The notes under the pieces were generated by a model, which was not told where the DNA came from, ran no database searches, and was given only the letters and a program-made list of their open reading frames with translations. A stretch of DNA of 64,000 bases from Robiginitalea sp. GTDB taxonomy: Bacteria > Bacteroidota > Bacteroidia > Flavobacteriales > Flavobacteriaceae. The position numbers and the translations under genes were made by a program. Positions 1 through 64,000 of this stretch are shown here, piece by piece. Each line of letters begins with the position of its first letter. The stretch's first letter is position 1. The stretch is taken from positions 20,512-84,511 of the forward strand of contig JAHECA010000014.1 in assembly GCA_024642005.1 (NCBI GenBank), given 5' to 3'.

Positions 1-1252
1 AGACCAACTGTAGGGAAGAAAGACCGTAATCGTCTGAAACCGTACCGCCAAAGTAAACCAGATTCGGGTTCAGGGTATCGCGCTGCATACTTGCCTCGAT
101 GCGTGGATATTCGTCGCGGACCACCTGGATGTGATAGGCCAAACGGTCGTATTCCCGAACTTTCTTGTTGGAGGTGCTGATCACATAATCTCGGGAATTG
201 AACCACCTCTTCTGAATGGCGTATTCATCGCCTTTGCGATCAGCCAGCAGCAAGGTGTCGGCATCTGAGTAGTTTATCGTATCGGTATTAATTGCCCGCA
301 GATTCCAGCGCACCAAGGTTCCTTCGGGCACTGTGGTATTGCCGGTGCCTTTAATGACTTGGCGGGGCTGACCGAGGTACTCAGGGTAGGTCAATTCCAT
401 TTCGAAACGGTCAATCACGGGAACCTTTAAAACGCGCAGCTCGAATTCAGCAGACCGAAAGCCGTTTGCCTCGAAATAAAAGGTCGCATCCTGCAAGGGG
501 GGCTTGAGGATGTGTTCAAAATAGGTCAGGCGGTCTTCCATCAAAAAGGGCGACCCGTTTATTACCAGGCGTACTTCGTCTGGCTGTACATTGCCCGGGG
601 TTTTGACCTTCAGTGCCACAGGGCGGTTTTCCAATACCTCCAGGTCGGTTTCCCATAGTTCGAAGCGAAAGGGAGCCGGTGGTTCAAAAGCCACGTTGTA
701 GCGAATAACCCTTTGGTATGAGCTCAAAAACGCTATTCCCCTTCCGCTGAACCAAATCAGAACCGCCAGACCGACCGGTATCAAAACGTATCTTACAAGC
801 CTAAGCGGCTCTCTGAGATTTACTGCCTGATAGAAGGGCACCGCCTTAAGCTGGTTGGATCGCTGTTCTATCCCCGCCAATATCAGCTCAGATTTTTGAG
901 GATTCTCTGCGAGCTCCAGCAGGTTAACCAACCGATCCTGAACCTGTGGAAAGTGTTCGCCAATGAGCCGCGAACCCTCCAGGTGGGTGAGGCCCTTCCG
1001 AAGCCGGAATAGCCTTAAAACAGGGGTCAGAACCTGACGCACCAGCAGAAAGCCCTCGAGCAGGAGGCCCGAACAAAGCAACAGTAAACGCCCCATGGGG
1101 CTGAACCAAAGGAAGTATTCCAGGGCCCCTATTATCAGGAATAACAGCCCCCCGAAAAAGAGAAAAAGGAAAGTGCCCTGCAACAATTGCCGTTTGTAAT
1201 AACGGCTTATGAAGGCTTCCAGCTTTTCCAGGATAAGTTCGTAAGAACCCAA
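1..1252 (-). CDS. DUF4175-like membrane protein, N-terminal part (3' end outside window)
   Basis: Not in the ORF track. Reverse-strand reading from a TTG at 1252 gives an open frame (LGSYELILEKLEAFISRYYKRQLLQGTFLFLFFGGLLFLIIGALEYFLWFS...VRDEYPRIEASMQRDTLNPNLVYFGGTVSDDYGLSSLQLV) that reaches the window edge. It has N-terminal TM segments. Family assigned from memory. Confidence 0.75.
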   Translation of the reverse strand, partial: MGSYELILEKLEAFISRYYKRQLLQGTFLFLFFGGLLFLIIGALEYFLWFSPMGRLLLLCSGLLLEGFLLVRQVLTPVLRLFRLRKGLTHLEGSRLIGEHFPQVQDRLVNLLELAENPQKSELILAGIEQRSNQLKAVPFYQAVNLREPLRLVRYVLIPVGLAVLIWFSGRGIAFLSSYQRVIRYNVAFEPPAPFRFELWETDLEVLENRPVALKVKTPGNVQPDEVRLVINGSPFLMEDRLTYFEHILKPPLQDATFYFEANGFRSAEFELRVLKVPVIDRFEMELTYPEYLGQPRQVIKGTGNTTVPEGTLVRWNLRAINTDTINYSDADTLLLADRKGDEYAIQKRWFNSRDYVISTSNKKVREYDRLAYHIQVVRDEYPRIEASMQRDTLNPNLVYFGGTVSDDYGLSSLQLV

Positions 1253-1326
1253 AATTCATATATTTAATGACAATATAGTACGCTGGCACTGAATCAGGGC
1301 CCAAAAACATGTTAAAAGCCGGAATC

Positions 1327-2367
1327 ATGTCTTTCAAATACTTTGCTGCCTACAGCATCCCTCTTGCAGCCTACCTGGGGTTTTCTTACGGTGGAGTCTG
1401 GAGCTTCCTGACGCCGGCCTATGCCTTTCTGGCCATCCCTTTGCTCGAATACCTGCTGCCCCAGGATGACTCAAACCTCTCGGCCGAAAAACGCAACAAA
1501 GAACAGGTGAACCCGCTGTACGATCTCATGCTTTACGCCAACGTCTTCATTGTCTTCGGGCTCATCTGGAAAGTTTGCAACATGCTTGTTTCCTACGCTT
1601 ACACCCCTTTTGAATATGTGGGATTTGTTTTGTCTCTGGGCATTGTTCTGGGCACCAATGGCATCAATGTCGGGCATGAGCTCGGCCACCGGCAGCATTC
1701 ATGGGAACGATTTCTTGGGAAACTGCTGCTGCTCCCGAGCCACTACCTGCATTTTTACATCGAACACAATTTCGGGCACCATCTGCATGCGGCGACCCTT
1801 GAAGACCCCGCCACGGCCCGCTATAACCAGTCTGTCTATCATTTCTGGGGCACTTCCGTAGTTCGCCAGTACCGCAATGCGTGGCGGATTCAGCTCGACC
1901 TGCTCAAACGGGGAGGACATGGCTATTTATCCTTTTACAATGATATGCTCTGGTATCTCGCCATTGAAGCGCTGTACCTGGGGCTGGGCTATTTCCTGTT
2001 TGGCCCGTTTGTGATGCTCTTCCTTATAGCTTCTGGCATTGTCGGGTTCCTGCTCCTGGAAACCGTAAATTACATTGAACACTACGGCCTGTTGCGCAGC
2101 AAACTCCCCTCAGGGCGTTATGAGCGGGTGCGGGAGGTGCATTCGTGGAACAGCAACCACATCATGGGCCGGATTATCCTCTATGAGCTCACCCGGCACA
2201 GCGACCACCATTACAAATCCTCAAAAAAGTATCAGGTGTTGGACTACCACAGCCAATCGCCTGAGATGCCTTACGGTTACCCCACCTCCGTGGTGATCTC
2301 CCTAATCCCGCCACTGTGGTTCCGCATCATGAATCCCCGGGTGCCCCCGGAGATGAAACCCGTTTAG
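1327..2367 (+). CDS. alkane 1-monooxygenase (AlkB-type membrane fatty acid desaturase family)
   Basis: His boxes HELGHRQH, HNFGHHLH and RHSDHH, with multiple TM helices. The ORF opens at 1309; MSFKYF at 1327 is a plausible start. Confidence 0.85.
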   Translation: MSFKYFAAYSIPLAAYLGFSYGGVWSFLTPAYAFLAIPLLEYLLPQDDSNLSAEKRNKEQVNPLYDLMLYANVFIVFGLIWKVCNMLVSYAYTPFEYVGFVLSLGIVLGTNGINVGHELGHRQHSWERFLGKLLLLPSHYLHFYIEHNFGHHLHAATLEDPATARYNQSVYHFWGTSVVRQYRNAWRIQLDLLKRGGHGYLSFYNDMLWYLAIEALYLGLGYFLFGPFVMLFLIASGIVGFLLLETVNYIEHYGLLRSKLPSGRYERVREVHSWNSNHIMGRIILYELTRHSDHHYKSSKKYQVLDYHSQSPEMPYGYPTSVVISLIPPLWFRIMNPRVPPEMKPV

Positions 2368-2373
2368 CCATCC

Positions 2374-2403
2374 TTGCGGGTTCGGCCATCCTGCCTATCT
2401 TTG
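2374..2403 (+). promoter_or_regulatory. flavobacterial-type promoter for gltX (TTG-N19-TATCTTTG)
   Basis: TTG at 2374-2376, 19 nt, TATCTTTG at 2396-2403, 20 bp before the gltX ATG. Matches the Bacteroidota -33 TTG / -7 TAnnTTTG consensus. Confidence 0.7.
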
Positions 2404-2422
2404 CCTTCCTATAGGCCATTCC

Positions 2423-3946
2423 ATGGAAAACACGGTTCGCGTACGATTTGCCCCCAGCCCGACAGGGCCCCTTCACATTGGCGGGGTTCGTACGGCACTT
2501 TTTAATTACTTGTTTGCCAAAAAACACGGAGGCCGCTTTGTGCTGCGTATCGAAGACACCGATCAGAGCCGCTTTGTTCCCGGAGCCGAGGAGTACATTA
2601 TAGAAGCCCTGGAATGGCTGGGCATTCCCTTCGACGAAGGACCGGGAAAGAAAGGGCCTTTTGGTCCCTATCGCCAAAGCGACCGCAAGGCCTTATATGA
2701 AAGTTATGCCCGGGAATTACTTGAAAAGGGCTGGGCCTATTACGCCTTCGACCAGCCCGAACACCTCGAGGCGCATCGAAAGGAGCATGAAGAAAAAGGG
2801 AAAACCTTTATTTACAATTGGCATAATCGGGAAAAGCTCGAGAACTCATTGACCTTATCCCCCGCTGCACTTGAGGAAAAACTGAAAAAGGGCACGCCCT
2901 ATGTCATCCGTTTTAAGTGGCCCAAAGACGGTTCACTGGTATTGCAGGACCACATCAGGGGGGCTATCCATATAGATACCAACACCCTGGACGACAAGGT
3001 GCTTTTCAAAAGCGACGGTATGCCAACCTACCACCTCGCCAACATCGTGGACGACCACCTGATGCAGATAACCCATGTGATTCGGGGTGAAGAATGGCTT
3101 CCCTCCCTGCCGCTGCACGTGCAATTGTACGAGGCGTTTGGCTGGAAGGCCCCTGAATTTGCTCACCTGCCCCTGATTATGAAGCCCACAGGGAAAGGCA
3201 AGCTGAGCAAGCGCGACGGGGAAAAGATGGGCTTCCCGGTATTTCCGCTCAGCTGGAAGGAAAGCGCGGGGTATCGCGAAGCCGGCTATTTCCCGGAGGC
3301 CGTTCTCAATTTCCTGGCCATGCTGGGGTGGAACCCGGGCACCGAGCAGGAAATTTTCAGCAAGGAAGAACTCATTTCCCTTTTCGACCTGGATCGGGTT
3401 CAAAAGTCGGGGGCGCGTTTTGACCCTGACAAAAACAAATGGTACAACCACCAATACCTCCAGCAAAAGCCCGTTGAGGAGCTCCTGCCGCCATTTCGGG
3501 AACTGTTGGAAAAAAAAGGCGTGTCGGCAGAAGCCCTGGAACCGGCGCGGCTGATGCGCATTATAGAACTCCTTCGGGAGCGGGCTTCATTCGTCTATGA
3601 ACTTTGGGATCTGGGCCGCTACTTGTTCGAAGCCCCTTCCCAATACGACGAAAAGGCAGCCCGGAAGCAATGGAAACCAAACACCCCCATCATTCTTCAA
3701 CAACTCTCCGGAATTCTCAAACAGGCAGACCGCTTTGAAAGCGCCTCCCTTGAAGCTGACGTCAAAGCCTGGATTGAATCCTCCGGCCTTTCGTTCGGGC
3801 AGGTGATGCCCCCGCTCCGCCTGGTCTTGGTAGGCTCCATGCAGGGTCTCCACCTTTTTGATATTATGGCCCTGATTGGAAAAGCCGAAACCCTTTCCCG
3901 TATCACCAGGGGGATTGATGTTTTGCGCCCCGTCGACGAACTGTAA
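2423..3946 (+). CDS. gltX: glutamate--tRNA ligase
   Basis: RFAPSPTGPLHIGGVRTALFNYLFA (HIGH-type motif) and KLSKRDG (KMSKS-type); full-length class I GluRS. Confidence 0.97.
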   Translation: MENTVRVRFAPSPTGPLHIGGVRTALFNYLFAKKHGGRFVLRIEDTDQSRFVPGAEEYIIEALEWLGIPFDEGPGKKGPFGPYRQSDRKALYESYARELLEKGWAYYAFDQPEHLEAHRKEHEEKGKTFIYNWHNREKLENSLTLSPAALEEKLKKGTPYVIRFKWPKDGSLVLQDHIRGAIHIDTNTLDDKVLFKSDGMPTYHLANIVDDHLMQITHVIRGEEWLPSLPLHVQLYEAFGWKAPEFAHLPLIMKPTGKGKLSKRDGEKMGFPVFPLSWKESAGYREAGYFPEAVLNFLAMLGWNPGTEQEIFSKEELISLFDLDRVQKSGARFDPDKNKWYNHQYLQQKPVEELLPPFRELLEKKGVSAEALEPARLMRIIELLRERASFVYELWDLGRYLFEAPSQYDEKAARKQWKPNTPIILQQLSGILKQADRFESASLEADVKAWIESSGLSFGQVMPPLRLVLVGSMQGLHLFDIMALIGKAETLSRITRGIDVLRPVDEL

Positions 3947-4016
3947 CTTTTTCGGCCACGTAGCGACCAATTGTACGATCCTTCGTATCTTCTCGTAGAA
4001 ATCAAAACACATCGCC

Positions 4017-4946
4017 ATGGGCACCTTTTTCATCTGGACACCCCTCCTGTTGCTGGGATTGGTAATCCTATTCAGTTCCTTCTTTGTCGTAAAGCAACAG
4101 ACCGCCATGCTGGTCGAGCGGTTCGGCCGGTTCCAAAGTGTCCGCAACTCGGGCCTGCAAATGAAAATTCCGCTGGTCGACCGGATAGCCGGCAGGCTCA
4201 GCCTGAAAATCCAGCAGCTCGATGTTATTGTAGAAACCAAGACCCTCGACGACGTTTTTGTAAAACTTAAGGTGTCTGTACAGTACGTGGTCATCAGGGA
4301 CAAAGTGTACGAGGCATTCTACAAACTCGAATACCCCCACGAGCAAATCACTTCGTATGTTTTTGACGTGGTGCGGGCAGAAGTGCCGAAAATGAAACTC
4401 GACGACGTCTTTGTAAAAAAAGACGATATCGCCATTGCTGTTAAGGCCGAATTGCAGGACGCCATGCTTGAATACGGGTATGACATCATCAAGACACTGG
4501 TAACCGACATAGACCCGGATGCCCAGGTTAAGGCGGCCATGAACCGGATAAACGCGGCAGAACGCGAAAAGATTGCCGCACAGTTCGAAGGAGATGCCGC
4601 CCGAATCCTGATCGTCGAAAAAGCAAAGGCCGAAGCTGAAAGCAAGCGCTTGCAGGGGCAGGGCATTGCCGACCAGCGCCGGGAGATTGCCAGGGGCCTT
4701 GAAGAATCGGTGGAAGTGCTCAACAAGGTTGGCATCAATTCACAGGAAGCCTCTGCCCTTATAGTGGTGACCCAACATTACGACACGCTTCAGGCCATTG
4801 GAGAAGAGACCAATACCAACCTGATCTTGCTGCCTAATTCTCCGCAGGCAGGCAGCGACATGCTCAACAACATGGTTGCCTCCTTCACGGCCAGCAACCA
4901 AATCGGGGAAGCCATGAAAAATCAAAACAAGAAATCTCGCGACTAG
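4017..4946 (+). CDS. SPFH/band 7 (stomatin/QmcA-like) membrane protein
   Basis: N-terminal TM segment, VKQQTAMLVERFGRFQSV..., typical SPFH core and coiled coil AEREKIAAQFEGDAARILIVEKAKAEAESKRLQGQG. Confidence 0.93.
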   Translation: MGTFFIWTPLLLLGLVILFSSFFVVKQQTAMLVERFGRFQSVRNSGLQMKIPLVDRIAGRLSLKIQQLDVIVETKTLDDVFVKLKVSVQYVVIRDKVYEAFYKLEYPHEQITSYVFDVVRAEVPKMKLDDVFVKKDDIAIAVKAELQDAMLEYGYDIIKTLVTDIDPDAQVKAAMNRINAAEREKIAAQFEGDAARILIVEKAKAEAESKRLQGQGIADQRREIARGLEESVEVLNKVGINSQEASALIVVTQHYDTLQAIGEETNTNLILLPNSPQAGSDMLNNMVASFTASNQIGEAMKNQNKKSRD

Positions 4947-4967
4947 TTTTCCGAAATACTCTATAGC

Positions 4968-4999
4968 AAGCCCCCGATCTTGTTCCGGGGGCTTTTTTA
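4968..4999 (+). terminator. Rho-independent terminator after the SPFH gene
   Basis: AAGCCCCCG-atcttgttc-CGGGGGCTT followed by a T run. Confidence 0.85.
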
Positions 5000-5233
5000 T
5001 GCCTTGCGCCAACTGAAAGCTGAATTTCAGACCCGGATTTCCGCCTACCCCATTTTGGAACGCAGTCCAACGCCTGCCTAAAGCGAAAACCGCACTGGCC
5101 GCTCCGTCTGGGGCGATCGGGGCCCAGGGCGGCCAAGGAGCCGAAGGCAAGCAGATCGCCCTTTAAAACGCCTCAGGGAAAGGCTCTTTAAATAGAATAT
5201 ATCGATTGGTATCGTTGTGTCGATAGGCGCGGC

Positions 5234-6922
5234 TTATTCCGCCTGTTGCTCGACTTTAGCCCAGGTATCCCGAAGCGGTACCGTCCGGTTGAAAACCAGT
5301 TTGGCAGGGGTGGTGTCGGGGTCTACGCAAAAATAACCGAGTCGCTGAAACTGGAACTGTTCCCCGCTTTTGGCCTCGCTGAGGCCGGGCTCCAGAAAGG
5401 CCTTGACGGTCTGCAGGGAATCCGGGTTGACAAACTCCAGGAAGTCGCGGTCTTTATGCTGGTCGGGTACCGGGTCTGAAAAGAGTCGGTCGTAAAGTCG
5501 CACTTCGGCTTCCATCGCGTGAGCCACGGAAACCCAGTGTAGCGTCCCCTTCACTTTCTTAAGACTTTCTTCCGTCCCCGACCCGCTCAGGCTCTTCGGA
5601 TCGTAGGTGCAGTGAACCTCCACGATTTCGCCCCGGGCGTCTTTGACCACATGCTCGGCCGTGATGATGTAGGCATTCTTAAGGCGCACTTCCCCGCCGA
5701 GTTTCAGCCGAAAATACTTGCGGTTTGCCTCTTCGCGGAAATCTTCACGCTCAATATACAGTTCCCGTGAAAAGGGCACTTTTCTGAAACCCGCCCCGGG
5801 ATCTTCCGGGTTGTTCTCGGCCTCGACCCATTCGCTTTCGCCCTCGGGGTAATTGAGAACGACCACCTTTACGGGGTCGAGGACCGCCATCACGCGGGGG
5901 GCCGTTTTATTGAGGTGCTCGCGCATGTGGAACTCGAGCAGGGAAACGTCCACCACGTTGTCGCGTTTGGCGATGCCGATGGTGTCGGCAAAGGTGCGGA
6001 TGGCCTCGGGGGGGCAGCCACGCCTGCGAAGCCCGGAAATAGTGGGCATCCTGGGGTCGTCCCAACCGTGAACGACGCCCTGGTTAACCAATTGCAGTAA
6101 TTTTCGTTTACTCACCACGGTATGGCTCAGGTTCCTTCTGGCAAATTCGCGTTGCTTGGGGCGCACCTTGCCGGCTTCTGCCACCTGGTCCAGGAACCAG
6201 TCGTACAGTTCGCGGTGGGGTTTAAATTCCAGGGTGCAAAGGGAGTGTGAAATCTGCTCGATATAGTCGCTTTCCCCGTGGGTCCAGTCGTACATGGGGT
6301 AAATACACCAATCGGTATTTGTGCGATGGTGCGCTTTATGCAAGATGCGGTACATCACCGGGTCGCGCATGAGCATGTTCGGAGAGGCCATGTCTATTTT
6401 GGCCCGCAGTACGTGGGTGCCCTCCGGGTGTTTGCCCGTTTTCATTTCTTGAAACAACAACAGGTTCTCGTCCACGCTCCGGGCGCGGAACGGGCTGTTG
6501 GTGCCCGGCTCAGTAGGCGTACCCTTCTGCCGTGCAATTTCCTCGGAAGGCTGGCTGTCTACGTAGGCCTTCCCGAGGCGAATCAGGTCTACCGCCCATT
6601 GGTACAACCGCCCGAAATAGTCTGAGGCATAACATTCCCGGTCCCAGCGAAAGCCAAGCCACTCAACGTCTGCTTTAATGGCGTCGACATACTCCTGTTC
6701 TTCCTTGGTTGGGTTGGTGTCGTCGAAACGGAGGTTTACAGGGGCCTGATACCGCAGGCCCAGCCCAAAATTCAGGCAGATGGAGCTGGCGTGGCCAATG
6801 TGAAGATAGCCATTGGGTTCGGGCGGAAAACGGAAGCGAAGCCCGCCTTTGGGAAACCCGGCTGCCAGGTCGTCTTCTATAATGTGTTCAATGAAATTCA
6901 ACGATCGCGTTGCCTCGCTCAT
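5234..6922 (-). CDS. glnS: glutamine--tRNA ligase
   Basis: RFPPEPNGYLHIGHASSICLNFGL and VVSKRKL; GlnRS-type C-terminal domain. Start MSEATRSLNFIEH at 6922 (ORF opens at 6931). A TACCTTTG -7-like box lies at 6949-6942 on the minus strand. Confidence 0.96.
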   Translation of the reverse strand: MSEATRSLNFIEHIIEDDLAAGFPKGGLRFRFPPEPNGYLHIGHASSICLNFGLGLRYQAPVNLRFDDTNPTKEEQEYVDAIKADVEWLGFRWDRECYASDYFGRLYQWAVDLIRLGKAYVDSQPSEEIARQKGTPTEPGTNSPFRARSVDENLLLFQEMKTGKHPEGTHVLRAKIDMASPNMLMRDPVMYRILHKAHHRTNTDWCIYPMYDWTHGESDYIEQISHSLCTLEFKPHRELYDWFLDQVAEAGKVRPKQREFARRNLSHTVVSKRKLLQLVNQGVVHGWDDPRMPTISGLRRRGCPPEAIRTFADTIGIAKRDNVVDVSLLEFHMREHLNKTAPRVMAVLDPVKVVVLNYPEGESEWVEAENNPEDPGAGFRKVPFSRELYIEREDFREEANRKYFRLKLGGEVRLKNAYIITAEHVVKDARGEIVEVHCTYDPKSLSGSGTEESLKKVKGTLHWVSVAHAMEAEVRLYDRLFSDPVPDQHKDRDFLEFVNPDSLQTVKAFLEPGLSEAKSGEQFQFQRLGYFCVDPDTTPAKLVFNRTVPLRDTWAKVEQQAE

Positions 6923-7204
6923 CACCAACAATTTAAGGGCCCAAAGGTAGCAAAATTGCAGTTTATCGGAGAAATTTTACATCACATCCATACAATTCCC
7001 CTCATTTCACAACAGAAATAGGTGGGGCGACAACAATAAATTCCCCAGGGCGGGGCGAAGGGGCATATTTGTTAATAAATATTAGGTTGAGCCCGCATGC
7101 CTTGTCAGCATCGAATCTCAATATCTGCCAGGCAAAGTAAACGCCGGGACAACCTGATAAAAGTAGGGCAAAATCGAGTTGTTAACAATTTAAACGTGAG
7201 AACC

Positions 7205-9457
7205 ATGAATCAAAAATTACGCTACGCCACGGCCCTACTGTGCGGATGCCTCTGGATCCAGACCGGATCTGCCCAGGTGCTGAATGCGCCTGAAGCGGCC
7301 CCCAACCAAACCCCGCCAGCGGGAACCAGCCCCTGGAGCGCTGCCTGTGCTTCGGGAAGCTTTAACGATTACTGGGTAAACTTTACGTGGAGCCCGCCTC
7401 TCGTAAACTCAGACAACGAATTCGTTTTGGAACTCTCAGACGCCACCGGCAATTTCAGCAACGCCGTTGAACTGGCCCGAGACGGCTCCAAGAATACCAA
7501 CTTTGACTTTCATTTCCAGTTCACCCTGCCTGCGAACACCCGGGGGGAAGCCTATCGCCTCCGGGTTCGCAGCACCAGTCCGGCCAAGACCAGCCCGGTA
7601 TCGGTGGCCTATCCGATGTACTATCTGGATGTAAACAGCGGTATCACCATTCGCCCACAGGGTCAGGCCGACTTTGGAGATGGTACCGCAGAGGTATGCG
7701 ACGGCAACTCCATTACCCTGGAAGTATACAATTTGGCAAACCCAAATACCTATCAGTACAATTGGTACCGGAGCGGATCGCTTCTGGCCGACAAGGGCCC
7801 TTCGATAACCGTCGTTCAAGGCGGGATGTACAATGCGGAAATTGACTTCGGCTCCTGTTCCGGATCGGGGAACACGCTTTCGAACCTCATTGACGTTACC
7901 TCGGGCAGCAGCCTGGGGATTGCCATTAACCCCCCGGCAAAAACAGCCCTTTGCAGCGGCGAGTCCGTTGCTCTGAACGCCAATATTACAGGTCAGGGCC
8001 TAACCTATACCTGGTTTAAAGACGGGACTGCCATTACGCCGCCGGCTGTTGACGATGCGTCCTATACGGTCGACGCTTCCGTGGCGGGTTTCGAGGGGAG
8101 TTATCAGGTTGAGATATTCGGCCCCGGGGCCTGTGTGGAGCAATCTGCGCCCGTGGCCATTACCAATGCAGGGAACTTTACAGTTACCCGCGTCAACCCG
8201 GCTTCCCTTGTGGTGCTTCCGGGGCAAACGGCGCAGCTTAGCATTACTACTGACGCCACCGGGGCTGCCATCCAATGGTACAAAGACGGAGCGCCAGTTT
8301 CGGGAGCCACTTTGGCTTCCCTCACCGTTTCGAGCGCGGAAACAGGCAACTATTTTGCCCGCGTTTCCCTTACCGGAGGCGTATGCGCTTCCACCTCGGT
8401 AGATTCTCAGCCCACTGCTGTACTAACCCCGGCTTCCCTGGAGCTCGACATCGCCTATAACGGTACGTATGCCGATTGCTCAAACACCGACATCGTTTTG
8501 GAGGTTTCGGAAATCCGGGCGATTGATGCAGGAGGAAGCCCAACTGTGGTTACCGCAGACCTGCTTGGCGGGATGAGCTTCCAGTGGTATCTCAACGGTG
8601 CACTAGTTAGTGGTGCCACGGCCGCTTCTCTGAGCCTGACGGACCCCTCAGAAAATGGAGAATACGCCCTTTCGGGCAGTATTTCGGGTTATGCCCCGAA
8701 TTCCAATCCGCTTACGGTACAACTGCGCGTGAACGAAACCCTTACCATTGCCGGAACGGGCACCACAGTTTGCGGCCCAGCAGAGCCAATTACGCTGAGC
8801 ACGCCCACAGACCTTACCGGAGTAACATTCGACTGGTTCCGCGACGGTACAAATCTCAATCAAAGTTCAGCCTCCATAGACGTAAGTACTCCGGGGCGCT
8901 ATCAGCTGGTAATCCAGCGCAATGGCTGCCCGGTGCCTTCAAACCAGCTGACCCTTTCGGGTCTTGACGAAAACCTGATTACGCTGGATCCTGGTGCAGA
9001 CATACGCATTCCGGAAGGAACAACCAAGCCTGTAAATGCCTCCGGCGGCGACAGCTACCGCTGGCTCGACAGCAACAACGTGGAGTTGAGCAGCGCTTCT
9101 TCCTACTCGTTTAGCACAGAAGGGCAATACCTGCTGATTGCAACCGTCGGCGGGTGCGAAGTTGCCCGCGTGCTTACCGTTACCTACCTGGACACCTTTA
9201 AAGTGCCCAACGTAATCTCGGTAAACGGAGACGGAATAAACGACCAGTGGGTCATCCCCAACAATTATTCGGGAAGGGCCGACGTGAATGTGATCATTTA
9301 CAACGAAAAGGGCGAAGAAGTCCTTAACGAATACAACTATCAGAACAACTGGCCTGCCTCGGCGGTGAGCTTCCCAAAACAGAACATGGTGTTCTATTAC
9401 AAAATCAGGGATGCCGCAAAAGTGCTGAAGCAGGGCACCATTACGGTTATACGCTAA
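7205..9457 (+). CDS. secreted Ig-like-repeat protein with T9SS type-B sorting (gliding-motility C-terminal) domain
   Basis: Signal peptide MNQKLRYATALLCGCLWIQTGSAQ at 7205. Repeated Ig/PKD-like units (TYTWFKDGTAI, IQWYKDGAPVSGA, FQWYLNGALVSGA, FDWFRDGTNL). C-terminus VPNVISVNGDGINDQWVIPNNYSG...IIYNEKGEEV...FYYKIRDAAKVLKQGTITVIR. Confidence 0.87.
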   Translation: MNQKLRYATALLCGCLWIQTGSAQVLNAPEAAPNQTPPAGTSPWSAACASGSFNDYWVNFTWSPPLVNSDNEFVLELSDATGNFSNAVELARDGSKNTNFDFHFQFTLPANTRGEAYRLRVRSTSPAKTSPVSVAYPMYYLDVNSGITIRPQGQADFGDGTAEVCDGNSITLEVYNLANPNTYQYNWYRSGSLLADKGPSITVVQGGMYNAEIDFGSCSGSGNTLSNLIDVTSGSSLGIAINPPAKTALCSGESVALNANITGQGLTYTWFKDGTAITPPAVDDASYTVDASVAGFEGSYQVEIFGPGACVEQSAPVAITNAGNFTVTRVNPASLVVLPGQTAQLSITTDATGAAIQWYKDGAPVSGATLASLTVSSAETGNYFARVSLTGGVCASTSVDSQPTAVLTPASLELDIAYNGTYADCSNTDIVLEVSEIRAIDAGGSPTVVTADLLGGMSFQWYLNGALVSGATAASLSLTDPSENGEYALSGSISGYAPNSNPLTVQLRVNETLTIAGTGTTVCGPAEPITLSTPTDLTGVTFDWFRDGTNLNQSSASIDVSTPGRYQLVIQRNGCPVPSNQLTLSGLDENLITLDPGADIRIPEGTTKPVNASGGDSYRWLDSNNVELSSASSYSFSTEGQYLLIATVGGCEVARVLTVTYLDTFKVPNVISVNGDGINDQWVIPNNYSGRADVNVIIYNEKGEEVLNEYNYQNNWPASAVSFPKQNMVFYYKIRDAAKVLKQGTITVIR

Positions 9458-9465
9458 GCAATACG

Positions 9466-11508
9466 ATGAAACGCAAATTACTGTTCTTGCTGATGACGCT
9501 CTTCTTGTTGCCCGCCCTGCGGGCACAAGACGAGAACCCGTTTATCGCATACGATGTGCCGTCACAGAACTTGTTGAAATTCAACCGGTTTTTGATAAAC
9601 CCCACGTTTTCAACCGTGCGGGAGGACAAATCCTACATTAATTTGCTTCATCGAAACCAGTCGGTATCTTTTGACGATAACAACCAGATGTTCTTTCTGA
9701 GCTACAGCGGCCGGATCGGAGACCGCTCCGGGCTCGGCCTTAGCCTGTATACCCAACGGGAGGGAACCCTGAGCAACTACGGGGTGCTTGCCAACTACGC
9801 CTACGGCGTGAAGCTGAGTGATAAAAGCAATTTTACCTTTGGCGCCAACCTGTCGTACTACAACAGCGGGTTTGACGAAAGCCGGGCCAACCCTGTGGAA
9901 ACAGACCCATTCCTGAGCGGGTTTCAGGACAGCTCTTTTCTGACCTTTCAACCCGGGTTCAATATCTCGTATGGGCAGTTTGATTTTGGGATGTTTGCCG
10001 AAAACTTGATCGACTACAACCTGAAAACAAGCGAGGCGATCACCCAATTCAAAGACAAGACCTTTTCGGGTCATTTGCAGTATACCCATCCGTTCGAGGC
10101 TTCTTCGGGCGTGTTTGAGGGCGGTCGGCTTATGCCGCTGGCCCGGGCCCGTAAGGTAGGGTCAGACGACTTTGTGCTGGGGGGGAACCTTATCCTTGAC
10201 CTGCCTAAGATAGGCTGGCTGCAAGGGGGTTACGACAGTTTTTACGGGGCCTCTGCAGGGATCGGTTTTAACCTGAACCGCCGAATTTCCATTGGGTATA
10301 CCATGGAAAAGGGGCTTTCTAGCAATTTCGACAACTTCGGGGTAACCCACGAGATTTCCTTTGCGTATTCCTTTACGCCCAACCTTACCGAAGACCGGGT
10401 AATGCTCGAAGACGACTATGAAGATTCCCTGGTGGAACAATCTTCTGAGCCAACTTTAGAAACAGCCACAGAAAAGGACGCCGAAATTGCCGAGCTCAAA
10501 CGCCGCCTCGCCGAAAACGACGCCATTCTGGCCGAACTCATGTTCCGACAGGATTCCCTGGAGAACAGCAGGCAGCGCGACCTGGAAAACCGATTTGAGA
10601 TGGTTATGCGCATGGTCCGCCAGGAAACCGGCGGTAAGCGCCCCGACCTTGAAGAAAAGGCACAGCAGGTGTACTTCCTGAACAACGAGCAACAGGCTAT
10701 CGCCGCCCAGGAAGAAGTCAAAGAACCGACTGGTATAATTCCAGTGGTACAGGAGCCTGCGCCGGTTGAAAAAACCGCGGCGCCGGCTGTGCAGCGCGAC
10801 GCCGTTGCCCAGGCCAAAACCCCGGCCACCAAGCCCGTCCAGCGCAGGCAATTCCGCGATCTCAAAGACGTGCAAGACGGGTACTATGTCGTGGCCAACG
10901 TCTACAAAGGCCCCGAATACATGAACAAATTCATGGACAAACTGAGCGCCGAAGGATTTCAGTCTGCCTATATCGACAATCCCAACAATGGCTTGAAGTA
11001 CGTGTACCTGCAACGGTTTGACAGCTGGAAAGACGCCGAAAACGCTGTGGTTTCAAAGCTCGATGGAGCCTATTCGGGCGACCTCTGGGTAATGAATGTG
11101 GCCAACCGCTACAGCAATGAGGCCTACGCCGCCAACGCAGATAAAATCAAAGAAAAGGCCGCCCGTTATGAAACGGATGTGCTTCGGAAAAACGTGGTGG
11201 AACGCGACAACGTGTCGGAGCCACAGGCCGAAAACCAGCCCAGCTTCGTGGAAGGGACCGGATCGGGGTACTACCTCATCGTTAACGTATTTGCCAGCGC
11301 CAAAAACGCCGCTCGTTTTATCAAATACCTCAATTCCCTGGGGCTGAGTGCCAGCTATTTCGTTAACCCTCAGAACAATTACCGCTACGTGTATCTGAAG
11401 CGGCATGAAACCTGGAACAGCGCCCTGATTTCTTACTACTCAAAAATAAACAACACGTATGATGAGAAAATGTGGATCATGCGTGTGACGCCAAACCTAA
11501 TAGCCTAG
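9466..11508 (+). CDS. PorP/SprF-family T9SS membrane protein with C-terminal coiled coil and two SPOR-like domains
   Basis: PorP/SprF N-terminal half (signal peptide, NPFIAYDVPSQNLLKFNRFLINPTFS..., GYTMEKGLSS..). Coiled coil EIAELKRRLAENDAILAELMF. Two tandem units GYYVVANVYKGPEYMNKFMDKLSAEGF..YVYLQRFDSWKDAENAV..WVMNV and GYYLIVNVFASAKNAARFIKYLNSLGL..YVYLKRHETWNSALIS..WIMRV. Confidence 0.85.
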   Translation: MKRKLLFLLMTLFLLPALRAQDENPFIAYDVPSQNLLKFNRFLINPTFSTVREDKSYINLLHRNQSVSFDDNNQMFFLSYSGRIGDRSGLGLSLYTQREGTLSNYGVLANYAYGVKLSDKSNFTFGANLSYYNSGFDESRANPVETDPFLSGFQDSSFLTFQPGFNISYGQFDFGMFAENLIDYNLKTSEAITQFKDKTFSGHLQYTHPFEASSGVFEGGRLMPLARARKVGSDDFVLGGNLILDLPKIGWLQGGYDSFYGASAGIGFNLNRRISIGYTMEKGLSSNFDNFGVTHEISFAYSFTPNLTEDRVMLEDDYEDSLVEQSSEPTLETATEKDAEIAELKRRLAENDAILAELMFRQDSLENSRQRDLENRFEMVMRMVRQETGGKRPDLEEKAQQVYFLNNEQQAIAAQEEVKEPTGIIPVVQEPAPVEKTAAPAVQRDAVAQAKTPATKPVQRRQFRDLKDVQDGYYVVANVYKGPEYMNKFMDKLSAEGFQSAYIDNPNNGLKYVYLQRFDSWKDAENAVVSKLDGAYSGDLWVMNVANRYSNEAYAANADKIKEKAARYETDVLRKNVVERDNVSEPQAENQPSFVEGTGSGYYLIVNVFASAKNAARFIKYLNSLGLSASYFVNPQNNYRYVYLKRHETWNSALISYYSKINNTYDEKMWIMRVTPNLIA

Positions 11509-14500
11509 ATGAGACCAACCAAACTGAAAAGGCTGCTGCTGGCCGGAATGCTGCTCTTTGCGGCTTACGGCTTTTCCCAGGAATTCAACTCCTTTGATAT
11601 TCGCTATCAGAATAATCTCAAGGGGGACCTCACTTTTATTGCCAACAATATCCTGAACCGGGACGACGGCACCGGTGACCCCGAAGATCCCTATAACACT
11701 ACAGGTAATTCGTCCCAGTACAACGACTACCTGAACATGCAATACATAGACGTGGATTCGGACCCGTCTACCTTTAACTCCAGTACGGCCACGTTCGGTT
11801 ATGACGACCCTGCGTGCAGCCTGGTTCGCTACGCGGGCCTGTACTGGTCGGCCACCTATCCCAGCCAACAGGCCGGACAACCCCTTGGGACCAACCGCCA
11901 AACCGATTTCAACCGGGTCAAATTCCGGGTGCCGGGCGGGGCCTACGTCGACATCACCGCGGATGAAGTGCTCTACGACGGCTTTACCTCTTCAGACAAT
12001 TCCGTGCGCCAGAATAGCCCGTATGCCTGTTATGCCGATGTTACGGCCCTGGTAACAGCCCTGGCCGATCCGCAGGGGGACTACACCGTGGCAAACATCC
12101 GCGCCGTTACCGGGGCCTTGAATCCGGGAGGCGGGGCTTCCGGCGGATGGACCCTGGTGATCGTCTATGAAAACCCCACCCTTAGCGGGAAACTCATCAC
12201 CACCTTCGACGGTTTCGCCCGGGTTCGGAGCGCGAACCCCACGGTCGACATCAACTACAACGGCTTTAACACGATTCCCGCAGGACCCGTTCGGGCGGAT
12301 ATCGGGGTAGCCGCCCTGGAAGGGGACAACCGGATCACCGGAGACCAACTGCGCATCCGCGCCGCCAGCAATGGTTCATTCACCACCCTGAGCGATGCCG
12401 CCAACCCTTCTGCGAACTTTTTCAACAGCAACATCAGCCAGGACGGCAGCATTGTTACCACACGCACTCCCAACAGCGTGAATACGCTCGGGTACGACAC
12501 CGACATGTTCCTGCTGAACAACCCGTTCAACTCGGTTCTGCCGAACAACGAAACGGCTGCCACCTTCCGGTTTACCTCCACAGGCGACCAATATTACCCG
12601 TTTTTCAACTCCTTTAACGTGGAGATCATCGAGCCCAAAATCGTACTCGAGAAGCGGGTGGAAGATATTGCGGGGAACGACATTACGGGCTTAGGCGTTA
12701 ACCTGGGCCAATTGCTGGACTACGTACTTTCGTTCCAGAATATCGGAAACGACGGCGCAGACAATTACACCATCCGGGATGTATTGCCGATTAACGTAAC
12801 GCTGGACGAAAGCAACCTAACATTGCCCTCCGGGGTAACTTACACTTACGATGCCAGCTCCCGGGAAGTGATCTTTACGATTCCTGATAACCTGGTAGAG
12901 GCCGGCGACCCCTTATACTCCATCCGCATGCGGGTACAGGTGGCCGAAAACTGCTTCGATTTCATCGACGCCTGTACCGACCTGATCCAGAACCTGGCGT
13001 ATTCCACATACCAGGGACAGATCAATACCGCTATGATTACCGACGACCCCAGTGTTTCGGATTTCGACAACTGCGGTTTCATTACACCGGGCGCCACCAA
13101 CTTCCTGTTGGACGACCTGGAGAGCTGCGATTTTTCACGGGAAGTGGAGTTGTGCGGCACCAGCGTGGTCCTGGATGCCGGGGATAATTTCGACTCCTAT
13201 ATCTGGTACCGGGACAACAACGGCGACGGGCTGATCGATGCCGGGGATACGGTAATCAACGACGGGGACCCGGATAACGATCCGAGCACCCAGCGTGTAA
13301 CGCAAACGGGCCAGTATATCGTCGATAAGATCGTGGCTGACCCCTGCAAGGGCTTCCAGGAAATCATCGCCGTGACCCTGCCGGGGGTAACTCAGATAAA
13401 CCCGATCGTAACCCTGATCAACGATACCAGCAACACCGTGGAAGGGGAGGTGGTTACCTGTGCCAATGACGGCAGCCTGCTGCCCAAAATATTCCTCTGT
13501 GGACTCAACGACACGGAGCTCATCCAAATAAACATCCCCGACGCCACCAGCATCGTTTGGGAAAAACTGGACGAGGGCAGCTGTATCGATTCGGGCCCCG
13601 ACTGCGCCAATAAAAACTCGGCCTGTATCTGGAACCAGGTAGGATCCGGGAACGATTTTGTGGCTTCGGATACCGGCGAATACCGGGTGGTCATCAATTA
13701 TCAGAATGGTTGCTTTACCCGCTTTTATTTCAACGTCTTTAAAAACCCGCTGAATCCGCAGTATACTTCGGATGACATCCTGTGTGCCACCCCGGGTAAC
13801 ATCACCGTAACCAACATGCCGGCCGACTACGAGTACCAGTTGCTCGATGCCAATACCGGCGCCGTTATCGTACCTTACAGCGCGGCCAACGGCCCGAGCT
13901 TCGACATTGCCACCAACGGCGCCTATACCGTGGAAATGCGGCAAGCCGGAGTTGTGGACGGCTGTCTGTTCTACCTGGAAAACATCGGCATCCTGGCCCG
14001 TGACTTTACCGTGGACGTTACCACTGTGGAGGCAGATTGCTCCGGCCTCGGTTCCATCAACATCGCGGTGAACAATGCCAACGCCCAATATTATTACGAA
14101 ATCTCCCAGGGGGGCACCGTGGTGGACACCTACGGCCCCAGCAACGACAACCAATACAGCTTCTTTAATGTAAACGGTGGGGTATACGATATCCGGGTAA
14201 CCACCGACGACGGGTGTGTTTATACCGAGCAGGTAACCGTAATTGATAACAACACTCTGGAGCTCACTGCCCGGGTATCCCAACACATCACGTGTAAGGA
14301 GGGTAATATCCTGATGGAATCCAGCGGCGGAAAAACCCCGCACACCTATGCCATCTGGGAATTTATCGACGAAGGCGGGGTAACCCAGATTTCGTATAAT
14401 TCCCCGGCGGAAATCCCGGCTTCGGAATTCCAGACGAGCCAGATTTTTGACATCCTGACGCCCGGACGGTACACCTTTGTGGTGGTAGACCGATTTAACT

Positions 14501-17500
14501 GTTTCGATATTTCCAACTCGGTGGTGATTTACTTTGTTCCTCCGGTGGAATACGATCCCACCACCGTGATTAACGAACAGTGCTTCGGCGATGCCACGGG
14601 GGTAATCCAGTACAATCTGGTAACCGATAACGGCTATCAGATCACCTACTACCTGCTGGATGATAACGGGGTGGAACTCGCCACCAACGGCTCCGGAATC
14701 TTTATCGGCCTGGCGCAGGGCGATTACACCGTACATGTGAACTACCGGAAGGGGAGTGCTTCCTGCGATTACTACGAGGACTACACCATTTCCGGGCCTT
14801 CGGCCGCCCTGGCCGGGGATGCGGTTCTGATACAGCCCTATACGTGCCTGCAGAACGCGACCATCCAGGCCCAAAACGTGTCCGGGGGAACGGCGCCCTA
14901 CCAATACAGCATCAACGGGGTAAGCTTCGGCGCCTCCAATACGTTTACCGGGCTTACTCCGGGAACCTATGCCATTACAATTCGCGACGCCAACGGTTGT
15001 ATTTTCCAAACCGCCCCGGTAACTGTCGACGATATCGATCCGCCGACCGACCTGGACTTTGCCTTCGGCAATGTGAATTGTAACCTGCAAACCGGCGACC
15101 TGTTGGTGACCGCAACTGGCGGTACCCTCCCACTGGTCTTTGATATCATCGCCCCGACGGTGATTAACCCGGACGCTACCAGCGGTAATACGGCCACTTA
15201 CAACAACCTGCCGGCCGGAACCTATACTTTCCGGGTAAGCGATGCCAACGGCTGCGTTTACACCGAAACCTATAATGTTCCCGGCCTGGATCCGATCCAG
15301 GCGAACGCCTCCGTCCTGAATAATGTAACCTGTTTCGGGGATTCCGACGGCAATGCGGAATTCCGCATCGGAAATTTCAGCGGCACGTACAGCTATTCCA
15401 TCGACGGCGGTGCCCTGGTTACCGGCCAAACCGCCGCCGTAATCCCGATTACGGGACTGGCAGCCGGAACCTATTCCATCGCAGTTACCGATGAAGTAAC
15501 CGGCTGTACCGATACGGCCGACGTCACCATTTCCGATCCGCCTTCGGCCCTCGCGCTGGCCTTCAGCGTCGCCCAGCCCACCTGTGTTTCTGACGGCTAT
15601 GTAACTATCAATGCCGGCGGCGGATGGGGTTCGTACCAATACGAACTGGAACAGCCCGACGCCTCTGTCCTGGGGCCCCAAACCGGACCGCAGTTCAACG
15701 GCCTTACCCAAACCGGCACATATATTATTACGGTCCGCGACGGCGGGGGTTGTGTGATTACCGACACCTTTGTAATCAGTGCCCCCTCCCTGCCTGCCGT
15801 AAGCCTGGACCCGGTAACCGACCTGTGTTACGACCCGGCAACCGGGGTAAACCTGACGGCTACCGCCAGCGGCGGCAACGCGCCCTACAGCTACAGCCTG
15901 AACGGCGGGCCGGGCCAGAGCAGCAATGCCTTTAACAACCTGGCGCCCGGCACCTATACCGTGGTCGTAACCGACCTGTATGGCTGTACCGCCACGTCCA
16001 CCGCCGTGGTGATTGCGCCTCAGATGACGGCCGTAGCAGCCGTTACCAAGGAACTCGATTGCTCGGTATCCCCGGATGCCGTTATAGACGTAGTGATAAA
16101 CGGAGGCTATGCGCCTTTTACCTATACCGTAAACGGCGGTGCGTCCACGCCGGTGATCGGGAATAGCTTTTCCCATAGCACCCCTACGGACGGGACCTAT
16201 ACGTTTACAATTACGGATGCCGAAGGATGTATGGCTGTGACCTCCGCGGTTATCGCCCCGATCACGAATCCCGCAGCCACCCATACCGCCACCGATCCTA
16301 CCTGCGACAGTGCGGCCGACGGTACGGTTACCATTACCATCGATCCGAACTTCGGAACTGCCCCCTATCAGGTGGATTTCAATGGCGGCGGCTTCGGCAA
16401 CCCCACCCAATTCAGCAACCTGGCTGCCGGCACCTATGGATATACGGTTCGCGACTCCAAGGGTTGTACCTATACCGGTTCGGTAACGCTTACCGCACCG
16501 GCACCCATTACCGCGGATGCCGTATTGATCCAGGACTACACCTGTCTCCAGGACGGCAGCATCCAGGCCCAGAACGTTACCGGGGGGACCGCTCCCTATA
16601 CCTACAGCATCGACGGGGTTACCTTCCAGGCCTCCGACACCTTTACCGGCCTCCATGACGGCGCCTATTCCGTAACCGTCCAGGACGCTTCGGGCTGTAC
16701 CTTCGTTACGGTTCCCGTGGTGATCGACCCGCTGGATCCGCCCACGGACATCAGCTTTAGCGCCACCCCTCCGAACTGTCCGGCGGAAGTTTCCGACGTT
16801 ACGCTTACCGTAACCGGAGGCGCCGGCGCGATCACCTATGAAATCATTGCTCCTGCCCCTGTTAATAACGGCAACAGCAATGTCTTTACCAGCCTTGCGC
16901 CGGACACTTATACCTTCCGGGTTACCGACGCGGACGGGTGTTTTTACGAGGAGAACTTTACCATACTCCCGGTATCCCCGATTACCGTGGCAGGCAGCCT
17001 GGTAAGTGACGTAAGCTGTGTGGGTGGTGCCGACGGCGCCGTGAATTTTGCCGTTAATGGCTTTACGACTACCTACAGTTATACGGTTAACGGTAGTGCC
17101 GCAATCACCGGCCAGTCCGCTTCGGTCATAAACCTCACCGGCCTTACTGCCGGGGATTATACCGTGGTAGTAACCGATGAGACCACCAACTGTACCGCTA
17201 CGGACACGGTTACCGTGAGCGAACCGGCCAATCCGCTGGCCTTTACCCTGGCGGTTACCCCGATTACCTGCGTGGCCGACGGAACCGTCACCATCAGTGC
17301 AACCGGTGGCTGGGGCGCATATTCCTACGAAGTGGAGCAACCGGACACCACGGTCCTGGGGCCGCAATCCGCCAACGTATTCGCTGGCCTCACGCAGGCA
17401 GGGAGCTATACAGTTACGGTAACCGATGGTAATGGTTGTGCGGTTACGGAAACCTTTGTCCTGAGCGCACCAACCAATCCGGTGGCCAGCATAGACGCCA

Positions 17501-20500
17501 CTTCCGGCCTGTGTTACGACCCGGCTACCGGCGCCACCATTGTGGTGGGCGCTACCGGCGGGCTGGCTCCGTATTATTACAGCATGAACGGCGGGCCCAC
17601 CCAGACTTCCAGTACATTTACCGGGTTGGTCCCCGGCAATTATACTTTTACCGTGCTGGACAGCAACGGTTGCTCTGATACCGTGGCCCAGACCATCGCT
17701 CCCCAGCTCACGACGAACGCCGTCCTGACCAAGGACCTGGATTGTACGGTGTCCCCGGATGCCACCATCGATGTCACCGCAACCGGTGGTTACCCGGCCT
17801 ATACGTATGAGGTGGCCTTTAACGGCGGGGCTTTCGCTCCATACGCCGGAGCTTTCCCGTACACGACTTCCGTTGCCGGCACCTACCAGTTCCGCGTGAT
17901 GGACAGCGAAGGCTGTGTGGCGCTCACCCAGGTAGTTACCGTTAACCCGATCGTCCTGCCGCAAGCTACGGCCACGGGAATCGACCCGACCTGTTTCGGC
18001 GATTCCAACGGCGTGGTGGAAATCGAAGTGGATCCGAATTTCGGCCAGGCCCCTTACCAGGTAGATTTCAACGGCGGCGGTTACGGCAACCAGACGGTCT
18101 TTACCGGCCTACCCGCCGGCACCTACAACTATACGGTTAGGGATGCCAAAGGCTGTACATATGCAGACACCATAACCCTTACCGATCCAGCCCTGTTTGA
18201 CGCCTCCATTACCGTTACCGACGTCAGCTGTGCGGGAACCATCGGCGGAGGGGACATCCCCGGTCGGATCGATATTTCAATTATCAGCGGAGGAACACCC
18301 AACTTTACCTACACGCTGTACGACCAGTCCAATAATATCGTTCCGGTTGCGGGCTCCAACCCTATTGTAAACACCTCCGCCACCAGCGTAAGCTTCGACG
18401 GTCTGGCTTTCGGGGATTACTACGTCCGGATTATCGATGCCAACGGATGCGAATTCTATCAGAATCCGGTCCGGGTTCGGGCCAACCCCTTCCTTGCCCT
18501 GGATTCATCCGCAATCGTGGACTGCCTTACCGGCGGCACGGTTACCGTTTCGGCGGATGGCGGTTCCGGCGACTACAGCTTCAGCATTTTCGGCCCCGGC
18601 ACAGCTCCCGATTCCGAAACTTCCGGTCCGGGTGCCCTGGAAGAGCAGGCGGTATTCAACGGCCTTAACGCCGGGCAAACCTACATTTTCGAAGCGATCG
18701 ACAACTTAACCCTTTGCCGGAGCTATATCGAGGTGTCCATTCCAGCCCTCTCCGGCATCGAAGTAGTGCCTACGCCGGCCGTTACCGACGCCACCTGCTT
18801 CGGCGATACCAACGGTTCCATCGCGTTCCAGTTCCAGAACTTCGACGGTTCGGTTACCGATATCAACTATGAAATCCTCCAGGCCCTTACCAACAACCCG
18901 ATCGGGGTATCCGGTACCGTGAGCGGCCCGGCCGGCGGACCTACCGTCCTGGAAACCGTAACCAATCTGGCGCCTGGGGATTACGTGCTCTATTTTGAAG
19001 AGGCCACCAGCCCATTCTGTTCGAACACCTACGAATTCCGGATCCTGGAGCCCTCACCCATTACCTTTACCCTCCTGGACCAAAATAACGCGAACTGTAA
19101 CGAAGACGCCCAGGTAACCGTACGGGCCACAGGCGGATCCGGCAGCTTTACCTACGCTTTCGTGCAGGACGGGGTGGCTCCGGTACCCGGGGATTTCACC
19201 TCCAACGGATACGCCGAACTGGATCCGGCGGTGAACACCCAGTGGGACGCTTACGCCATGGATTCCAACGGCTGCATGACGCCGCCCCTGGATATTACCA
19301 TTTCAGCCGATCCCGAGCCGGTTATTTCGGCCGTGGTTCCCGACCAGTGCACTGCAACCGAGGGCAACTTCAGCCTGGAAGTGTCCCTGGACACGGCCGG
19401 GGTAGGCTCCTATATGCTGAGTCTGGACGGAGGCGCATACCAGGCGTCCACCCTCACCAATGTGGGCGACACCCAGCTCCTTACCGGCCTGAGCTCTGGT
19501 TCGCATACGGTCTCTATCCTGGACGCCAACGGGTGCAGCCACGCTGTGGTGGTGGTCATCAATCCGCCGATGGGACTCCTGGCGGCAGTTACCGCCCAGC
19601 CCACCTGCGCCCTCAATGACGGATCGGTGGAACTCACCGCCGCCGGAGGCGACGGGACCTTTACCTACGAACTTTTCCTGGGCGCCGTTTCCGTGGCTGG
19701 ACCCCAGGCTTCCAACAGCTTCGGTGGCCTGGCCCCTGGAGTCTATACGGCCGTCGCTTACGACGGCGCGGGTTGCGACGCTTCCACCACCTTTGAACTG
19801 ATCAACCCCACTCCGGTAGCCTTCACGGTATCCGCGGAAGATGTGAGTTGTTCCGGTGGTTCGGACGGCAGTATTGTAGTAATCCTGGATCCGGGGCAGG
19901 ACAACCCGCCCTATTCGTATGAACTCTACGACGGTTCCATGGCCCTGTACGCCGGTCCCCAGGCTTCCAACGTCTTCACCAACCTCCCTGCAGACACCTA
20001 CACCGTAAGGGTTGTATCGGGCCGGGATTGCGAGGCTACAGTTGTACAGCCCATCACTGAGCCCACGCTGGTTTCCGCTGCGGCCGCAGCGACGGATTTT
20101 GCCTGCGCCCCGGATAATTCCGTATCCCAGGCAGTTATCACCGTCACCGCAGGCGGCGGAACGGCCCCTTACCTGTACAGCATCGACGGGGCGAATTTCA
20201 CCGCATCGAACACCTTTGACATTACCGATACCGGCGCCGTACAGAATTTCACGCTTACCGTACGCGATGCCAATGGATGCGAAGCTACGGATGCCGTGAG
20301 CATCAACCCGCTGCCGACCATCGCCGATGCAGCGGTAAGCCAGATCACAGCCATTACCTGTGCCAACGACGAGGTGGCCCGGGTTACCGTTACCGGAGGC
20401 TCAGGCGATTTCGACTTTGACCTGCTGCCCCTGGGCACTGCGCCTACCCAGTCGCCTGGCCCTGGCGTATACACGGCCGATTTCAACCTGACCGCCCCCG

Positions 20501-23500
20501 GGGATTACACCTTCCGGGTAACCGATAATGTGACCGGCTGTTACTTTACCACCCTGCCCTATACGGTTGCCCCTTACGACCTGATCGAAGCCGTGGCCAC
20601 CGCCGTAACGCCCGTGACCTGTTTCGGCGATGCCGACGGGGAACTGCAACTGCAGGTGAACAACTACGCAGGCAATTACACCTACCGGGTCTTTGATGGG
20701 GCCGGCGCTCCCGTGACCGGAGTAGTGGCTACCGATACCTCGGTGAACCCGCGGACCATCGGCAGCCTGCCGGCAGGCAACTTCTACGTGGAAGTGATCG
20801 CCACCGACACCCCCTTCTGCGACGACCTGTCAAATACCGTAACCATCGCCTCCCCGGCGGCTCCTGTGAGCCTGATTGAGGTGGCCAATATCAACGCGAA
20901 CTGTAATACAGGCGCTCAGGTAACCGTAATTGCCAGCGGAGGAACCCCGGGCTATACCTATGCCTTTGTTCCGACCGGCAATATCCCGGTTCCCGGGGAC
21001 TATACCCCCAGTGCCTCTGCCGTGCTGAGCCCGGCCAGCTACCCGGCTGACTATGACGTTTACGCCCAGGACAGCAACGGCTGCAGCACCTTTATTACCG
21101 TCACCGTCGATGAAGATCCGATGCCGACCGTAACAGCGCCGACCTATGCAGTAGACCAGTGTACTTCCGACGGAACCGCCTACACCTTTACCGTAGCCGG
21201 AACCGGCGTGGCTCCGCTTACCTATAGCGTAGGGGCCGGGCTCCAGGCTTCCCCGACGTTTACCGTTAGCGCCCCGGGCGTCTATACGGTAACCGTGCGC
21301 GATGCCAATGGATGTACCGCTACCGACACCATTACCATTCTGCCTCCGCTCACCCTGACGGCCCTGCCGACGGCTCAGCCTTCCTGCCTGCTCAACGACG
21401 GCGAGGTTACAGTAACCGCCCAGGGCGGATCAGGAGCCTATGAGTACGACCTGCTCGACAGCGGCGGGGTAAGCGTCATTGGCGGCGTGCCCCAGGTCTC
21501 CAACGTATTCTCCGGACTGGCTCCGGGCACCTATACCGCCGTGGTTTACGACACCTCCGGTACCGGATGCGACGCCCAGGCCCCGGTAACCCTGGAGTCT
21601 CCGACCCCGGTTTCCTTTACCACTTCCGGACAGGATGTGAGCTGCGCGGGAGCTGCCGACGGATCCATTACGGTTACCCTGAATCCGGGACAGGATAACC
21701 CGCCTTATGCCTATGAGCTTTACGACGGCAGTATGGCCCTTGTGGCCGGGCCGCAGGCCAGTCCGTTTTTTGCCGGATTGTCCGCGGACACCTATACCGT
21801 ACGGGTCATTTCCGGCCGCAACTGCGAGGCTTCGCTGATTCAACCCATTGCGGAACCATCTTCCGTAACCGTGTCCGCCACGGCTACCGACTTCAGTTGC
21901 ACCGTTGGGAATGCCCCCTCCGAATCCGTAATTACCGTTACGGCAGGCGGCGGTACCGCCCCGTACCTGTATAGCATCAACGGAGTCAATTTCGTAACCG
22001 GCAACACGTTCAACGTTGCCGATACCGGGGTAACCCAGACGATTGATGTCTATGTCAGGGACGCCAACGGGTGTACGGATACCGCAACCGTGGTTATCGA
22101 TCCGTTGAATACCTTCACAGCAGCCGTTTCCCAGGTAACAGCCATTACCTGCGTGAATCCGGAGTCCGTCCTGATCACGGTAACGGATAACGGAGACGCA
22201 ACCAACGTCTATACCTTCGAACTGCTGCCGTTGGGCAACCCCAACGGAACACTTACCGGCAACCCGGCGTACAACCAGGCTGCGTTTGATCTGAGCGCAC
22301 CGGATACGTACGTGTTCCGGATTACGGACACCGTCACCGGTTGTTACGTGGATACCTCGTATACCATTGCCCCGTACGATATCATGGGGGTTGACGCTAC
22401 GGCCACTACGCCGGTTACCTGCTTCGGGGATACCGACGGCTCAATCTCCATTACAATCACCGATTTCTCAGGGGCTTACGATTACGAAGTGTTCGAAGCC
22501 GGAGGGGCATCTGCCGGGATCACCGGAAGTGGTTCCACGGCCGTGAACCCGCTTGTTATCAGCGGCCTGAGCGGCGGAAACTATTTCGTCCGGATCACGC
22601 AGACGGCCACGCCTTTCTGCAACGCGGACTCCAACGTCATTACCATCGCATCCCCACCCAGCCCGCTTGCGGCTGTGGTCCAGGAGGTGGCGCCGGTGAC
22701 CTGCTCAGACGACCTGGGTGAAATCCTGGTGGACCCGGATGGCGGCTATCCGCCTTATACCATCGTTCTCACGAACACCGGCACGTCGCAGGTTTATTCG
22801 GTCAGCGGGGTTAACGCCCATATCTTTACCGGGCTTTCCTCGGGCTCCTATACCGTTGCCGTGACCGATGCGGGGGGATGCATCTACAACGACGCCATCG
22901 ACCTGCTGCCGGCCGTTCCGGTGACGGCAGATATTACGGTTGCCCCAGCGGCTCTCGCCTGCTACGGCGACACGAACGGGGTAGTCACAGCAGTCAATGT
23001 GGCTGGAGGTTCGGGGACGTACCAATACCAGCTGAACTATTACGATGCCACCGGAACGGTGATCGAATTCACTTCCGGATTCCAGACCAACCCAATGTTT
23101 ACGGGGCTCGGGGCCGGCATCTACACCATTACCGTTTCCGATTCCTGGGGTTGTGAGGTGGAAACCGTACCGGTTACCATTATCGAACCGACGGAAATCA
23201 TGAGCAACTTGGTACAGACCAGCATGCTCACCTGTTCCAACGACGCCGAAATAGTACTTACGGCTACCGGCGGAACCGGGCCATACGAATACAGTACTGA
23301 CGGCATCAACTACAGCCCGATGTCGGGCGGCAACACTCATACGTTTGCCGTTACGGCCGGCGTATATCAGTACTACGTGCGCGATGCCTTTGGCTGCGAG
23401 GCCGACATTTCAAACCAGGTAACCATTGAGCCTGTTGCGCCGCTCATGCTCGATATCGACACCAGCGCCGCAATGATCAACTGTACGGGCGAGATGACCG

Positions 23501-24906
23501 CCGCCTTAATGGCCACCGCTACAGGAGGGCTGGGCAACTACCAGTACGAGCTCTATTCAGATGCCGGGTTGACCAACCTCCTGACCGGGCCCCAGGCTTC
23601 AGGCGATTTCAGCGGCCTGGGCGTGGGCAGCTACTGGATCCGCGTAATCAGCCAGGATTGTGAAGCAGTTTCAAACGAGGTAATTATAACCGAACCCGTG
23701 CCACTGCAGATAGACCGGGAGGAATTCACTGATGTGACCTGCGCCGGAGAGGGAGATGGAACAATTACCGTGGAGGTGTCGGGAGGCACCGGAAACATCC
23801 TGTACGCCATCAGTCCGAACCTGAACCAGTTCGACGACGTGAATACCTTCACCGACCTCGATCCGGGCGTATACGATGTGATTGCCCAGGATGAGAACGG
23901 CTGCTTCATCACCTTCCAGTTCACCATTGCAGAGCCCCAGGTGCTCGACATTTCGGGCACTGCCACTCCGGAAGTGTGCGCCGGAAGCGAAGACGGGACA
24001 ATCGACATTGTGATCTCGGGAGGCACGGCGCCTTACCTGACCGCCTTCAATTCGAACCTGGACGCCGATTTCGGTCCGGCCCAGACCGCGTTTACCAACC
24101 TGGCAGCCGGCACCTATGTTATCTTTGTTCGAGATGCCATGGGCTGTGAAAACAACGTGGTGGTAACCGTAGACCCGGGTGTAAACCTCAATGCAATTGT
24201 TACCCCGGTCTACGAATGTACCGGCAACATTCCTGACAATTATCTGGAGGTGGTATTGGAAGATGCCTCTGTGGCCAGTGAAGTCATGTATGCCCTGGAT
24301 TCTACCGATCCTGCAGCTATGCAGCTCGATGCGAATTTCAGCAGCCTGTCACCGGGCCCGCACTTCCTGGCTATTTCGCATGCCAACGGCTGTGTCCAGA
24401 CCATCGATTTCGAGATTGCCAGCTTCGAGCCTTTAACCCTGATGCTGGAGCAGCGCAACATCAACGAGATAACGGCCATTGCCGAAGGAGGGCAGCCTGA
24501 ATACCAATTCTGGTTCAACGACGACGACAACGGCGCCGACAACACCTACTACATTACCGAATCGGGCGTGTATACCGTGCGTGTTATGGACCAGAACGGG
24601 TGCGTGGTTGAAGCCCAAATAGAAATGGAGTTCATCGACATCGAAATACCGAATTATTTTACCCCTGACGGAGATGGCATGAACGACTTCTGGATCCCTG
24701 ACAACCTTGAAGGGTTCCCTGAAATACTAATAAAAATTTATGATCGTTATGGTAGAGTAGTGGCCGAGTTATCCTACGGTGTACAAGGATGGGACGGCAC
24801 CTACAACAGCAAGGAGCTGCCTACGGGAGATTACTGGTACGTAATCAAACTGAATGGAGAGCGCGACGACCGCGAATTCGTAGGACACTTTACCCTTTAC
24901 CGCTAA
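11509..24906 (+). CDS. giant (4465 aa) SprB-repeat cell-surface adhesin, T9SS type-B cargo
   Basis: Signal peptide; N-terminal domain ([14 protein letters not shown]..); DUF11-like segment ([50 protein letters not shown]). Many SprB-like repeats (TCFGDxxGxIxxxxxGGxxPYxYSxxG...FxGLxxGTYTVxVxDxxGC). C-terminal [23 protein letters not shown]...[11 protein letters not shown]...[23 protein letters not shown]. Confidence 0.95.
13213..13248 (+). other. EF-hand-like / type-3-repeat-like Ca-binding motif ([12 protein letters not shown]) in the giant adhesin
   Basis: gac aac aac ggc gac ggg ctg atc gat gcc ggg gat = [12 protein letters not shown], a DxNxDGxxDxxD pattern, followed by DGDPDNDP. Confidence 0.6.
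14818..16515 (+). repeat. higher-order repeat 1, copy A (~566 aa, several SprB-like units)
   Basis: Starts at [12 protein letters not shown]. Landmarks in the same order as copy [72 protein letters not shown]. Confidence 0.85.
16516..18198 (+). repeat. higher-order repeat 1, copy B (~561 aa)
   Basis: Starts at [12 protein letters not shown]. Landmarks [71 protein letters not shown]. Confidence 0.85.
18796..20619 (+). repeat. higher-order repeat 2, copy 1 (608 aa)
   Basis: From CFGDTNGSI to the next CFGD anchor. Landmarks [58 protein letters not shown]. Confidence 0.85.
20620..22419 (+). repeat. higher-order repeat 2, copy 2 (600 aa)
   Basis: From CFGDADGEL to CFGDTDGSI. Landmarks [59 protein letters not shown]. 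Confidence 0.85.
22420..22700 (+). repeat. higher-order repeat 2, partial third copy
   Basis: [25 protein letters not shown]...[21 protein letters not shown] aligns with the first unit of copy 2 ([25 protein letters not shown]...[21 protein letters not shown]), then diverges. Confidence 0.7.
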
Positions 24907-24907
24907 T

Positions 24908-25888
24908 ATGCTTAACCTGAACGATATGCGCTGGAGATTGACATTTGTGCTCGTGATGCTGGGACTGTTTGGCTCAAGGGCGCAGGAATTGAACTCCCCT
25001 CAACTATCCCAGTACCTGGCCGATAACCCCTTCGTGCTGGCGCCCACCTATGCCGGTATCGGAGACCATGTCAAGATAAGGCTTAACGGCCTCGGGCAGT
25101 GGGTTGGGATCAAAGACGCCCCCATGACCGAGTCCCTGGCTGCAGACGCCAGGATCGGGAATAAATCGGGGCTGGGGATCTTTCTCTACAATGACCGCAA
25201 CGGGTATACCCGTCAGCAGGGGGCGCGCCTTTCCTTTGCACACCACCTGACTTTAGACCGTTACCAGGATAAGTTTCTCTCGTTCGGTATCTCGTATAAC
25301 TTCAACCAGTTCCGGATAGATATAGAGAAGTTCAGGGATGCTAACGGCCTGCCCGTTAACGACCCCAGTGTAACAGACGACAGGTCTACCAGCAACCACA
25401 ACTTCGACGTGGGGATCATGTACCGGGTCAACAAATTCTATGCGAGCCTTAACGCCTCGAACCTGCTCGATAAAGACCTGACAAGCTTTAACCCGATCTT
25501 TGAGCCGAACCACCTGCGCAACTATTACCTCTATACCGGTTTTCGTTACTCCAAGAACAAGAACAGCAAGCTGGAGTTGGAACCCTCCTTGCTTTATAAG
25601 CTCTTTGAAAGCGATGGCCGGTCTGAGACCGACCTAAACATGAAGGTTCGGGTATACGATTTTGAGGACTATTACTACGGCGGCATCAACTACCGCTTCC
25701 TGAACGACCAGATCGGAAAGCCGCTGTACATTGCTCCCTTTGTCGGTTTCAAAAAAAGCAACTTCTACTTTGGGTATTCCGTACAGATTATCCTGAATGA
25801 AATTCTGGCCTACAGTTACGGAACCCATGTGATTACCATTGGCATGGACCTGTTCCAGGGGCTGAGCAACTGCCGGTGCACCTATTGA
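24908..25888 (+). CDS. PorP/SprF-family T9SS membrane protein (short form)
   Basis: SRAQELNSPQLSQYLADNPFVLAPTYAGIGDHVKIRLNGLGQWVGIKDAPMTESLAADARIGNKSGLGIFLYNDRNGYTRQQGARLSFAHHL is typical PorP/SprF. Alternative start MRWRLTF at 24926. Confidence 0.92.
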   Translation: MLNLNDMRWRLTFVLVMLGLFGSRAQELNSPQLSQYLADNPFVLAPTYAGIGDHVKIRLNGLGQWVGIKDAPMTESLAADARIGNKSGLGIFLYNDRNGYTRQQGARLSFAHHLTLDRYQDKFLSFGISYNFNQFRIDIEKFRDANGLPVNDPSVTDDRSTSNHNFDVGIMYRVNKFYASLNASNLLDKDLTSFNPIFEPNHLRNYYLYTGFRYSKNKNSKLELEPSLLYKLFESDGRSETDLNMKVRVYDFEDYYYGGINYRFLNDQIGKPLYIAPFVGFKKSNFYFGYSVQIILNEILAYSYGTHVITIGMDLFQGLSNCRCTY

Positions 25889-25942
25889 TCGGGCGCCCTC
25901 GGAGTTTGACAGAAATGGCCTAGCTTTGCAAAAAATCAAGCC

Positions 25943-26305
25943 ATGCTGGGGAAGATACGCCTGAAGAATGTGCGCCTGTACGGCTTTCACGGGTGCCTGA
26001 AGGAAGAGGAAATGATCGGGTCTGACTACCGGGTAGACCTGGAAGTAACCGCCGACCTGGAAAGGGCGGCGCAGACAGATCATCTTTCTGAAACTGTAGA
26101 TTACGTGCACCTTCAGACCATTATCCGGGAAGAGATGGGGATCCGCACCAAGCTTATCGAAACGGTTGCTTCCCGAATCCTTGACCGCATTCTGGAAGAG
26201 CTGCCACAAGTTCAGTCGGCCGGGGTGGAGGTGTCAAAAATCAACCCGCCAATTGGGGGAGATGTGGAGCAGGTAACCGTATCGCTGTTGAAAAACCGGC
26301 TATAG
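25943..26305 (+). CDS. folB: dihydroneopterin aldolase
   Basis: IRLKNVRLYGFHGCLKEEEMIGSDYRVDLEV...TVDYVHLQTIIREEM...KINPPIGGDVEQVTV. TAGCTTTG box at 25921-25928. Confidence 0.93.
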   Translation: MLGKIRLKNVRLYGFHGCLKEEEMIGSDYRVDLEVTADLERAAQTDHLSETVDYVHLQTIIREEMGIRTKLIETVASRILDRILEELPQVQSAGVEVSKINPPIGGDVEQVTVSLLKNRL

Positions 26306-26353
26306 CTATTTTATTCCCCTCAAAAAAAGTATAACTTTGACCCCTCAAAGACT

Positions 26354-26424
26354 GGCATCGTGGCCGAGTGGCTAGGCGCAGCTCTGCAAAAGCTTGTACA
26401 GCGGTTCGAATCCGCTCGATGCCT
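26354..26424 (+). tRNA. tRNA-Cys (GCA), canonical anticodon loop CTGCAAA
   Basis: 71 nt: acceptor GGCATCG/CGATGCC, T arm AGCGG-TTCGAAT-CCGCT, anticodon loop CTGCAAA (U33 present). TAACTTTG at 26332-26339 upstream. Confidence 0.95.
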
Positions 26425-26429
26425 CAAAA

Positions 26430-26457
26430 GAAGCCCCGTTCGTTTCGGGGCTTTTTT
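26430..26457 (+). terminator. Rho-independent terminator after tRNA-Cys
   Basis: AAGCCCCG-ttcgttt-CGGGGCTTTTTT. Confidence 0.85.
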
Positions 26458-26606
26458 ATGCCCGCTCCTCCCGGCAGCCTGCCTGTGATATCCGTCCAAC
26501 TGCACTTGGAGGACGGGTGGGGGCGGTTATTACAAGACGGCCTTGCCACTAGGCGATACTGTTTAACCGTTGGCCGTATTTGATGTTAAATCGAGGGCCC
26601 GCACTT

Positions 26607-26635
26607 TTGTGCTTCTAAAAAATCCGGTAATTTTG
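26607..26635 (+). promoter_or_regulatory. promoter of the second tRNA-Cys-like gene (TTG-N18-TAATTTTG)
   Basis: TTG 26607-26609, 18 nt, TAATTTTG 26628-26635; tRNA 5' end at 26651. Confidence 0.7.
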
Positions 26636-26650
26636 ACCTGCTTACCTATT

Positions 26651-26721
26651 GGCATTGTGGCTGAGTGGCTAGGCAAGGCCCCGCAAGGGCCTTTACAGTA
26701 GTTCGAATCTACTCGATGCCT
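26651..26721 (+). tRNA. divergent tRNA-Cys(GCA)-like gene with C33 and potential C32:G38 pair
   Basis: 71 nt, co-linear with tRNA-Cys at 26354: acceptor GGCATTG/CGATGCC, D arm GCTGAGTGGCTAGGC, anticodon stem AGGCC/GGCCT, loop CCGCAAG, T arm AGTAG-TTCGAAT-CTACT. Confidence 0.8.
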
Positions 26722-26727
26722 CTGAAG

Positions 26728-26757
26728 AAACCCCGTAATTGAGCGGGGTTTTTTATT
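26728..26757 (+). terminator. Rho-independent terminator after the second tRNA-Cys-like gene
   Basis: AAACCCCG-taattgag-CGGGGTTTTTT; overlaps the 3' end of the convergent LysE-type gene. Confidence 0.85.
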
Positions 26758-27421
26758 CCCGCATCATTTCTATACCCTGTTCTATATTGAGTTTGTCTTT
26801 GGGAAGGAAGCCTTTTACGATCAGGACGATGCCGCAGATCACCAAAATGATGCCCAGGGCTTTCTTGACCCAGAAGATGCGTTCGCGGGTGAGTTTGCTT
26901 CTCAGCTGCTTGGCCAGGACTATTTTAACGATATCGGTAAGCAGGTAGGCCCCGAGCATGGAGCCGAAGAAGGTAATCATCCGATTCGGCTGGTTGTCGA
27001 GGCTGGGGCCCACGATAATGATTACCCCCAGCCAGAAGACCAGCACCCCAATGTTGATAAAGTTCAACAGAAAGCCCTTGACGAACAGGCCCAGATAATC
27101 GCTCCCCCTGGCTTCTATCCTTGGGCTTTTAGCCTTGAAATCGGAGCGGAAGACAATGGTCAGCCCATAGACCAGCAGAATAGCGCCCCCAAATACATAA
27201 AGCCCAGGCTGGTTGCTCAGGTTCTCGAGCAACTGGAAGCTACTGAAATAGGCGATGGTCAAAAAGAGGATATCGGCCAGTATGACCCCCATATCGAGGG
27301 CCAGCGCTGCACGGAATCCCCGGGTTGCACTGGTTTCCAGCAAGACGAAGAAAACCGGCCCAATCATGAAGCTGAGCAGGAATCCCAGCGGAATGGCGCC
27401 GTGTATGTCGTCCCAAACCAT
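26753..27421 (-). CDS. LysE-family translocator
   Basis: IPLGFLLSFMIGPVFFVLLETSATRGFRAALALDMGVILADILFL is the LysE/RhtB N-terminal pattern; about six TM helices. Confidence 0.87.
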   Translation of the reverse strand: MVWDDIHGAIPLGFLLSFMIGPVFFVLLETSATRGFRAALALDMGVILADILFLTIAYFSSFQLLENLSNQPGLYVFGGAILLVYGLTIVFRSDFKAKSPRIEARGSDYLGLFVKGFLLNFINIGVLVFWLGVIIIVGPSLDNQPNRMITFFGSMLGAYLLTDIVKIVLAKQLRSKLTRERIFWVKKALGIILVICGIVLIVKGFLPKDKLNIEQGIEMMRE

Positions 27422-27424
27422 ATC

Positions 27425-28141
27425 CTACATGCGTTTGATGATACCCCCGAAGACTGTTTTTTCTTCCAGTTTCTGCGGATTACCATAAACTAAAACCCTG
27501 CCGCCGGCCTTTACCGTGGCTTTTACATAATCGGTTGCGTGGATCTCTGCCGAGGAGCCTGCATTCACATTTACAGTGCAAAAGCCCGTTCTCAGGGTTT
27601 TGCCATTGTATGTGCCGCCTGTATTGATCTGAACGTCCTGGTTTTTAGCCTGGCCAGTGGCCGTGATAATACCCCCTGAAACGGCCTTGACCAGAAACTG
27701 GGTTACCTCGGCTTGTATGTTAATTTCGCCCCCTTCCTGTGCCTTAACCTCCAATACGGGCTGCCGCAGCACTTCATCCGATTCAATGCGGGCGTCTTCA
27801 TTCACGTCAATCACCAACAACGGCTCTGTGTAATACAGGTCTACAAATGTGCGGTAACCGCTGAAGATCTTGGTGATTTCCATTCGGATCTTCAAGATGC
27901 CTTCCGAATTTACGACCGCTACTTTTTCCTTGTTCTCCCCGCGAACCACCGCTTCGTTCCGGTTGCTGCGGATCAGTTTCAGGGATATGCCGTCGAAAAC
28001 CTTGATTTCCTTGAATGGGTCCAGGGCATGGGTAATGCGGTCGCCCTGGCCGTAGAGCGTACTGGTATGTGCACACAATACCCAAAGAACAACCCAAATA
28101 CCCGTATTGCGACTCATTTGTGGTGCTTTTGTAGGCAGCAA
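27425..28141 (-). CDS. head GIN domain (DUF2807) protein, secreted
   Basis: DPFKEIKVFDGISLKLIRSNRNEAVVRGENKEKVAVVNSEGILKIRM... and glycine-rich beta-helix-like C-terminal half. Confidence 0.8.
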   Translation of the reverse strand: MLPTKAPQMSRNTGIWVVLWVLCAHTSTLYGQGDRITHALDPFKEIKVFDGISLKLIRSNRNEAVVRGENKEKVAVVNSEGILKIRMEITKIFSGYRTFVDLYYTEPLLVIDVNEDARIESDEVLRQPVLEVKAQEGGEINIQAEVTQFLVKAVSGGIITATGQAKNQDVQINTGGTYNGKTLRTGFCTVNVNAGSSAEIHATDYVKATVKAGGRVLVYGNPQKLEEKTVFGGIIKRM

Positions 28142-28151
28142 AACCTAAGAC

Positions 28152-30335
28152 TTACACTTTCCCGATCAGTGAGAAATCGAGGTGCCTTTTTACCAGATCG
28201 GTATTCTTTACCATAACGACCACCTCTTCCCCCAACTGGTACATTTTTCCCTTGCGCTCACCGACCAGGGCATACTGTCTTTCGTCAAAGGTATAATAAT
28301 CATCCCTGATATCGCGGATCCGGACCATCCCTTCGCACTTATTTTCGATGATTTCCACGTAGATACCCCATTCGGTAACCCCAGAAATTACCCCTGTAAA
28401 CTTCTGGTCTTTATGGTCTTCCATAAACTTGATCTGCATGTACTTGACCGAATCCCTTTCGGCGCTGGCCGCCAGGCTCTCCATTTCGGAAGAATGGCGG
28501 GCCTGTTCTTCGTAAGTCCTTGCGTCTGGCGATTTCCCTCCTTTAAGGTAATGCGCCAACAGGCGATGAACCATTACATCGGGGTACCGGCGAATCGGTG
28601 AGGTAAAGTGGGTATAATAGTCAAAAGCCAGGCCGTAGTGCCCGATATTCTCGGTGCTGTAAATAGCCTTGCTCATGCTCCGAATGGCCAGGGTGTCGAC
28701 CAGGTTTTGCTCTTTCTGCCCCTTAACGTCTTCGAGGAGCTTGTTTAGCGAGCTGTTAAGCGATTTTTTACTCTTGAAGTTGAGCTGGTGTCCGAACCGC
28801 TTAACAATGCCATTCAGGGCCATTAATTTATCTTCATCGGGCTCGTCATGCACGCGGTAGACAAAGGTTTGCTCGGGCTGCTTTTTCCCTATAAACTCAG
28901 CCACCTTGCGGTTGGCAAGCAACATGAACTCCTCAATAAGTTTGTTGGCATCCTTGCTCTCTTTGAAATACACCCCAACCGGTTGGCTGGCCTGGTCGAG
29001 TTCAAAACGAACCTCAACCTTATCGAAGGAGATCGCCCCGTGCTCCATCCGTTTGCTGCGCATGATTTTGGCAAGCCTGTCCATAGTAAGCACCGCCTCC
29101 ACTACTTCATCAGACACCGTGTAGGCAGCTCCCCTGATGGAAACCGTTTCCGGAATACTGCCCGATCCCGTTTCGAGGACGTGCTGCGCTTCTTCATAAG
29201 CAAAGCGCTCGTCGGAATGGATGACCGTACGGCCGAACCACTGCTGGGTTAAGCGGGCATTCCTGTCGAGGACAAAAACAGCAGAAAAAGTGTATTTGTC
29301 TTCATGGGGACGAAGCGAGCAGGCGTTGTTTGAAAGGATCTCTGGCAACATGGGCACTACCCGGTCTACAAGATACACCGAAGTGGCCCGGTTGAAGGCT
29401 TCCTGATCCAGAAGGGTTTCGGGCTCCAGGTAATGTGCCACATCGGCAATATGGATGCCTATTTCATAGTTCCCGTCTTCCAGTATTTTGAATGACAAAG
29501 CATCGTCAAAATCTTTGGCATCGCGCGGGTCTATGGTAAAAGTCAAATCTGCGCGCATGTCTTTCCTGTTGGCCACTTCTTCAGGGAGAATGCGCGTATC
29601 AAGCTTGTTGGCGAACTGTTCCACTTCAGGGGGGAAGCTGTATGGCAAACCGTATTCAGCAAGGATGGAGTGGATTTCGGTATCGTGCTCCCCGGGCATC
29701 CCAAGAATTTGCGTAACCTTACCAAAAGGGGAATCGGCATCGTCGGGCCACCGCAGCAATTCCACAATTACTTTTTCGCCGTGAGCCGCACCACCCAATT
29801 CGTCTAAGGGTACAAAAATGTCTGTATACATCTTCGGGTCGGAGGGGCGTACGAAGGCGAACGATTTATACAGGTCTACCACCCCCACAAAAGCCGTTTT
29901 TTTGCGCTCGAGAATGCGCATCACCTTTCCTTCGGGCTTGCTTTCCTTCTTTTTCTGGAACAGCTGCACCTCTACCCGGTCTCCGTTAAAGGCCCGGTTC
30001 AGGTTCGGGTAGCTGATAAAAATATCTTTCTCGAGTTCTTCAGTAACCAGGTAGCCATTGCCCTGGGTGTTTATATCGACAATGCCGCTGAACACCTTGG
30101 GGACAAAAATGATCTGGTACTTTCCCCTGGAAGGTTGCGCAACCCGTTTTTTCTGTACGAGCTCTTCCAGCCTTTTGATAAGTATATTACGCTGCTCGGT
30201 ATCGCTAATCTTCAGTTTAGCAGCAATTTGCTTATAATTGAATGCCTTTTTAGGGTCCTGTTCTAAAACACTGAAAATCCCTTTCGTAATTTCATTGACC
30301 AAATGATTCTTCGCCCGCTTCTTCTTCTTCGACAT
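28152..30335 (-). CDS. rnr: ribonuclease R
   Basis: RNB motif DLTFTIDPRDAKDFDDALSF; HYGLAFDYYTHFTSPIRRYPDVMVHRLL; C-terminal S1 domain. Confidence 0.95.
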   Translation of the reverse strand: MSKKKKRAKNHLVNEITKGIFSVLEQDPKKAFNYKQIAAKLKISDTEQRNILIKRLEELVQKKRVAQPSRGKYQIIFVPKVFSGIVDINTQGNGYLVTEELEKDIFISYPNLNRAFNGDRVEVQLFQKKKESKPEGKVMRILERKKTAFVGVVDLYKSFAFVRPSDPKMYTDIFVPLDELGGAAHGEKVIVELLRWPDDADSPFGKVTQILGMPGEHDTEIHSILAEYGLPYSFPPEVEQFANKLDTRILPEEVANRKDMRADLTFTIDPRDAKDFDDALSFKILEDGNYEIGIHIADVAHYLEPETLLDQEAFNRATSVYLVDRVVPMLPEILSNNACSLRPHEDKYTFSAVFVLDRNARLTQQWFGRTVIHSDERFAYEEAQHVLETGSGSIPETVSIRGAAYTVSDEVVEAVLTMDRLAKIMRSKRMEHGAISFDKVEVRFELDQASQPVGVYFKESKDANKLIEEFMLLANRKVAEFIGKKQPEQTFVYRVHDEPDEDKLMALNGIVKRFGHQLNFKSKKSLNSSLNKLLEDVKGQKEQNLVDTLAIRSMSKAIYSTENIGHYGLAFDYYTHFTSPIRRYPDVMVHRLLAHYLKGGKSPDARTYEEQARHSSEMESLAASAERDSVKYMQIKFMEDHKDQKFTGVISGVTEWGIYVEIIENKCEGMVRIRDIRDDYYTFDERQYALVGERKGKMYQLGEEVVVMVKNTDLVKRHLDFSLIGKV

Positions 30336-30934
30336 TCAAAAATTAATTTCGCTGCAAATTACGAATAATATTCCACGCAACTTTCCAGGGCTTCGCTGCA
30401 GGGTAGTCCTTTCTTCAACAACAATAAACAATAATTACTCTTTAAGCTTTTTAATAAAATTATATTTTGGTGGTTATGATAGCCTGTTAACAGCGCTTAA
30501 AAAAAATATTGAAAGCGTTTGCAGGTGTCGATTTCAAAAACATATTGACAACCTGTTCTTTTAAAAATAACCTCACTTTAAAGTATTTAAGCATCTTATC
30601 AACGCAGCCTAAATAGCATCTTAACAGGATAACCTGAATAAATAATTGACCCGGGGTGTGTTTATTAGTGGGGTTGGAGTTGAAGACAACCGGGTATAAT
30701 TTCTGATACGCCGGTGTTGCAGAACTAACCGGAAAAGTGTACTGCAATTTTTATACAGTATAACAAAAGGTAAATGTCAGTATTTTTAAGGGAGGTTTTT
30801 AACAAGCACTGAAAAATTAATGCTTTCATAATGAATCGTTTAAATTAAAGACGAGATACAGCTGTTAAGAAGTTTTGATACTGTAAATACGGGGTTGCTT
30901 TTGTACCTTTACCTCATCTAAAAAATAAGATACC

Positions 30935-31366
30935 ATGAAAATTGCCATTGGGAATGACCATGCCGGCACGGAATACAAGCTGGCTTTAGTAGGCATGCTA
31001 AAATCTATGGGGATGGAAGTGGTCAATTACGGTACCGACGGCTCTGACAGTGTGGACTATGCCGATTATATCCATCCGGTAGCCGAAGAGGTTTCCTCAG
31101 GAAAAGCCGATTGGGGGATAATCATCTGCGGGAGCGGGAACGGGGCTGCCATGACGGCTAACAAACACCAGAAAATCAGGGCTGCCCTGTGTTGGAACAA
31201 AGAAATAGTGGCGTTGGCCCGTGAACACAACAATGCCAATATTCTAAGTCTCCCGGCTCGTTTTATAGCCATTCCGCAGGCGCTTGATATGGTAAAGACC
31301 TTTTTGAACACGCCTTTTGAGGGGGGCAGGCACCAAATCCGCATTGAGAAAATACCCTGTTATTGA
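30935..31366 (+). CDS. rpiB: RpiB/LacA/LacB-family sugar-phosphate isomerase
   Basis: MKIAIGNDHAGTEYKLALVGML...IICGSGNGAAMTANKHQKIRAALCW...HNNANILSLPARFI. Confidence 0.92.
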   Translation: MKIAIGNDHAGTEYKLALVGMLKSMGMEVVNYGTDGSDSVDYADYIHPVAEEVSSGKADWGIIICGSGNGAAMTANKHQKIRAALCWNKEIVALAREHNNANILSLPARFIAIPQALDMVKTFLNTPFEGGRHQIRIEKIPCY

Positions 31367-31401
31367 GTTCTCGGGCAGGGGCTTAGAATCGAACTCGGTA
31401 T

Positions 31402-32310
31402 ATGGCGCATTCCCATCACCATCACAACCATAAGGAGACCCAGGGGAAGAACCTGTTAATCTCTATTTTTCTTAACATCCTCATTACCGTTACCCAGGTA
31501 ATTGGCGGGTTTATTTCTGGCAGCCTTTCCTTGCTTTCAGATGCCTTGCACAACCTTAGCGACGTTATTTCGTTGGTTATAAGTTATACAGCCAGCCGCC
31601 TTTCGCGTAAAAAAGCGTCTACCAACAAAACATTCGGTTATAAACGGGCCGAGATAATCGCTGCATTCGTGAATTCGGCCTCCCTGATTGTCGTGGCTAT
31701 AATCCTGATCAAAGAAGCCGTGGAACGGTTTATGGAACCGCAGATTATAGGTGCGCGAATCGTTATCTGGTTATCGTTGCTGGGGATTGCGGCCAACGGG
31801 TTCAGCGTATTGCTGCTGCGGAGCCATTCCGGCTCCAACATGAACCTGAGATCGGCCTATTTGCACCTGCTATCTGATATGATGGCATCTGTGGCGGTTT
31901 TGTTGGGCGCCGTGCTGATGTATTTTTATGAATTCTACTGGATAGATCCACTGCTAACCGTGCTCATTGCGCTGTACCTGGTCTATATGGGATTTGACCT
32001 GCTGCGATCTTCTACACGGGTGTTGATGCTGTTCACCCCTGACAGCATAAAGGTGCAGGAAATCGTGGAATCCATCTCAGCCCTTAAAGAGATTAAAAAC
32101 GTACACCATGTTCATATCTGGCAGCTTAACGAAGACGAGGTGCACCTTGAGGCCCACATCGATTTCATCAGGGACATACCCTTGTCCGAGTTTGATGAAA
32201 TTTTGAATCAGATAGAAGAGAAGGTTTACCATGAATTCGGGATAAACCACATAAACATACAGCCCGAGTTTGGCAAGTGCGACAACAAGCAAATCATCGT
32301 TCAGGATTGA
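31402..32310 (+). CDS. cation diffusion facilitator family transporter
   Basis: His-rich N-terminus MAHSHHHHNH; ISGSLSLLSDALHNLSDVISL; HVHIWQLNEDEVHLEAHI C-terminal domain. Confidence 0.94.
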   Translation: MAHSHHHHNHKETQGKNLLISIFLNILITVTQVIGGFISGSLSLLSDALHNLSDVISLVISYTASRLSRKKASTNKTFGYKRAEIIAAFVNSASLIVVAIILIKEAVERFMEPQIIGARIVIWLSLLGIAANGFSVLLLRSHSGSNMNLRSAYLHLLSDMMASVAVLLGAVLMYFYEFYWIDPLLTVLIALYLVYMGFDLLRSSTRVLMLFTPDSIKVQEIVESISALKEIKNVHHVHIWQLNEDEVHLEAHIDFIRDIPLSEFDEILNQIEEKVYHEFGINHINIQPEFGKCDNKQIIVQD

Positions 32311-32311
32311 T

Positions 32312-32752
32312 ATGAAGATTACCCCACGAACCTTCGAGCAACTTACCGGAAGCGAACTTTACGAAGTACTGAAGCTGCGTGCGGAAGTTTTTGTAGTGGA
32401 ACAGCAGTGCGCATACCTCGACCTCGATGGAAAAGACTTCAGGGCCATCCATGTGCTCGGGCATGAAGGCGGGGAGTTGGCGGCCTATACCCGCCTGTTC
32501 GCCCCGGGCGATTACTTCGAAGAGGCCTCAATTGGACGGGTGGCTGTACGCGCACAGCATCGCGGGCTAGGCCTAGGCCGCGAAATCATGGACGCCTCCC
32601 TTCTGGAACTTGAAGCCCGGTTCGGGGCCGTTGCCATATCCTTATCGGCCCAGGCCTACCTCAGGAGGTTTTACGAAGAACTGGGGTTTGTAGCCGAAGG
32701 ATCAGAATACCTGGAAGACGGGATTCCCCACATTCATATGGTTCGCCGGTAA
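32312..32752 (+). CDS. GNAT-family N-acetyltransferase (ElaA-like)
   Basis: LYEVLKLRAEVFVVEQQCAYLDLDGKDF...SIGRVAVRAQHRGLGLGREIMDASL. ATG at 32312, just after the CDF stop. Confidence 0.88.
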   Translation: MKITPRTFEQLTGSELYEVLKLRAEVFVVEQQCAYLDLDGKDFRAIHVLGHEGGELAAYTRLFAPGDYFEEASIGRVAVRAQHRGLGLGREIMDASLLELEARFGAVAISLSAQAYLRRFYEELGFVAEGSEYLEDGIPHIHMVRR

Positions 32753-32770
32753 TCGGCAACCAGAACCCTT

Positions 32771-33148
32771 TCACGTAATTTTTATGGGCTCTTTGTTGCC
32801 GAGGTTTAATTCGGCCAACAGGGAATCGGTAAATTTATAATGTCCTTTGAAGGTAATGATACGGAAGCGGTTGGAACGCATCCGACTCAGGGTGTCGAGA
32901 AACAGCCATTTGGATTTTAACAGGGTGGGAGCTTCTGATTTGAGACTGAGGTCGAAAACATATTTCAGCCCGTCCTTGGTTGCAGTAATGTCGGGCGTAA
33001 CGGGGTTGCCCGTGCGTTTTACGATAAAGGATTTCGGGGATTCAAACCCCTCCATGTCTGCCTTGATGTCGATAAAACCGCGCGATTCCAAATGCTGCAC
33101 AGATTGTTTCAGCAGGTCTTGATGTTGCTCTTTTTCTGTTTTTACCAT
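32771..33148 (-). CDS. conserved hypothetical protein (~125 aa)
   Basis: Start MVKTEKEQHQDLLKQSVQHL at 33148 (ORF opens at 33205); soluble composition; contains PDITATKDGLKYVFDLSLKSE. Confidence 0.6.
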   Translation of the reverse strand: MVKTEKEQHQDLLKQSVQHLESRGFIDIKADMEGFESPKSFIVKRTGNPVTPDITATKDGLKYVFDLSLKSEAPTLLKSKWLFLDTLSRMRSNRFRIITFKGHYKFTDSLLAELNLGNKEPIKIT

Positions 33149-33235
33149 AGCTAGTATTATACGAAGAAAAAACAGGAAAAACAAACACTTTCCAGCAATT
33201 AACACACAATAAGCGGTTATTAATCAAGGGATTGA

Positions 33236-34300
33236 TTAAAGGACAACCGTCTTTCCGCTCCGAACGGAAGCATCGGCAGCCAGCACAATCTGCATGCTGT
33301 TAACTGCATCCCTCAGGTGGTCGGCCAGGTCTAAATCTTCGGTGATGGCTTTCAGGAAATATTCCTGTTCAAGCAGGCACAGGCCGTCGTGGTCAGGCTC
33401 GTCGGCTGTACTGATGACCTGGTCAGCACGGGCGAAAGTGCCGTCGGCCTTCAGGGCGCTGTGGTGAAGCAGCAGGCTGCCGGTTTTTGAGTGGCCCTCA
33501 ATATCATCGGAATCACCCTTCTCGGAGTCCTGGATGGAGACACAGCCCCCGGGGCCGATTACGTCCTTTACAAAAAAGGCCGTTTCACTCATCATGGGCC
33601 CCCAACCAGCCTCATACCAGCCCACAGAGCCGTCTTCGAACCGCACCTGCAACTGGCCGTAGTTGTACATGTCTGCTGCGATCTCGTCGCTCAGCCTCGC
33701 CCCTATGGCGCTAACGCTAACAGGCCTCGAACCGGTCATCAGGCACATCATGTCCACATAATGGACGCCACAGTCTACGATTGGCGACATGGAACGCATG
33801 AGTTGCTTGTGGGTGTACCACTGGCCCGAAGAACTTTGCTGGTTCAGGTTCATCCGCATAACAAGCGGCTTGCCAAGACCCTGCGCCAGGGTCACAAAAC
33901 GGGTCCAGGCCGGATGCACCCTCAAAATATACCCCACCACCATTTTCCGTTTTTTCTCCCTGGACAGCCGCACCAGTCCTTCGGCTTCCTCAACCGTCAG
34001 GGCCAGCGGTTTTTCGACAAACACATGGCAGTTCGCGTGCAGGGCCTCCGAGACCAGCGCCGCATGGGTGTCTGGGTAGGTATTTACCGAAACGGCATGT
34101 GCCCCGCCGGCAGCAAGTGCTTCCCTCAGCGTGGAAAAGGTGGGGTATCCCCCCAGTTCGGCGGATAGTTTTTCGCGGCTTTCAGGGGTCCGGCTTACCA
34201 GGCCCACGATTTCAAACCCATCCAGTTCGTGGTAAGCCCTGGCATGGCTGCTGCCCATATTGCCGCAGCCCACTACGATTACATTGATTTTTTCTTTCAT
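33236..34300 (-). CDS. Gfo/Idh/MocA-family oxidoreductase
   Basis: INVIVVGCGNMGSSHARAYHEL Rossmann motif; HVFVEKPLALTVEEAEGL. Confidence 0.93.
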   Translation of the reverse strand: MKEKINVIVVGCGNMGSSHARAYHELDGFEIVGLVSRTPESREKLSAELGGYPTFSTLREALAAGGAHAVSVNTYPDTHAALVSEALHANCHVFVEKPLALTVEEAEGLVRLSREKKRKMVVGYILRVHPAWTRFVTLAQGLGKPLVMRMNLNQQSSSGQWYTHKQLMRSMSPIVDCGVHYVDMMCLMTGSRPVSVSAIGARLSDEIAADMYNYGQLQVRFEDGSVGWYEAGWGPMMSETAFFVKDVIGPGGCVSIQDSEKGDSDDIEGHSKTGSLLLHHSALKADGTFARADQVISTADEPDHDGLCLLEQEYFLKAITEDLDLADHLRDAVNSMQIVLAADASVRSGKTVVL

Positions 34301-36435
34301 GGTTCTTCAAGGCTAAAAGCGATGATCTTATTTCCTTTTTCGGTCCCCAACTTCTCTCCACCGCAGGCGATTGCCAGGTATTGCTTCCCGCCCACCTCAT
34401 AGATGGCCGGGGTTGCAAAGGCGGGCGCTGGCAGTTTGTATTCCCAGAGCAAAGCCCCGGTATGCCTGTTAAAGGCACGGAGATAACCGTCTTTGGTGGC
34501 AGCGATAAACAACAGGCCATTTTGGGTAACCGCTGGCCCCCCATAATTCTCAACCCCCGTACTCGGGTAGCCGAGCGCGCGCAGGGAGTCGGTCTCACCC
34601 AGGGGAATTTGCCAGAGGTATTCCCCCGTGTTGAGGTCAATGGCAGAGAGGCTTCCCCACGGCGGAGAAATGGCAGGCAGGCCATTGGCATCCAGAAATT
34701 TATTATACCCGGTGTGCCTGAAGGGGGTAGGGTCGGGGACTGCCTGCGAAGGCCCCGACTCGGAAACCTCCTGTTTGTCTTCCTGTTGCAGCAGGAAACT
34801 CACCAGGGCATTCCGCTCTGCCTGGCCCAATTGGGGGAAGCCCGGCATCATGCCTTTTCCGGCGGCGATCTGCCCCGCTATTTCTTCAGCGGTCAGGCGG
34901 GAGCCCACCCCCAACAGGGAAGGAAACCCGCTGGCGGGCATGCCCTGCCGCCCGGCCTGGTGGCACACCATGCAATACCTTCGGTAGGTTTGTTCCCCGG
35001 GCGAGAGGGAAGCATGCTCAGCGGCAACCTCCTCCATTTGCAGGAACCAGGCCATTTCATTGGCATTCACGTAAAGAATCCCCTTTTCCGGGTCTGCCCC
35101 GGCCCCACCCCATTCGGCCCCGCCGTCGTATCCGGGCAGCAGCAATACGGGTTCGAGCGACGGGGGGGCGTATTGTCGCTTGTCGGCCCGTTTGAAAACC
35201 TGAAGCAGGGAATCCCTGTCTGGTGCATAGGGGCTGATGTCGGCCTCGGTCAGGTCTTGTGATTGGCGGGCGAAAGGGGCGGGCTTCACGGGGATGGGTT
35301 GGGTGGGCCATGAGGTTTCCCCGGGCAGGGTCGAGGCTGGAACCGGGCGCTCTTCAATGTCGAACAAGGGTTCGCCGCTCACGCGGTCGAAGAGGAATAC
35401 ATAGCCCTGTTTGGTCGTTTGCGCCACTGCAGCGATGCGCTTGCCCCCGCGTTCAACCGTTAGCAGGTTCGGGGGGGCTGGCGGGTCGCGGTCCCAGAGA
35501 TCGTGGTGCGTAAACTGATAGTGCCAGAGCAGCGTGCCGGAATTTGCATCGAGCGCCAGCAGGCTGTTGGCAAAAAGGTTCTGCCCCCGTCTCAGCCCAC
35601 CGTAAAAGTCGGGAGCGGCCGAACCGGTCGGCACATAGAGGATTTCCCTTTGCGGGTCAAGGGCCATCCCCGCCCAGTTATTTGCAGCGCCCACCACTTC
35701 GCTGCGATAGGTGTCCGGATTCCCCCAGGTGTCGTTACCCATTTCTCCAGGGTGCGGAATGGTGTGAAAAGCCCAGGCCAGCTTTCCGGTTTGTATGTGA
35801 AAAGCCATTATGTCGCCGGGGGCTGCCGCGGCCCCCTCAGAAACGCGCAGCGGCATAATGATCAGGTCTTTGAAAACAGTGCCCGGGGTATTGGAAATCA
35901 CGAATTTTTCGCGGGTGCTTTCGGGCAAACCGCTTCGCAGGTCTATGCGGCCGCCCTGGCCAAAGGAGGCGTCGGGCTTTCCCGTTCGGGCATCCAGCGA
36001 CCACAGGTCAGGCCCCAGGGTATACAAGATGCGCCTATCTTTTCCCGACTCCCAGTAAGAAAGCCCGCGGCTGGTGGAATGCCACACCTTCAGCGAATCG
36101 CCAAACAGCCATAGCCGCTTGCCGGTACGGGCATCGAGGGCAAAGGCCCGGAGGGCGGCCGACACGCCATAAAGCACCGAGTCAATAATGATGGGGCTCA
36201 TCTGCATTTGCCCGAAATCGGGGCTGTCGTACTCCCAGGCAACCGTGAGGCGGGCAACATTTTCGGGGGAGAACTGCGACAGGGTGCTGTAATGGCTCCT
36301 GCCCGGGTCGCCCAGGTAATGCCGCCATTGCCGGTAATAGGCCTGATCAAGCCCAGGAGCGGAATTTTCCCCACAGGACCAAAAGAGTAAATTGAGCAAG
36401 AGCAGCGGAAAAACACAGAGGAACTGCCGTATCAT
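34297..36435 (-). CDS. PQQ-dependent (quinoprotein) dehydrogenase with internal cytochrome c domain, lipoprotein
   Basis: Lipobox LLFWSCG; WRHYLGDPGRSHYSTLSQFSPENVARLTVAWEYDS; propeller repeats; heme motif CMVCH at 34960-34974. Overlaps the next ORF by 4 nt. Confidence 0.9.
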   Translation of the reverse strand: MIRQFLCVFPLLLLNLLFWSCGENSAPGLDQAYYRQWRHYLGDPGRSHYSTLSQFSPENVARLTVAWEYDSPDFGQMQMSPIIIDSVLYGVSAALRAFALDARTGKRLWLFGDSLKVWHSTSRGLSYWESGKDRRILYTLGPDLWSLDARTGKPDASFGQGGRIDLRSGLPESTREKFVISNTPGTVFKDLIIMPLRVSEGAAAAPGDIMAFHIQTGKLAWAFHTIPHPGEMGNDTWGNPDTYRSEVVGAANNWAGMALDPQREILYVPTGSAAPDFYGGLRRGQNLFANSLLALDANSGTLLWHYQFTHHDLWDRDPPAPPNLLTVERGGKRIAAVAQTTKQGYVFLFDRVSGEPLFDIEERPVPASTLPGETSWPTQPIPVKPAPFARQSQDLTEADISPYAPDRDSLLQVFKRADKRQYAPPSLEPVLLLPGYDGGAEWGGAGADPEKGILYVNANEMAWFLQMEEVAAEHASLSPGEQTYRRYCMVCHQAGRQGMPASGFPSLLGVGSRLTAEEIAGQIAAGKGMMPGFPQLGQAERNALVSFLLQQEDKQEVSESGPSQAVPDPTPFRHTGYNKFLDANGLPAISPPWGSLSAIDLNTGEYLWQIPLGETDSLRALGYPSTGVENYGGPAVTQNGLLFIAATKDGYLRAFNRHTGALLWEYKLPAPAFATPAIYEVGGKQYLAIACGGEKLGTEKGNKIIAFSLEEP

Positions 36436-36494
36436 ACAAAGGCTATTTCTTCCTTAAAAATAGCAATTAATAGAGGAAAGCCGGGAACCTTTGC

Positions 36495-37358
36495 TTATAA
36501 ACCGAACAATTCGCGGCCGAGTCGCCGCACCGACACGGCGTATCCGGCGCCGAACAGGTTAAGGTGTACCAAAAGGTAATACAGCTGGTAGAGCAACATG
36601 CGCCGTTCCATTCCCGGCTTTTTGGGCCGCAATTCGTGGTAGGCCGCATAGAATGGTTCCGGAAAGCCGCCGAACAACCGGGTCATGGCGAGGTCTACCT
36701 CCGCATCTCCGGCATATACCGCCGGATCGATAAGGCAGGCCTCCCCGGGCGCCGCAACCAGGAAATTCCCCGCCCAGAGATCTCCATGGAGCAGGGAGGG
36801 CTCGGTTTCAGGGGCCAGCGCCCTGATGGCCCGGAGCAACAAGCCGGCATCTGGCACGTCCTGCGTGGAAAGAAAGCCGCGCCCCAGGGCCATTTCATAT
36901 TGAGGGAGCAGCCGGTGGTTGGCGTAAAATTCGGGCCAGGCCGGGCCAGGCTCATTGCGCTGGGGCAAACGCCCGATATAGTTGTCGGTCTCCCAGCCAA
37001 AGTGAACAACGCGGTGGTTGTGCAAGGCCGCCAGGCCCCGCCCCAACTGCTCGTAATCGGCCCGGGAAGCTGTTTGGGCAGGCAGGTATTCCAAAAGGAG
37101 CAGGCCGCTTTGCCCGTGCTGCAAAACCCCGGCGACCTGAGGGGTGCGGAGGGCTTTTGCCCCGGCAAGCGCCCTGAGGCCCTCCGCTTCGCAGGCAGCC
37201 ATCTTAAAACCTTCGCCTCCACGGTACTCCTTCAGAAAGAAGAGCCCCTTGTCGGTTTCAAGCGAGAAGGCGTGGGCGATATCGCCCCCTGAAACGGAGT
37301 GCGCGCTGTGTATGCGGAAGCCAAACTGAGCCTGCAGGGCATGAAAACCAGCGCCCAT
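36495..37358 (-). CDS. fructosamine kinase family protein
   Basis: SVSGGDIAHAFSLETDKGLFFLKEYRG..; LLHGDLWAGNFLVAAPGEACLIDPAVYAGDAEVDLAMTRLFGGFPEPFYAAY. Start MGAGFHALQ at 37358, next to the upstream stop. Confidence 0.92.
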   Translation of the reverse strand: MGAGFHALQAQFGFRIHSAHSVSGGDIAHAFSLETDKGLFFLKEYRGGEGFKMAACEAEGLRALAGAKALRTPQVAGVLQHGQSGLLLLEYLPAQTASRADYEQLGRGLAALHNHRVVHFGWETDNYIGRLPQRNEPGPAWPEFYANHRLLPQYEMALGRGFLSTQDVPDAGLLLRAIRALAPETEPSLLHGDLWAGNFLVAAPGEACLIDPAVYAGDAEVDLAMTRLFGGFPEPFYAAYHELRPKKPGMERRMLLYQLYYLLVHLNLFGAGYAVSVRRLGRELFGL

Positions 37359-37359
37359 G

Positions 37360-38319
37360 CTAGAGGTCAAAGCGCGCGCCAAGGCGGGCGATGTGGTAGC
37401 CTTTCTCCAAAACACGGCGACTCGCCTCACTGGCCGGGTCAAGGAGCGGATTGGTGTGGTTCAGGTGAATGAAATGGATTTTCGCCCGCTCGGCTCCAGG
37501 CAAACTGTCGAAACGAGCCATGGTTTCCACCACAAAGGGATGGGGTATTTCCGAAAGGTCGCGGTAACCTACCTCGGCCCCGTCGAAAAAGGAGGCGTCC
37601 AAAAAAACCAGGTCTGCCCCTCTGACCGCTTCCGCAATGTCGGTTTGCCATCGCCCCCACTTGTCGATGTCGGGGATGAACAGGACGGTTTTGCGCGGCC
37701 CCCTGATCTCAAAGCCCACGGTTTCTGAAAATTCATCGCGGTGCGGAACCGTGAAAGGCGTTACTTCCAACTGAGGGGTCAAGCCAACGGCCTCGAGGTC
37801 GCCAAGCGGCTTGAGGGCTATATTTCCCAGGGCCGAAAGCTGGCTCCAGGGCCCGTTTTCCTTTAAAAAACGAAACATCCGGGGCATAGCGAAGACAGGC
37901 ACGGAATCGGCCCCCAGGGCCTCGCGGCCCAGGTACATGAGCCCGACGTAATGTCCGATGTGTGCATGGGTCAAAAAAATTCCCGAGGGCGTGGGAAGCG
38001 TGCTGCCGGCCTGCAATTGAAGCTGCTGTAGCTGCTGTGGGAAATCGGGCCCGGCTTCGAGCAGATACGTGCGGCCTGCCGCATGGTCAATGAGCCCGAG
38101 TGAAACCACTTTTCGGGCGGGGTCAGGGCTTTGAAAAAGACCGGCACAGCAGCTTCGGGAACAGCCTATGTGCGGGGAACCACCGTCCTGGACGGTGCCG
38201 AGCACAAGGAGCTCCACCCCTGAAGGGTCGGCCCCCGGTGAAATGAGCGCCAAATGCAAGGGGCCCGAGGGCAGGAAAGCCCACCAGAAGAACAAAAATC
38301 GCGCAACGCCCCACACCAT
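37360..38319 (-). CDS. MBL-fold metallo-hydrolase, PqqB-like
   Basis: LLVLGTVQDGGSPHIGCSRSCC, ILEAGPDFPQQ-like segment, FLTHAHIGHYVGLMYLGREAL, VPHRDEFSETVGFEIRGP. Resembles PqqB. Confidence 0.82.
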   Translation of the reverse strand: MVWGVARFLFFWWAFLPSGPLHLALISPGADPSGVELLVLGTVQDGGSPHIGCSRSCCAGLFQSPDPARKVVSLGLIDHAAGRTYLLEAGPDFPQQLQQLQLQAGSTLPTPSGIFLTHAHIGHYVGLMYLGREALGADSVPVFAMPRMFRFLKENGPWSQLSALGNIALKPLGDLEAVGLTPQLEVTPFTVPHRDEFSETVGFEIRGPRKTVLFIPDIDKWGRWQTDIAEAVRGADLVFLDASFFDGAEVGYRDLSEIPHPFVVETMARFDSLPGAERAKIHFIHLNHTNPLLDPASEASRRVLEKGYHIARLGARFDL

Positions 38320-38322
38320 GGC

Positions 38323-39948
38323 TTATCGAAGTAGAGACTGGTACTTTCCGGTATCGGCCAGAAGTTCCCGGGCCGTCAGGATGGCGTCGTCGTGGACCAG
38401 GTAGCGCTCGTACAGGCCTTCCCTATAGAAATAGCGCTTGATAATCTCGTCTTCGAGCTCCCGTCCGATCTCGGCCGAGTAGGTCTGAAGCGCCCTGACC
38501 TTGCTTTTTTCGAGATCTGCCAGCAATGCCTTGATATCGCTTTCGACGGCTTCGTCGAAAACCAGCTCTTCCCTTTCTGAGAGGGCTTTTTGAAGGGCTG
38601 TTTCGGTTGTCGTAACAAACGAAAAATCACTTTTACCCACGTGGTTAACAAAGGAGGCGTAAAGGGCGTTGTTTAGCTCAAAATCTGCGGGGGAGTTAAG
38701 GGTGTGCCCGTAGTAGTAATCGGTGGCAAAATCGAAGATCACATGGTTCTGCAACAGGGCGCCGATTAAAGGGTTCGAGCGGAGGGAGGCGATTTCCACA
38801 TCGGGCATTACGCCCCCGCCATCGGTTACCCGCCGACCGTTTCGAGTTCGGAATTCCTTGAATTCTGTATTTCGCAAAGCGTTCCCGGCCGAATCGCGGT
38901 TGCGGTAATCGAGGGCCTGTATGCACCGCCCTGAAGGCGTGTAATACCGGCTGATGGTTACTTTGAGTTGGGTGCCATAGCTGAGTTTAAGGGGCCGCTG
39001 TACCAAGCCTTTCCCAAAGCTTCGGGTGCCGAGAATGACAGCCCGGTCGAGGTCTTGGAGGCTGCCCGCAACGATTTCGCTTGCAGAGGCGCTCATGCCG
39101 TCTACCAGTACAGCCAGGGGAATCTGGGTGTCTACCGGGCTTTTCCGGGTTTCGTATTGTTGGTTGAATTTTTTGACTTTAGACTGGGTGGTCACAATCA
39201 GCTCTCCCTTGGGGACAAACAGGTTGGTCACATCGATGGCCTCGGAAAGCAGCCCCCCCGGATTGCCCCGCAGGTCCAGAATTATTTTTTGGGCTCCCTG
39301 CTCCTTGAGGGAGCGGAGGGCGTCCCCGGTCTGGGCAGAAGCCTTTGAGTTGAATCGCGACAAAACAATATACCCCGTTGTGGCGTCGGCCATCTGGTAA
39401 AAGGGCACGGCGTCCACCTCGATCGAGCTGCGTCCGACCTCTGCCGTGAACAGCGCCCCCTGACGGCGATAGGTTACCGCTACCGTTGAGTTTGTGGCGC
39501 CTTTTAGCAGCTCGGTGGCGTCGTCCTTAAAATCGGCCACAGACAAATCGCCGATCTTAACGATCTCATCCCCGGCTTTTAGCCCGGCCTGGTCGGCCGG
39601 ATAGCCCTTATACGGCTCCACGATCACGAGCCGGTCGTCGTAGGAGCGCACCAGTGCACCGATTCCGGAGTATTCGCCTGCGTTGCTGATTTTATAAGCC
39701 TCAACATCCTGTTCATTCATATAAACGGTATACGGATCGAGCTCCTGCAGCATATTCTTGATGGCAGTATCCATCAGGCCGGCCGGATTCGTTTCGTCAA
39801 CGTAGTTCATGTTCAGTTCCTTGAACAGGGTTGTAAAGATTTCAAGTTGCTTGGCGATTTCGAAAAAATCGCCTTTGAAAGCGGTGGTGGTCACAAACAC
39901 CGCCAGGGCCAGCAAGGGAACAAGCACGTTACGCTTCATGAGCTTCTT
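38323..39948 (-). CDS. S41-family C-terminal processing peptidase (PDZ + protease)
   Basis: PDZ GIGALVRSYDDRLVIVEPYKGYPADQAGLKAGDEIVKIG; ILDLRGNPGGLLSEAIDVTNLFV; DGMSASASEIVAGSLQDLDRAVILGTRSFGKGLVQ. Confidence 0.93.
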   Translation of the reverse strand, partial: KKLMKRNVLVPLLALAVFVTTTAFKGDFFEIAKQLEIFTTLFKELNMNYVDETNPAGLMDTAIKNMLQELDPYTVYMNEQDVEAYKISNAGEYSGIGALVRSYDDRLVIVEPYKGYPADQAGLKAGDEIVKIGDLSVADFKDDATELLKGATNSTVAVTYRRQGALFTAEVGRSSIEVDAVPFYQMADATTGYIVLSRFNSKASAQTGDALRSLKEQGAQKIILDLRGNPGGLLSEAIDVTNLFVPKGELIVTTQSKVKKFNQQYETRKSPVDTQIPLAVLVDGMSASASEIVAGSLQDLDRAVILGTRSFGKGLVQRPLKLSYGTQLKVTISRYYTPSGRCIQALDYRNRDSAGNALRNTEFKEFRTRNGRRVTDGGGVMPDVEIASLRSNPLIGALLQNHVIFDFATDYYYGHTLNSPADFELNNALYASFVNHVGKSDFSFVTTTETALQKALSEREELVFDEAVESDIKALLADLEKSKVRALQTYSAEIGRELEDEIIKRYFYREGLYERYLVHDDAILTARELLADTGKYQSLLR

Positions 39949-40321
39949 CATGGGTGACAAGTTTTTTTAACAGGGTCTTCATTGCGCCGGAAATCTGCTG
40001 AAAATCCGGCGTTTCTTTTCCAAGGTATAAAAATACCAACGCATACGACCCGAAGGAATTGTTAAAAACCACCTGTTTTTCGTGTCGATAGGCTTCCCGC
40101 ATCAGGCGCTTTATCCGGTTACGCGCCACCGCCTTGCGAATGGCGCGCTTCGGCACGGCAAATCCGGCCTGGGCGGCCACCGGCTCGGGGAGGGGGGCCT
40201 TCAGGTAATACAACAGGAGCGGATAAGCCTTGAGTTGTTTGCCCTCTGTGAACACCCGGTCCCACAGCAAGCGCCTGGAAAGGCGTTCTTTTTTCGGAAA
40301 TCGAAAGGAAACCATGCCCAA
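39929..40321 (-). CDS. rnpA: ribonuclease P protein component
   Basis: FPKKERLSRRLLWDRVFTEGK...GFAVPKRAIRKAVARNRIKRLMREAYR. Confidence 0.93.
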   Translation of the reverse strand: MGMVSFRFPKKERLSRRLLWDRVFTEGKQLKAYPLLLYYLKAPLPEPVAAQAGFAVPKRAIRKAVARNRIKRLMREAYRHEKQVVFNNSFGSYALVFLYLGKETPDFQQISGAMKTLLKKLVTHEEAHEA

Positions 40322-40391
40322 AAATAGGAATATTTAAGGCCTGGGCACGAATGATAATTGTCATAAGAATTGGAGGCACGAAGCGTGTACC

Positions 40392-42293
40392 TTGCAAAAA
40401 ACGGAGTTCGTATTCCGCCGGAGTCCGAAATACGGGAGCATGGGTACCTTTACTGTAAAGCCTCTGAACAGCCCCGAGGTGCGGGAACGCTATTTCAAAA
40501 GGCTGCTCACAGACATTGAAGCCCTGGAGCGCATGCTTCAGTCGGAGGCCTTCCTCCGGGCGCCGTATCATATCGGCGCAGAACAGGAATTTTGCCTGGT
40601 AAACCGCCAATGGGAACCTTCAGACCAGGCGCCGGAAATACTCAAAGACATCCCCGACCCGCATTTCACCTCTGAACTAACCCGCTACAACCTGGAAATA
40701 AACCTCGACCCCAGGAAGCTGGGAGGAACCTGTTTTTCCGAAATGCACGAGCAATTGAACAGCTTGCTCGACCTTGGACAGGCATCGGCCGAGAAATACG
40801 GGAACAATATTATTCTCACAGGTATTTTACCCACCATCAGCACACGACATCTCAGGGAAGAATACATGACCCCCCTGGACCGTTACCGAATTCTGAACGA
40901 AAGTATCAAGGCCATTCGGGCGGCAGACCTTGAGCTCCACATCAAGGGGGTCGACGAGGTAAACCTCCACCACGACTCCATCATGTACGAAGGGTGCAAT
41001 ACGAGTTTTCAGGCGCACCTGCAGATAGACCCGGAACACTTTGCCGACACCTACAACTGGGCACAGGCTATTGCCGGCCCCTTGCTGAGCATTTGCGCCA
41101 ATTCTCCCATGCTCATGGGCCGAGAATTATGGGAGGAAACCCGGATCGCCTTATTTACCCAAAGCGTAGACACCCGCCGCAGCACTTTTTTGCTGAATGA
41201 GCGCGAACCCCGGGTGGGGTTCGGCTTCTCCTGGGCCAAGGGCAGCCCGGCCGATTTTTACAAGGAGAACATCCTCAGGTTCCGAAGCCTGATCTCTACA
41301 GCGTTTGAGGCGTTAGACAGCCTGCAGCAACTCGATCAGGGCATTTTCCCAAAACTGACGGCCCTGAACCTGCTCAATGGAACGGTGTACCCCTGGAACC
41401 GACTCTGTTACGGCCTTACAGACGGCAGGCCCCACCTGAGGCTCGAAAACCGGTATATGCCCTCAGGACCCACAACTTCCGATGAAATCGCAAATTTCGC
41501 CTTCTGGACCGGCATAATGCTGGGCCGCCCGAAAGCCTGGGAAAACATTCATGAAAAAATGGACTTCCGCGACGCCAAGAAGAACTTTCTCAATGCCGCC
41601 CGGTACGGCATGGCAGCGCAGTTTCACTGGGACGGACGCATTGTTCCTACCCGCGAATTGCTGCTCGACTTCTTTCTGCCCATCGCCTACCAGGGCCTCG
41701 ACAGGGCCCGGGTGGCCAAGGCAGACGCCGAACGCTACCTCAAAATTATCGAGAACCGGATCCACAGCCACAATGGGGCCGAATGGATGGTGCAAACCTA
41801 CCGGGAATTGCGCAAAACCCACAATGCTCCGGTAGCCGTGCGCCAACTGACGGCCTGCCTGTTTAACCGCTCCTTCAAGGGGTATCCGGTAGACGCCTGG
41901 AAAACCCCCAGCCGCAGCGAACGGCCCTATAAACCGAAACAATTGCGGGTGGGGGACCGCATGAGTACCCGGGTTATCACGGCCCAGGAAGACGACAGCG
42001 CCGCCCTGGTTGTGCAGATGATGAAATGGAAGGACATCCACCATGTGCCGGTATTAAACATGGCCAACGAACTGAGCGGGCTTATCAGTTGGTCTGATGT
42101 CATTCCAATTGCCGACGGCCCCGAGATATACCATACGGGGATCAGGCAGCTTATGAAATCTCAGCTTATCACCACCAGCCGCGACCAACCCCTCAAAGAA
42201 GCCCGGGCACTGATGGCGGAGCACGGCATCAATTGCCTGCCCGTGGTCGAAGGCGACACCCTGGTGGGCATACTCACGTCTAATGACTTCTGA
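40392..42293 (+). CDS. glutamate-cysteine ligase (GCS2)-like domain fused to a CBS-domain pair
   Basis: HIGAEQEFCLVN...LTRYNLEINLDPRKLGG...HHDSIMYEGCNTSFQAHLQI...PHLRLENRYMPSGPT. C-terminal CBS pair VGDRMSTRVITAQEDDSAALVVQMMKWKDIHHVPVLN and LMKSQLITTSRDQPLKEARALMAEHGINCLPVVEGDTLVGILTSNDF. Likely start at 40440 (MGTFTVKPL). Confidence 0.85.
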   Translation: MQKTEFVFRRSPKYGSMGTFTVKPLNSPEVRERYFKRLLTDIEALERMLQSEAFLRAPYHIGAEQEFCLVNRQWEPSDQAPEILKDIPDPHFTSELTRYNLEINLDPRKLGGTCFSEMHEQLNSLLDLGQASAEKYGNNIILTGILPTISTRHLREEYMTPLDRYRILNESIKAIRAADLELHIKGVDEVNLHHDSIMYEGCNTSFQAHLQIDPEHFADTYNWAQAIAGPLLSICANSPMLMGRELWEETRIALFTQSVDTRRSTFLLNEREPRVGFGFSWAKGSPADFYKENILRFRSLISTAFEALDSLQQLDQGIFPKLTALNLLNGTVYPWNRLCYGLTDGRPHLRLENRYMPSGPTTSDEIANFAFWTGIMLGRPKAWENIHEKMDFRDAKKNFLNAARYGMAAQFHWDGRIVPTRELLLDFFLPIAYQGLDRARVAKADAERYLKIIENRIHSHNGAEWMVQTYRELRKTHNAPVAVRQLTACLFNRSFKGYPVDAWKTPSRSERPYKPKQLRVGDRMSTRVITAQEDDSAALVVQMMKWKDIHHVPVLNMANELSGLISWSDVIPIADGPEIYHTGIRQLMKSQLITTSRDQPLKEARALMAEHGINCLPVVEGDTLVGILTSNDF

Positions 42294-43524
42294 AAAGAAC
42301 ACAGCACTCCTGGAAGGGTTGCGGGAAGCCGGAACCCGCCCCGACCGCCTCATCGGCCTCTCCCGGGCCCGCCAGGCGGGCCCCACCCTTATCTGCTTCG
42401 GGGGGATTCACGGCAATGAGCCGGCCGGGGTTGAGGCGCTTGAAAGGGTCTTTGCTGCCCTGGGGTCCGACGAAACGGTCTTATCGCGGGGGTGTTTTGC
42501 GGGGATTCGCGGCAACCTCCCCGCCCTGAAACAAGGGGTGCGCTACATAGGAGAAGACCTGAACCGGCTCTGGACCATTGACGGCATCAAAGACATCCTG
42601 GGCAAAAAAGAAACAGCAAAAAGCCTGGAAGAGCAGGAACTGACGGAGATTCTGCGCACTATCGCACAACTGCTCCGAAGCGAACGCCCCCCGTTCTATT
42701 TCATAGACCTGCACACCACCTCGAGCCCCACCCTGCCTTTTATCACCATCAATGACGCCGTTATTAACAGGAAGTTTTCGAACCAGTTCCCCGTGCCGGT
42801 GATCCTGGGCATCGAAGAGTACCTGGAGGGGCCGCTACTCAGCTACATCAATGAGCTCGGCTATGTTTCCCTGGGGTTTGAATCGGGGCAACACCTGGAG
42901 GAAAATGCGGTAGAGCACGCCACCGACTTCGTTTGGCTGGCCCTTCGATTTGCGGGCCTGGTGGAAAATACTGCCGACCCCGACGCCCTGCAACGGGAGA
43001 TCAGGCTGCGGGAAGCTTCCCTGGGCGACCAGTTTTTTTACGAGGTTTTTCACCGCCACGCCTTGAAAGACGCTTCCCAATTCCGGATGGCGGGAGGGTT
43101 TAGGAGCTTTCAGCGCGCTCCCCGGGGCACCTTGCTGGCACACGACCACGGCGAGCCGGTTTACATGAGGCGAAACGGGCTGTTGTTTATGCCGCTCTAC
43201 CAAAAGCAGGGAGAGGAAGGCTTTTTCCTTATCCGCCGCATACCGAAGTGGGCCCTGCGCTTTTCGGTCTGGCTGCGAAGATTCCGCATGCAAGACGCCC
43301 TTGTCTTGTTGCCAGGGGTACAATGGGCCCAGCCCGGGGGAGACCGGTTGCTGATTAACCTTAGGGTGGCCCGGTTTTTCAGCAAGCCCTTCTTCCATTT
43401 GCTGGGATACCGCAGCAAAAGGAAAGACCGCACACACCTGGTTTTGAGAAACCGGGAGCGTGCGGCCCGCAATGACGACTACCGCGAAACACCCTGGTTC
43501 CGCAGGAGCGACGCTAAATCCTGA
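42283..43524 (+). CDS. succinylglutamate desuccinylase/aspartoacylase family protein
   Basis: LICFGGIHGNEPAGVEALERVF; YFIDLHTTSSPTLPFITI; GFESGQH. Overlaps the upstream gene by 11 nt. Confidence 0.88.
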   Translation: MTSEKNTALLEGLREAGTRPDRLIGLSRARQAGPTLICFGGIHGNEPAGVEALERVFAALGSDETVLSRGCFAGIRGNLPALKQGVRYIGEDLNRLWTIDGIKDILGKKETAKSLEEQELTEILRTIAQLLRSERPPFYFIDLHTTSSPTLPFITINDAVINRKFSNQFPVPVILGIEEYLEGPLLSYINELGYVSLGFESGQHLEENAVEHATDFVWLALRFAGLVENTADPDALQREIRLREASLGDQFFYEVFHRHALKDASQFRMAGGFRSFQRAPRGTLLAHDHGEPVYMRRNGLLFMPLYQKQGEEGFFLIRRIPKWALRFSVWLRRFRMQDALVLLPGVQWAQPGGDRLLINLRVARFFSKPFFHLLGYRSKRKDRTHLVLRNRERAARNDDYRETPWFRRSDAKS

Positions 43525-45369
43525 TTATTCGGGCTGCCAGACGTTGTTTTCTGGCTGGACATCTGCCATCAGCCCAGAGGGGTCGATCAGCAGGGCCTGA
43601 ATTTGGTCCAGCGGCAGGTCGAGCTCAAATTCGTATGCCTCCTGGGCCCATGGCCAGTCGGGGAGAACCGTGCGGTCAATTTCCGGATAGGGGTTTTCCT
43701 TTTCGCCGTACATCATGCGCAATGGCATGTAATAGGTGCGACGGGAACCGTCTTTGAGCACCACCAACAGGTCTATTGGCATGGGCATCAGGCCGTAGCG
43801 CGCGAGGCTCACACGGGTTCCGCCCGGGGTGGCGGTTACAGCTTTGATGCCGTAATCGATGGTATTGGTCGTTTTGGTCCAGTCGGTCAGGTACCAGTCC
43901 AACTCCAGGCCACTTACTTTTTCGGCGCTCCTCAGGATGTCAACAGGGGTGGGGTGGGTGAACTTGAAATCGGCGAAATAGCGGCGGACGGCCTTCATAA
44001 GGGCCTCCTGGCCGATTACATAGCCCAATTGAGACAGGAAAATGGAGCCCTTGCTATAGGCCGAGATCCCGTATCCCGTATTGAAGGCATAACGGTCGGC
44101 ATGGGTGGCAAGCGGCTGCTCCCGGCCTGTCTGCACCAGGTGGTAATAGCCCATGTAAGACCCCTCGAAGGGGTTTTCCTCGCCCTGGTTCATTATGGCG
44201 TTCATGCACAGGTCAGAAATAAAAGAGGTAAAGCCCTCGTCCATCCATTCGTGCTCCGATTCATTGGTGGCCAGCACGAACTGAAACCAGGAGTGGGCCA
44301 GTTCATGGGCCATTACCCCGACCAGGCTCCCGAAAGACCGCTCGCCGGTTATGAGGGTGCTCATGCCGTATTCCATGCCGCCATCACCTCCCTGGATCAC
44401 CGAATACTGCTCATAGGGGTATGGCCCCACATTGCGGCTGTAGAATTCCATGGCGGCCGCTGTTTTGGCCTGCAGGTTTTTCCAGTTGTCTGCGATTTCC
44501 GGATTGTTCTTGTAGAAGAAGTGAAGGGTCGGGCCATTTTCCACGGCTAACGTATCGTGGCGGTATTCCGGATCGGCGGCCCACATAAAATCATGCACCA
44601 TTGGGGCCTTGAAGTGCCAGGTCAGGGTTTTGCCCCTGGGCGGCTTTACCGTTGTGCCAGGCGCCTGGTACCCATGACCCACTTCCTGCGGGTTTTGCAG
44701 GTACCCGGTTCCGCCCACCACATAATTCTTGTCGAGGGTGAGTTTCAGGTCATAATCGCCCCATACACCGTAAAACTCGCGGGCAATATAGGGGTCGGCG
44801 TGCCAGCCTTCAAAGTCGTATTCGGCGAGCTTGGGATACCACTGGCTCATGGAAAGGGCAACGCCTTCGCTGTTGTTCCTCCCTGAGCGGCGGATCTGTA
44901 CAGGGACCTGCCCGTCGAATTCCATTTCCAGCACGGTTTGCTGCCCGGGCAAAAGCGGGCTGGCCAGGTCGGCGACCAGGATGGTTTCTTCGGGCTGCAG
45001 CCTCAGTGGCCGGCCGTCTTGCTTCAGGGAAGAGGCCCGCAGGTATCCGATTTCGTCGGGTTGCAGGGTGGCGATCCGGCTCTGACCGTTTTCGGTCATT
45101 CGGCCGTCGGGGTCTTCGATGCTTTGCAGGCGCATATCCATTTCACTGCCCGGCTGAAAGGCATTGAAGTAAAGGTGGTAAAAGACGCGGTGCAAGGTGT
45201 CTGGGGAGTGGTTGGTATAGACCAGCTTCTGGGTGCCGGTGTAGCGAAATGTGGCAACATCCACAGACACCTCCATGGTGTAGTCTGCGCGCTGCTGCCA
45301 GTAGCTCTTGTTTCCCTGGCCCCATACGGTTTGTGCACAAGCGAGAGCGAGAAGAAATAGATATCTCAT
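43525..45369 (-). CDS. M1-family metallopeptidase
   Basis: GGMEYGMSTLITG and zinc motif HELAHSWFQFVLATNESEHEWMDEGFTSF; N-terminal signal peptide. Confidence 0.94.
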   Translation of the reverse strand: MRYLFLLALACAQTVWGQGNKSYWQQRADYTMEVSVDVATFRYTGTQKLVYTNHSPDTLHRVFYHLYFNAFQPGSEMDMRLQSIEDPDGRMTENGQSRIATLQPDEIGYLRASSLKQDGRPLRLQPEETILVADLASPLLPGQQTVLEMEFDGQVPVQIRRSGRNNSEGVALSMSQWYPKLAEYDFEGWHADPYIAREFYGVWGDYDLKLTLDKNYVVGGTGYLQNPQEVGHGYQAPGTTVKPPRGKTLTWHFKAPMVHDFMWAADPEYRHDTLAVENGPTLHFFYKNNPEIADNWKNLQAKTAAAMEFYSRNVGPYPYEQYSVIQGGDGGMEYGMSTLITGERSFGSLVGVMAHELAHSWFQFVLATNESEHEWMDEGFTSFISDLCMNAIMNQGEENPFEGSYMGYYHLVQTGREQPLATHADRYAFNTGYGISAYSKGSIFLSQLGYVIGQEALMKAVRRYFADFKFTHPTPVDILRSAEKVSGLELDWYLTDWTKTTNTIDYGIKAVTATPGGTRVSLARYGLMPMPIDLLVVLKDGSRRTYYMPLRMMYGEKENPYPEIDRTVLPDWPWAQEAYEFELDLPLDQIQALLIDPSGLMADVQPENNVWQPE

Positions 45370-45386
45370 GTGGTACGGTTATACAA

Positions 45387-47033
45387 TTACAGTTGGAGTT
45401 GCCCACGCTCGGCCTGGTCGGCCAGGATCAGGGCGTTGTACAGGTTGGCGATGCGCCCGGTCTTTGAGGCCTGACTAAAGGGCCTGGCGTTTTGTGGGTC
45501 TCCGCCCAGAATGACCTGGGGAGTAATGGCCAGCCCGGACATCATGATTACCTTCTTGACTTGTGCCGCGGTAAGCTTCGGATACCGTGAGCGAATCATG
45601 GCGGCAATGCCGCTAACGGCCGGGGCAGCCATGGAGGTGCCGCCCTGGAATTCATAGTTGTTGCCAGGCATGGTCGAGTAGATGGCGCCTCCGGGAGCAA
45701 AGATATCCACGCTCGTGGCTCCGTAGTTCGAAAAGGACGAAACCATCTCTGAGCCGTAGCTGCTGTCGAGAGAACCCACTATTAACACATTATCTGTAAA
45801 TTCCGGCCCGCTGCCCAACTGGTCATTCGGGTAATGGGCATTTTTAGCATCGTCCATGTCGAGGGCATCGTTTCCGGACGCGAATACGAAAAGCACATCT
45901 TTCTGGGCGGCATACCGGATGGCCTCGGTTACCCACTCGGAGTTTGGCGAGAAAGGCTTGCCGAAGCTTGCATTGATAATGCTGGCCCCATTGTCTGCGG
46001 CATACCGGATGGCCAGGGCCACATCCTTGTCGTATTCGTCCCCGTCGGGCACGGCGCGTACCGACATGATGCGCGCATTGTCGGCCACCCCGTCTATACC
46101 CTTGCCATTACCGCGTTCGGCTGCGATAATGCCGGCCACATGGGTGCCGTGCGATTCGTCTTTATCCCGGTTTTTAGGATTGCCATTGCCGTAGCCGCGG
46201 TCGTTGAGATCGTATGGGTTATCTCCGACCACCTCACGGCCGTTATACGCCACATTGAAATGGTAGTTGAGCCTGCCGGCAAAGTAAGTGATGCCCTCTT
46301 TGAGCTGTACGATCACTTCGTCGATACTGTCTTCGAAGTTGTACATCTGTTTGAGCACCGCCAGGTGCTGCTGCAGTTCCGGGTCTTCTGTTTGTATGGC
46401 TTTGACCTGGGCCTCTGTGTACGAGTCGGCTGAGCCCAGGTGCGCTTTTACGGCGGCATCGGCGCTCTGCACAGCCTGCAGGATTTGTTCATAACGCTGT
46501 TTGTTGCCCGCGGCTTCGGCCGATTCTTTGTCCAAAACCTGTCGGGCCCTGGCCTGCAAGGCAGCATCGCCCAGTTTCAGACGCAAAATACGGGCGGCCT
46601 CGAGCTGCTCGTGGTAAGCTTCCCCCAGAAAATTATAGCCGTGCACATCGTCCACAAAGCCGTTGTTGTCGTCGTCAATGCCGTTGCCGGGTATTTCGCC
46701 CGTGTTGGTCCAGAGCACCCCGGCCAGGTCTTCATGTTCCAGGTCCATGCCCGAATCGACCACCGCGACGATTACCGTTTCCCCTTTTTTGGAACCTACC
46801 AGTTCCTGATAGGCGCGGACTACGCTCATGCCGGGAATGGTATCTTTGCGCAGGTCGGCATGCGACCAGGTTTTGGCCTGCTCGTCTGAAAGCTCGGCAA
46901 CCTTCAGGGGCACCGAATCAATTTGCTCCACCGGGGTGCTTACCAGGGAGGTGGCCCCGCAGCCAGAAAACAGCAAGGCCAGGCTCATCAGCCGGAGGGG
47001 CCAATGTTGTGAAAAGGATGTTCGCATCTTCAT
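45387..47033 (-). CDS. S8-family (subtilisin-like) peptidase, lipoprotein
   Basis: Lipobox LLFSGCG; catalytic Asp VAVVDSGMDLEHED, His ESHGTHVAGIIAAERGNG, Ser GGTSMAAPAVSGIAAMI. Confidence 0.94.
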   Translation of the reverse strand: MKMRTSFSQHWPLRLMSLALLFSGCGATSLVSTPVEQIDSVPLKVAELSDEQAKTWSHADLRKDTIPGMSVVRAYQELVGSKKGETVIVAVVDSGMDLEHEDLAGVLWTNTGEIPGNGIDDDNNGFVDDVHGYNFLGEAYHEQLEAARILRLKLGDAALQARARQVLDKESAEAAGNKQRYEQILQAVQSADAAVKAHLGSADSYTEAQVKAIQTEDPELQQHLAVLKQMYNFEDSIDEVIVQLKEGITYFAGRLNYHFNVAYNGREVVGDNPYDLNDRGYGNGNPKNRDKDESHGTHVAGIIAAERGNGKGIDGVADNARIMSVRAVPDGDEYDKDVALAIRYAADNGASIINASFGKPFSPNSEWVTEAIRYAAQKDVLFVFASGNDALDMDDAKNAHYPNDQLGSGPEFTDNVLIVGSLDSSYGSEMVSSFSNYGATSVDIFAPGGAIYSTMPGNNYEFQGGTSMAAPAVSGIAAMIRSRYPKLTAAQVKKVIMMSGLAITPQVILGGDPQNARPFSQASKTGRIANLYNALILADQAERGQLQL

Positions 47034-47034
47034 G

Positions 47035-47934
47035 TCATTTGGTTAATTCAGAAAATCCCGAGCCCGGATAGGGGGCCAGGAACCGCTCAAAACAGCCGCG
47101 GTCGGCCATGGTAACATAACAAGTCTTGCCGTCGGCCCCCCCAAAGGTCAGGTTGCTGGGCTTGCTGCCTTTAAGGCGGTATTCCCTGATCAATTCGCCT
47201 TCGGGGCTTACCACGGCCACGACACCTTTGTCGTAGCGGGCAAGGTACAAATTTCCCTTCACATCGCACCGCATTCCGTCGAGACCGAAATCCTCAAAAC
47301 GGATAAGCAGGGCCTTGTCTGCAAGGGAACCGTCGGGGTTCAGCGTATACCGCCACACATTGCGCTGCACCGATTCGTTCACATACAAGAGTCGGGCGTC
47401 GGGGCTCAGGGCTATGCCATTGGTGGTGCCCATGCCGGCCTCCAACAGCTGTGTTTCCCCTTCCGGGCTAACGCGCCAGAGCTGCCCGGTGCTTTCGGCC
47501 CAGTTGGGATCGCTCAGGTACAGGCTGCCGTCGGGGTGTACGCAGAGGTCGTTCGGCTGGTTCATGGCCGCGTTTTCGGCCCATACTTCAGGCTCCTGGC
47601 TGCCGGCGCGAACACGGTACACCCGGTGTTTGACATAATCGGCAACAAACATGTTTCCGGCCCGGTCGAACTGGATGCCGTTGCCGATGCTGCCCTTTGG
47701 CAGGGTCAGGAAAACCGAGGCTTCACCTTCGGGGGTTACCCGGCCGATGGTGCCGTCTTCTAGAAAGTTTACGGCATAAATGTTTCCTTTCGCATCGGTG
47801 GCCGGGCCTTCGATGCCTGGGGTGAAGGCGCCTTCCGGCAACCAGTCGTCGCTTTCCGGGCCGCACCCAGACCCCAGCACGAGCAGGGCCGTGAGCAGGG
47901 CCCGGGGGGTATTAAAAAAGGGAGTTAAACGCAT
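47035..47934 (-). CDS. SMP-30/gluconolactonase/LRE-family protein
   Basis: EGPATDAKGNIYAVNFLEDGTIGRVTPEGEASVFLTLP...GNGIQFDRAGNMFVADYVKHRVYRV...NGIALSPDARLLYVNESVQRNVWRY. Confidence 0.9.
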   Translation of the reverse strand: MRLTPFFNTPRALLTALLVLGSGCGPESDDWLPEGAFTPGIEGPATDAKGNIYAVNFLEDGTIGRVTPEGEASVFLTLPKGSIGNGIQFDRAGNMFVADYVKHRVYRVRAGSQEPEVWAENAAMNQPNDLCVHPDGSLYLSDPNWAESTGQLWRVSPEGETQLLEAGMGTTNGIALSPDARLLYVNESVQRNVWRYTLNPDGSLADKALLIRFEDFGLDGMRCDVKGNLYLARYDKGVVAVVSPEGELIREYRLKGSKPSNLTFGGADGKTCYVTMADRGCFERFLAPYPGSGFSELTK

Positions 47935-48772
47935 GGGTAGTTTCTAGGCGCACGCCTTTTTCGGTGTGCATCAGGGTACAACATTCATTTTGGGCGTCGT
48001 GTTCCAGGAACAGGACGTAGTGGTCGTTGGCGGCAGTCTCCAGAAAGGCCGCCTTTTCCTGCAGGGTCAGCAATGGGCGGGTATCATACCCCATCACATA
48101 GGGCAGGGGAATATGCCCCACCGTCGGCAGGAGGTCAGCCATAAACACCACGGTGCGCCCCTTGTAGCCGATATGGGGGATCATCTGTTTGTCTGTGTGG
48201 CCGTCGACGAAGAGGATGCCAAAGCCCAGAGGGCTGTCGGGCAGGTAGGCCTCGCCTTCTTTTCGGTCGATGAACCTCAATTGCCCGCTCTCCTGCATGG
48301 GGAGGATGTTTTCGCTCAGAAAGGAAGCTTTCTCCCGGGCGTTAGGGTTCGTGGCCCAATTCCAGTGGGCTTCGTTGCTCCAGAAAATGGCATTCGGGAA
48401 GGCGGGCTCAAACCCGGTGTGGTCCCGGTTCCATTGTATGGCCCCCCCGCAATGGTCAAAATGCAGGTGGGTGAGCAGTACATCGGTGATGTCGTTGCGG
48501 TGAAAGCCGGCCCGCTCCAGGGAGCGGTCGAGGGAGTGCGACCCCCAGGGGGAATAGTAGCCGAAGAATTTTTCAGATTGTTTGTTGCCGGCACCCGCAT
48601 CGATCAGGATAAGCCTGTCTCCGTCTTCGATCAAGAGGCAGCGGGCGGCCATATCGATCATGTTGTTGGCGTCGGCCGGGTTGGTGCGCGACCAGAGCGA
48701 TTTGGGCACCACTCCAAACATCGCGCCTCCGTCTAGCTTGAAATTCCCGGTTTCGATGGGGTATAAGGTCAT
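47912..48772 (-). CDS. MBL-fold metallo-hydrolase
   Basis: VLLTHLHFDHCGGAIQ, FVDGHTDKQMIPHIG, VVFMADLLPTVGHIPLPYVMGYD. Start MTLYPIETGNFKLDGG at 48772 (ORF opens at 49105 on the opposite-strand gene). Confidence 0.88.
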   Translation of the reverse strand: MTLYPIETGNFKLDGGAMFGVVPKSLWSRTNPADANNMIDMAARCLLIEDGDRLILIDAGAGNKQSEKFFGYYSPWGSHSLDRSLERAGFHRNDITDVLLTHLHFDHCGGAIQWNRDHTGFEPAFPNAIFWSNEAHWNWATNPNAREKASFLSENILPMQESGQLRFIDRKEGEAYLPDSPLGFGILFVDGHTDKQMIPHIGYKGRTVVFMADLLPTVGHIPLPYVMGYDTRPLLTLQEKAAFLETAANDHYVLFLEHDAQNECCTLMHTEKGVRLETTHAFNSLF

Positions 48773-48953
48773 GGGAGAACGGTTCTGTTTTCGAAAATAC
48801 GAATTGCCGACGTGGCAGAACGGATTAAGCGGATGAAATTTTAATGGCAGGAAGCCCGTGGCGCTGCCCCGGCAAAACAATCGCTCCTCAAAAATGGCCG
48901 GGTGCCTGCAAATCCCTATTTTTGGAATTCCGCCTTTAGTGGACCAAGGAACC

Positions 48954-50843
48954 ATGTTAGAACTCGCGAGCATAGTAATTTTAGGGATTGTTGCCCAGTG
49001 GGTGGCCTGGAGACTGAAGCTTCCCTCCATTTTGCCGCTTATTCTGATCGGGCTGCTGGTGGGCCCCATCTCAACCTTGTACACAGCCGACGGCTCCAAG
49101 CTCATCGAGCCAATCTGGACCGGGCAAAAGGGACTCTTCCCAGGCGATGGGCTGTATTATTTTGTGTCGCTGGCCATCAGCATCATCCTGTTCGAAGGAG
49201 GGCTAACCCTCAAGCTTTCTGAGGTTTCCAACGTGGGGCCGGTTATTACCAAGCTCATAACCCTGGGCACGGCCATCACCTTCTTCGGGGCCGGGGTGGC
49301 CTCGCATTTTATCTTTGACCTGAACTGGGAGATTTCTTTCCTGTTCAGCGCGCTGATCATCGTAACCGGGCCTACAGTGATTGCGCCCATTCTGCGAAAC
49401 ATACCGCTAAAAAAAGACGTTTCGGCCGTATTGAAATGGGAGGGCATCCTGATCGACCCCATAGGGGCCCTGGTTGCCGTGATTGTCTTTGAGTTCATCA
49501 GCGTGGGCGAGGGCCAGGCCTACACCCAGCAAGCCCTGGTCGATTTCGGCAAGATTCTGCTTTTCGGAACCACCTTCGGCTTCACCTTCGCCCATGGGCT
49601 GGCAGTGGCCATCAAACGGAACCTCATTCCGCACTACCTGCTCAATGTGGCCTCGCTTTCCATGGTGCTCCTGGTTTTTGTGGTCTCTGATGTGTTTGCC
49701 CACGAATCGGGCCTGCTGGCGGTGGTGGTCATGGGGCTGGTGTTGGGCAATATCGACCTGCCCAACATCAAGGAACTGCTGTACTTCAAGGAATCGCTGA
49801 GCGTGCTGCTCATCTCCATCCTTTTTATCTTGCTGGCCGCCAACATTAACCTGGAAGACATGCAGCGCATCTATACCTGGAAGACCGCCCTGCTGTTCGG
49901 TATTGTTGTTTTCCTGATCAGGCCGCTGGGGGTTTTCCTCAGCACCCAGGGCTCGGGCCTGAGGCCGAACGAGAAACTCTTCATCGGCTGGGTGGGCCCC
50001 CGGGGCATCGTGGCCGCCGGGATCGCCTCCCTCTTCGGGTCCAAGCTCGTGGCGCGGGGCGAGGCGGGGGCCGAGTACATCACCCCCCTGGTCTTTACCG
50101 TGGTGCTGGGCACTGTGTTGTTGAACGCCACCACGGCGAGGCCCTTCGCCAAATTGGTCGGGGTATTCCTCAAGAGGTCTGAGGGAATCCTGATCGTGGG
50201 GGCCTCCAAAGCGTCTCGCTTAATCGGGCAATACCTGCAGCGCAACAACCGGCACGTGGTGCTCATCGACAACAACCCCACCAACATCGAGAAGGCCAAG
50301 GCCCTGGGGCTTGAGGCGTTTACAGCCAACATTTATTCCGATTCCCTTATCGACAACCTGGAACTTACCGACGTGGGCTACCTCATAGCGATGACCGCCA
50401 ACCCGGAGATCAACCAGTATGCGATCGAGAAATTCAGGGATCAGTTCGGGGAAAACGGGTCTTTCCGGATTGGGGGCGCCGAGGAGATCAACGATCCGGA
50501 CAACGCCAGCACGCCGGGCCTGTTCTCATACACAGACGACTTTACGCGCATGTTGGACGCGGTGCGGAAAAACCCGGCCGTGCACGAGCTGGAACTGCGG
50601 AGCCCCGACCAGTACAGGAAATGCTTTTCGCGCGCCAGCGAAGACCCAGACATTGTACCGCTGTTTATCAAATCTCCCGATGGCCAGCTTCACATCATCC
50701 CGACGTTTACCGAGCAGGTCGGGCAGATCAAGGAAGGCTACAGGCTGGTGTACATGGGGGAAATCCTGGATTCAGACGAAGACCACACCCAGGTGGTGTC
50801 CCTGCCCCGGAAAAGGCCGGCAAGGGGCTCCAGGCCCGGATAA
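48954..50843 (+). CDS. cation:proton antiporter (CPA1/NhaP-type) with TrkA-N-like C-terminal domain
   Basis: MLELASIVILGIVAQWVAWRLKLPSILPLILIGLLVGP; GWVGPRGIVAAGIASLF; NAD-binding-like segment ILIVGASKASRLIGQYLQRNNRHVVLIDNNPTNIEKAKALGLEAF. Confidence 0.92.
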   Translation: MLELASIVILGIVAQWVAWRLKLPSILPLILIGLLVGPISTLYTADGSKLIEPIWTGQKGLFPGDGLYYFVSLAISIILFEGGLTLKLSEVSNVGPVITKLITLGTAITFFGAGVASHFIFDLNWEISFLFSALIIVTGPTVIAPILRNIPLKKDVSAVLKWEGILIDPIGALVAVIVFEFISVGEGQAYTQQALVDFGKILLFGTTFGFTFAHGLAVAIKRNLIPHYLLNVASLSMVLLVFVVSDVFAHESGLLAVVVMGLVLGNIDLPNIKELLYFKESLSVLLISILFILLAANINLEDMQRIYTWKTALLFGIVVFLIRPLGVFLSTQGSGLRPNEKLFIGWVGPRGIVAAGIASLFGSKLVARGEAGAEYITPLVFTVVLGTVLLNATTARPFAKLVGVFLKRSEGILIVGASKASRLIGQYLQRNNRHVVLIDNNPTNIEKAKALGLEAFTANIYSDSLIDNLELTDVGYLIAMTANPEINQYAIEKFRDQFGENGSFRIGGAEEINDPDNASTPGLFSYTDDFTRMLDAVRKNPAVHELELRSPDQYRKCFSRASEDPDIVPLFIKSPDGQLHIIPTFTEQVGQIKEGYRLVYMGEILDSDEDHTQVVSLPRKRPARGSRPG

Positions 50844-50966
50844 GCCGGCAGCTGGCTTTTTAAAGCGCGACAGAAGCAGTCATTAGGGAAACACCTCAGA
50901 ACGCAGGGCTTATCCAAAACAGGCACAAAAAGCTCCCGGATTAAAATGTAAATGTGGACGGCAGGG

Positions 50967-52763
50967 TTAGTCGTTCAGCTTCAACACCGCCATAAACGCC
51001 TGCTGCGGAATTTCCACGTTGCCCACCTGGCGCATGCGCTTTTTCCCCTTTTTTTGCTTTTCGAGCAGCTTGCGCTTCCGCGAGATATCGCCCCCGTAGC
51101 ATTTGGCCGTAACGTCTTTGCGCAGGGCCTTGATGGTTTCGCGCGAAATGATCTTGGCGCCTATGGCAGCTTGTATCGGGATGTCGAATTGCTGGCGGGG
51201 GATGAGCTCCTTGAGCTTTTCACACATTTTCTTGCCAATGTGGTAGGCGTTGTCGGCGTGTATCAGGGCAGAAAGGGCGTCTACAGGCTGGGCGTTTAAA
51301 AGGATATCTACCCGAACGAGCTTGGAAGTGCGCATGCCGATAGGGCTGTAGTCGAAAGACGCGTAACCCTTGGAAACCGTTTTCAGCCGGTCGTAAAAGT
51401 CAAAGACGATTTCGGCCAGGGGCATGTCAAAGGTGAGCTCCACCCGGTCGGTGGTGAGGTAGGTCTGACCCGTAATCTGTCCCCGCTTGTCAATACACAG
51501 CGACATCACGTTGCCCACGAAATCGGCCTTGGTAATGATGGTGGCCTTGATATAGGGTTCTTCTACCCGGCTCAGGGTAGAGGGTTCGGGCAGGTCTGAT
51601 GGGTTGTTTACAATGACAGGCGTTTCGGGCTCTTTGGTGGTATAGGCCAGGTAGCTTACGTTGGGTACGGTGGTGATCACCGTCATGTCGAATTCCCGTT
51701 CGAGCCGCTCCTGGATAATCTCCATATGCAGCATGCCCAAAAACCCGCAGCGGAAACCGAACCCGAGGGCGGCGCTGCTCTCAGGAGCGAAAACCAGGGA
51801 GGCGTCGTTTAGCTGGAGCTTCTCCATGGAGGAGCGCAGCTCTTCGTAGTCTTCGGTGTCTACCGGATATATTCCGGCGAAAACCATGGGCTTGACATCT
51901 TCAAACCCCGCGATGGCAACCGGCATTAGGTTTGCAGCATCGGTAATGGTGTCGCCCACCTTCACTTCACGAGCTTCCTTGATGCCCGTAATCAGGTAGC
52001 CCACGTCTCCGGTAGAGATCAGCGGCCTGGGCACCTGTCGCAGTTTGAGGGTGCCTATTTCGTCGGCGTAATATTTTTTCCCGGTGGCAACGAATTTGAT
52101 GTGCTGGCCTTTGCGGATTTCTCCGTTCATGACCCTGAAATAGGTCTCCACACCCCTGAACGGGTTGAAAACCGAGTCGAAGACCAGGGCTTGCAACGGG
52201 GCTTTGGGGTCGCCTTTGGGGGGCGGAATGCGCTCGATGATGGCATGCAAAATTTCATCAATACCCAGGCCGGTCTTGGCGCTGGCCGGGATAACCTCTT
52301 CTGGCCTGCAGCCGAGCAGGTCCACGATGTCGTCGGTAACCTCTTCGGGCTTGGCGCTGGGCAGGTCTACCTTGTTCAGGATCGGGATGATCTCCAGGTC
52401 GTGCTCCAGGGCCAGGTACAGGTTCGATATGGTCTGGGCCTGGATGCTCTGGGCGGCGTCTACCACCAGCAGGGCCCCTTCGCAGGCCGCGATGGACCGG
52501 GAAACCTCATAGGAAAAGTCCACGTGCCCGGGGGTGTCAATCAGGTTGAGGATGTAGGCTTCGCCCTCGTGCACGTATTCCATCTGGATGGCGTGGCTCT
52601 TGATGGTGATGCCCCGTTCGCGCTCGAGGTCCATGCTGTCGAGCAGCTGGTCCTGCTTTTCGCGTTCGGTCACCGAGCCCGTAGAATCTAACAGCCGGTC
52701 TGCCAGGGTGCTCTTTCCGTGGTCGATATGGGCAATGATGCAGAAATTCCGGATGTTCTTCAT
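50967..52763 (-). CDS. lepA: elongation factor 4
   Basis: [29 protein letters not shown]...[15 protein letters not shown]...LNKVDLPSA; LepA C-terminal region [29 protein letters not shown]. Confidence 0.97.
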
Positions 52764-52805
52764 GCGGTCCTCAAAAATAGGAGGCAAAGATACGCTATTG
52801 ACGTC

Positions 52806-53915
52806 TCAATCCTGCCACTCGGCTATAAACAAATTCGTGTCGCGGGTGCCACCGTTGTTCCGGTTGCTGGAGAAGACCAGGTATTTGCCGTCGGGAGAGA
52901 AAACCGGGAAGGCGTCAAAAGTCTTGCCGGCAGTCACCCGATTCAGCCCGGTGCCATCTGTATTGATCATGTACAGGTTGAAGGGGAATCCACCGTCGGC
53001 CTCAAAATTGCTTGAAAAAAGGACTTTGTCGCCGTCTGGATGGAAAAACGGGCACCAGTTCGCATTGCCCAGGAAGGTGAGCTGCCTCAAATTGCTGCCA
53101 TCGGCATTGCAGATAAAGAGCTCCATATTGGTGGGCATTACCAGCCCCTGGGCCAGTAACTCCCGGTACTCCGCAACCTCGGCTTCAGTCTTGGGACGGG
53201 AGGCGCGGAAAATCAACTGGCTGCCGTCGGGGGAAAAGAAAGCGCCCCCGTCGTAACCCAACTCATTGGTGATTTGTTTCACACCGGAGCCGTCGAGGTT
53301 CATGGTATAGAGCTCCAGGTCGCCGCTCCGGTCTGAGGTAAAGACGATTTTGTCGCCTTTTGGAGAGAGGGTGGCCTCGGCGTCGTAACCCGGGCTGTCT
53401 GTGAGCTGGGCGGTAATGTTGCCGTTTAGGTCGGCCACGAAGATGTCGAAAGTGTTGTATACCGGCCACACATACCGGCCATTCATGCGCAGGGGCACTT
53501 CGGGGCACTCCTTGTCGTGCAGGTGGGTGGAGGCGTAGAGGATGTGCTGGTTGTCGGGAAGGAAGTAACCGCAGGTGGTGCGACCCATGCCGGTACTAAC
53601 CATGGGGGGTTTTTCCCCGTAAAAGGAATCGGTGGCATTCATCACGAACATCTGGTCGCATCCGAGGCCCCATTCGGCGTAATTCGACTGAAAGATCAGC
53701 TTATTGCTGTCGAAGCTCCAGTAGGCTTCTGCGTTATCGCCTCCGTGGGTAACCTGACGGATGGACTTGAAATGGGTTTCGCCCGGGTAAACAAGGGTGT
53801 CTGAGACATTGGCCATCGGGTTGGAGGAGCTTTCGGCAGCCCCATCGGCCCCCTTGGGGTCGCCCTTGCAGCCCAGCAGGGCCATTGCCATTACAAACAG
53901 AATCAAAGTTCTCAT
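52806..53915 (-). CDS. TolB/PD40 beta-propeller lipoprotein
   Basis: MRTLILFVMAMALLGCKGDPKG lipobox; repeats GYDAEATLSPKGDKIVFTSDRSGDLELYTMNLDGSGVKQIT, VFSPDGKYLVFSSNRNNGG. Start at 53915, not 54098. Confidence 0.88.
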   Translation of the reverse strand: MRTLILFVMAMALLGCKGDPKGADGAAESSSNPMANVSDTLVYPGETHFKSIRQVTHGGDNAEAYWSFDSNKLIFQSNYAEWGLGCDQMFVMNATDSFYGEKPPMVSTGMGRTTCGYFLPDNQHILYASTHLHDKECPEVPLRMNGRYVWPVYNTFDIFVADLNGNITAQLTDSPGYDAEATLSPKGDKIVFTSDRSGDLELYTMNLDGSGVKQITNELGYDGGAFFSPDGSQLIFRASRPKTEAEVAEYRELLAQGLVMPTNMELFICNADGSNLRQLTFLGNANWCPFFHPDGDKVLFSSNFEADGGFPFNLYMINTDGTGLNRVTAGKTFDAFPVFSPDGKYLVFSSNRNNGGTRDTNLFIAEWQD

Positions 53916-53923
53916 AAGATGCG

Positions 53924-53940
53924 TATTTTTGACAAAAATA
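53924..53940. promoter_or_regulatory. face-to-face divergent -7 boxes (TATTTTTG-A-CAAAAATA)
   Basis: Perfect 8+1+8 inverted repeat between the divergent PD40 (start 53915) and M28 (start 53951) genes. Each arm is TAnnTTTG on its own strand. A minus-strand TTG lies at 53964-53962 (21-nt spacer). Confidence 0.6.
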
Positions 53941-53950
53941 GACCGAAGCC

Positions 53951-55180
53951 ATGAAGATAAACAATCTTTTTTGGGTAATTCTCCTGATGGCAGGGGCCTG
54001 CCGCAATGCCCCCGCGCCCGAAGTAACCCTGCAGGACGATGTGCAAATTCTGGCGAGCGATTCGCTTGCCGGCCGTGAAACCGGCACTGAGGGCGCACGC
54101 ATGGCCGCCAGCTACCTGGAGGCGCGCATGAAAGAACTTGGCCTGAAACCGGCCGCCGGACCAGCCGGGTATTACCAGGAGTTCAGTTTCAAGCCCAAGA
54201 AAGACCCGCATGGCGAGGTGCAGTTCGGGCAGGCTACCGACAGCAGCGTTACCGGGATTAACGTGATCGGGCTTATCGATAACGGCGGTTCCCGCACCGT
54301 AATTCTCGGCGCCCATTACGACCACCTGGGCATGGGGGGCGAAGGATCCCTCGACCGGGGAGAACCGGCTATCCACAACGGGGCCGACGACAATGCCAGC
54401 GGGGTGGCGGTCTTGCTGCACCTGGCCCAAAAAATCGAAGCCTGGCCCGAAGCCAAAGACAATTACCTGATCCTCTCCTTTTCCGGGGAGGAAATGGGCC
54501 TGCTGGGCTCCAATTATTTCGCGAAAAACCCGACCCTAGACCTGAAACAGGTTCCCTACATGCTCAACTTCGACATGGTGGGGCGCCTGCGGCAAGACAG
54601 CACCCTCTCGGTGAGCGGCACGGGCACCAGCCCGATCTGGCCCCAGATGCTCAACTCCCTGAACCCGGGCTTTAAACTGGTGCTGAGCGAATCGGGGGTC
54701 GGCCCATCTGACCACACATCCTTTTACCTGCAAGACATTCCCGTACTGCACTTCTTTACAGGGCAACACGAAGATTACCACAAGCCAACCGACGACTCCG
54801 ACCGCCTCAACTATGAGGGCATGGAGCAGATAACCGGATACTTGTTCGACCTGGTCAAGGGCATGGAATCGCAAGACGAGGTGGCCTTCCGCAAAACCAA
54901 AAACGAAAGCGAGGAAGTGCCGCGCTTTAAGGTGGCCCTGGGCGTAGTGCCCGATTACCTATACGACGGCAAGGGGATGCGCATAGACGGGGTAAGTGAA
55001 GGAAAGCCCGCCCAGGCGGCCGGGCTGCAGAAAGGCGACATCGTGGTACAACTGGGCGACAGCACGGTAACTGACATGATGAGTTATATGCGGGCCCTGT
55101 CTGCCTTTGAGGCCGGGCAGCAGGCCGAAGTGGTGGTGGAGCGCGAAGGGAAGAAGCACACGGCCGTGATCCGGTTCTGA
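53951..55180 (+). CDS. M28-family peptidase with C-terminal PDZ domain, lipoprotein
   Basis: ILLMAGACRN lipobox; LGAHYDHLGMGG..HNGADDNASGVAVLLHLAQ; LILSFSGEEMGLLGSNYF; PDZ GMRIDGVSEGKPAQAAGLQKGDIVVQLGDSTVTDM. Confidence 0.93.
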   Translation: MKINNLFWVILLMAGACRNAPAPEVTLQDDVQILASDSLAGRETGTEGARMAASYLEARMKELGLKPAAGPAGYYQEFSFKPKKDPHGEVQFGQATDSSVTGINVIGLIDNGGSRTVILGAHYDHLGMGGEGSLDRGEPAIHNGADDNASGVAVLLHLAQKIEAWPEAKDNYLILSFSGEEMGLLGSNYFAKNPTLDLKQVPYMLNFDMVGRLRQDSTLSVSGTGTSPIWPQMLNSLNPGFKLVLSESGVGPSDHTSFYLQDIPVLHFFTGQHEDYHKPTDDSDRLNYEGMEQITGYLFDLVKGMESQDEVAFRKTKNESEEVPRFKVALGVVPDYLYDGKGMRIDGVSEGKPAQAAGLQKGDIVVQLGDSTVTDMMSYMRALSAFEAGQQAEVVVEREGKKHTAVIRF

Positions 55181-55280
55181 GCCCGGCTCCTGACCTTTTA
55201 AACAGCCATTAACCCCGGTAAAAGTACACAGGGTGGGTCAGCCGAAAGTTTTATTAGCTTTGCTACATCCCAAAGGCGCC

Positions 55281-57692
55281 GTGAAGCTTAGAATCGCAAT
55301 CATATTAGGGCTTTTCCCCCTGGCCCTGGCCGGTCAGTCCTACCAAATTACCGGCACGGTTAAGGAAGCCGCCGGCAACGTTTTGCCTTTTGGCAATGTG
55401 GTGCTCCTGCGGCCTACAGACAGCGTGCAGGTAATGGGCAGTTCTGCCGACGAAAACGGGGTCTTTGTGCTCTCGGGCGTGGCCCCCGGACAATACTACC
55501 TGCAGGCACAATACTTCGGCTCACAGTCCATGCTGGTCCCCCTCGACATTCAGGCAGACCAGCATGTGGGAAATCTGGTGCTCGAAGATGCCGATAACAG
55601 CCTGGACGAAGTGGTCATAACCGGATCGAGGCCCACCGTTGACCGACAGGCAGACCGAATCGTTTTCAAGGTTGAGAATACGGTGCTGAGCCAGGGGTCT
55701 ACCTGGGACATCCTCAAAAAAGCGCCGGGAGTGATCGTGATTCAGGACAACCTGGAGATAAGGGGGCAAACGGCCACAGTTTACCTGAACGACCGGAAGG
55801 TGCAGCTCACCTCCACAGAAATCCTGGACCTGCTGAAAGGCCTTTCGGGCGACATGGTGGCTTCCGTGGAGGTAATCCCCATTCCGCCTGCCAGGTATGA
55901 GGCCGCGGGCGGCCCCATCCTCAACATCCGTACCCGCCAGAATATTGTACCGGGCTATAAGGGCAGTATACGATCCGAGTATGAACAGGCCATCTTCCCG
56001 AAAACCAGCTTCGGCACCAGCCAGTACTACAAAGGGGAAAAATTCGGGGTTTTTGCCAATTACGGCATCAGCCCGCGCAAGGAATTCAAGAACACGGATA
56101 GTTACGTAAACTTTTTTGACCCGCAGGGAGACGTATACGCCCGATGGACCACCGACATGGATAAGACCACGCGGTCGCTGGCCCAGCAGGCCACCCTTAT
56201 GTTTGATTACGACCCCTCCGGCAATGACAAGCTGAACCTGACCACAAGCCTGAGCACTTCCCCCAACAAACGAAGCGCCTACGGTATAAACACCCTGATG
56301 CGCGATGCACAGGGCGTGCTCGATTCTACCCTGCAAACCACCAGCTCCCTGGAAGATGACATGCTGAATGTCTCGGCAGACCTGAGCTATGAGCGCAGGC
56401 TGAAGCAGGAAGGCGCCACCCTGAAGGCAAACCTGCACCACACGTATTACGAACTGAACCGTTATCAGCAGGGCAGTACCGATTATTTCGACCCCGATGG
56501 GGTATTCCTGAGGAATTTCAGCTTTTCGACCGACGCCTTCCAGGGCATACACATCAGTGCCGGGCAAGTCGACTACTACACCCCGAACGAGACCGGCAGT
56601 TTTGAAGCCGGGATAAAAGGGTCGTACATCCACAGCAAAAGCTACATCGATTACCTGGACGTGAACAATACCGAGCCCCCATTCGACATTGCCCTTTCTG
56701 ACCGCTTCGTTTACGACGAAGGGGTTGGGGCGGCTTATGTTACCCTGTCGCGCAACTGGGACCCCTGGTCCGTAAAACTCGGCCTGCGCGCCGAACACAC
56801 CGAGGTTAGGGCCAGTAGTGAAACCCTCGACCAGATAACCAGGCAGAGTTATTTCGAACTTTTTCCAAACCTGTACCTGGGGTACGACCTGGGCAGCGAC
56901 AACAGCATGAACTTCAGTTACAACCGCAAGCTGACAAGGCCCAACTACCAGGACCTCAACCCTTTCCGGTTCTTTATCAACGAAAACAACTACGACCAGG
57001 GGAACCCGAACCTGGTGCCCAACTTCAGCCACAACTTTAACCTGAACCTGACCCTGGACAATACCTTTTTCATCGACCTGTACTACCGCGACAACGGGCG
57101 CTTCATAAGCCCTTTGAGCTTTCAGGACAACCAGGAGCAGGTTTTGCTTGAAATATTCCGCAACGTGGAAGAGAGTGTGTCCTACGGCCTCGACTTTACC
57201 CTGTCTACGCCCCTTACCGATTTTTGGGACCTGTACGCATACACGTCCCTGTTCTATGAAGACGAAACCTTCCTCGATCCCTATAACGAGGGGCAGACCC
57301 TGACCAACAAGGTAACCGGCCTGTACGGTTATCTGAGCAACAATTTCATCCTTTCCAAAGACCGGACCTTTACGGGAGAGGCGTCACTGCTTTACCTGAG
57401 CGGCTTTCTGTACGGCACCTATAAAATGTCGGAAACCACCACGATCAACTTCGGGCTGCGCAAGACGCTCTGGGACGGGCGCGCCGTGTTCTCCCTGGTG
57501 GTCGAAGACCTCCTGTGGCGGGGCAATGCCACCTATACTTCGCGCTATCCGCAGCAAGACAATGGCTATTACCCCCTGCCGGAGTCGCGCCTGCTGCGAC
57601 TCGGTTTCACCTACAACCTGGGGAACTTCCGTCTTAAAAACCGGTCGTCCAACCTGCGCAATTCTGAACTGCAGCGGATTCAAAACGAATGA
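55281..57692 (+). CDS. outer-membrane beta-barrel / TonB-dependent receptor-like protein with carboxypeptidase-regulatory-like domain
   Basis: Likely GTG start at 55281 (MKLRIAIILGLFPLALAGQSYQITG) within the ORF opening at 55233; plug-like DEVVITGSRPTVDRQADRIVFKVENTVLSQGSTWDILKKAPGVIVIQDNLEIRGQTATVYLNDRKVQL; C-terminal barrel. Confidence 0.88.
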   Translation: MKLRIAIILGLFPLALAGQSYQITGTVKEAAGNVLPFGNVVLLRPTDSVQVMGSSADENGVFVLSGVAPGQYYLQAQYFGSQSMLVPLDIQADQHVGNLVLEDADNSLDEVVITGSRPTVDRQADRIVFKVENTVLSQGSTWDILKKAPGVIVIQDNLEIRGQTATVYLNDRKVQLTSTEILDLLKGLSGDMVASVEVIPIPPARYEAAGGPILNIRTRQNIVPGYKGSIRSEYEQAIFPKTSFGTSQYYKGEKFGVFANYGISPRKEFKNTDSYVNFFDPQGDVYARWTTDMDKTTRSLAQQATLMFDYDPSGNDKLNLTTSLSTSPNKRSAYGINTLMRDAQGVLDSTLQTTSSLEDDMLNVSADLSYERRLKQEGATLKANLHHTYYELNRYQQGSTDYFDPDGVFLRNFSFSTDAFQGIHISAGQVDYYTPNETGSFEAGIKGSYIHSKSYIDYLDVNNTEPPFDIALSDRFVYDEGVGAAYVTLSRNWDPWSVKLGLRAEHTEVRASSETLDQITRQSYFELFPNLYLGYDLGSDNSMNFSYNRKLTRPNYQDLNPFRFFINENNYDQGNPNLVPNFSHNFNLNLTLDNTFFIDLYYRDNGRFISPLSFQDNQEQVLLEIFRNVEESVSYGLDFTLSTPLTDFWDLYAYTSLFYEDETFLDPYNEGQTLTNKVTGLYGYLSNNFILSKDRTFTGEASLLYLSGFLYGTYKMSETTTINFGLRKTLWDGRAVFSLVVEDLLWRGNATYTSRYPQQDNGYYPLPESRLLRLGFTYNLGNFRLKNRSSNLRNSELQRIQNE

Positions 57693-57746
57693 TTTTCACG
57701 CATTTGTGCCGAATTCGTAATTTTGCCCTTTCAAAAGCAAGACACC

Positions 57747-58739
57747 ATGCCGCGCATCGGCAACATTGAATTACCAGACTTCCCACTGCTGCTGGCGCCC
57801 ATGGAAGACGTGAGCGACCCACCGTTTCGCGCGCTCTGCAAGGAACAGGGGGCCGATTTGATGTACACTGAATTCATCTCTTCTGAAGGCCTGATCCGCG
57901 ATGCCGCCAAAAGCGTGGTCAAGCTCGACATATACGAAAAGGAACGCCCGGTAGGCATCCAGATCTTCGGGGCCGAGCTCGATTCCATGCTGCAGGCTGT
58001 AGACATTGTTACCGCATCATCACCCGACATTATCGACATCAATTTCGGCTGCCCGGTTAAAAAAGTAGTCTGCAAGAATGCCGGGGCCGGGATATTGCGC
58101 GACATCCCGCTTATGGTAAAGCTCACTGCCGAAATGGTAAAGCGCACCCATTTGCCGGTAACGGTAAAAACCCGGCTGGGCTGGGACCACGATTCGATCA
58201 AGATCGTCGAGGTGGCCGAACGCCTGCAAGACGTTGGCATACAGGCCATCTCCATCCACGGCCGCACCCGGGTGCAGATGTACAAGGGCACGGCCGACTG
58301 GGCCCCGATCGCCGCCGTCAAAAACAACCCCCGCATGCTCATTCCCGTTTTCGGCAACGGGGATGTCGACAGCCCGGAAGCAGCGGCGCGCATGCGTGAT
58401 CAATTCGGGCTGGACGGCGCCATGATCGGTCGGGCCGCCATAGGCTATCCCTGGTTTTTCAGGGAAGTGAAGCATTTCTTTAAAACCGGTGCCCATATGG
58501 ACCCCCCGAATATGGAAGAGCGCGTTGAGGCTGCGCGCCGCCACCTGCAGATGGCCATCGACTGGAAGGGAGAAAAGCTAGGGGTATACGAAACCCGGCG
58601 CCATTACACCAATTACTTCAAGGGGATTCCCAATTTCAAGCCCTTTCGGATGAAAATGGTGACCAGCGAAGAACCCGCTGAGGTATTCGCCGCCTTTGAG
58701 GAGGCGCTGGAGGCCTTTTCAGACTTCAGTTTCGCCTGA
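57747..58739 (+). CDS. dusB: tRNA-dihydrouridine synthase
   Basis: LLLAPMEDVSDPPFRALCKEQGADLMYTEFISSEGLIRDA; INFGCPVKKVVCKNAGAGILRD; DGAMIGRAAIGYPWFFREV. TAATTTTG at 57718-57725. Confidence 0.93.
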   Translation: MPRIGNIELPDFPLLLAPMEDVSDPPFRALCKEQGADLMYTEFISSEGLIRDAAKSVVKLDIYEKERPVGIQIFGAELDSMLQAVDIVTASSPDIIDINFGCPVKKVVCKNAGAGILRDIPLMVKLTAEMVKRTHLPVTVKTRLGWDHDSIKIVEVAERLQDVGIQAISIHGRTRVQMYKGTADWAPIAAVKNNPRMLIPVFGNGDVDSPEAAARMRDQFGLDGAMIGRAAIGYPWFFREVKHFFKTGAHMDPPNMEERVEAARRHLQMAIDWKGEKLGVYETRRHYTNYFKGIPNFKPFRMKMVTSEEPAEVFAAFEEALEAFSDFSFA

Positions 58740-58741
58740 CC

Positions 58742-59950
58742 TCAGGCCCGCACGATCGATTTGCTGATGCGGCTGCTTGCCAGCCGGGCCGCCAGAATAC
58801 CCAGCAACACGATAGTGGCCAAAACCAGCCCCAGATTTTCCCAGTTCAGTTCTACAGGGTAAGCCAGGGTAGGGGTGATCATCACCCACCCGAAAAGCAG
58901 CTGCGAACCGATGAGCAACACCCCGATCAGCACCCCGATTGCGCCTCCTGAACTGGTGACCAGCACCCCTTGGAGGAAGTAGATTTGCCGCAATTTCGGG
59001 AGGGAAAGCCCCAGGGAATAGAGGGTTCTCAGGTGCTCCTTTTTGTCGAGGATCATCATGATGATGGCCCCCACCACGTTGAACAGCGCGATAATGAGCA
59101 CCAGGGTAAAGATGAGGTAGGTGGCCAGGTTCTCGGTATTGAGCATGCGGTACAGGGTCTGATTGAGTTCCTGCCGGTTTCTTGTGGTAACCCCGGGCCC
59201 CAGGATGTCGGCTACCGCGGCCCGAACGACGGGCTCATCGGCCCCGGGGGTTAGCCGCAGATTCAGGCCCGAAATGCGGGTGCTGTCGCGCTGGAGCAGC
59301 GCCTGGACCAGGGGCAGTTCGGCAAACACGTATTTCTTATCCAGATTCTCCTCAATCTGGTATATGCCGCTTACCACCAGGGCCAGTTGGTTGTATGGCT
59401 GGTCGCCCAGCCCCTGAGGTGACAGGTTGCCTTTTCCGGGCTTGGGAGCGAGCAAGATAAGCGGACTGCCGTAGTCGCCAATACTGAGGTTGAGCTGGTT
59501 GGCGATGGTGCGCCCCACCACTCCCTGCTGGTTGGTCAGGTCGTACAGCCCGATAAAAACAGTGCTGTCGATGCCGGTGGTACGGTTATAGGCACTGTCT
59601 ACCCCCTTGATATAGGCAATCATGCTCTTTTGCCGGTGGGTCAGGTACACCCGCTCTTCCAGTTCACGCGAATAGGAAGCCAGGCCGGGCAACGCTTTCA
59701 GGGCGGCCTCCTGGTCCGGGGCCAGGGAAAAGGTCTTGCCGCTGGCGGGCAGAACTTTTAATTGGGGATCAAAAGTGTTGCTGAACGAAAGGCTGAACGA
59801 CTTCAGGCCGGAAAACCCGGAAAGGACGATAAAGAGCGCCGCCGAACCGACAACGATAACCCCGAAGGTAACCGCATTGATGATATTGACGGCATTCTGG
59901 CTGCTTCTGGAACGAATGTATCTCCGGGCGATATAGAGCGGAACATTCAC
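58742..59950 (-). CDS. FtsX/LolE-type ABC transporter permease
   Basis: MNVPLYIARRYIRSRSSQNAVNIINAVTFGVIVVGSAALFIVLSGFSGLKSFSLSFSN; C-terminal TM bundle. Confidence 0.88.
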   Translation of the reverse strand: MNVPLYIARRYIRSRSSQNAVNIINAVTFGVIVVGSAALFIVLSGFSGLKSFSLSFSNTFDPQLKVLPASGKTFSLAPDQEAALKALPGLASYSRELEERVYLTHRQKSMIAYIKGVDSAYNRTTGIDSTVFIGLYDLTNQQGVVGRTIANQLNLSIGDYGSPLILLAPKPGKGNLSPQGLGDQPYNQLALVVSGIYQIEENLDKKYVFAELPLVQALLQRDSTRISGLNLRLTPGADEPVVRAAVADILGPGVTTRNRQELNQTLYRMLNTENLATYLIFTLVLIIALFNVVGAIIMMILDKKEHLRTLYSLGLSLPKLRQIYFLQGVLVTSSGGAIGVLIGVLLIGSQLLFGWVMITPTLAYPVELNWENLGLVLATIVLLGILAARLASSRISKSIVRA

Positions 59951-59953
59951 CCC

Positions 59954-60346
59954 TTACGATTTTTTGCGGCGCGGCAGCAATTCGGGGTTTTCGATGGGGT
60001 TGTCGCCCCCCTTAAGCGATTGCTCGATCTGTTCGATGTATTCCAGGGAGTCGTCGAGAAAGAACAGCAATTCCGGGACCCTGCGCAGCTGGTGCCGGGT
60101 GCGCCGGGCCAGCTCGTGACGGATTTGCACCTGCCCTGCCTTGATGCCCTTTAACAGGGGGACAGCTTCTTTAACCGGAAAAATGCTCACGTACACCTTG
60201 GCGATGGAAAGGTCTGAGGTTACGTTTACCTTGGAGACTGAAAAAATCACGCCGCCCATGCCGCTGCCGGCTGCCGCCAGCCGCAGGATGTCGGCTATGT
60301 CTTTCTGGATGAGACCGGCTATTTTTTTCTGGCGCTGCGTTTCCAC
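59954..60346 (-). CDS. rbfA: 30S ribosome-binding factor RbfA
   Basis: VETQRQKKIAGLIQKDIADIL...VTSDLSIAKVYVSIFP...RTRHQLRRVPELLFFLDDSLEYIEQI. The ATG at 60361 overlaps a minus-strand TATTTTTG box (60358-60351), so GTG at 60346 is preferred. Confidence 0.87.
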   Translation of the reverse strand: METQRQKKIAGLIQKDIADILRLAAAGSGMGGVIFSVSKVNVTSDLSIAKVYVSIFPVKEAVPLLKGIKAGQVQIRHELARRTRHQLRRVPELLFFLDDSLEYIEQIEQSLKGGDNPIENPELLPRRKKS

Positions 60347-60396
60347 AAGGCAAAAATACACACAAAAGGCGTACTTTTATTCCACAAGCCCCGGGA

Positions 60397-60804
60397 ATGC
60401 TGAAAATCGAACATATCGGGATCGCCGTTAAGGACCTGCAGCAGTCTTGTGACGTTTTTGAAAAGCTGCTGGGGGCGCCCGCCTATAAGATGGAAGAAGT
60501 GGCCTCAGAAGGCGTTCGCACGGCATTTTTCAAGGCGGGACCCAATAAAATTGAACTGCTGGAGGCCACTTCACCAGACAGCCCGATTGCCAAATACCTG
60601 GAAAAAAGGGGAGAAGGCATGCACCACATCGCCTTTGACGTGGCCGACATTCATGCTGAGATCGCCCGCCTGCTGGACGAAGGGTTTGTCGTACTGAACC
60701 AAACGCCCAAGAAAGGCGCCGACAATAAGCTGGTGGCCTTTTTGCACCCTAAGGGCACGAATGGCGTGCTGGTGGAGCTCTGTCAGGAAGCCCCGGAAGA
60801 ATAG
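60397..60804 (+). CDS. mce: methylmalonyl-CoA epimerase
   Basis: MLKIEHIGIAVKDLQQSCDVFEKLLGAPAYKMEEVASEGVRTAFF...GEGMHHIAFDVADIHAEIARL...LHPKGTNGVLVELCQ. Confidence 0.92.
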   Translation: MLKIEHIGIAVKDLQQSCDVFEKLLGAPAYKMEEVASEGVRTAFFKAGPNKIELLEATSPDSPIAKYLEKRGEGMHHIAFDVADIHAEIARLLDEGFVVLNQTPKKGADNKLVAFLHPKGTNGVLVELCQEAPEE

Positions 60805-60945
60805 GCCCCGGGCCATACCCCCCAACCAGGCTTGCTAAGGGGGTCTCGCCCCCCCCACACCTCTTTGATGAATTCAATTCCCTATATTTAAGATGTCGCA
60901 ATACGCCGGCACACACCTTCAGCTGTATCTAAAATTCCTCCGCAC

Positions 60946-63612
60946 ATGGACAATCAATCGAATCGGATTAAAGAGTTGCAGGAAAAGCTCGACGAACTTT
61001 TAAAGCGGCAGGAACAGTTTTCAAAGGAAATCAGCGAGCTCAGGGAGGCGCTGCTCGCCCTGAACGACCCAATACAGGCCCATCAACCGGAGCAAATCGG
61101 GGAGGCCGCAGGCGAACCGGAAGGGGAACCATTTGGCGCGGCACAAGAGGCTGCGTTCACAACCACCCGGCCCCAGCAGGCAGAGTCGGCGCCGGAAGGG
61201 GTGACAGGCCCGGAATTGCCGGTACGCCAGCACAAATACTACCGCAGCCGATCCAAAAAAATACTGGGCGGGGTTGCATCGGGCCTTGCCGAATACCTGG
61301 GGATCAACACCGCTGTGATGCGAATCCTCTGGATTGTCCTGACCCTGCTGTATTGCCTAGGGCCGCTTGCCTATATCCTCCTCTGGGTCATCATCCCCAT
61401 TTCCCCTGTATCCGGCCAGGCCGGCAGGCAGGCCGCCCCGGCCCCTGTTGAACCGGCTTCGAAGGATACCGCTCAGGCAGACAGGCCCGCCCCCGCAGCA
61501 CCAGAGCCGAAACCGTCGCCAAAACCCGCCTCCCCGGCCGGGGCGTTTAATCTCGAAAAGTATATAGGTGAAAACCTGATCAGCAAAATCGGCATTGTAA
61601 TTCTGATCATCGGCACCGCACTGGGCGTGAAATATTCCATCGACAGAGACCTGATAGGGCCTGAAATAAGGATTCTCCTTGGGTATCTGGTCGGGGCCGT
61701 CCTCTTCTTTTTGTCGTGGAGGCTAAAGGCCAAATACGCAAATTTCAGTGCCATTCTCCTGAGCGGGTCCATGGCCATCCTGTATTTCATGACCTTTGCC
61801 GCATATGCATTATACGGGATGCTGCCCCAGTGGGCGGCATTTGCCCTGATGCTCCTCTTTACCGTCGCAACGGCCCTGGGCGCCATAAACTACAACAAGC
61901 AGATCATTGCCCATATAGGGATGGTCGGGGCCTATGGCGTGCCCTTCCTGCTCAATGACGGAACCGGGCAGCCGGCCGTGTTTTTCACGTATATCGCCAT
62001 AATTAACACGGGCATTCTCTTTATCGCCTTCAAGAAATACTGGAAACCCCTGTCGCTGTTTTCCTTTGGCCTCACCTGGCTGATCTTTTTCAGCTGGTAC
62101 GCCACCGGATTTGAAGCCGAACAGCACCTGGCCGAGGCCTGGGTTTTCCTCTGCCTGTTCTTCCTGGTTTTTTACATCACCTTCCTGACGTACAAGTTTA
62201 TCAGGAAAGATGTTTTTGACGTGCCCGACATTGCCTTGCTGCTTGCCAATTCGTTTATTTTCTACGGCCTGGGTATGCACCTGATTCAGGAGGCCTCCGG
62301 AGGGGTCGCTTATTTGGGGCTATTCACCTTGTTGAATGCCCTGCCGCACGCCCTGGCAAGCTATGTGCTGTATCGGTTTAAAGTGGCCGACAAGAACATT
62401 TTACACCTGTTCGTGGGCCTGTCGCTGGTGTTCCTGACCCTGAGCATCCCGGTACAGCTCGACGGCAATTGGGTTACCCTGCTCTGGGTTGCCGAGGCCA
62501 CCGTCCTTTTCCGGATCGGCCGGTCCAAAAAGGCACCTTTCTATGAAATGATTTCGTACCCCTTGCTCGCGGTTTCCTTCCTGAGCCTGCTTCACGACTG
62601 GGCAGAAGCCATCCAGTTGAGCTACACTATTGCCGACCCCGGGGTTGTAACCGCATTTTTCAACCCGGTGTTGCTCACCGCGCTGCTGTTTGTGGTCTCG
62701 TTGGGGTACATGAACTACGTGTTTTACAAAAACCCCGAAAACGCACCCTGGGGCGACAGGAAGTCTTTGGAACAGATTGTTTCTGTGGGCTTGCCGGCGT
62801 TATTGATACTTGTGAGTTACACAACGTTTGCCATAGAAATAGCGCGCTACTGGGATCAGGTGGCTGCGGCCCGGGGGGCACAATGGCAGGAGTCATCGGC
62901 TTTTGGAAATACAGCCGACATTTACGCGTTCAAAACCGTATGGTTGCTGATTTACAGCTTCTTTTATCTTACGGTGCTGGGGGCCATTAACCTTTATAAA
63001 TTGAAAAGTCGGGAACTGGGCAACGTGAACCTCTTGCTAAACGGCCTGGCCCTGGTCCTGTTTCTGACATCAGGCCTTTATAGCCTCAGCGATCTGCGCG
63101 AGAGCTACCTGTTTGCTGACTCATTTTACGAAAGCCAGGCGGGCCCAATCAACATTGGCATCCGCTATGTTTCCTTCGTTTTTGCGGGCCTCCTGCTGGT
63201 AATGAGCTACAAACTCAAAAACAGTGCCTTTATGGGGCTTTCCGGGAAGGACACCAGGACTGCGTCAGACAGCATCCTGGCCGTTGTGGCCGGGTGGGTG
63301 CTCACCAGTGAGCTGTTGCAATGGCTTGAGCTTGCCGGGGTTTCCAACACGTATAAACTATGGGTTTCCATACTCTGGGGGGCTTATGCCGTGACGCTCA
63401 TTGTTTTGGGTATCTGGAAGAAGAAAAAACACCTGCGCATCGCCGCCATTGTCTTGTTTGGCATTACCCTCTTAAAGCTGTTCCTGTACGACATTGCCCA
63501 CCTGAACACCCTGTCCAAAACAATCGTGTTCTTCACCCTGGGGGTTTTGCTCCTGGTCATATCGTTTTTGTACAACCGGTTTAAGCATATTATTTCAAAC
63601 GACGCGGATTAG
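60946..63612 (+). CDS. DUF2339 polytopic membrane protein with N-terminal coiled coil and PspC-like domain
   Basis: Coiled coil RIKELQEKLDELLKRQEQFSKEISELREALL; PspC-like KYYRSRSKKILGGVASGLAEYLGINTAVMRILWIVLTLLYCLGPLAYILLWVIIP; FNLEKYIGENLISKIGIVILIIGTALGVKYSIDRDLIGPEIRILLG (DUF2339) and many TM helices. Confidence 0.87.
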   Translation: MDNQSNRIKELQEKLDELLKRQEQFSKEISELREALLALNDPIQAHQPEQIGEAAGEPEGEPFGAAQEAAFTTTRPQQAESAPEGVTGPELPVRQHKYYRSRSKKILGGVASGLAEYLGINTAVMRILWIVLTLLYCLGPLAYILLWVIIPISPVSGQAGRQAAPAPVEPASKDTAQADRPAPAAPEPKPSPKPASPAGAFNLEKYIGENLISKIGIVILIIGTALGVKYSIDRDLIGPEIRILLGYLVGAVLFFLSWRLKAKYANFSAILLSGSMAILYFMTFAAYALYGMLPQWAAFALMLLFTVATALGAINYNKQIIAHIGMVGAYGVPFLLNDGTGQPAVFFTYIAIINTGILFIAFKKYWKPLSLFSFGLTWLIFFSWYATGFEAEQHLAEAWVFLCLFFLVFYITFLTYKFIRKDVFDVPDIALLLANSFIFYGLGMHLIQEASGGVAYLGLFTLLNALPHALASYVLYRFKVADKNILHLFVGLSLVFLTLSIPVQLDGNWVTLLWVAEATVLFRIGRSKKAPFYEMISYPLLAVSFLSLLHDWAEAIQLSYTIADPGVVTAFFNPVLLTALLFVVSLGYMNYVFYKNPENAPWGDRKSLEQIVSVGLPALLILVSYTTFAIEIARYWDQVAAARGAQWQESSAFGNTADIYAFKTVWLLIYSFFYLTVLGAINLYKLKSRELGNVNLLLNGLALVLFLTSGLYSLSDLRESYLFADSFYESQAGPINIGIRYVSFVFAGLLLVMSYKLKNSAFMGLSGKDTRTASDSILAVVAGWVLTSELLQWLELAGVSNTYKLWVSILWGAYAVTLIVLGIWKKKKHLRIAAIVLFGITLLKLFLYDIAHLNTLSKTIVFFTLGVLLLVISFLYNRFKHIISNDAD

Positions 63613-63704
63613 GGGGGCGATTGCGCTCGTGCCACCCGCCTTTCTTGCCCGGCAGATGTTGTTGCGCGCCAAAAAAAGTAGTAATATTGCAGACCTGAAA
63701 AACA

Positions 63705-63778
63705 GGTCCTATAGCTCAGTCGGTTAGAGCATCTGACTCATAATCAGAGGGTCCCTGGTTCGAGCCCAGGTGGGACCA
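63705..63778 (+). tRNA. tRNA with CAT anticodon (tRNA-Met or tRNA-Ile2)
   Basis: 74 nt: GGTCCTA...TGGGACC acceptor, anticodon arm CTGA-CTCATAA-TCAG, T arm CCTGG-TTCGAGC-CCAGG. Confidence 0.95.
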
Positions 63779-63789
63779 CACCAAGCAGC

Positions 63790-63821
63790 AAACCCCGCGC
63801 GAAAGCGCGGGGTTCTTTTTT
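63790..63821 (+). terminator. Rho-independent terminator after tRNA(CAT)
   Basis: AACCCCGCGC-GAAA-GCGCGGGGTT followed by CTTTTTT. Confidence 0.9.
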
Positions 63822-64000
63822 GAGATCCGCCGTCAAAAGCTTGCTTTTGTAAGGCGGGAAACCAAAAAAGAACCTGCAGCCTGAATGGGCTGCGAGGTTT
63901 CTATTTGCAGAAGGGGCACTTCTCTGGTCGGTGCGCCGCAGGGCGCGCCAACCCAGGTGACTGGAAGAAATCGCAAAAGCCAAGCCCGCTTGCGCTTTCG

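Follow-up and report, generated by a model that had tools for sequence, protein, structure and literature searches.

Why would a marine bacterium carry, next to a normal tRNA-Cys gene, a second one that lacks U33? This base is close to universal in elongating tRNAs, in which it makes the U-turn. The question arises from two tandem genes, Cys1 and Cys2, in the 64,000-nt stretch of Robiginitalea DNA that we analysed (the window). The features concerned are as follows.

25943-26305, plus strand: folB-like gene (ORF, named by reading of the sequence), the upstream synteny marker; same neighbour in congeners and Maribacter.
26354-26424, plus strand: Cys1, a canonical tRNA-Cys(GCA) with loop CUGCAAA and U33 (ARAGORN; RF00005, 57.5 bits; 98.6% identical to Maribacter Cys1).
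26628-26635, plus strand: promoter-like -7 box TAATTTTG of Cys2 (sequence and box search), with TTTG at 26606-26609, 18 nt upstream.
26651-26721, plus strand: Cys2, a divergent 71-nt tRNA-Cys(GCA) with U73, GCA and C33 (ARAGORN; RF00005, 47.3 bits; 15 substitutions from Cys1; syntenic orthologues in Maribacter; tree).
26681-26687, plus strand: Cys2 anticodon loop CCGCAAG (C32 at 26681, C33 at 26682, GCA at 26683-26685, then A37, and G38 at 26687; alignment).
26729-26754, plus strand: Cys2 terminator, a hairpin (AACCCCG / CGGGGTT) with a T-run (read from the sequence; an overlapping terminator-like site in a consensus scan).
26753-27421, minus strand: LysE-like transporter gene (ORF, named by reading of the sequence), the downstream synteny marker; same neighbour in congeners and Maribacter.

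ARAGORN calls tRNA-Cys(gca) in tandem at 26354 and 26651, and both genes match the tRNA covariance model RF00005 over their full length, at 57.5 bits (Cys1) and 47.3 bits (Cys2) against a gathering score of 29. Cys2 has the lowest score among the 34 tRNAs of the genome, yet it lies well above the cut-off, and its alignment to the model contains no pair marked as non-standard. The gene aligns to Cys1 without gaps and with 15 substitutions, as the initial annotation had it; 13 of these are transitions. The helix-keeping paired changes that it described are all real: from Cys1 to Cys2, 31:39 goes from U-A to C-G, 28:42 from A-U to G-C, 51:63 from C-G to U-A and 52:62 from G-C to A-U, and the C.U mismatch at 27:43 of Cys1 becomes an A-U pair. 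Eleven of the substitutions fall in stems, and every Cys2 helix is kept. When 11 stem substitutions were placed at random, mismatches as few as these arose in about 0.0004 of 200,000 simulations (P ~4e-4). Because so few mismatches appear in only about 0.04% of random trials, Cys2 is not the outcome of random decay, and it has neither the broken helices nor the random change of a tRNA pseudogene.

The alignment and the predicted fold also bear out the loop CCGCAAG with C33 and a possible C32:G38 pair, although the missing T had been placed at 26685-26686, where the last anticodon base and base 37 lie; C33 is at 26682. The isolated anticodon arm is predicted to form a 7-bp helix that includes 26:44 and 32:38 and closes a CGCAA loop (-11.1 kcal/mol), a value from an energy model that says nothing of the loop on the ribosome. 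Cys2 is thus like canonical bacterial tRNA-Cys(GCA) (RF00005) in its cloverleaf, GCA, A37, U73, neighbourhood and origin, and differs from it by C33, the possible C32:G38 pair, weaker T-stem pairs (51:63 and 52:62) and a lower score.

The initial annotation allowed that C33 might be private to this strain and that Cys2 might be an early-stage pseudogene. C33 is not private: of 12 Maribacter genomes, six have a syntenic orthologue of Cys2 (gene order folB-Cys1-Cys2-lysE), and in five of these it has C33 (G429, G435, G443, G449 and G733, the last recovered without any anticodon requirement). M. polysiphoniae and M. luteus are among the species with Cys2. The sixth orthologue, in G737, has U33, so C33 is not strictly conserved. 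Four C33 genes from a species-wide scan (described below) are from Maribacter and adjoin the same lysE-like gene, and in three of them the locus reaches folB. A private mutation or sequencing error is ruled out, as C33 recurs in independent genomes. In every genome that carries Cys2, the adjacent Cys1 is normal and has U33. Nine congeners with the same neighbours were searched: the tRNA-Cys genes read in them all have U33, and no C33 copy or Cys2 was found; in one of them (G001) the tRNA-Cys matches lie on two contig ends and one match is incomplete.

In a tree built from 64 columns, with the seven loop columns excluded and one inserted T deleted from G733, all Cys2 genes, including that of the window, form a cluster distinct from every Cys1 gene (ultrafast bootstrap 98%). 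The window's Cys2 is 90% identical to the Cys2 of G435 and 79% identical to its own Cys1; for Cys1, identity between the two genera is 98.6%. Derived states shared by the Cys2 genes are U6, C31:G39 and U51:A63. A family-wide search for the U6 acceptor start, without anticodon requirement (399 genomes, 237 genera), found Cys2 only in the window species and one Maribacter; the remaining five matches have ordinary U33 loops. Taken together, Cys2 is a conserved second tRNA-Cys with C33 and a maintained fold. The gene recurs in a related genus at the same site and with the same unusual base, and for this reason it resembles a molecule that is maintained rather than a sequencing slip or fresh wreckage; the kept pairing and the loop-independent clade agree with the earlier view of a structurally maintained paralogue, and the orthology across genera disfavours an early-stage pseudogene. 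Its presence in two genera may reflect one duplication with many losses, or transfer. A phage or plasmid origin was rejected, as the phage and plasmid collections searched contained no record similar to Cys2.

Cys2 had further been credited with its own promoter and terminator, and the sequence agrees, with the box TAATTTTG, the TTTG 18 nt upstream of it and the hairpin with its T-run. Bacteroidota promoters follow the consensus TTG-N17-23-TAnnTTTG. An exact TAnnTTTG box precedes Cys2 in G429 and G733 but not in the other four Maribacter genomes; promoter-like boxes are found in 3 of 7 genomes, the window included. A T-run lies 3' of Cys2 in Maribacter too. A sigma-70 promoter scan gave no match, as expected for Bacteroidota promoters. 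From the box at 26628-26635, the exact boxes in G429 and G733 and the downstream hairpin with its T-run, we infer that Cys2 is expressed. Separately, the minus strand between Cys1 and Cys2 (26525-26600) contains a D-arm-like stretch, CGCCTAGTGGCAAGGC (~26540-26560), that resembles a tRNA remnant; a degenerate tRNA there was rejected, because an Rfam search with E values up to 5 gave nothing.

All seven Cys2 genes retain U73, GCA and A37, and U73 and GCA are the major Cys identity determinants (PMC9976931); the window's Cys2 and its six Maribacter orthologues are accordingly predicted to be chargeable by CysRS. Their loops are CCGCAAG, CCGCAAA (G443 and G449), UCGCAAA and, in G737, the ordinary UUGCAAA. 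The Cys2 genes of G429 (L114) and G737 (L128) match at every position outside the loop, within which the changes are C32>U, C33>U and G38>A, and the sole difference between those of G435 and G443 is at position 38. The chance that such changes all fall within 7 of 71 positions is 6e-4 for three of three and 9e-5 for four of four. Judged from the sequences, the apparent synthetase determinants (U73 and GCA) are kept while the presumed ribosomal features (U33 and an open 32/38) drift, a pattern consistent with a gene that its fold and CysRS constrain, but that has been freed from, or diversified against, the reader of 32, 33 and 38.

To place Cys2 among other such genes, we turn to the species-wide scan (85,462 genomes, one per species), which returned 25 other C33 tRNA-Cys genes, nearly all from Bacteroidota; its pattern demands C33 and GCAA and suits Bacteroidota D-arms, so that the bias towards this phylum and the intact anticodon come in part from the search itself. 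By the same pattern, at least 17 of these 25 genomes also have a U33 tRNA-Cys, and for the other eight the pattern cannot tell whether one is present. In a sample of 298 Bacteroidota genomes, all matches listed have U33 except the window's own. Among 26 distinct C33 sequences, 19 have a standard 32:38 pair, where shuffling gives 13.4 on average (P 0.002), and 17 have C-G, A-U, G-C or U-G at 32:38 as against 0 of 93 distinct U33 sequences; the rows within these sets are related, and the 32:38 probabilities overstate the evidence. U32-A38 is frequent among U33 genes as well and is therefore uninformative. On viral contigs, the matches listed comprise at least 118 tRNA-Cys with U33, two with C33 and none with a purine at 33. 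The C33 set is mixed, because nine of the 26 bacterial genes (the window's counted) lack U73 and are probably not Cys-chargeable. These nine tRNA-Cys-like genes (L067, L068, L076, L080, L084, L085, L086, L087 and L088) come from Chitinophagaceae and from relatives of Rufibacter and Sabulibacter, and have G, A or C in place of U73; most have intact stems, and they should not be good CysRS substrates. The literature searched contained nothing on tRNA-Cys without U33 in Bacteroidetes. It is conceivable, if rather unlikely, that Bacteroidota repeatedly evolve a second tRNA-Cys without U33, its loop closed by 32:38 and many members keeping the CysRS determinants, as a recurrent off-ribosome (or nuclease-proof) class, one branch of which stands beside a rare pdxY-like gene in three unrelated genera.

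For Cys2 itself, our leading reading, to which we assign a probability of about 0.4, is an accessory tRNA-Cys that is chargeable but poorly decoding. Cys2 would have arisen by duplication of Cys1 and been retained patchily in Maribacter and in this Robiginitalea-like species; its own promoter would drive its transcription, and the one CysRS of the cell would charge it. Lacking U33, and in some species having a 32:38 pair that closes the loop to CGCAA, it would decode poorly and therefore take little part in elongation, serving instead as a reserve of Cys-tRNA or in regulation and leaving decoding to Cys1. This reading draws on the orthologues in half of the Maribacter genomes (five with C33), the 98% clade, the improbably well-kept pairing, and the constancy of U73, GCA and A37 against the variation at 32, 33 and 38. 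It draws also on the special 32:38 pairs that accompany C33 (17/26 versus 0/93), the U33 gene in at least 17 of the 25 other C33 genomes and the one CysRS per Cys2 genome. Counting against it, a decoding role may persist in G737 because of its U33 and UUGCAAA loop; Cys2 is dispensable, because it is missing from half of the Maribacter genomes and was not found in nine congeners; and ribosomes may partly tolerate C33, as in animal initiator tRNAs and suppressor tests.

The accessory tRNA is closely followed by a somewhat less probable reading, a redundant minor isoacceptor that is charged and still decodes UGU and UGC, though less well as C33 is only partly tolerated, and whose loop and T-stem drift under weak selection because it is redundant with Cys1. 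The fully ordinary loop of G737, the departure of G443 and G449 from a normal loop by C33 alone, the patchy presence of Cys2 and the occurrence of the pyrimidine C, with no purines, at 33 in the viral matches listed would all follow; however, weak selection on the whole gene would spread changes, whereas the closest Cys2 pairs differ in the loop only, and C-G at 32:38 never occurs with U33 among the 93 distinct sequences compared. The clustering of changes at 32, 33 and 38 beside an unchanged anticodon would also suit a nuclease-resistant isoacceptor or decoy, whose altered loop would escape or soak up a nuclease directed at the anticodon of normal tRNA-Cys. A precedent is the proposal that mutations in the anticodon loop let phage tRNAs evade nucleases (PMC10264068); these tRNAs are likewise loop-altered with the anticodon unchanged, and one phage contig (L138, below) has tandem tRNA-Cys genes, the second with C33. 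Cys2 by contrast is chromosomal and syntenic, without a similar record in the phage and plasmid collections searched, and its nuclease is hypothetical; we hold this reading to be improbable. Slightly more doubtful still is a slowly decaying Cys1 pseudogene that keeps its fold by chance: the lowest score in the genome and the patchy loss across Maribacter point that way, and a second low-scoring tRNA-Cys of P. fluorescens that is missing from the mature pool (PMC9897764) is a caution, but orthology across two genera at 83-90% identity, the paired stem changes, the promoter-like boxes in 3 of 7 genomes and the downstream T-run speak against it.

Charging in the absence of decoding would be explained if Cys2 were set aside to supply a PEARL-type ligase with its aminoacyl group, or were served by a second CysRS of its own. 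The donor idea came from the initial annotation and fares worst, as none of the seven Cys2 genomes has PF14028 (Lant_dehydr_C, the LanB-C/PEARL domain), and Cys2 was seen in neither of the only two genomes that do have it. Each of the seven has one CysRS match and lacks a second (PF01406). We therefore rejected both candidates as very improbable; with the PEARL ligase and the second CysRS contradicted, another Cys-tRNA-using enzyme family would be needed. The staphylococcal tRNA-Gly isoacceptors for peptidoglycan (cited in PMC3399842) are paralogous, charged, largely kept off the ribosome and feed Fem ligases; Cys2 has the paralogy in common with them, and would share the charging and the distance from the ribosome on our leading reading, but is not known to feed such a ligase. 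Another additional tRNA-Cys beside a normal one is selC*, in which the acceptor branch is 8/4 and which in some cases is accompanied by a CysRS* (Mukai et al. 2017, reviewed in PMC7609411); unlike it, Cys2 is 7/5 (acceptor stem 7 bp, T-stem 5 bp), with no second CysRS. The pseudo-tRNA tRNA-Other of Bacillus cereus is, like Cys2, an extra, non-standard and dispensable tRNA, and is thought to act outside translation (PMC3399842), a role that for Cys2 is our proposal. It flanks an island, has a Trp anticodon and is poorly charged (PMC3399842), whereas Cys2 keeps the full Cys identity elements and adjoins its parent gene. As a paralogue without U33 that is orthologous across two genera beside a normal copy, Cys2 is a case in which nature lets one test whether bacteria keep some tRNAs solely to be charged, and raises the testable question of whether a C33, 32:38-paired tRNA-Cys is charged, decoding or resistant to anticodon nucleases.

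Several observations lie beside this argument. A C33 tRNA-Cys stands 15-50 nt from a pyridoxal-kinase-like (pdxY) gene in Chitinophaga terrae (L077, 4303-4375), Myroides sp. WP-1 (L078, 5003-5074) and Dysgonomonas mossii (L079, 5222-5293). Searches of 79 genomes of the order and of 194 of the class each found the pdxY-like gene in one genome only, the query genome itself, and the literature searched contained nothing linking tRNA-Cys with pyridoxal kinase. The Myroides and Dysgonomonas tRNAs have in common their loop (ACGCAAT) and their variable region (TAGAT), which suggests a unit that moves horizontally. The 247-kb viral contig L138 carries, at 277-1282, a tRNA that ARAGORN calls tRNA-Pyl (anticodon CTA) together with a tandem pair of tRNA-Cys genes, of which the second has C33. 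Elsewhere in the window, 11509-25888 encodes a 4465-aa repeat-rich secreted protein whose end, by reading of the sequence, resembles a T9SS type B sorting domain; its gene is followed by one that reads as PorP/SprF-like.
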